A stretch of 26,615 nt of DNA from a virus. Shown here piece after piece: positions 1-26,615 of this stretch (its first letter is position 1; each line of letters starts with the position of its first letter). Location of the stretch: IMG/VR virus record IMGVR_UViG_3300027714_000103, positions 1-26,615 of that record. One strand, written 5' to 3'. The notes below the pieces were generated by a model, which was not told the origin of the DNA, did not search any database, and saw only the letters and a program-made list of their open reading frames with translations. A program made the position numbers and the translations under genes.

Positions 1-1316
1 AGAGCTAAATCTGAACCAGTACCCATCATTATCTGACCGTTACTTGGAGTTGCTCCGTCTACTGAGGTTATTGAACCACTTAATGCTAAACCAGTTGCTT
101 CAACATTACCGAATACACCGTCCATCGCTGTACCACTGAATACTGAAGAAGAATCTGTTGCAGCTTTAAGAGCAACAAATTTCTGATTATTTTCGTCCAT
201 ACCGAAGAAACCAATTTTAGCAGTTCCATCGTTATATTTGAATTTAATACCACGGTCTAAGTTATCATCTGAACTATCTGAACCAATTTCAAAAACTGGG
301 TCTGCGATAGAAACAGTTTCACTGTTTACTGTAGTTGTTGTACCGTTAACACTTAAGTTACCTGTAACTACAACGTTACCACTTGCAGTCAATGTTGATG
401 CAGTGATGTCGTCTGAGTTAAGTGTTCCGCCAACTGTTACGTTGCCGAAGTTAACGTTGTCTGAAGTTCCAACTGACTGACCAATTGCAAACGTTACCGC
501 TTGTCCTGTTGCAGAAGTTGTTACACCAGTTCCACCTGTGAAGGCGATTGCTTGTGAGTCTAAATCAACTGCTAATGTTCCACTGTCTGCAGTTCCGTCA
601 AGGTCTTGACCTTGTAGTTCTGAAGTTACTGCGTCTACATATGCTTTAACTGACTGCTGTGATGCTACCTTAACTGCTGAGTTAGAAGCCATGTTGTCTT
701 CATCGACTAAGAAGTCAATGTTTCCAACTTGAACTGCGCCTGCAGAGATTGTTACAGCACCGTTGGCTGCTAGAGTTGCGTCACCACTGAATGTTACGTT
801 GTCAAATGAGTTACTACCGTCATGAACAAGTACTTGACCTGCTGATGGAGTTGTAATATCTGAATCCGTAGCACCTGCTAGGGTTGATGTTGTTGATAAG
901 AATGAAAGTTGTCCCGAACCATCTGTACCGATGACTTGGTTTGAACTACCATCACTTGAAGGAAGAGTCCATGTTACTGAAGAACCTAAAGTATTTGGAG
1001 ATTTAAGAGCAACGAAGTTTGTTCCGTTGTCTGTGTCTTCCATTAACTTTAAACTACCACCTGTACTTGCACTATTACCAACCTTAAGGTCGGCAGGAGT
1101 TGCAGAAGTACCAGCAAGCATATCTGTATAGTACTTACCACCAATTGCTTGGATTAACGGTGTACTATTATCAGAATCTACTGATTCGATGAATAATTTT
1201 GCTCCAGCACCTGAATTCGTCCTATCCTGTACGTACGCTAATTCTCCCTCAGATAAATCTGAGATTGAAGGATTAGCAAGACCCGTACTTCTTTTAATTT
1301 GAATTACTGTTGCCAT
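1..1316 (-). CDS. Long tail fibre protein, 3' part missing (runs off window)
   Basis: The minus-strand frame is open from an ATG at 1316 to the left edge. I checked the plus strand codon by codon over most of it and found no stop, giving 438 complete residues. The start is supported by AAAGGA about 8 nt upstream. The N-terminus (MATVIQIKRSTGLANPSI, then LSEGELAYVQD) is the short beta-structured head common at the front of marine phage fibres and of major-tropism-determinant-like proteins. The rest is Gly/Ser/Thr/Asp/Val-rich with fibre phrases such as GNLSVNGTTTTVNSETV and FSGDATLAANGAVTISAGA, as in trimeric beta-rich shafts. It probably carries the host-binding tip or a C-terminal chaperone domain outside the window. 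Fibre assignment is strong; receptor and length are unknown. Confidence 0.85.
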   Translation of the reverse strand, partial: MATVIQIKRSTGLANPSISDLSEGELAYVQDRTNSGAGAKLFIESVDSDNSTPLIQAIGGKYYTDMLAGTSATPADLKVGNSASTGGSLKLMEDTDNGTNFVALKSPNTLGSSVTWTLPSSDGSSNQVIGTDGSGQLSFLSTTSTLAGATDSDITTPSAGQVLVHDGSNSFDNVTFSGDATLAANGAVTISAGAVQVGNIDFLVDEDNMASNSAVKVASQQSVKAYVDAVTSELQGQDLDGTADSGTLAVDLDSQAIAFTGGTGVTTSATGQAVTFAIGQSVGTSDNVNFGNVTVGGTLNSDDITASTLTASGNVVVTGNLSVNGTTTTVNSETVSIADPVFEIGSDSSDDNLDRGIKFKYNDGTAKIGFFGMDENNQKFVALKAATDSSSVFSGTAMDGVFGNVEATGLALSGSITSVDGATPSNGQIMMGTGSDLA

Positions 1317-1458
1317 TTTTATTTTCCTTTAAATAAAATTATTAGTTTTTTCTCGTTCACTATCCCGAGAAGTTGAGTTCATAATATAGTCTGTCCACTC
1401 ACAATGTGGGTCGTATCCTCACTGTCGGATACCTTGATTTGTACACTTATTTAGTGTT
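1317..1458 (-). promoter_or_regulatory. 142-nt structured leader upstream of the long fibre
   Basis: This is the longest gene-free stretch in the window. It holds two perfect hairpins. One is GTATCC/GGATAC (6 bp, 8-nt loop) at 1413-1432; the other is TTCTCG/CGAGAA (6 bp, 10-nt loop) at 1350-1371. In the minus-strand RNA both loops contain a near-identical phrase, GACAGTGA and GATAGTGA. A small palindrome (CACATTGTG) lies between them. Neither hairpin is followed by a U-tract on the minus strand, so they do not look like Rho-independent terminators. A Shine-Dalgarno AAAGGA precedes the 1316 ATG. A TAAATAA stretch near 1447-1453 is only a poor match to a late promoter. A role as structured 5' leader or processing site is inference. 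Confidence 0.45.
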
Positions 1459-1692
1459 TTAGAATGTTCCACCGTCAAGGACGGTAGTTGTTGTCCATTT
1501 GTCTGCTGACTGGTCATACGATAGTAACCCACCATCTGTCTCTGTTGCAGAAACATCTGAAAGTTCTTGGATAGATTTAGTGCCTAAATCAGCACCAGTA
1601 CCCACGGTTACTTGGTTTGCTTTGATATTACCAGCTCCTGCTACTCTACCACCTACGGTTGCAATTCGTGATAATGTTCCTCTAATTGCCAT
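1459..1692 (-). CDS. Small fibre-type structural protein (77 aa)
   Basis: The ATG at 1692 follows the stop of the upstream gene by 4 nt, with AGGTAAG as ribosome binding site overlapping that stop. The protein opens with a short basic segment (MAIRGTLSRIATVGGRVAG). It ends with a phrase seen in many phage fibre proteins, LSDVSATETDGGLLSYDQ, then KWTTTTVLDGGTF. In larger fibres, 'L-DV ... G-LL-YD ... KW--TT-L' marks a small beta module near the N-terminus. Here it makes up almost the whole protein. It sits between a 109-residue structural protein and the long fibre, so a connector or mini-fibre role is plausible. It could also be the relic of a larger fibre. Expression as a separate protein is likely; function is inferred only. 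Confidence 0.7.
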   Translation of the reverse strand: MAIRGTLSRIATVGGRVAGAGNIKANQVTVGTGADLGTKSIQELSDVSATETDGGLLSYDQSADKWTTTTVLDGGTF

Positions 1693-1696
1693 AATC

Positions 1697-2026
1697 TTAC
1701 CTCGTTACACTTGGAGTTACGATGGCTTGTCCTTCTATTACTCTTGTAGTAGTCGAACCTGTAGTTACAGTCATATCATATACGTATCTACCTGCTTCTA
1801 AAGCACCTGTTACAGTATCAGTTAAGGTTAATGAAACCTTACCTGCGTTAGCAACAATGACCGTACCAAAAGTTGCAGAAACAGCAGAAGAACTATAAGT
1901 CTTTCTCATTTGAGCAGATGCTGTATAACCAGTTAGATTTAATACATTACCCACTGCGTCTGTGACATCCACAGTAATTGTAAAATCTGTATGTTGGTCG
2001 ATGAATATGTTTGCAAGAATAGCCAT
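1697..2026 (-). CDS. Phage structural protein, BppU-N-like beta domain (109 aa)
   Basis: It begins MAILANIFIDQHTDF. The order is a 'Q-TDF' opening, LTGYTASAQMRK, a middle 'G-V-L-LT' segment, GRYVYDMTV and a closing EGQAIVTPSVTR. This pattern is typical of small phage virion proteins related to the N-terminal domain of baseplate upper proteins (BppU-type), which form a beta-sandwich and often attach fibres. There are no membrane segments and no cysteines. The start is clear from homologous-looking openings. However, there is no good Shine-Dalgarno at normal distance: a TATAAATA late-promoter box ends 5 nt before the ATG, suggesting leaderless translation. The gene is followed 4 nt later by the 77-residue fibre-type protein and then the long fibre. 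Confidence 0.75.
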   Translation of the reverse strand: MAILANIFIDQHTDFTITVDVTDAVGNVLNLTGYTASAQMRKTYSSSAVSATFGTVIVANAGKVSLTLTDTVTGALEAGRYVYDMTVTTGSTTTRVIEGQAIVTPSVTR

Positions 2027-2031
2027 AATAC

Positions 2032-2039
2032 TATTTATA
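2032..2039 (-). promoter_or_regulatory. T4-type late promoter box TATAAATA
   Basis: Read on the minus strand the sequence is TATAAATAGTATT followed directly by ATG at 2026. TATAAATA is the T4 late promoter core (about -13 to -6). That places the expected transcription start on the A of the ATG. The same extended string ATAAATAGTATTA recurs at the tandem boxes near 14950-14972. It starts the last transcription unit of the window (109-aa, 77-aa and long-fibre genes). Confidence 0.75.
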
Positions 2040-2044
2040 ACCTT

Positions 2045-3172
2045 TTATGTTTGGTACTGAGCAGATGGTACAGATTGGTGTATTTTCCTTGCTGTACCTT
2101 GGTCGTTTACATGTAGTTCTGATAATTTTTTAAGAGTTCCACCATCATTTACAAAGATACCTTTGACCTTTGCATATCTAGGTATGACTCTTGTTGTCGC
2201 ATATGTTACTTGATATGTGAACGGACTTCTATGTTGATATGAAACTTGACTTCCAGCGTTATAGAAGAATGGTGTTTGTGAGTTTCTTATATTAGGTTCT
2301 TGTCCAGCAACAGCAGACTGATAAGTAAACGGACTTCTATGTTGGTACGTAAACGGTGTCTGACTACTAGCAATGTATGGGTAAGGTAATTGTGCATTCC
2401 TAATATTAGGTTCTTGTCCAGTTGCTTGATACGTATATGTTATATCATGATTGGCTGCGACTGGAGTTCGACCAGTTCTATTATAAGTAAACGGACTTCT
2501 ATGTTGATACGTGAACGGTAACTGACCAGTATTTTGATAAGTAAATGGTGTCTGACTTACCTTTACAACATTAGTCTGAGCGTTACTAGGATTCCTATAT
2601 GTGAAAGGAGTTCTAGACTGATAGGTAGCAGGTTGCAGTCCTTGTCTTGAATACGTAAATGGACTTCTTCTATCATAAGTAAACGGACTCTGATGCTGAT
2701 ACTCGGATGGTTGTCTTGTGTCCCTAATGTTAGGTTCTTGAGCATTCACTGGACTTCTATAAGTAAATGGACTTTGATGACTGTATTCAGAAGGGTTTCT
2801 TCCTTGAGCAATGTACGGATACGGTTGTTGTTGTTGTCTAGTATCTTGATACGTCAATGGACTTCTATGATTGTATTCTGCTGGTTGTCTTGCCTCTCTT
2901 ATGTTTGGCTCTTGTGCAGATACAGGACTTCTATACGTAAACGGACTTTGATGTTGATACGTAAACGGTGTTTGTACCGTTGTTGGATGCCTGTAAATTG
3001 CAGATACTTGACCCTGTCTTGCATAAGTAGAAGGTTGTTGAGCATCCCTAATGTTTGGTTCCTGTCCAGTTGCAATGTACGGATACGGTTGCTGTGCATT
3101 TGCGATAGAAGGTGTTCTATATGAAACTATAGAAGGGTGCTGATATATGAATGGTTGTTGTCCTGTTGCCAT
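2045..3172 (-). CDS. PFTY/EPNIR repeat protein B, probable fibre or adhesin (375 aa)
   Basis: I start it at the ATG at 3172 (MATGQQPFIYQHPS), one nt after the stop of repeat protein A. A GTG at 3193 is also in frame but lies inside gene A, and the GGAGGAG ribosome binding site falls between the two. About residues 3-322 are a mosaic of short cassettes: 12 copies of PFTY, 5 of EPNIR, 3 of PYPYIA, with many YQHRSP links. Lys, Leu, Met, Cys and Trp are almost absent there. The last ~50 residues switch to a different module, KVKGIFVNDGGTLKKLSE and HVNDQGTARKIHQ. This resembles the 'VNDGGTWKK' repeats near the ends of some phage tail proteins. The location among fibre genes suggests a surface fibre. 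I know no established function for the repeat. Confidence 0.75.
   Translation of the reverse strand: MATGQQPFIYQHPSIVSYRTPSIANAQQPYPYIATGQEPNIRDAQQPSTYARQGQVSAIYRHPTTVQTPFTYQHQSPFTYRSPVSAQEPNIREARQPAEYNHRSPLTYQDTRQQQQPYPYIAQGRNPSEYSHQSPFTYRSPVNAQEPNIRDTRQPSEYQHQSPFTYDRRSPFTYSRQGLQPATYQSRTPFTYRNPSNAQTNVVKVSQTPFTYQNTGQLPFTYQHRSPFTYNRTGRTPVAANHDITYTYQATGQEPNIRNAQLPYPYIASSQTPFTYQHRSPFTYQSAVAGQEPNIRNSQTPFFYNAGSQVSYQHRSPFTYQVTYATTRVIPRYAKVKGIFVNDGGTLKKLSELHVNDQGTARKIHQSVPSAQYQT
2206..3166 (-). repeat. Mosaic PFTY / EPNIR / PYPYIA repeat tract, gene B
   Basis: Short in-frame cassettes are shuffled rather than strictly tandem. At the DNA level some copies are still identical: a 24-nt match at 2321-2344 and 2483-2506 (17 nt of it again at 2220-2236), and a 20-nt match at 2808-2827 and 3072-3091. 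Other copies of the same peptide use different synonymous codons, so old and recent duplications are mixed. Confidence 0.85.
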
Positions 3173-3173
3173 G

Positions 3174-4832
3174 TTATAAAGGAGCTCCTCCACCTTTTGC
3201 TGATACTAGTCTTACTGTTTGATTTGATGGCCCTGTTGTATACAAAGTAGTTTCACCAGTCTTGTAAACTCTTAATTGGATTTGCACTGCCGTACTCTTC
3301 GTTTCTGCATAAGGGTTTTGATTCGAACCACCAGTATTTGTAGACCATTTGAATTCGACGCCCGTTTGAGACGAACCATTCCAAACATTATGCCATGTGT
3401 TTTTAGCCTTTGCACCAGTTGGATTACTACTATCAAATGGGGCTTTAGCACTACCACCACCTGTTTCGGTTTGCTGGTCAGAACTTGAAGTCCACTTCAC
3501 ATCAATAGACCAAGTGTTATCAATTGGACTGTATACATCAATGTAGTCTTCATATGCAGGCCCTACCGCTGATGAGTCAACAGCATACCAGTTTGTTTTT
3601 ACTTTGTTGACATTACTTCCACTAGTTTGATAGTTGAATTCCATACTTGCAGCTGCTGAATTTGAAAAGCTTGACTGATACGACCTTTGTGTATCCCAAG
3701 TTCTGTTTGTTGTCCCTTGTGAATATTGTGCATTTGTATGTTGGGCTGCACTATTGCCTGGGCCCCAAGTAGTATTACCTACCCCATTATCATCTCCATC
3801 TACACCATCAAAGATGAAAGGAGTTCTTCCTACTGCTGGAGACCTTTGACTTGTAGTTGCTGGAGTCTGTACATTATATGTGAAAGGTGTTTGACCCTGT
3901 CTTGCATATGTAAATGGACTTCTGTGTTGGTACGTAAATGGTGACCTAGCATTTGCAATGTACGGATATGGTGTCTGTGACTCCGAAGGTTGCTGAGCGT
4001 CTGAGGGTTGTCTTGCGTTTCTAATGTTAGGTTCTTGACCACTCACTGGGTTTCTATATGTAAATGGAGACCTGTAATTGTACGTAAACGCTGTTTGGTT
4101 ATTCCTAATATTAGGTTCTTGAGTTGTCACTGATACAGTATAAGTAGTAGGTGTTTGACCAGTTCTCTGATACGTAAACGGTGATTGATTGTTTCTAATG
4201 TTAGGTTCTCGGCCCGACACTGGGTTTCTATAAGTGAAAGGAGACCTGTGTTGATAATCAACTAATGCTTGTGCATTCCTAATATTGGGTTCTTGACCAG
4301 CTGCGATATTAGGTTCTTGTCCAGTTGCAATATAAGGATAAGGTATTTGTGAGTTTGCAATATTTGGTTGTTGCCCACTTACTGGATTCTGATAAGTGAA
4401 CGGACTAGGATGCTGATAAAAACCCGAGGCTCTTGCCTGTGCTATATAAGGGTAAGGTTGTTGTGCATTCCTTCCATTCGGTTCTTGTCCAGTTGCAATA
4501 TAAGGATAAGGTTGTTGATGTTGATATATTGCTGGTTGTTGTCCAGTCCTAACATATGTAAACGGTGACCTATGTTGATACGCTGCTGGAGATTGTCCTT
4601 GTCTTACATAAGTACTAGGTTGTCTTGCATTTCTTATGTTAGGTTCTTGTGCAGATACAGGATTGTTGTAAATGAACGGACTTCTGTGTTGATAAGTATT
4701 TGGTTGACGTGCGTTTGCTGGAGACTGTATTGCTACCTGTCGTATATTAGGTTCTTGGGCATTTGCGGGAACTCTAGCAATATAAGGTTGCTGAATCTCC
4801 GTCGCTATATTTACAAAAGTTTCTTCAGACAT
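3174..4832 (-). CDS. PFTY/EPNIR repeat protein A with C-terminal beta domain (552 aa)
   Basis: The ATG at 4832 lies 1 nt after the TGA of the upstream fibre. Residues ~13-335 are made of the same cassettes as protein B: 8 PFTY, 6 EPNIR and 4 PYPYIA, plus variants such as QPNIA and EPNGR. From about residue 340 the repeats end at an acidic Gly/Asp turn (DGVDGDDNG, possibly metal-binding). A ~210-residue region rich in Ser, Thr, Asn, Trp and Tyr follows. It contains TWSIDVKW, WHNVWNGSS and QIQLRVYKTGE and ends in a Gly-rich KGGGAPL. It looks like a beta-sandwich tip domain. The layout of a long repetitive shaft and a unique C-terminal domain fits a fibre or adhesin. No catalytic motif was seen. 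Proteins A and B appear to share a duplicated shaft with different C-terminal ends. Confidence 0.75.
   Translation of the reverse strand: MSEETFVNIATEIQQPYIARVPANAQEPNIRQVAIQSPANARQPNTYQHRSPFIYNNPVSAQEPNIRNARQPSTYVRQGQSPAAYQHRSPFTYVRTGQQPAIYQHQQPYPYIATGQEPNGRNAQQPYPYIAQARASGFYQHPSPFTYQNPVSGQQPNIANSQIPYPYIATGQEPNIAAGQEPNIRNAQALVDYQHRSPFTYRNPVSGREPNIRNNQSPFTYQRTGQTPTTYTVSVTTQEPNIRNNQTAFTYNYRSPFTYRNPVSGQEPNIRNARQPSDAQQPSESQTPYPYIANARSPFTYQHRSPFTYARQGQTPFTYNVQTPATTSQRSPAVGRTPFIFDGVDGDDNGVGNTTWGPGNSAAQHTNAQYSQGTTNRTWDTQRSYQSSFSNSAAASMEFNYQTSGSNVNKVKTNWYAVDSSAVGPAYEDYIDVYSPIDNTWSIDVKWTSSSDQQTETGGGSAKAPFDSSNPTGAKAKNTWHNVWNGSSQTGVEFKWSTNTGGSNQNPYAETKSTAVQIQLRVYKTGETTLYTTGPSNQTVRLVSAKGGGAPL
3827..4800 (-). 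repeat. Mosaic PFTY / EPNIR / PYPYIA repeat tract, gene A
   Basis: Cassettes such as YQHRSPFTY, GQEPNIRNA, QQPYPYIATG and RNPVSGQEP recur in varying order. Every proline-to-proline distance I counted is even: 6, 8, 10, 12, 16 or 18 residues. The tract ends abruptly at the acidic turn before the C-terminal domain. Confidence 0.85.
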
Positions 4833-4833
4833 A

Positions 4834-6408
4834 TCATATCACAAACCATAGGTGTCCAACTTCGGTTCCATCCACACTACTAGGAGCCGATGACACTATT
4901 TCATAATCCAATTGTATTTTATCTGTAACAAGACTGCCTGAGTGTTTTAACCCATGGCCTGGGTCTGTTGCAAACGTTAATGCATTTCCATCACCAGTAT
5001 ATGTTTCAGTAATACCAGTACCACCCACTGTCAATGCAGCGACATCGTTATCTCCGTATGTAGGAACTCCAGTAAGTATAATTTTGTCAGCTGCATCGTC
5101 ATATGATGCAGTGATGTTTGTATGAGAACTATGATTTAATAGTCCCGACACTTTGTCTTGTGCAAATTCTTGGAAAGTTACTCCACTGAATGTTAGGTTA
5201 CCAGCAATATCTACGTTGCCACTTACATCTAATGAACCTGCGTCTAGTTCACCACTAAGTGTAACGTTTCTGAATCCAGTGATGTCTTTGTTTGCATCTA
5301 CTACGACTGTTCTATTTGCAACTATGGTTCCTTGAGTTGAACCATCATTGAAGTTTAGTTCGGTTGCAGTTGAACTTACGGTCACACCGTTAAGTGAGAA
5401 CCCATCTGTTTCAAGAATACCATCAACGTCAACGTTACCACTGATATCTAAAGAACCTGCGTCGAGTTCTCCAGTCAATGTTATATTTCTGAATCCAGTA
5501 ATGTCTTTGTTTGTATCTACTGCAACTGCTTTACTAGCAATTACAGTTCCATTTGTTAGGTCATCGATTTTTTCTAAATCTGTTTGGTCTATTCTTGCAC
5601 TTCCGATTACGAATTCACTTCCAGCAATTATGTCTGTAGATGACGTAATGTCTCCACCAGCTTGAACTGTTGAAGTCAGAACTGCAGTCGTACCACTTAG
5701 ATTACCGTTGAATACTGTTGATGTGATTGCAGTAAATCCTGTACCCACACCGCCTGTAATCGTTGCTGTTGAGTCGGTAAAGGTTGGTGCGGTGATTGTA
5801 TGTCCTGTGTCTACTGTAAGATTGCCATTAAGGAAGGTCTTACCGTATAATTCTATATCATTGGTACCTGTAAGAGTTGTTACCCTACTGGCTGCATCTG
5901 CATAGTTACCATTTATAATAACACCGTTATCGTTATGATTATAAATTGTATTTGCAGCGGTCTCTGTAAAGAAACCTATTGCAGTTCCACCTTCAGTTGA
6001 TGTACCTAAGTATGAACCTGTGAATGAGTATATGACAACCATGTCATCAACATTAACGGCTGCCGTTAAAGTGATTCTGAAATAGATATTTCCAACAACT
6101 TGAGAGATAGAGTAGTCAGCACCCTCTAATAATAGAGTAGAATTTTTGAATACTTGGAACCTATCTTGTCTTAGTCTAAGTGTATTATTAAAATCATCTA
6201 CACCTTGGAATACTGTTTGACCTGCTGTTGAGGTATAGATAAACTCTTGAAAGAAAAACGATTTGTCTTCTAGACTATTCAGAGCATCGATTACCGTTTC
6301 GGTATTCTCCGTTCTTAAGCCAGACTTATCACCAACGTCAACTGCTAATTCGTTGTACTTGGTTCTAAACTGTTCAATAGTTGAGTATGTGTCTACTGTC
6401 TTTGCCAT
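4834..6408 (-). CDS. Tail fibre protein (524 aa) with T7-fibre-like N-terminal module
   Basis: The ATG overlaps the stop of the 66-residue gene (TAATG) and has AGGGA a few nt upstream. Residues ~1-50 are helical (TIEQFRTKYNELAVDVGDKS). Residues ~53-131 carry a module seen in many fibre and baseplate proteins: FIYTSTAGQTVFQGVDD, then FQVFKNSTLLLEGADYS and DDMVVIYSF. A Gly/Thr/Asp-rich shaft follows, with two copies of a block starting 'KDITGFRN-TL-GELDAGSLD-SGNVD'. The C-terminus contains DNDVAALTVGGTGITETYTG and ends at HLWFVI. This is the usual look of a marine phage trimeric fibre or fibre adaptor. It stands between the baseplate periphery protein and the two repeat proteins, so these may form one fibre assembly. 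The receptor is unknown. Confidence 0.85.
   Translation of the reverse strand: MAKTVDTYSTIEQFRTKYNELAVDVGDKSGLRTENTETVIDALNSLEDKSFFFQEFIYTSTAGQTVFQGVDDFNNTLRLRQDRFQVFKNSTLLLEGADYSISQVVGNIYFRITLTAAVNVDDMVVIYSFTGSYLGTSTEGGTAIGFFTETAANTIYNHNDNGVIINGNYADAASRVTTLTGTNDIELYGKTFLNGNLTVDTGHTITAPTFTDSTATITGGVGTGFTAITSTVFNGNLSGTTAVLTSTVQAGGDITSSTDIIAGSEFVIGSARIDQTDLEKIDDLTNGTVIASKAVAVDTNKDITGFRNITLTGELDAGSLDISGNVDVDGILETDGFSLNGVTVSSTATELNFNDGSTQGTIVANRTVVVDANKDITGFRNVTLSGELDAGSLDVSGNVDIAGNLTFSGVTFQEFAQDKVSGLLNHSSHTNITASYDDAADKIILTGVPTYGDNDVAALTVGGTGITETYTGDGNALTFATDPGHGLKHSGSLVTDKIQLDYEIVSSAPSSVDGTEVGHLWFVI
5215..5331 (-). repeat. Internal direct repeat, copy 2 (C-proximal), in the fibre gene
   Basis: These 117 nt are a diverged, gap-free, in-frame copy of 5434-5550, offset by 219 nt (73 codons). 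It encodes 'ANKDITGFRNVTLSGELDAG' and its flanks. Many third-position differences suggest an old duplication. Confidence 0.8.
5434..5550 (-). repeat. Internal direct repeat, copy 1 (N-proximal), in the fibre gene
   Basis: Partner of 5215-5331. It encodes 'TNKDITGFRNITLTGELDAG' and its flanks. The unit is probably one beta segment of the fibre shaft. Confidence 0.8.
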
Positions 6409-6608
6409 TATTCCCTATCCAATAATTGTTGAAGCATCACTTTCATGTCCGATACTTCGTTCTTTAATGTATTTATCTCTTCTCTCTGAGCTAAAAACTT
6501 TTGTTTTCTAACTCTGTGTAATCTATACTGTTCTGTATCAGTATTTATGATAGCATGAGATGTTGCATCTCTATAAAGATGAGTATGTCCCTCAACCTTT
6601 ATAGACAT
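6408..6608 (-). CDS. Small basic coiled-coil protein of the baseplate region (66 aa)
   Basis: I choose the ATG at 6608, just after the stop of the 2265-residue gene (TAAG-ATG). A TTG start at 6617 would give 69 residues but lies inside the upstream gene. The N-terminal part reads MSIKVEGHTHLYRDATSHAI then NTD, a 'VEGH--L-RD--T-AI-NTD' pattern that I associate with small conserved proteins next to wedge genes in marine T4-like phages. The second half (REEINTLKNEVSDMKVMLQQ) has heptad spacing of Ile, Leu, Val and Met and should form a coiled coil. The gene overlaps the fibre start by one base. It may be an assembly factor or a small clamp on the fibre base. Exact role unknown. Confidence 0.75.
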   Translation of the reverse strand: MSIKVEGHTHLYRDATSHAIINTDTEQYRLHRVRKQKFLAQREEINTLKNEVSDMKVMLQQLLDRE

Positions 6609-6609
6609 C

Positions 6610-9600
6610 TTATGCAAGTGCCATACATCTCAATGCAGTTACCGCTGGTACCACTGAGGTGTTTTGACCTTGTCCTACTATCTTAACTACGAATCCACTA
6701 AACTCGGGTAAGTTGTTTACAGTAAACTCATATTCTTTAAAGTTTCTTGCATCAGCTTCTGTTGCCACATCGGGTGCGCCAGTTGTATTGAAATATTCAA
6801 AACCGACATCATCTAGTAAAGTTTCTTCGTCATTTTTGATGATTTTATACATCAATTTAACTTCTGTTGTTGGTGGTCTAAAGACATCGCAAATAACCTT
6901 AATGGATGTTGCTGGAGTCTTGAGATTAACCTTTCTTGTTACATAGACCATTACGTTATTATCACCTTCGGACTCTGTTGATGGGACATATACTGACCCA
7001 CTTGGTAGAGAATTTGTAGTTGTATTAACTTTCTTCGAAGTTGCACTGTCTATGTTATTAATTCTGTTTGCAATACCTAAGCAACCACATGTTTGTACGT
7101 CAATCATAGGTGATATATTAGGGTTAAATGACATTAATTGTAACTGTAGGTTAAACGATTTCTGTGAGGACATGTTTAACTCTTCATTTTCGGGTGAAGC
7201 CACGATTGCTGGTGCATCCATGAAGACATTGTCATTTAATGTTACAAATTTATTTGTTAGGTTCCTTGTATATACAGTTCCATTGATACTACCTTCGGGT
7301 GAGTACTGAGGAGTTGTAAGAACGTTTGCACTAATTATAGTTCCTTTCAATTGTACTGAAGGAATCATTGTGTGTAATGCATCGAAGTAATAGTTTCTAG
7401 TTGCAGTTGCGCTACTTCCACCACCGATTGTTGAATCGAATGCATATGAAGCTGAAAAACTATAACTTGATATCGAAGGAGTGAGTCTAAATGAATCTAT
7501 TCCTCTATCTGCCATTGTACTGGCAAGATGTAGTTTATTAAGAGATGAAAGAGGACATCCACCGAGGGTGTCTTCAACTGTACCTAATACAACGGTTACT
7601 TCTGCAGTTCCAGTTCCCATGTCTGTGATGACAATACTATCACCAGTAGTGTAGTTCTGTCCACATTTTAGAATGTTTACATCTGTTACTGCACCACTTG
7701 CTACGATAACTTCAAATTTGATTCCACTACCTGTTCCACCACTATGGACATCATTTGTACAATCGATTGTTGCATCTGCTGGTAATGTTCCACTACCAGT
7801 CGTTGAAAAACTAGTTACGAGTACTGCAGAATTTTTCTTATCTGCAACAATACCTGCTAGAGTTACGTTATCTTTACTACTAGTATCATCATAGAAACCA
7901 TGTTGATATGAATATACTTTGATTTTCTTATCAGCAAAAGTTTCGATTGGGTTTAACTGTAGTTTAGTTGCTGGTATAGCATCGTTTTCAAAATTAACAT
8001 TACCTATTTTTGTAATATCATATTTTGCAACTTTCATGTTAAATTTAAGGTCGTCTGTCTGTTCTGCAGTCCAAGTGGAAGCATTCTGAGACATGAATAA
8101 TGACCCAGCATATGGTTGACCACTTATAACTTCTGCAGTCACTATGTCTGTTTCTCCCATTCTAGAAATGAAGCACTCATACTCGTTTGAGTTAGAGTAA
8201 ACAACGAAACAATATTCATTGTCTTGTTCTAAATGAACTGCTGAATCAAATGTAAATGTTGTTTTAACTGAACCATCTGCAGAGGTATTAATATCTGCTG
8301 GATTCTTAGTAACATCTGAGAATGGCATTACAATCTGGCCTGGATATCCATTGACCATGTTTCTAATTTGTACTGAACAAGGCATGAATGTATCTTTTGT
8401 TGAAAAGAACAAGTCGATTGAAGTCATGTCCATACCACCCTGTGCATCAACCAAGAATGATTGTGCAAGTGGGTCACCCCATCCTCTCATCTCTCCACCA
8501 TTCAATATTTGGATTAGAGGTCTGTCAATTGACAATCCACTGAAATCTCTTCTGTCAATAAATGGTACTGCTGGTGGCAACGGAGGCGGTGTTGGTAGAG
8601 ATATAACAGGTGGTATAAACCTAATATTTGGTATAATGTTAGGTATCAATATCGGTATTGGTATCTCGGGAATGAATATATCAATTATAACTGGTATGTT
8701 ATCAATTGGTATCTCATTGACTGGCGGTAGGTCGGGTGCAGTAGTATCATGTACTTCTGAGTTCAGTCTTTCACCTCTTCTAGAGAAATCTCTAGTTGCT
8801 GAACGGTCTTCTCTAATAACTCTACCATTTCTTGTTGAAACTACTTCTGTTTGAGACGCTTGCAATATACCTTGTGCAGTATACATTGCATTACCTTGTG
8901 AAGCAGGGTTGGCCATGTTGTAGAAACTTGAAGTTATTCTAAAGTCTCTTTGTCCTGTTGGGAATCGTTGAGTTGCATTGTTAGGCAATACAAATACTGC
9001 TCTTAGTCTACCATTACCATCTGTTTTACACTGTAGTGGTAAATTAGCTGCAAGTGTAAGGAAGTCCTCATCACTTGAACCTTCAACAAATGAATCGGGT
9101 GTTTGAGCATACGTTGAACTATAAGGTCTTACAAATTTGTTAACATTGATGTTATCAAAGTAGAAGTAATGGTTCGAATTTGGTTTTAAATTAGTTGCAT
9201 CAACTGTAATAAGTCTTGTACGGATAAATGGTATCAATGACATTGACACAATTCTATCGTTTCTTGTCTCTACAAAATCTTCAACTACACTTGTTGAAAC
9301 ACCAGTTCTTGTTTGAATTTCGGGTGTGTCTGTAAGTTCTCTACTAACCTGTAGTCCAGCAATCCATTCACCACCTTGTAGTGGGTCTCCACTCCATGAA
9401 CCATTTGAAGTTGCTTGTACTTCACTTGATACAGTAGATGGTTCTCCTGCCCATGTTGTTTGCCATGAGTTCCAAACTGTTCCTAATGCATTTGCATTAG
9501 TAGACATCAATGCATCGAAGTTACCTTCACGGTTAACTCTTACATCTGGCAGTCTGTCTGTGTCTTGCCAAATATCTGTATCGGGTGATAACTTAATGTT

Positions 9601-12600
9601 ACCAATGAATGCAAATACGTGATAAGGGTTTACGTTTATTGAACGAGATGCTTTTGTTTGATTGACATAACTAACTTCACTATATGGTAAAGTAATCATA
9701 TCACCAGTTCTTTGATAGTTAGATGATGCACCAAGATTCTGTGTGACACCGAAGAACTGAGTGAACGACTTAGGTCTTAACATACCTGTTTTAGTATCGA
9801 TAGCACAGTTATAGTCGGGATGATTTACATCACCAATCTTGTGACCTCTAAAGTTATCTACTAGGAAGCCTGACTTGTATCTATCAAATCCTTCTGCATC
9901 TAGTATCTGTTTTGTTTGTGTGTCTTTTTCTAATAAAGAAAGAGACGTAATTCTTTCAAGGTTAGTAACCCTGTTGTTTATCTTACCGATATCCTTCATG
10001 GTATATCGTCTATGGTCGAAACTTCTTACCGATATATCACTTAACTTATTGGTATAAGGTGGTATTTTCATTTCAAACATTTGAATACAATCGTCTAATG
10101 CTGTTGGCTTAGTCGGTGATAATGCTGGTGTTCCCTGTGATATTTCGAACTTACCTTTCTTATGTAAGAATACTTTATCGATTCTTCCAACATAGAATGA
10201 GATGTTACCAGTAACAGCCGAACCACTTACTGGAACGTCTACTGAGTTAGCACCTGTTGATGTAATACCAGTTCTTGCACCCAAGAATGAACGACCACTC
10301 TCATATCCAAATGGTGCATAGTATGCTCCATTCGAATTATCCGATAAATCTACTGGTGATGATGGGTCATTATCTGTTGTTCCGAAACTTGAGGTTCCAA
10401 GAATTTGTCCTACAACTGGTCTAAAGTCCAATGCATCTGAAAGTTCATATGTTCCATCGGGTTCTAATCCACCTAAATCTACTTTGTTTGGTGAGTAAAC
10501 TGGGATGTCTGAATAATCAATTGTTGAATATGAAGATACATCAAAGAAATCTCCACCACCCGATACTCTAAAGTAATCGAATACGATTAGAAGAGGCCCG
10601 TTAGGTGTTGGTTGCCCAGGCTTTAATGTTAGTTTTGATAGGTCATAATACCCATCTCTTTGACCATTGTCAAAGAAGTATCTGTCTTTAATGTCGAGTG
10701 AACCAGTTTCCAGTCCAGCTGCCAGTGGCATTGTTCCAGTTGCTAAGGATGTTTGTCCTACTACGGTTTCACTTGCAGAGAATACTTCACCATCTGTTGA
10801 TTTGTAATACCAGTATGATTTGGTACCACCACCATTTTTGATGAGACATGCTCTTGCGCCCGATGTTTGTCCAATGAATGTTTCATAGTTGACAAATGTA
10901 CCACTTGTTGTGGTTATAACTCCGTTAGGTGTGATTGGTGTTCCATCCACTCCTTCGTATACTGCAACAATCTTGTGTACGTCTGCAACACCAAATGATA
11001 TATCTTTATCATCGTATGCAGTTCCGTAATGACCATTACTACTTCTTGGTAATGATACTTTAAGACATCTTGCTTGAGATAACGTTTTACCTCTTGCAGT
11101 AGGGGATGCTACAATAACTGTGTACGTTGCATCGATTATAGCAGTATTGTTCCCACTAGGAACGGTCAATGTTAATGTTTGTGTATTTCCACTGGTTGTA
11201 ACGTTTGGTGATAGGTCTTCAATATTAATTATGTCACCAGCATTGTATCCGCCACCAATTGCTTCTCTTACTGAGATTGCAAAGTTGTCTGTAGTTCTAG
11301 AATCAAATTGTTCGCCTGCGTTAGTTACAATTTGTATACTAGTTCCACCGACTTGTTTACTTACCTGTCTTCTTACTTTTGAAGTAAGTGGAGTATGGGT
11401 CTTGACCCAATCTCTAGGGAATGAATGAATGTTTGCAGTTTGGTTTTGGTCATATAGTTTTGCACGTCTTCTGATTGCATTACCACTATATGATGTTGAA
11501 CCAACAGCTGTTAAAGTTAAACTTGTTTCTGACTGTACCGAAAGTACTTGGTTAACATTACCTGCTTGGTCTAGGAGTTTGTCCCCTTCTTTTAGTTCTT
11601 TTGCAAACTGAGTTGCAAAACCTGTAACGGTTGCTGAACCAGTTGACATTGTAACTGTTCCAGTTACGACATTGTCTAGGGTTAGTGAGATGTCTGCTTT
11701 AAATATCTCTCTTGCAACTACGTTAGGTGTTTGTAAGATTGACCTTGCACGGTCTAAGTTATAAGCTCTTATTGCAGTATTATTAGCTGCAGTAATTGTT
11801 GCAGTGTTACCTGTACCAATTGCTGTTATTGCATCTGAAGTTGTGAATACACCTTGTACATCATGCACATATAGTCCTGCTGAACTTCCACTTCCATCAA
11901 TGTGATGAACTATAGCACTTGCACCACTTACACTACCAGTGACTTTATCACCTGCTACAAATGTATTTGTTTGTGTTCCAGTAATTTTAGTGAACATCTT
12001 GATATCAAATAGATATAGATTGAATACTGCATCCGTACCATATACGTCACTTGAATCAACACCACTAACATGGTCAACGTTTCTAATTCTACATGTTCCA
12101 ATGTTTAAACCAGCAGACGCTGCTAAACCATCATGTAGTAATGCTGGATTGTGTGGGTCTATTACATCTGAACCAACTTCGTTACCGAACTCGGGTAGAC
12201 CATGAGCATTGAATACTCTTAATTTGTTTCCTAATCTAATAGGTGCTGATACACCAGTTAGGGATTCTGTTGTTCTTGCTTTTGGAATGTTTAGAGTAGT
12301 TGTTCCAACCTTATCGATTTCATATCCTCTAACATATGCCTTGCCCGGCGATACCATGAATACAAATCTTGCTTCTTCTCCACCATTATTTTTTGTGTAG
12401 AAACCTAGATTGGTTCCATCGTCTAAATGTTGTCTCATTGATGCAGTGAATTGTGAAACTACAAAGTCTCCGTTTGCATCGAATGTTCTTCTTGCAAGAG
12501 TATTTTCTATCTCTGCATATTTTGTTTTGTCTATTTTAAGTGTGATGACACCTGCGTTAACTCTTGATAGTTCAACGAAGGATGTTCCCAATACTGAATC

Positions 12601-13407
12601 TAAAGTGTGTTTACCTAATGTTAGATTGAATTGTAAACGGTCAGCACCAACTGCGTTTTCGTTTGTTGTTCCCGAGGCGTTATCTTCTAGAGATGTATCA
12701 TTAGATGATGTTACTAATGTTTCAACAATGTCTAAACCCACTCTGAAAGAAGGTGAACCATTGTATTTTTCTAACATTAATGTTTGTTTTGCAACCTTGA
12801 CAAAGAACCCTCTTACGAATACAATACCTTCTGATATTTCTGCAAGAGATGCTCTACCAGTTGGGGACTCTGATTTAGGTTGGACTTCGAAATCATTGTT
12901 CGATGCTGAATCAGCAGTAACAGTACCATTTGCATCATAACCAACTAACTCTAATGTTTCTGTTGCAGAGAACATGAAGTCGGCACTAGCATTAGTACCT
13001 TGTTGAACTGGTCTAACAAATAATGTTAGTTTATCTGCAGTAGTTTCTGCAGTAGATGTTACAACTTTTGCAACGACACCAGTAGTTTGACCTCTTACAT
13101 ACTTCTCATGAAATGATTCTCTGTATGTTTCTACTGAAGTGTCACCCGCTGAATTTGGGTTTGCAGCTTTTACTTTAACAAAGTAGATATCCATATCGAT
13201 GTTCGTTTGAGCACCTTGGATAATTGTTCCCTCTTCGAAGAAATGGTCACCCATTCTTTCAATTTGGTTTTGCAATATAGATTGAGACTGAGTTAACTCC
13301 CTTGCTTGCAGAGGACGGCCCGCACGATAAAGAACTTTATGGAACTTTTTATCTTCGGAAAAATCGTCGTAATAAGGTGTTATATTTAAGTCTGTCTTCT
13401 CTGCCAT
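6610..13407 (-). CDS. Giant baseplate periphery protein, DUF4815-like N-terminus (2265 aa)
   Basis: The ATG at 13407 has AAGG 10 nt upstream. The N-terminus (LNITPYYDDFSEDKKFHKVL, then RPLQARELTQSQSILQNQIE) is the DUF4815-type opening of large virion proteins in T4-like marine phages, encoded where T4 has gene 10. Long beta-rich stretches follow. Residues ~1559-1616 form an Ile/Pro tract (IPEIPIPILIPNIIPN, then TPPPLPPAVPF). Next come GWGDPLAQSFLVD and DLFFSTKDTFMP, typical of the C-terminal half of this family. The end (about residues 2100-2265) has NVMVYVTRKVNLKTPATS and FVVKIVGQGQNTS. T4 gp10 is 602 residues, so this is far larger and may also replace gp9/gp11/gp12 functions by carrying fibres. 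Being a virion protein is certain by context; equivalence to gp10 is inferred. Confidence 0.85.
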   Translation of the reverse strand: MAEKTDLNITPYYDDFSEDKKFHKVLYRAGRPLQARELTQSQSILQNQIERMGDHFFEEGTIIQGAQTNIDMDIYFVKVKAANPNSAGDTSVETYRESFHEKYVRGQTTGVVAKVVTSTAETTADKLTLFVRPVQQGTNASADFMFSATETLELVGYDANGTVTADSASNNDFEVQPKSESPTGRASLAEISEGIVFVRGFFVKVAKQTLMLEKYNGSPSFRVGLDIVETLVTSSNDTSLEDNASGTTNENAVGADRLQFNLTLGKHTLDSVLGTSFVELSRVNAGVITLKIDKTKYAEIENTLARRTFDANGDFVVSQFTASMRQHLDDGTNLGFYTKNNGGEEARFVFMVSPGKAYVRGYEIDKVGTTTLNIPKARTTESLTGVSAPIRLGNKLRVFNAHGLPEFGNEVGSDVIDPHNPALLHDGLAASAGLNIGTCRIRNVDHVSGVDSSDVYGTDAVFNLYLFDIKMFTKITGTQTNTFVAGDKVTGSVSGASAIVHHIDGSGSSAGLYVHDVQGVFTTSDAITAIGTGNTATITAANNTAIRAYNLDRARSILQTPNVVAREIFKADISLTLDNVVTGTVTMSTGSATVTGFATQFAKELKEGDKLLDQAGNVNQVLSVQSETSLTLTAVGSTSYSGNAIRRRAKLYDQNQTANIHSFPRDWVKTHTPLTSKVRRQVSKQVGGTSIQIVTNAGEQFDSRTTDNFAISVREAIGGGYNAGDIINIEDLSPNVTTSGNTQTLTLTVPSGNNTAIIDATYTVIVASPTARGKTLSQARCLKVSLPRSSNGHYGTAYDDKDISFGVADVHKIVAVYEGVDGTPITPNGVITTTSGTFVNYETFIGQTSGARACLIKNGGGTKSYWYYKSTDGEVFSASETVVGQTSLATGTMPLAAGLETGSLDIKDRYFFDNGQRDGYYDLSKLTLKPGQPTPNGPLLIVFDYFRVSGGGDFFDVSSYSTIDYSDIPVYSPNKVDLGGLEPDGTYELSDALDFRPVVGQILGTSSFGTTDNDPSSPVDLSDNSNGAYYAPFGYESGRSFLGARTGITSTGANSVDVPVSGSAVTGNISFYVGRIDKVFLHKKGKFEISQGTPALSPTKPTALDDCIQMFEMKIPPYTNKLSDISVRSFDHRRYTMKDIGKINNRVTNLERITSLSLLEKDTQTKQILDAEGFDRYKSGFLVDNFRGHKIGDVNHPDYNCAIDTKTGMLRPKSFTQFFGVTQNLGASSNYQRTGDMITLPYSEVSYVNQTKASRSINVNPYHVFAFIGNIKLSPDTDIWQDTDRLPDVRVNREGNFDALMSTNANALGTVWNSWQTTWAGEPSTVSSEVQATSNGSWSGDPLQGGEWIAGLQVSRELTDTPEIQTRTGVSTSVVEDFVETRNDRIVSMSLIPFIRTRLITVDATNLKPNSNHYFYFDNINVNKFVRPYSSTYAQTPDSFVEGSSDEDFLTLAANLPLQCKTDGNGRLRAVFVLPNNATQRFPTGQRDFRITSSFYNMANPASQGNAMYTAQGILQASQTEVVSTRNGRVIREDRSATRDFSRRGERLNSEVHDTTAPDLPPVNEIPIDNIPVIIDIFIPEIPIPILIPNIIPNIRFIPPVISLPTPPPLPPAVPFIDRRDFSGLSIDRPLIQILNGGEMRGWGDPLAQSFLVDAQGGMDMTSIDLFFSTKDTFMPCSVQIRNMVNGYPGQIVMPFSDVTKNPADINTSADGSVKTTFTFDSAVHLEQDNEYCFVVYSNSNEYECFISRMGETDIVTAEVISGQPYAGSLFMSQNASTWTAEQTDDLKFNMKVAKYDITKIGNVNFENDAIPATKLQLNPIETFADKKIKVYSYQHGFYDDTSSKDNVTLAGIVADKKNSAVLVTSFSTTGSGTLPADATIDCTNDVHSGGTGSGIKFEVIVASGAVTDVNILKCGQNYTTGDSIVITDMGTGTAEVTVVLGTVEDTLGGCPLSSLNKLHLASTMADRGIDSFRLTPSISSYSFSASYAFDSTIGGGSSATATRNYYFDALHTMIPSVQLKGTIISANVLTTPQYSPEGSINGTVYTRNLTNKFVTLNDNVFMDAPAIVASPENEELNMSSQKSFNLQLQLMSFNPNISPMIDVQTCGCLGIANRINNIDSATSKKVNTTTNSLPSGSVYVPSTESEGDNNVMVYVTRKVNLKTPATSIKVICDVFRPPTTEVKLMYKIIKNDEETLLDDVGFEYFNTTGAPDVATEADARNFKEYEFTVNNLPEFSGFVVKIVGQGQNTSVVPAVTALRCMALA

Positions 13408-13426
13408 AGTCTTTTAGCCTTGTATA

Positions 13427-13461
13427 AAATGTAAAGGGGATTACTCCCCAGTATTACATTT
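13427..13461 (-). terminator. Stem-loop between gp8 and the giant gene (terminator-like)
   Basis: The outer arms AAATGTAA/TTACATTT (8 bp) and inner arms GGGGA/TCCCC (5 bp) close a GTAA loop of GNRA type. The two stems are separated by a small asymmetric internal loop. The outer arm includes the gp8 stop codon (13454-13456). Downstream on the minus strand the 3' side reads TTTACATTTTATAC, a broken T-run. It could be a weak terminator, an RNase processing site or a 3' stabiliser separating gp8 from the 2265-residue gene. Confidence 0.5.
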
Positions 13462-14920
13462 CAATAATTAATTTAATATCTTCTATTTGGTCTGCAGCCC
13501 TTGAAACAGCACCACGATTCTCAATGTACATGATGTTGCCAGAGTAATGTTCTACTTCGGGATGTGCAGCAGATACTGCTGAGACGGTACCAATGTTTGC
13601 ACCAGCCTTATAGACTACGTCAGCATTGGCGAAGTTGAAATACCCACCTTCTGAGTTTGCAACTGGAATGTGAGATACCACTGTACCGTTTATAGAAACG
13701 ATTCTTGATACTGCAGTTCCTGCTACATCTGAGCTTGAATCTGTGATAAGGTCATCGGGAGATAGACCTGTAACACTTGATAGTGTCATCTGAGAATAAG
13801 CAGTCATTGAAGTGTCTGAACCTATAATAGTTGTACCATTTTTGAATGGGTCTTGCACCAATCCAATTCTTCTAAAGTCGTTATCTGTTGGGAAGTCTCC
13901 ACCACCTTCACCGAACTCAAATCTAGAGTTGATGATTATGTAGTTTCCACCTAATTCTTCTACTGGGTCTGCACCGTGTCCAATGATTGGTGATACGATT
14001 ACCTTAATGACGCCTGATGAACCACCACCGATTCCACTGATACCAGCAACATCGATAGTTGCACGTCTGTATCCCGAACCTACAGTTGTTACTGTTGCAT
14101 GTGTGATTGCTCCACTTGATACGTGTACTGAAACTTTACCTAGTGAACCATCTCCGTCGATTGCAACATTTGCGTATGTACCATCTGTATAACCCGAACC
14201 TGCTGAAGTTACAACGGCATGATTTGCTCCACCGTCTACTGCATCTTTTTCAACATCGTACTGTGCTGTAGAATCATCTGTTGCTACAGTTCCTAATGCA
14301 CCGTTAGTACCAGTACCGTAAATCTCTGATTGAGCTCCGATTGTTTTAACTGGGATAAAGTCATTAGTTACGAATTTGATTACGTCTGAAGCAGAGATTG
14401 AGTACATATATTTCCATACATATCCTCTACCTGTTCCTGCGCCTGAATCTGCAAGTGTTAATAAGGTTGTTGAAGATGTACCAGTAGGTTTGACGCTTGA
14501 GGCAACAACAGCACCATCTGAATCTCTACCAGTTCTTATACATTTGTATACGTTGTACTCTTCTGTCATCACATAAAATCTAGAATCGTAAATATTTGAG
14601 GCACTAGTTGCAGTGGATGTGTTTGTTGCACTTACATCATGCTGATATTCGTCATAGGTTGTGTTAGTAGTCCAGTTATATCTGACTAAACCATGAGTTA
14701 CGTCTGAATTAGGCACCTTCTTAAGTGCAATCATGTCTGACCATGCGTCTAACTCTTCACCAACTGAGTTTGCTGGTGCAGTAGGAACTGCATCGTTCGG
14801 CCAAGCAAATGACCTTCCTATGAATATGTATGTTGAAGAAGCTGTTTCTGCTGATGAGAAGTCTTCTTTGAATTGTTTCGCATTATGTGTACGAAACTTC
14901 TCTGTAATTATAGCTGCCAT
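13454..14920 (-). CDS. gp8: Baseplate wedge protein gp8 (488 aa)
   Basis: It begins MAAIITEKFRTHNAKQFKED, continues with TYIFIGRSFAWPND and has NVYKCIRT near residue 124 and GRGYVWKYMYSISASDVIKF at ~164-183. These are the features I expect of gp8 in T4-like phages, where the dimeric protein sits on the outside of each wedge and contacts gp7, gp10 and gp6. T4 gp8 is 334 residues. The extra length here comes mainly from Gly/Ser-rich inserts such as HAVVTSAGSGYTDGTYANV, which recurs in related form as HATVTTVGSGYRRATIDVAG. The ribosome binding site GGGAG is 10 nt before the ATG, in a leader that starts at two late-promoter boxes. It is the first gene of its transcription unit. Confidence 0.85.
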   Translation of the reverse strand: MAAIITEKFRTHNAKQFKEDFSSAETASSTYIFIGRSFAWPNDAVPTAPANSVGEELDAWSDMIALKKVPNSDVTHGLVRYNWTTNTTYDEYQHDVSATNTSTATSASNIYDSRFYVMTEEYNVYKCIRTGRDSDGAVVASSVKPTGTSSTTLLTLADSGAGTGRGYVWKYMYSISASDVIKFVTNDFIPVKTIGAQSEIYGTGTNGALGTVATDDSTAQYDVEKDAVDGGANHAVVTSAGSGYTDGTYANVAIDGDGSLGKVSVHVSSGAITHATVTTVGSGYRRATIDVAGISGIGGGSSGVIKVIVSPIIGHGADPVEELGGNYIIINSRFEFGEGGGDFPTDNDFRRIGLVQDPFKNGTTIIGSDTSMTAYSQMTLSSVTGLSPDDLITDSSSDVAGTAVSRIVSINGTVVSHIPVANSEGGYFNFANADVVYKAGANIGTVSAVSAAHPEVEHYSGNIMYIENRGAVSRAADQIEDIKLIIEM

Positions 14921-14951
14921 TTTAATATCTCTCCCGAAATTTTTATAATAC

Positions 14952-14959
14952 TATTTATT
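14952..14959 (-). promoter_or_regulatory. Late promoter box AATAAATA (proximal of a tandem pair)
   Basis: Read on the minus strand it is AATAAATAGTATTATAAAAA. It is the second copy of the ATAAATAGTATTA string, starting 13 nt after the first. It lies 31 nt upstream of the gp8 ATG (14920), with a GGGAG ribosome binding site between. It fits the NATAAATA late consensus of T4-like phages. Confidence 0.65.
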
Positions 14960-14964
14960 AATAC

Positions 14965-14972
14965 TATTTATA
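14965..14972 (-). promoter_or_regulatory. Late promoter box TATAAATA (distal of a tandem pair)
   Basis: It begins 3 nt after the stop codon of the gp7-like gene (TAG at 14976-14978). Minus strand: TTATAAATAGTATT, a perfect T4 late core. It is expected to start an mRNA carrying gp8 and the genes after it. Confidence 0.75.
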
Positions 14973-14975
14973 ACA

Positions 14976-17900
14976 CTAACCCGACTTAACATAAGCGGAA
15001 TAGGTTAAATTTGTTCTTTTATTTGCAAAACTCTTCTCATATTCGTCCGAATATCTTCTTGGGAAGTAGTTTTCGTAGTCACTTATTCTTATACCTTCAT
15101 ATTTAGGTGTTTCAATTAGGACATTTCCAGTACCATTCTCTAAAACTATACCATCATGTCCTTCGAAAGTTAAGGTTCTATAGTCTGACATGTTAACTGC
15201 ATGACTCAAAGTGATTTGAGTAGTACTAACTTTGGCTACAATTGTTGGAGCGGTATCTAAATTAGTTCCTAACACCTCATCTCCAACTTCAATCCTTGAA
15301 TTGATTGCTGAACCGAAGTTTACCGTGGTAGAATTAACTACTGGGTTTGAAGTATGTTGTATTAATGTTCCATCTGAGTCACGATGACCTTCACCTTTCA
15401 TATAGAAAGACATATCATATGACTGCTGACTTGATAACATATTTAGTCGTCTTAATGTCGTTCCAAAACCGTAATTCTGTTCTGAAGCTGCATAAGTTTG
15501 AGTTCTTTCTGTTACAAAATACTCTTCTTCTCTTGTTGTTGTTGCATCTTCTAGTTCCATAGAATCATTATCTTCATATTGCATGATGTCTCCTTCCTCT
15601 GCAGCGGTATTCTGTGCATGGGTAGGTTCCATTTGCATGAAGTTATGAATTTGTTCTTGAACTATCTTTGAACCATCTTCTAATACTAGTCCTTCATCTC
15701 TAAGTGATTGAACTGAAGTCTGTACTTTACCATCCATAGAAGTTCTTGTTGGTAATGGTATAAGATTTGGTGGTGTTGATTGGTCATATACAGCACTGTT
15801 TATGTTTCCACCAATGCCTGAAATCTCTACGTGGTCTCCGTACTGGTCTGTTGGATATAAGGATACTACAGTTTCATAAATCGGAACAACCTTCGATGCT
15901 TTACCACCCATGTTGTCATGACTCGAACAGAAATAATAAAGAGTAGTTGGTGTTGAACCATCTACAATTAATTGAGTCATGTTATACAAGTCGGCTGCAT
16001 TATTATGGGCATAATGTATTACACCAGTTGTGTGAAAGACTCCACCGTTATGTGTTCCTCTATCAGTTGTTGAAAATTTTAATGGGTGTGCTTTAGGTGT
16101 TGTAAAGAAGTATTGATACCCCTGTTGCATAACAAAAGCACCATTGTCATCTGCAATATCCATTACAAATTTACCACCGACCACTGTTACATTAACATGT
16201 GCATACTTCAGATTAGTATTAAGTCTAGTTGTCTTTCTTACTATTGGCGATGACTTAGAAACGATTCTTGTAATGTTTACATGTCGTTGTTGTAATCTAG
16301 TTGATACCTGTACTGGGTCTGTTATAACCATTGATGATGAGTCATCAACCTCGTCACCGTCACTATCTTGGACTCCTGTAACTCTAAGTGTATCTGTGTC
16401 AAAAACACCATCTGAAATTGGTGAACCAGCATCATTATAGAATGTTATTGGTGCATTGATTCTCGCAGCTGGAATGAATCTCTCATCATTAATCTTACTC
16501 TCTGCTCTTGATAGTTCACTGATAAACTTGGTGAGACTTGAATTTGTATAGTCTTCATGACCAAATGGAATTCCATCCTCTTGACATATGTGATGCTCTT
16601 CATAAAGTTTACCGTCTACTTTAGTCTCAAGAACCAAGTAATCTGTAAGGTATATTTGTATAATTCTTTTTGATTCTTTAGAAGTGTGTGCAAAATTGTC
16701 TCTAGAGTTTTCATTCTCTAGTAGATGTATGTTTGATGGTGTATATAAGTCATGGTCAATTGCTAATCCATCCTCAAGAGCAAGATGGTCTTGTCCATCT
16801 CTATGAGATGTTTCTAACAGGACATTGTCTGTCGGGTGCAATTGCATTATAACCATAGGCACAAATGTTGATGTGAGTGCCATTGCATTTTCGGGATTTA
16901 GGTCTTCCTCGGAAAATCTTCCATCATAGATAGCCAAGTCTGTAGATTTTACAACGTTTTCAATTGCAACTTCACCAAAGAATATATGACCAGCTGGATG
17001 TAGTAAATCTTTAACCACACTTCTCCATTTATTAATGGACTCACCAACTTTAACCACATAAGAATGTGATTGGTATCTATAGTTATCATGTATGTTGGCT
17101 GCAGAAGCATCCAACCAAGATTTGTCACCTAGGAATTGTTCTTGTATTACACCTTCACCACCAAAAGTACCACGACCATTATATGGAGTGTCAATTAATA
17201 CGGTGAATGAGTCCACATTTTCGAATGCACATCTTTCGTTCTCTAAGAATGACCCTTTTAAATTTGTGTACTTAAGTACGTGTCTGTCTTGGTCATATCT
17301 AACAACGGTTGCACTTGCACCCGAGATATCACCAGTAAATTTCAAACCAGTGTTCAAATTTCCAGTTGGAGTGGTAATCAACATAGGGAATGTTGAAGTA
17401 GGACTTGCTACTGCATCTGAATTAAATCTGTTACCTTGGTTTAGTATGTTTAAACTTTCAATTGCACCAATAGTATCTGAGTATACAAATAGTTTTGCAC
17501 CGTTACCTGTTGCAACATTATTGTTAACAATGATGGTTGTTGCTAGAGATGTACCACCTTTGACTAGTTTTGTATTTACAAATACACCTGTATGTGTACT
17601 GTCTCTTAGGACTGTAATTCTGTTTAAGGATACATCTATTTCTAAAATCCTTGCAGTGGCAGTGGTACTTCCACTTTCTATCTGTTGTAATTGTTCACCT
17701 ACTACCAATCCTGTTACAGATTTAGCAAAGATATGTCCGCCTGGATATGCTTTAGGAAGAGTATGGTAACCAGCACCACCGTCTGTAATTACGACTTCTC
17801 TAATTCTTCCATCGGTTGATGAATAGTTAATTACTGTACTATCTTCATAAACCATTCTGTAGTATTCGATAACAATCTCTACTACATCACCAGCATTTGT

Positions 17901-19577
17901 TGGTTCTGTGAATACTACTCTATCGTTTTTATGTGAGTAGTCATGAACTGTATGTGAAGTATTAGCCTTTCTTTCTATTCCATTTTTGAATACTGTTATT
18001 GAGTTATCATTGAAGAATAAACTCTTACCATGAATATCATTACCATTGAAAAGTGTTTGTCCAGCAGTTGCAATGTATTCATATTGTCCAAATGTTTCAT
18101 GGTTTTCTTGGATGACCTCGTCACCTACAGAACCCAATACAGCAGCTGCACCCGAACCTCCAGTGGCAAAATTGTCAAAGACAATCATCTCTCCACCTTC
18201 GTAATTGGTTCCACCTGTTTCTATATAAATCTTTTTAACACCACCTAAAGATAGACCATTAATGGATGTTACTGCTTCTATAGTATCAGTGTCATCTTTT
18301 GCACCAAGGAAGTTAATCTTATCCCCTTGTGAGTACATGGAACCCGCGGTTCCACCTTCCATTAGAACACCGCCACCGTCTTCCCATAATAGGTCAAACT
18401 CTACAGCTTCTTGTAATAGACTGAACCCATCTTCCTGTAGTACAAGTGACCCATCTTCCAATGCCATTGCACCGTCTTCAGAATCTACTGAGATGTATGT
18501 TGCTGATGCATCATGATTTATAGAATGAACTAGACCTTGTAGAGTTGCAGTCTCGATTGTTATACCGTCTCTGTCAACTAAGTCAACTAATTTCCCAGCA
18601 GTAAATGTTCCTTTATGATTGTCTGTAATCTCTAGTGAGTATTCATCGTTTTCTACAGAAGTAACAAACACTGCTTCGATAATACTCTCTGCTTGAACTA
18701 CTGTCTTGGTATCATTTTTATACTCTATTATCTTATCTGTGGCAACTGGAATGTTACCAACCTTTGTCATCTTAACATTGACTCTTCTCTTCTGAGAGTA
18801 GTTAGAATCGGATGCAAATATAGTTTCGTTATAAGGGTATCGCACCGTTGCATCTTGACCATAGATAAGTCTCATTAAGAATTTTAATGAATCTTCTGTA
18901 CCCTTTTGTTGGTATAGGTCTTTGATGTTTTTGATTGTAAGTCTTTTGTTTACTGTAAGACCCAAATCGAAAGATGGTGCTAAATCTTTTTGGAAGTAGT
19001 CTAAAAACTCTTCCGTTGTATGGTCGATATCAGAATAATCTAATAGTCGATTGTTTGCGAGAATGCTATTCTCTTTGTACGATTTTACAGTAGCAGTTTG
19101 TCTACCTTGTCGTCCAGTTATGGTTTCACTTTTTGCAAAACCTGTTCCCGATATTGTTTTTATGTATAATGTTTTACCATTAATTACCGTAATCTCTGCA
19201 ACTGTTTTAGTCTTAGAACCCACAATATACTCACCAACTGTAAGTGGCATTGCCAATATCTTGTTGTTGCTAGAGTCTAATTCTGCTTTGTTGTCTTGGG
19301 GGTTAGTTGCACTTTGTTCATATCTAATTTTTGACGTTTCTTCGTCGGGTGATGGTGAGACGGTAGCAGTTTCCAATAACATGGAACCTGTACCGTCTTC
19401 ATTTAAAACACCATCTATGTCACTCACTACATCGAGTGTTAAGATTTCTGCTTCTAGATATTCAAAGTATGCATTGAGGAAAGCCTCAAACATTGGAGAC
19501 TCTTCCTTCAAATACTCGGGAAGTAATGAAGGAAGTCTCTGACTTAGTTTATCTATAGAATATTCTTGGTGTGACAT
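14976..19577 (-). CDS. Giant baseplate wedge protein, gp7-like (1533 aa)
   Basis: The N-terminus (LSQRLPSLLPEYLKEESPMF, then EAFLNAYFEYLE) is the 'lPefik-dyp-F--FLeaYYeWle' opening of large wedge proteins coded between gp6 and gp8 in T4-like marine phages, the gp7 position. LTIKNIKDLYQQKGTEDSLK and FLMRLIYGQDA near residues 206-240 fit the same family. Beta domains follow. They include a T7-fibre-like module at ~497-572 (EYIATAGQTLFNGND), acidic 'LEDG/LLQE' beads at ~368-407 and again near 920-1010 and 1300-1345, and cupredoxin-like pieces (YQYFFTTPKAHPLKF, YYFCSSHDNMGGKA) at ~1163-1240. T4 gp7 is 1032 residues. Wedge identity rests on position and N-terminus; the rest is accreted fibre-like modules. 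Confidence 0.75.
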   Translation of the reverse strand: MSHQEYSIDKLSQRLPSLLPEYLKEESPMFEAFLNAYFEYLEAEILTLDVVSDIDGVLNEDGTGSMLLETATVSPSPDEETSKIRYEQSATNPQDNKAELDSSNNKILAMPLTVGEYIVGSKTKTVAEITVINGKTLYIKTISGTGFAKSETITGRQGRQTATVKSYKENSILANNRLLDYSDIDHTTEEFLDYFQKDLAPSFDLGLTVNKRLTIKNIKDLYQQKGTEDSLKFLMRLIYGQDATVRYPYNETIFASDSNYSQKRRVNVKMTKVGNIPVATDKIIEYKNDTKTVVQAESIIEAVFVTSVENDEYSLEITDNHKGTFTAGKLVDLVDRDGITIETATLQGLVHSINHDASATYISVDSEDGAMALEDGSLVLQEDGFSLLQEAVEFDLLWEDGGGVLMEGGTAGSMYSQGDKINFLGAKDDTDTIEAVTSINGLSLGGVKKIYIETGGTNYEGGEMIVFDNFATGGSGAAAVLGSVGDEVIQENHETFGQYEYIATAGQTLFNGNDIHGKSLFFNDNSITVFKNGIERKANTSHTVHDYSHKNDRVVFTEPTNAGDVVEIVIEYYRMVYEDSTVINYSSTDGRIREVVITDGGAGYHTLPKAYPGGHIFAKSVTGLVVGEQLQQIESGSTTATARILEIDVSLNRITVLRDSTHTGVFVNTKLVKGGTSLATTIIVNNNVATGNGAKLFVYSDTIGAIESLNILNQGNRFNSDAVASPTSTFPMLITTPTGNLNTGLKFTGDISGASATVVRYDQDRHVLKYTNLKGSFLENERCAFENVDSFTVLIDTPYNGRGTFGGEGVIQEQFLGDKSWLDASAANIHDNYRYQSHSYVVKVGESINKWRSVVKDLLHPAGHIFFGEVAIENVVKSTDLAIYDGRFSEEDLNPENAMALTSTFVPMVIMQLHPTDNVLLETSHRDGQDHLALEDGLAIDHDLYTPSNIHLLENENSRDNFAHTSKESKRIIQIYLTDYLVLETKVDGKLYEEHHICQEDGIPFGHEDYTNSSLTKFISELSRAESKINDERFIPAARINAPITFYNDAGSPISDGVFDTDTLRVTGVQDSDGDEVDDSSSMVITDPVQVSTRLQQRHVNITRIVSKSSPIVRKTTRLNTNLKYAHVNVTVVGGKFVMDIADDNGAFVMQQGYQYFFTTPKAHPLKFSTTDRGTHNGGVFHTTGVIHYAHNNAADLYNMTQLIVDGSTPTTLYYFCSSHDNMGGKASKVVPIYETVVSLYPTDQYGDHVEISGIGGNINSAVYDQSTPPNLIPLPTRTSMDGKVQTSVQSLRDEGLVLEDGSKIVQEQIHNFMQMEPTHAQNTAAEEGDIMQYEDNDSMELEDATTTREEEYFVTERTQTYAASEQNYGFGTTLRRLNMLSSQQSYDMSFYMKGEGHRDSDGTLIQHTSNPVVNSTTVNFGSAINSRIEVGDEVLGTNLDTAPTIVAKVSTTQITLSHAVNMSDYRTLTFEGHDGIVLENGTGNVLIETPKYEGIRISDYENYFPRRYSDEYEKSFANKRTNLTYSAYVKSG

Positions 19578-19591
19578 ATTTTAGTTTAACC

Positions 19592-20065
19592 TTAACTTAA
19601 AGTTGCACCAGTAGATGAAACTACGAACCATGAAGTTCCGTTCCACATTAACAATACTGCTTCTCCACGAGTATCTAACTTAATTTGCTCTGTACTGTCA
19701 GCTGAGTAACCCCAACTTGAAACAGTAATAGCAGCTTTATAAGTTGAAGCTGGTTCTGTTGAAGCAAGAATAACTTTTAACTGACCTACGTCTGTTCCGT
19801 TATCCAAAGTGAATGCCACATCAGCACTGAATGCAGTACCATCAATGAACGTTGCAAAAGTTGATGCAAGGTTTGATGCTGTCGCTGTCAATGTTGCAAT
19901 GTCATCGATTGCAATGTGTGTTGGAATGTTTTCAAACATCTGACCAATGGTCATCTTTTTGTTTACAGGAGTTCCGCCTGGATTGTCTACTATGTGCAAT
20001 AAATCATCAGCACCGATTTCTGAATCAGCAACTGCTGTTAAAGCTGTTATTTTCTTGTCTGCCAT
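19592..20065 (-). CDS. Small structural/fibre-type protein (157 aa)
   Basis: The ATG at 20065 has TAGGAG 8 nt upstream. The opening, MADKKITALTAVADSEIGAD, then DLLHIVDNPGGTPVNKKMTI, is a common N-terminal attachment module of marine phage fibres ('K-T-L--L---DLL-IVDdp-GTPv-KK-t-g-f'). The second half has DVAFTLDNGTDVGQLKVILA and ends AVLLMWNGTSWFVVSSTGAT, a small beta fold often found as a capping domain. So it is a head domain and a cap domain with almost no shaft between. It sits between gp6 and the gp7-like wedge gene and could decorate the wedge. No enzymatic motif was seen. Confidence 0.75.
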   Translation of the reverse strand: MADKKITALTAVADSEIGADDLLHIVDNPGGTPVNKKMTIGQMFENIPTHIAIDDIATLTATASNLASTFATFIDGTAFSADVAFTLDNGTDVGQLKVILASTEPASTYKAAITVSSWGYSADSTEQIKLDTRGEAVLLMWNGTSWFVVSSTGATLS

Positions 20066-20101
20066 TTTTATTTCTCCTAAAATTGACTAATTTATTATAA
20101 A

Positions 20102-20148
20102 CCTCTTTCGAGGAATGCTACTCTAAGCACTGAACCTACAGTCTTAGA
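20102..20148 (-). ncRNA. Two consecutive RNA hairpins between gp6 and the next gene
   Basis: The 98-nt gap after the gp6 stop (20066-20163) holds two hairpins in the minus-strand RNA. The first, 20122-20148, pairs TCTAAGACTG with CAGTGCTTAGA (10 bp, one bulged G, 6-nt loop). The second, 20102-20113, is CCTC-GAAA-GAGG, a GNRA tetraloop, followed by TTTATAATAAA. The second could act as a weak terminator; the first has no U-tract. They may separate gp6 from downstream mRNA by termination, processing or stabilisation. This is a structural element, not a proven separate RNA. Confidence 0.45.
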
Positions 20149-20163
20149 CCACTCTATGCATAA

Positions 20164-22038
20164 TTAATATGCCGAGGATGATGTTGATTTATAACCAACT
20201 CCAGCACTCGACTCACCACTTGCAATGGTGTCTACCTCACCTGTTACCTTAACATCTATTGGTGCAATATCAATTAGATTACCTCTACTTGCTACTACAT
20301 CATTACCTGCTGGGATAACTGTGAAATCAATCGTTGAATCAGTATTACTTGTAGAAGTAATGTTGATGGCATTGATTGTTATTTTTCCATTTGGATAATC
20401 CACTGTACCAGCTGTATTGTCCAAATAAACTCTAGCACCACTTGATAAGTAGTACCTTCGGATTACACCTAAACCATCATCATCGAAATAGTGAAGGTTA
20501 GTTGCGTCTCCTTGAGTATAGAAACCTGTTGTTTGGATGATACCACCACCCACTGAATTATAACCACTGTTAGGGTTATAGAATCCATTACCAAACGAAC
20601 TTGTATAACCGAGAGTTTTACCTACGATTACGTTAGTCGCTTTCTTTAATCTGATATTACATGTGTTAGATAGTATTGCACTATCTGTTTCATCGATTGC
20701 CTTAACAAGATTCGAATGTCTGAATACAGAATCGAAGTTTGCAAGGTTAGTATTATCGAATACATTAATTGCACTCGTTACAAGTGTTACCAACTCTCCG
20801 TTAGAGTATTGGGTTGCATTCTCATTGTACTTGAATATACATGTTATTAAAATTTTAACTATATCTGCATCAACAATAGTAGGTCTTACTGTCAACATGT
20901 TCAATGCATTTAGTTTTGTTTGTACTGACTTCTTCTCTGTGTCTGATAGGTAGTCTGAGTTCTTTGGTTTAAGTGCAATAAACACTTTACCATATTGTGG
21001 TGGGTCATTATCTTCTCCACCCCATACTGCAACTGCATCTGCGTTCGGGTAATACTCACTGACCTTTGCTTTGTAGTCATTCAGTGTTACCAGTCTGTTC
21101 TGAGATGTATAGAACTTTGTTGCTTTAAATTTGATTGAGTCTATAGATTCTTTCTCTGCACCACCGCCTGCCTTGACGACTCTTGTAGTTGTGATATCTG
21201 AGAATCCATTGATGTTACTAGTAATTGAGAACTTGTTCGCTCCGTCTGCGTGAGTCACATCAACAACAATGTAAGTTACTGTTATTGTATCACCATCTTT
21301 TAGAGCTGCACCTAGAACACCATCTCCGAAGTATAGTTCTACATACCCCTCTTCGTTTTCTTGAGTGTAGTATACTTTAGATGATGTAGTAATTGAAGAG
21401 ATATTTGTTGACAATGCATAGGTCGATGTCACACCATTAGATGCTACTGTTACAGCAATCTGTTGTTTATCGATTCTTGGATTTGATAATACAAATTTAG
21501 GATTTGCAATCTGTGTGTCAAAGATAAATGTATCAGTTGAATAGGTTCCTTGAACTAAATTTACATCCGTGTAATTGTAAGTAGTTCCGTTCTGAGATGG
21601 TCTGACTGTTGAAGTCACAACAAAGTTATAGTTAGTTCCATCATAAACTGTTTGGAAAACTGTTCCTCTTAGTAACTGCATCGCTGCAGTAGATGGGGAA
21701 GTCCCATCTGAATTGATTACTTTAGAACATGCAACATCAATTGTTGCTACTGAAGCAGTCTCGGAAGCAGGTGTAAATCCTAAATCCTTTGCACGAGACA
21801 CTACGTTCTTTCTCATCTGAGCAGAATCTAAGAATAGTTCAGAAGCTGCAATGTTAGTATTTACTGCACCAATGTGTGATGCATATGCAAGTAGGTCAAT
21901 CAACACTGACATGTTAGACCCTTCAAAGTCATAATCCTTAAACTTATCTTGACCTTTGAGATACCCTTTTAGATTATCTGCAATTGCATCAAAATCTAAA
22001 TCGGTTACGTTTATTTGTGAACTGTTTGTTGTTGCCAT
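20164..22038 (-). CDS. gp6: Baseplate wedge protein gp6 (624 aa)
   Basis: The N-terminus is diagnostic: DLDFDAIADNLKGYLKGQDK, then KDYDFEGSNMSVLIDLLAYA and SELFLDSAQMRKNVVSRAKD, followed by LGFTP. This 'DYdFeGSn--vLldlLAY' block marks gp6 of T4-like phages. Two copies of gp6 per wedge form the iris ring around the hub, binding gp53, gp25 and gp7. The middle carries VELYFGDGVLGAALKDGDTI, the 'y--FGdG--G--l--g--i' pattern of baseplate-J-type proteins. Length matches T4 gp6 (660). It starts 1 nt after the gp25 stop (TAAGATG), with AAGGG upstream. No anomalies were seen. Confidence 0.93.
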   Translation of the reverse strand: MATTNSSQINVTDLDFDAIADNLKGYLKGQDKFKDYDFEGSNMSVLIDLLAYASHIGAVNTNIAASELFLDSAQMRKNVVSRAKDLGFTPASETASVATIDVACSKVINSDGTSPSTAAMQLLRGTVFQTVYDGTNYNFVVTSTVRPSQNGTTYNYTDVNLVQGTYSTDTFIFDTQIANPKFVLSNPRIDKQQIAVTVASNGVTSTYALSTNISSITTSSKVYYTQENEEGYVELYFGDGVLGAALKDGDTITVTYIVVDVTHADGANKFSITSNINGFSDITTTRVVKAGGGAEKESIDSIKFKATKFYTSQNRLVTLNDYKAKVSEYYPNADAVAVWGGEDNDPPQYGKVFIALKPKNSDYLSDTEKKSVQTKLNALNMLTVRPTIVDADIVKILITCIFKYNENATQYSNGELVTLVTSAINVFDNTNLANFDSVFRHSNLVKAIDETDSAILSNTCNIRLKKATNVIVGKTLGYTSSFGNGFYNPNSGYNSVGGGIIQTTGFYTQGDATNLHYFDDDGLGVIRRYYLSSGARVYLDNTAGTVDYPNGKITINAINITSTSNTDSTIDFTVIPAGNDVVASRGNLIDIAPIDVKVTGEVDTIASGESSAGVGYKSTSSSAY

Positions 22039-22039
22039 C

Positions 22040-22459
22040 TTATCTTGCCCTTGTTACGGTGAATGTTAAATCTTGATTCTTCACACCATCTACTATGTTA
22101 TAAAAGATAGTTACGTCCATCTCGTTTCTTTCTACGTCTCCAAATCTGACTACTACGTTTGAAACTCTTGGTTCAAAAGTCTCTATCATTTCCTTTATCG
22201 TACCACGCATTCTATTAATCTTTCTATCGGTATCCAATTCGAATAACATGTTTCTAATAGAAGCACCAAAGTTTGGTTTAAATGGTCTCTCATACTTATT
22301 GGTAAGAACTATATTTCTGACTGCTCTTTTGATTGCATCTGTATCGGACTTAAGAGTGACATCACCTGTAACTGGATGAGCTCTCATACCAATATCCATA
22401 TCAGAGTAAATATTTTTCGTTGCAACGGTCTTCCCGTTATTGATTATTGAATCTACCAT
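22040..22459 (-). CDS. gp25: Baseplate wedge protein gp25 (139 aa)
   Basis: IYSDMDIGM, then NKYERPFKPNFGASIRNMLF, and ETFEPRVSNVVVRF with its EPR motif are the family hallmarks of gp25, shared with TssE of type VI secretion. gp25 joins the gp6 ring to gp53 and contacts the sheath start. Length is close to T4 gp25 (132). The ATG at 22459 lies exactly 5 nt after a TATAAATA late-promoter box. No Shine-Dalgarno is seen between box and ATG, so the late mRNA is predicted to be leaderless. It is the first gene of the gp25-gp6 transcription unit. The upstream gp5-type gene ends 27 nt before it. Confidence 0.93.
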   Translation of the reverse strand: MVDSIINNGKTVATKNIYSDMDIGMRAHPVTGDVTLKSDTDAIKRAVRNIVLTNKYERPFKPNFGASIRNMLFELDTDRKINRMRGTIKEMIETFEPRVSNVVVRFGDVERNEMDVTIFYNIVDGVKNQDLTFTVTRAR

Positions 22460-22464
22460 GTATC

Positions 22465-22472
22465 TATTTATA
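22465..22472 (-). promoter_or_regulatory. T4-type late promoter box TATAAATA before gp25
   Basis: Minus strand reads GTATAAATAGATACATG, where ATG is the gp25 start at 22459. The box lies in the 27-nt gap after the gp5-type stop. With the T4 spacing the transcription start falls on the A of ATG. Confidence 0.75.
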
Positions 22473-22486
22473 CTCGCTTAACATCT

Positions 22487-23785
22487 CTAACTTGGTTTCT
22501 TAGAAGTATATGTACCCGAACTTGAACCACCACTTACAATTGTCTTATGTTTGTGGGTTGCAAGTGTCGGAGCTGCTCCAGCCTTAGTTGAGATATCTCC
22601 AGTCGCTGCAATTGTTGAATCATTTGTTTGAGCTCCAGTGATATGAACCGTTCCGTCAACCTTTAAGTTTGTAGTCATTGTTGTTTCGGGTGAAGTCAAT
22701 GTAGTATTGCCTGTGACATCTGCATTCAGTGTTCCACCTATCTGTGCATCTACGTTACCTTCGGTCACATCTAAGTTGACGTTTCCTTTTGTTACTGTTG
22801 TAAGAACATTTCCTTCTGAAACTGTTGTAGTCATGTCTCCTAGTAATACGTTTGTTGTTACGTTACCTGTATTGACATTGATAGTTACGTTACCTTTCTC
22901 TACGGTCACCTCTGCATTACCAGCGATGTAAATCTTGTCGTCCTTACATACTACTTGATAGTGGTCGTTAACTATTCGTGAAACCTCTGACCCATCGGGA
23001 TGTATCTCATGGAACGTTCCCGACCTGTGATGTATGTTGAGTCTTTCTGCACCTAGTGTGTCATCAACTTCGATTAGATGACCCGACTCTGTTGCTGTTA
23101 CTTTGTTGTATGGATAGACTGGTGCTTCTGCACTGTCTAAGAATCCTTCTAGGTTGTCTGATAGTTTATGTTCATATAGAGTTCCTTCTTTGGAAGTTCC
23201 TCTAGCAAAACTTGACAAATCCGAAGCATCGGTATATAATGGATAGTATGGTAAATCTTTTTCTGTAAGTTCTGTCTCTGTGATTGTAGAACCTGTTGCA
23301 TCATACATTACCGTAATTTCTTTTGGAGTCTTTGGTGCAGTATCCATTGCCGTTGTTAATCCAAATCCCCTTCTAGTATCTTGTACTGGATTAGGCCCAT
23401 CGGATGTATCTTTGTAATCGTCAACGGTTAATTTTCTTGGGTCATTGAACCCTCTTTCAGTTGTCCTAGTTATAAGATTATCTTGGACGGTTTCTTTGTA
23501 TCCTGCTTGAGTGATTCCTGCTGTTGTTCCTAGGATGATTGGGTCTTGTTTTAAATCCCCATCTCTAAAGTAACCGAATACAGTAGAACCTTCTATCAGT
23601 CCATGTTGTGTTCCTATTCCCGAAAGACCTGCTGTGGTTGTTGGAAGGATTACTTGACACCATGGTAAATCGGGAGACGCAATGTATTGTTTGTCGTCTG
23701 TATGAATTCCGTATATACGTACACGTACCCTACCTATCATAAGAGGGTCTTGTCTGTCCTCAACTATTCCATAAAAATATTCCAT
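22487..23785 (-). CDS. gp5: Baseplate hub spike protein, gp5-type without lysozyme domain (432 aa)
   Basis: Residues 1-~90 form the OB-fold of gp5/VgrG-type spikes: MEYFYGIVEDRQDPLMIGRV, then LPWCQVILP, GSTVFGYFRDGD and DPIILGTTAG. Residues ~225-290 (KVTATESGHLIEVDDTLGAE, then LNIHHRSGTFHEIHPDGSEV) are the typical lead-in to a trimeric beta-helix. From residue 298 there are five 9-residue repeats 'GNV---V--', two octads and a tail with THKHK at ~410-414 that could be an apex metal site. T4 gp5 is 575 residues with a lysozyme domain at ~174-342. The matching span here (~100-220) is shorter and shows no lysozyme motif that I recognise. It overlaps the hub gene upstream by one base (TAATG). Confidence 0.85.
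   Translation of the reverse strand: MEYFYGIVEDRQDPLMIGRVRVRIYGIHTDDKQYIASPDLPWCQVILPTTTAGLSGIGTQHGLIEGSTVFGYFRDGDLKQDPIILGTTAGITQAGYKETVQDNLITRTTERGFNDPRKLTVDDYKDTSDGPNPVQDTRRGFGLTTAMDTAPKTPKEITVMYDATGSTITETELTEKDLPYYPLYTDASDLSSFARGTSKEGTLYEHKLSDNLEGFLDSAEAPVYPYNKVTATESGHLIEVDDTLGAERLNIHHRSGTFHEIHPDGSEVSRIVNDHYQVVCKDDKIYIAGNAEVTVEKGNVTINVNTGNVTTNVLLGDMTTTVSEGNVLTTVTKGNVNLDVTEGNVDAQIGGTLNADVTGNTTLTSPETTMTTNLKVDGTVHITGAQTNDSTIAATGDISTKAGAAPTLATHKHKTIVSGGSSSGTYTSKKPS
22712..22894 (-). repeat. Needle repeats of the gp5-type spike: five nonads then two octads
   Basis: Residues 298-342 are five units of 9 residues (GNVTINVNT, GNVTTNVLL, GDMTTTVSE, GNVLTTVTK, GNVNLDVTE). The units GNVDAQIG and GTLNADVT of 8 residues follow. 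At DNA level the unit is 27 nt, then 24 nt. They should form the intertwined beta-helix of the central needle. Confidence 0.85.
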
Positions 23786-25233
23786 TATACGTTCTTCGCT
23801 CCTTTATCAGAATCATAAGCAGATTGTGCATCCTCAATCTTCATTGTTAAACTTTCCTTGACACATTCTAAATGCATTACACCACTTCCTTCAGTCGGTT
23901 GAAAATTAACACTAAGGTCGGTTATAAGATATCTGTCATCATTTAAACTATCACCACTATTACCGTCTATGGTTTCTGCATGTGGTATGTTAAGTTTAAT
24001 AACCATCCCCACTGAGATGTCTGTTCTTAATGGTATGGATACTACCATCCTATGTTGTTGTAAAATTTCCATCAATGCCTTTCTTTCTAGTTCTGCATTA
24101 CTCTTACTTTTTGAACCTTGAAAGACTTCATCTGTTTCAATAGAATCTGCATTATCAAATGTATGATTAGATGTATACCCATAGTGAACTACGGAATCAA
24201 ATCCCATGTTCATTGCTATGTCAACATCTAATTCCATTGAATCGGGAGACTGTCTATCATCTGTTTGGTTATGAGCGGACATAACAACTTCGGGTTCGTC
24301 GGTTATGATTAATGGGAAGCCAGAGATGTGAGCTCCTCTTTCCATAGTTTCTTTGTAATCATAAACCACGTCCTCTTGTAGTTTTCTAACTGGGTCATAG
24401 ATTTTCATAGAAGACCCATATGCACCACCGATTAATCCTGCGAGAGTATCGAACTCTTGTGGTTTGTAATAAGATAGTATTCTACTGTTGAGACCGCCTG
24501 GAGCGTTTAAGTCTTTATTTTCACTGTCGGTATCGCCCGATGTTGGTTTGAATGTAAACTCAACTGGGAATTCCATACCAAACATTGAATCAACTGAACC
24601 AAATCTAAATCCACCATTGAGTGTTTGATAAAAGAACATAGAGTTTTTCCAACCCTCACTCTTTTCAGAATTAGAGGTATTGACAATGTAATCTATGAAT
24701 CTATTTACCGTCCAATTAGGACAAATGAATTGATGGTTTGCTGGAGTGGTTTCTTCCCACAAGTCAAACTCATCTACTTGGAAATGGGCATCGTCTATTA
24801 ATGCACTGAGTAGCATTGCACTCTTTGACCCTCTAAAGGTCTTACTTAATCTTTTCTTTTTAACAAAGAATTGTCTAGGGTCAATGAAAGATAACACATA
24901 TGACTGTGTACTTTCTTTTGGTCTTTGTACGTTCTCTACTTTATAAATTCTGAAGGTCTTATCTATAGTAAATTCTTTTGCAGCTTCTTCATCGAAACCT
25001 TCTTTCTGTTTAATGGATATACGGATGAATTCTTGACCTGTAAATCTGTAGTTCTTTAATAGTCCTAGACCATCAATAACGGATGCTTGACCCGAACAAA
25101 ACTTTGAGTAGATTGATTCATATAAGGTAACCCCTACAGTCGTTGCGTCGACAACTACTGTCTCACCAAATTGGTTTATAATTGTGAATGCTTCGAGGGT
25201 AAACCCCCCTGCTACGAAATTACCTGTCGCCAT
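23785..25233 (-). CDS. Baseplate hub protein, gp27-like tube adaptor (482 aa)
   Basis: It is coded directly before the gp5-type spike with a TAATG overlap, the place of the hub partner. GFTLEAFTIINQFGETVVVD, YSKFCSGQASVIDGLGLLKN and a DKTFRIYKVENVQ-type segment form a paired beta-barrel N-terminal part. NWTVNRFIDYIVN and KNSMFFYQTLNGGFRFGSVD mark the middle, and RTDISVGMVIKLNIP with DDRYLITDLSVNFQ the C-terminal barrel. This organisation matches gp27/gpD-type hub proteins that join the tail tube to the spike. T4 gp27 is 391 residues. Sequence identity to T4 is not obvious by eye, so the name rests on domain style and gene order. Confidence 0.75.
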   Translation of the reverse strand: MATGNFVAGGFTLEAFTIINQFGETVVVDATTVGVTLYESIYSKFCSGQASVIDGLGLLKNYRFTGQEFIRISIKQKEGFDEEAAKEFTIDKTFRIYKVENVQRPKESTQSYVLSFIDPRQFFVKKKRLSKTFRGSKSAMLLSALIDDAHFQVDEFDLWEETTPANHQFICPNWTVNRFIDYIVNTSNSEKSEGWKNSMFFYQTLNGGFRFGSVDSMFGMEFPVEFTFKPTSGDTDSENKDLNAPGGLNSRILSYYKPQEFDTLAGLIGGAYGSSMKIYDPVRKLQEDVVYDYKETMERGAHISGFPLIITDEPEVVMSAHNQTDDRQSPDSMELDVDIAMNMGFDSVVHYGYTSNHTFDNADSIETDEVFQGSKSKSNAELERKALMEILQQHRMVVSIPLRTDISVGMVIKLNIPHAETIDGNSGDSLNDDRYLITDLSVNFQPTEGSGVMHLECVKESLTMKIEDAQSAYDSDKGAKNV

Positions 25234-25949
25234 TACGAACTCATTACTCTATCAAACTCTTGTACTACTCTTCTTATATACTCGGGTCTGATAATCTTTA
25301 TTAGTCTCTTCTTCTCATTTTTGTCGAACTCATCCTGCCATAGAGTTACAGACGAGAACCCACTTGCAAAGGTGTTTCTTATTAACCCATCTGCATTTTT
25401 ATAATATGCAATACCATCAATCTGATTGATAGCATCTTGGACTGTTGATGACTTATTAGATATTGAACCAGTAATAGTATCACCACCTGTGAAAGGTAAC
25501 ACACCTGTAACACCCATACGGCTATATGTAGGTTGCACTTTGATGACGTTTCCTGTATTACCATCTCCAGCAGTAATGGTTTCTCCTAATAGGTACTTAC
25601 TTGTCTGAGATATCATCGATGAGGTATCTGCAAACGTCAACCATTGGCCTGGATATTTTTGTTTTAAATATGTCTCGAAGGTCTGTGTATCTTTATGCCA
25701 ATCGAAATAGGATTCCATTTCATTAACTAATAGGAATGTCCAATGAAGGTCACCGTTACCGTACAACTTAGTTGCAACTACATCGGGCCGTTCACCATCT
25801 TCCAATTCGTAGAACTCATAATTGACAATTTGATTAACTGCATTTTGTTCTATAGAAGACTTTCTAAAAAAGTCTTTGATTGTAATCCATTTACCATTAC
25901 TAAGTTTGTATTGAGTTGTGGGAAAATTCTTAAAATATTCGTTTGCCAT
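25233..25949 (-). CDS. gp53: Baseplate wedge protein gp53 (238 aa)
   Basis: MANEYFKNFPTTQYKLSNGK, then VNYEFYELEDGERPDVVATK, LYGNGDLHWTFLLVNEM and WHKDTQTFETYLKQKYPGQW follow the gp53 pattern ('YF--FP---Y', 'y-i-dgerPd-ia--lYG-----W-ill-N'). gp53 clamps the wedges to the hub; its N-terminal part resembles LysM-type folds. T4 gp53 is 196 residues; the extra length here is a Gly/Thr-rich beta insert around residues 117-160 (GETITAGDGNTGNVIKV). It starts 2 nt after the stop of the upstream gene (TAAGAATG) and overlaps the hub gene by one base, so translation is probably coupled. Confidence 0.9.
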   Translation of the reverse strand: MANEYFKNFPTTQYKLSNGKWITIKDFFRKSSIEQNAVNQIVNYEFYELEDGERPDVVATKLYGNGDLHWTFLLVNEMESYFDWHKDTQTFETYLKQKYPGQWLTFADTSSMISQTSKYLLGETITAGDGNTGNVIKVQPTYSRMGVTGVLPFTGGDTITGSISNKSSTVQDAINQIDGIAYYKNADGLIRNTFASGFSSVTLWQDEFDKNEKKRLIKIIRPEYIRRVVQEFDRVMSS

Positions 25950-25951
25950 TC

Positions 25952-26615
25952 TTAACCACCGCCTGGTTTGTTAGGTTTTTGAGACATTGCAACGGTATCT
26001 GACCTTCTACTTGCAAGTGACTTATTACCTTCACCAATAGTCTTATCTGCATATGAATTTTTAGATATCTGCTGATAGTTCTCTTGAGTGAGTATTTTTA
26101 TTTCTGTGAAACTTATTGACATAGATGTTGAGATTGGGTATCCATCTTCGAATAACTTAGTTGAATGTTTGACTGTTACATTTGTACAAACCATAGGTAG
26201 GAAGTCATCGAATCTCATTGCGATTGGGCCTTCCCAAGCAACATCAAAAATATTAGGATAATTGAAATAGTTTTCTACTGCAGTTTCCCCTTCAGCATTA
26301 CTATATGTATCGGGTAGCATTGCAGTCTTGAATGCCCATATGATATCCTGTACTGCTTTTGCTTCCTGTGTATTTCTAGGATAGAATTGGTAATCAAAAC
26401 TAAAGTCTCTGAAAGGAACTCCTTCAAACATCTGTTCTTCCATAGGGTTGATTGCTCTACCAGCAAGGAAGTTTGATGCATCACCAACAACCATTGTTGC
26501 AAGGGATTGCAGTCCAGTCTGAATTGCACCTTCTAATGCAGTACCAGTCGCTTGCATTGTTGAACCGTCCATCTTACCATTAAAGGAATCTTTTATTTCT
26601 AAGACACCTCTGATA
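25952..26615 (-). CDS. Baseplate tail-tube cap/initiator, gp48/gp54-type, 5' end missing
   Basis: The frame stays open from the stop at 25952 to the right edge, giving 220 residues. The ATG at 26572 is probably internal: upstream codons continue as IRGVLEIKDSFNGK with no stop. The conserved region reads GRAINPMEEQMFEGVPFRDF, then FDYQFYPRNTQEAKAVQDI, LPDTYSN, NYPNIFDVAW and STSMSISFTEIKILTQENY. This is the C-terminal pattern of gp48 and gp54 ('NP--e-lFeg--fR-F-F-f---Pr---E---i--ii--fk--mlP', 'yP--f-i-f'), proteins that cap the hub and start tube growth. T4 gp48 is 364 and gp54 320 residues, consistent with a missing ~100-150 residues. Which of the two it is cannot be decided here. Confidence 0.8.
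   Translation of the reverse strand, partial: IRGVLEIKDSFNGKMDGSTMQATGTALEGAIQTGLQSLATMVVGDASNFLAGRAINPMEEQMFEGVPFRDFSFDYQFYPRNTQEAKAVQDIIWAFKTAMLPDTYSNAEGETAVENYFNYPNIFDVAWEGPIAMRFDDFLPMVCTNVTVKHSTKLFEDGYPISTSMSISFTEIKILTQENYQQISKNSYADKTIGEGNKSLASRRSDTVAMSQKPNKPGGG

Follow-up and report, generated by a model that had tools for sequence, protein, structure and literature searches.

Two neighbouring viral genes encode proline-parity proteins that probably pair antiparallel, word by word, in one tail-fibre shaft

Triple-stranded beta-helix shafts, such as those of phage T4 gp5 and VgrG-like proteins, are beta-rich structures with octapeptide repeats in a phage tail context, in which one protein supplies three parallel chains and the repeat is constant. 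Silk fibroin, also a single protein, forms extended beta sheets from words of even length that are built on a two-residue repeat (the Gly-X dyad). Alpha and beta spectrin are two different long repeat proteins which run antiparallel and side by side, their repeats being helical and of constant length. Here we describe two neighbouring genes, A and B, whose proline-rich repeat tracts mirror each other; a literature search found no description of such mirror-matched proteins.

Both genes were found in virus record IMGVR_UViG_3300027714_000103, of which positions 1 to 26,615 were analysed (hereafter the window, 26,615 nucleotides). The virus is probably a T4-like myovirus and marine, the latter judged from the nearest cultured relatives of its gp8 and DUF4815 proteins. 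A and B both lie on the minus strand, a point absent from the initial annotation. The relevant features are:

13454..14920, minus strand: baseplate wedge gp8, a context gene
6610..13407, minus strand: VrlC/DUF4815 protein, a context gene 5' of the fibre genes
4834..6408, minus strand: gene between DUF4815 and A, presumed fibre-like by position; matches PHROG 30158 (E 7e-11, unknown function)
3174..4832, minus strand: gene A, first of the pair (gene 1), 552 aa, with a short head, a proline-parity tract and a C-terminal non-repeat domain
4788..4832, minus strand: N-terminal head of A, MSEETFVNIATEIQQ; A-type relatives are similar (M-S/A-D/E-E-I-F/Y-V/I-N ... QQPY)
3819..4787, minus strand: tract of A, residues 16-338, with 44 prolines of a single parity and words chiefly of 6, 8 and 10 residues
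3174..3812, minus strand: C-terminal domain of A, residues 341-552, putative distal receptor-binding tip
2045..3172, minus strand: gene B, second of the pair (gene 2), 375 aa, ATG at 3172
2222..3154, minus strand: tract of B, residues 7-317, with 38 prolines of a single parity; candidate antiparallel partner of the A tract
2045..2205, minus strand: C-terminal module of B, ...AKVKGIFVNDGGTLKKLSELHVNDQGTARKIH, putative proximal anchor; weak match to PHROG 13729 (E 1.7e-5, unknown function)
1697..2026, minus strand: small gene directly 3' of B; best match PHROG 1084 (unknown function, E 6e-25)

The sequence GGTGGAGGAG immediately 5' of the B start codon lies within the end of A, and the small gene 3' of B has phrog_3304, 'L-shaped tail fiber protein assembly', as its second PHROG match (E 3e-20). 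A and B are situated downstream of VrlC/DUF4815 in a baseplate-fibre operon, with one gene in between. One study describes the region downstream of VrlC in related pelagimyophages as a host recognition cluster with tail fibres (PMC7029224), and the siting of A and B in this region makes a fibre shaft likely.

No Pfam or PHROGs profile matched A or the B tract at E 0.001, and NCBIfam gave just a chance-level match to A (E 0.096). The C-terminal piece of A (3174-3806) had no Pfam match, while whole A had none in PHROG or among PDB sequences, where B had one weak match, mFAP1 (E 0.036). Using tblastn against 50,697 phage records, A matched nothing and the sole match of B, a weak one, was to Agrobacterium phage Rivra (E 0.6); the C-terminal module of B found nothing among cultured phages, nor did a DNA search of 2045-6408 against phages. 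Profile searches of the PDB with two anchor modules returned weak matches at most (best E 0.96 and 0.019). Between these modules, the N-terminus of type C and the C-terminus of type B, the case for homology was too weak, with BLASTP E 0.001 for a single comparison and an hhalign probability of 18.5%. Also discarded were tblastn matches of one relative (L059) to Vibrio phage F23s1 and Bordetella phage BIP-1, which lie in simple DNA repeats and whose reading frames, by eye, do not resemble the words. In scans of genome contigs, the QPYPYIA pattern occurred at 67 loci with one match apiece; two same-parity runs of at least 10 prolines were flagged, both of them GC-rich chance runs in L177. By eye, the pattern DNTWSIDVKW...NTWHNVWNGSS...KTGETTLYT of the A C-terminal domain recurs in relatives.

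Comparisons across loci were based on 66 gene-pair clusters from IMG/VR (80% identity, two proteins each); the related loci are at least these, were collected by patterns taken from the words themselves except for nine relatives of A, and remain kin to one another even when split into clusters at 80% identity. Fifteen of the 66 clusters, found after the prediction of an antiparallel arrangement had been noted, form a held-out set. Pairs running off the end of a locus were excluded, and a gene of L108 broken by a stop was counted as two pairs.

The initial annotation had claimed that all intervals between prolines in the two tracts are even, and this is borne out: odd intervals number 0 of 43 in A and 0 of 37 in B, and PNIRNAQALVDYQHRSP is found in A as an interval of 16 residues. 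Its range of 6 to 18 residues is too narrow, as intervals of 2 residues (in the YPY word) also occur, five times in A and three in B; the intervals start at 2 and are mainly 6, 8 and 10, intermixed, so a constant rung length is not seen. Tyrosine had been placed at Pro+3 in most units, which is true of B (23 of 39 prolines) but not of A (18 of 45; both counts include one extra C-terminal proline per protein), because a second, non-aromatic class makes up about half of the words. Tyrosine itself is parity-locked in the window, with 0 of 27 residues off parity in A and 0 of 32 in B, and Phe, Gly, Ala, Ile and Gln show a strong parity skew in these tracts. The two-residue step is real and general across the related clusters, where odd intervals, which would have spoken against it had they been common, make up 30 of 4187 inner intervals (three dropped at each tract end) and 234 of 4979 overall in tracts delimited blind to parity (132 proteins, 66 clusters). 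In control ORFs, which were further stop-to-stop frames of 200 aa or more in the same loci (listed mechanically, all six frames), 1499 of the 3187 intervals not exceeding 18 residues were odd. The natural reading of the two-residue rule is that of alternating faces of an extended chain.

A neighbouring partner exists for 178 of the 188 complete tract genes, and at least three of the ten without one are fused forms. The tract lengths of neighbouring genes are closely correlated (Spearman 0.93 for 64 complete pairs, 0.90 over 66 clusters), even though the tract finder splits tracts wherever a long gap or one of the rare odd intervals occurs (L036, L037, L084 and L097), lowering some of the length matches in these rows, which were kept in both counts. 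Within pairs the median difference is 8 residues, versus about 90 after permutation. Length changes between related clusters likewise go together in gene 1 and gene 2 (Spearman 0.98 in 219 comparisons; 200 of 208 agreed in sign); five clusters with a tract difference above 60 were initially dropped here, and a rerun on all 66 yielded the same 219 comparisons and the same result. Counting against pairing, tract lengths as defined by the finder lie more than 60 residues apart in 5 of 66 clusters, and the gene 2 tract of L022 is 44 residues shorter than that of L125 although their gene 1 tracts are equal.

When the B tract of the window is read backwards, 32 of its 38 prolines stand opposite prolines of A (residue r of A opposite residue 345-r of B), while 2000 shuffles of unit order reached at most 24. 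The antiparallel arrangement exceeded the parallel one in 66 of 66 clusters, including all 15 held-out ones. Summed over 56 of the 64 pairs (eight with a tract length difference above 30 or a tract below 160 were dropped), Pro-Pro coincidences amounted to 1583 at offset 0, compared with 550 on average (sd 214) for even offsets, a next-best value of 1147 at -8 and a parallel maximum of 705. Unit-order shuffles gave z>3 in 65 of 66 clusters and never attained the observed value in 62; the exception, L097, was not significant (z 1.5). The mean fraction of prolines facing prolines was 0.79 in cognate pairs versus 0.48 (sd 0.09) in 524 length-matched non-cognate combinations. Among the same-contig controls, matched by hand, two contigs held two distinct complete pairs; here cognate values were 0.66, 0.94, 0.87 and 0.92, and cross values 0.37, 0.47, 0.48 and 0.65. 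A trivial origin in self-mirroring single proteins was rejected, the median best self-antiparallel fraction (0.50, 173 ORFs) being about the non-cognate level. In 12 of 66 clusters the best offset was displaced by more than 6 from the one that the tract ends set, and parallel z>3 was found in 19 of 66, which we attribute to periodic arrays. Facing residues shared most mutual information at offset -2 instead of 0 (calculated without the 12 of 66 clusters whose fraction was below 0.7), which leaves an uncertainty of about 2 in the residue register.

The facing words are also complementary in kind. Exactly one of two facing units carried an aromatic word in 1522 of 1663 cases (845 expected), in 339 of 365 in the held-out clusters (182 expected) and in 21 of 23 in the window (12 expected), with PFTYQHRSP (aromatic) against the EPNIRNAQ type (non-aromatic) as the typical pair. 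Each word length has its own pairing: PFTYRN opposite PVSAQE at 6 residues, PFTYQHRS opposite PNIRNAQ(E/Q/T) at 8, and PFTYQRTGQT opposite PYPYIANAQ(E/Q) at 10; xTY stood opposite xTY in 8 of the 8-residue words where 189 were expected. With words of even length, each matched by an equally long complementary one, B amounts to a word-level 'reverse complement' of A. Two natural fused genes, L082 and L063 (86% identical), are self-complementary: the register set by their ends ranks first, with 18 Pro pairs, and 13 of 14 units are complementary. On the other side, the end-set register did not rank first in the fused genes L274 and L040, both sides were aromatic in 46 of 528 6-residue units (by the Pro+3 rule), and opposite classes were in some excess in non-cognate combinations too (3333 of 5421 versus 2804 expected).

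Sequence statistics establish parity, length match, antiparallel register, word complementarity and the self-complementary fused type, and by this measure A and B are length-matched, reverse-order complementary partners, not two examples of one shaft repeat. Of the stiff fibre or adhesin shaft originally proposed, the shaft remains likely from gene position, while the view of A and B as two copies of one repeat gives way to that of partners. In the reading that we consider likely, a single long tail-fibre shaft contains A and B as its two different chains, their tracts antiparallel along the whole length. Both chains would be extended beta strands lying side by side as a beta-ribbon, with prolines confined to positions whose backbone NH is directed away from the partner chain, a restriction that would give rise to the two-residue rule. 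The N-terminus of gene 1 and the C-terminus of gene 2 would form the phage end of the fibre, the variable C-terminal domain of gene 1 would be the receptor-binding tip, and several ribbons are probably bundled via the Tyr/Phe face.

Other explanations have to be measured against the same evidence. Each protein, alone or as a homotrimer, could be a beta-solenoid or beta-helix with rungs of about 18 residues (8+10), whole shafts docking antiparallel and rung to rung so that their words match. Autocorrelation in the window, which peaks at 8, 18 and 28 residues, fits such rungs, but these should not allow words of 6, 8 and 10 residues (plus 2, 4 and 12) to mix as freely as they do. AlphaFold2 single-chain models of two relatives, standing in for A and B of the window, built no ribbon: mean pLDDT was 33.9 for the read-through pair L069 and 31.4 for the natural fused chain L082. 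These models lend the ribbon no structural support, and at confidence this low disordered tracts would also fit them. The better-scored part of L069 gene 1 (residues ~55-125, an exact 18-residue array) is solenoid-like, with short strands every 8-10 residues and a block-mean pLDDT of ~67-79, but confidence is low beyond this array, and perfect tandem repeats tend to elicit solenoids from AlphaFold2. On balance we regard docked solenoids as unlikely.

A model of two separate classical fibres, one from A and one from B, whose equal reach from the baseplate sets equal lengths, would agree with the usual phage fibre, a parallel homotrimer, and with the length matching by itself; mirrored word order, complementary facing words and self-complementary fused genes are not predicted by it, and we give it very little credence. 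Least probable of all, to the point of being negligible, is an artefact of repeat copying, in which duplication multiplied the even words and copying of DNA between the genes produced the mirror. Similar words do occur in both window genes, but copying should leave the same order and the same words, where reversed order and the opposite class are observed, and non-cognate pairs of the same words match far less. Moreover, a search of the window for inverted repeats of at least 16 nt found one 18-nt pair (83%) with both arms in A, and none between the genes.

Beyond the antiparallel pairing of A and B, we lean towards a natural, modular code for pairing, whose words, of three lengths and two classes, would specify an antiparallel partner over ~160-525 residues. 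The fibres of many phages would then consist of two zipped chains, gene 2 would evolve as the word-by-word reverse complement through matched indels, and two fibres in one phage would be kept apart by word order. If true, this would be a new way of specifying protein pairing, by the sequence of words taken in reverse, as nucleic acids do, and would account for a very long extended shaft that sticks neither to itself nor to a wrong partner. The complementary peptide words would form a set testable as designable zippers, and an evolutionary puzzle would arise, as an insertion in one gene needs a match at the mirrored site in the other.

Compared with described systems, the locus shares with the tail-fibre module of marine T4-like phages (pelagimyophages, cyanomyophages) its place after gp8 and VrlC/DUF4815 and close to a gene resembling those for L-shaped tail fibre assembly, whereas the tracts are absent from the stretches compared in five reference records (40-50 kb each). 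Like triple-stranded beta-helix shafts, A and B have 8-residue words and belong to a phage tail, but lengths of 6, 8 and 10 are mixed and two proteins mirror each other. The initial annotation knew of no described fold with the even-interval rule; silk fibroin, with its two-residue repeat, is a caveat to this, since it resembles A and B in having one residue type on one parity (Pro in A and B, at the rate of odd intervals given above) and words of even length. It differs in that glycine does not occupy every second residue in the tracts (18 Gly in A, 9 in B) and in having neither a partner protein nor complementary words. The proposed pairing of A and B resembles that of alpha and beta spectrin, which runs without a modular word code.

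Two neighbouring genes of the window carry the tracts considered here.

Gene A: 3174-4832, minus strand, gene 1 of the pair
Gene B: 2045-3172, minus strand, gene 2 of the pair

The even-only spacing of prolines through the cassette words PFTY, EPNIR, PYPYIA and YQHRSP, reported for both proteins in the initial annotation, is exact in the window: none of the 43 intervals between the 44 prolines of the A tract is odd, nor any of the 37 between the 38 prolines of the B tract. The initial annotation proposed from this spacing a rigid shaft of a fibre, its faces alternating. Tyrosine falls wholly on the parity opposite to proline (exceptions 0/27 in A and 0/32 in B); a strong parity skew also holds for Phe, Ala, Gly, Gln and Ile. 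The original list of intervals holds as to evenness and leaves out the intervals of 2 residues that the YPY word produces (five in A, three in B). Tyrosine at Pro+3, described as present in most units, follows 18/45 prolines in A and 23/39 in B and thus marks about half of the words.

Nine relatives of A were obtained from a related-locus search and further loci from three pattern scans of IMG/VR, of which only the matches listed were used; this sample, collected by the words' own patterns and with clusters that share kinship, comprises at least 93 unique complete pairs of neighbouring tract genes in at least 66 clusters (80% identity). Tracts in the 132 cluster proteins were delimited blind to parity. 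Odd intervals are not common in these homologues, amounting among the matches listed to 234/4979 overall and to 30/4187 once three are omitted at each tract end, as against 1499/3187 in other long ORFs from the same loci. The word sets of the relatives are very different, and the parity rule therefore outlasts wide divergence.

The two genes of a pair are also matched in length. Among the matches listed, tract lengths of neighbours correlate with a Spearman coefficient of 0.93 (64 pairs), with a median difference of 8 residues versus about 90 under permutation; across the 66 clusters the coefficient is 0.90, and five clusters differ by more than 60 residues. Length changes between related clusters correlate at 0.98 (219 comparisons, among the matches listed), have the same sign in 200/208 cases and are exactly equal in 29/208 (e.g. 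+36/+36, -156/-156, +74/+74); the comparison of loci L022 and L125, where the match is broken, counts against this. A same-strand partner was found for 178 of the 188 listed complete tract genes with enough flank, while of the ten partnerless genes three are fused (L040, L063, L274) and a fourth, L284, resembles the fused form. At locus L108, gene 1 is apparently split by one stop (tract ORFs at 5724, 6585 and 7485, reverse strand), and its pieces have tracts of 231 and 289 residues, the sum being close to the partner's 501.

When gene 2 is read backwards along gene 1, with offset 0 fixed by the ends of both tracts, Pro-Pro coincidences summed over 56 of the 64 pairs among the matches listed reach 1583 at offset 0, compared with an even-offset mean of 550 (sd 214), 1147 at the runner-up offset of -8 and at most 705 in the parallel orientation. 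In the window, residue r of A lies opposite residue 345-r of B, and 32 of the 38 B tract prolines face a proline of A; 2000 shuffles of the unit order of B gave at most 24 (mean 16.5), and the best parallel value was 18. Corresponding counts in relatives are, for example, 56/60 at L018, 70/73 at L093 and 61/65 at L051. The 15 clusters that emerged only from the second and third pattern scans, for which the antiparallel prediction had been recorded in advance, form a held-out set; the antiparallel orientation exceeded the parallel one in 15/15 of them, and the median share of prolines opposite a proline, counted for the smaller partner, was 85%. Among the matches listed, antiparallel exceeds parallel in 66/66 clusters, a parallel z above 3 being also reached in 19/66; the best offset lies more than 6 residues off the tract ends in 12/66, and the register of L097 is not significant alone. 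The mean facing fraction is 0.79 for these 66 cognate clusters versus 0.48 for non-cognate, length-matched combinations (sd 0.09, n=524, maximum 0.91). A single phage contig can hold two gene pairs differing in length and word order (L075 on one contig, L014 and L042 on another). On the two contigs with two distinct pairs, cognate fractions are 0.66, 0.94, 0.87 and 0.92, and cross fractions 0.37, 0.47, 0.48 and 0.65.

Facing units carry opposite word classes in the 66 clusters among the matches listed, as summarized below.

Facing words by unit length (among the matches listed)
6 residues: xTY opposite xSA 368/528; xTY-xTY 8 (86 expected); aromatic rule 448/528
8 residues: xTY opposite xI[RAK] 762/870; xTY-xTY 8 (189 expected); aromatic rule 828/870
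10 residues: xTY opposite YPYIA 224/265; xTY-xTY 11 (52 expected); aromatic rule 246/265

A single rule, namely an aromatic at Pro+3 on exactly one of two facing sides, is obeyed by 1522/1663 units among the matches listed (845 expected), 339/365 held-out units (182 expected) and 21/23 window units (12 expected), compared with 3333/5421 in non-cognate combinations (2804 expected). It is looser in that 46 of the listed six-residue units have an aromatic on both sides. Taken over 54 of the 66 clusters among the matches listed, Pro-Pro, Tyr-Ala, Tyr-Gly, Phe-Gln/Glu and His-Arg are enriched at offset 0, and mutual information between facing residues peaks at -2, so that the residue pairing is uncertain by about two.

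Five fused genes among the matches listed are putative natural hairpins, each joining in one chain an N-terminal head of the gene 1 type to a C-terminal module of the gene 2 type. In L082 and L063 (86% identical) the end-fixed register outranks every other sum; it gives 18 proline pairs, and 13/14 of its units are complementary. By hand count, the best sum of L046 (573) joins the first tract proline with the proline of the RPIG motif, a different proline from that chosen by the automatic anchor; the matching sum ranks second in L040, and L274 has weak self-complementarity.

Among the matches listed, 21/66 clusters have the A/B type of the window, 38/66 a C/D type, with an N-terminal QKVKTPTGW module in gene 1 and a WPATPITS-like end in gene 2, and 7/66 neither. 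The gene 1 head and the gene 2 C-terminal module are recognisable across relatives; a comparison of the anchor modules (type C N-terminus, type B C-terminus) did not establish that they are related. Type-C gene 1 proteins may carry a Hint/intein-like domain C-terminal to the tract, as in L059:1024-2985 (Intein_splicing, E 2e-6) and L068:164-2425 (Hint, E 3e-6), both under the curated Pfam cut-offs, and similar ends were seen by eye in L010, L025, L033, L066, L075, L083, L090 and L119. Self-processing would be an unusual property for a fibre tip.

The sequence comparisons show a common proline parity, matched tract lengths, mirrored word order and complementary facing words. In an antiparallel pair of beta strands, the NH of every second residue points outward. 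If proline were admitted only at such positions, both chains would keep one proline parity, inserted words would be even in length and the partner would gain a word of equal length. Tyrosine and phenylalanine would share one face, probably packing ribbons together into a bundle, perhaps a trimer of heterodimers. The gene 1 head may meet the gene 2 C-terminal module at what is presumed to be the phage end; the opposite end, the presumed receptor-binding tip, would hold gene 1's variable C-terminal domain. Against this geometry, AlphaFold2 returned no ribbon for the read-through pair L069 or the fused gene L082 (mean pLDDT 33.9 and 31.4, alignments of 3 and 5 sequences); an exact 18-residue array in L069 gene 1 (residues ~55-125) was modelled as solenoid-like with moderate confidence, with short strands every 8-10 residues.

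The 26.6 kb window holds a T4-like baseplate operon in the order gp8 (Pfam PF09215), VrlC/DUF4815 (PF16075), a gene taken as a fibre-like candidate, A, B and finally a small gene, among whose PHROG matches 'L-shaped tail fiber protein assembly' ranks second. In pelagimyophages, the stretch after VrlC is reported to be a host recognition cluster that includes tail fibres (PMC7029224). Among cultured phages, the DUF4815 protein is matched best by Methylophilales phage Melnitz-3 (38% identity over 92%), and relatives such as these suggest that the viruses are marine. A comparable tract is absent from 40-50 kb stretches of HTVC008M, Melnitz-3, AG-345-P14, P-SSM2 and S-SSM5; by tblastn among cultured phages, A has no match and B one weak match. 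Curli genes (CsgF, CsgG, CsgB) are annotated in the genome record of Pelagibacter phage HTVC008M (L204:7562-9557), and Bordetella phage BIP-1 VR2 (L136:2999-3472) has another 8-residue tract, GTATAGES/GTATAGNY, in one frame, with unrelated words. The tracts fall within no Pfam, PHROG or NCBIfam family; by sequence, A matches nothing in the PDB, and B has a single weak hit (mFAP1, E 0.036).

No description of such tracts or of mirrored neighbouring fibre genes was found in text searches of the open-licence PMC literature. The nearest ideas are silk fibroin for the parity rule and spectrin for antiparallel hetero-pairing; neither is known to carry such a word code.
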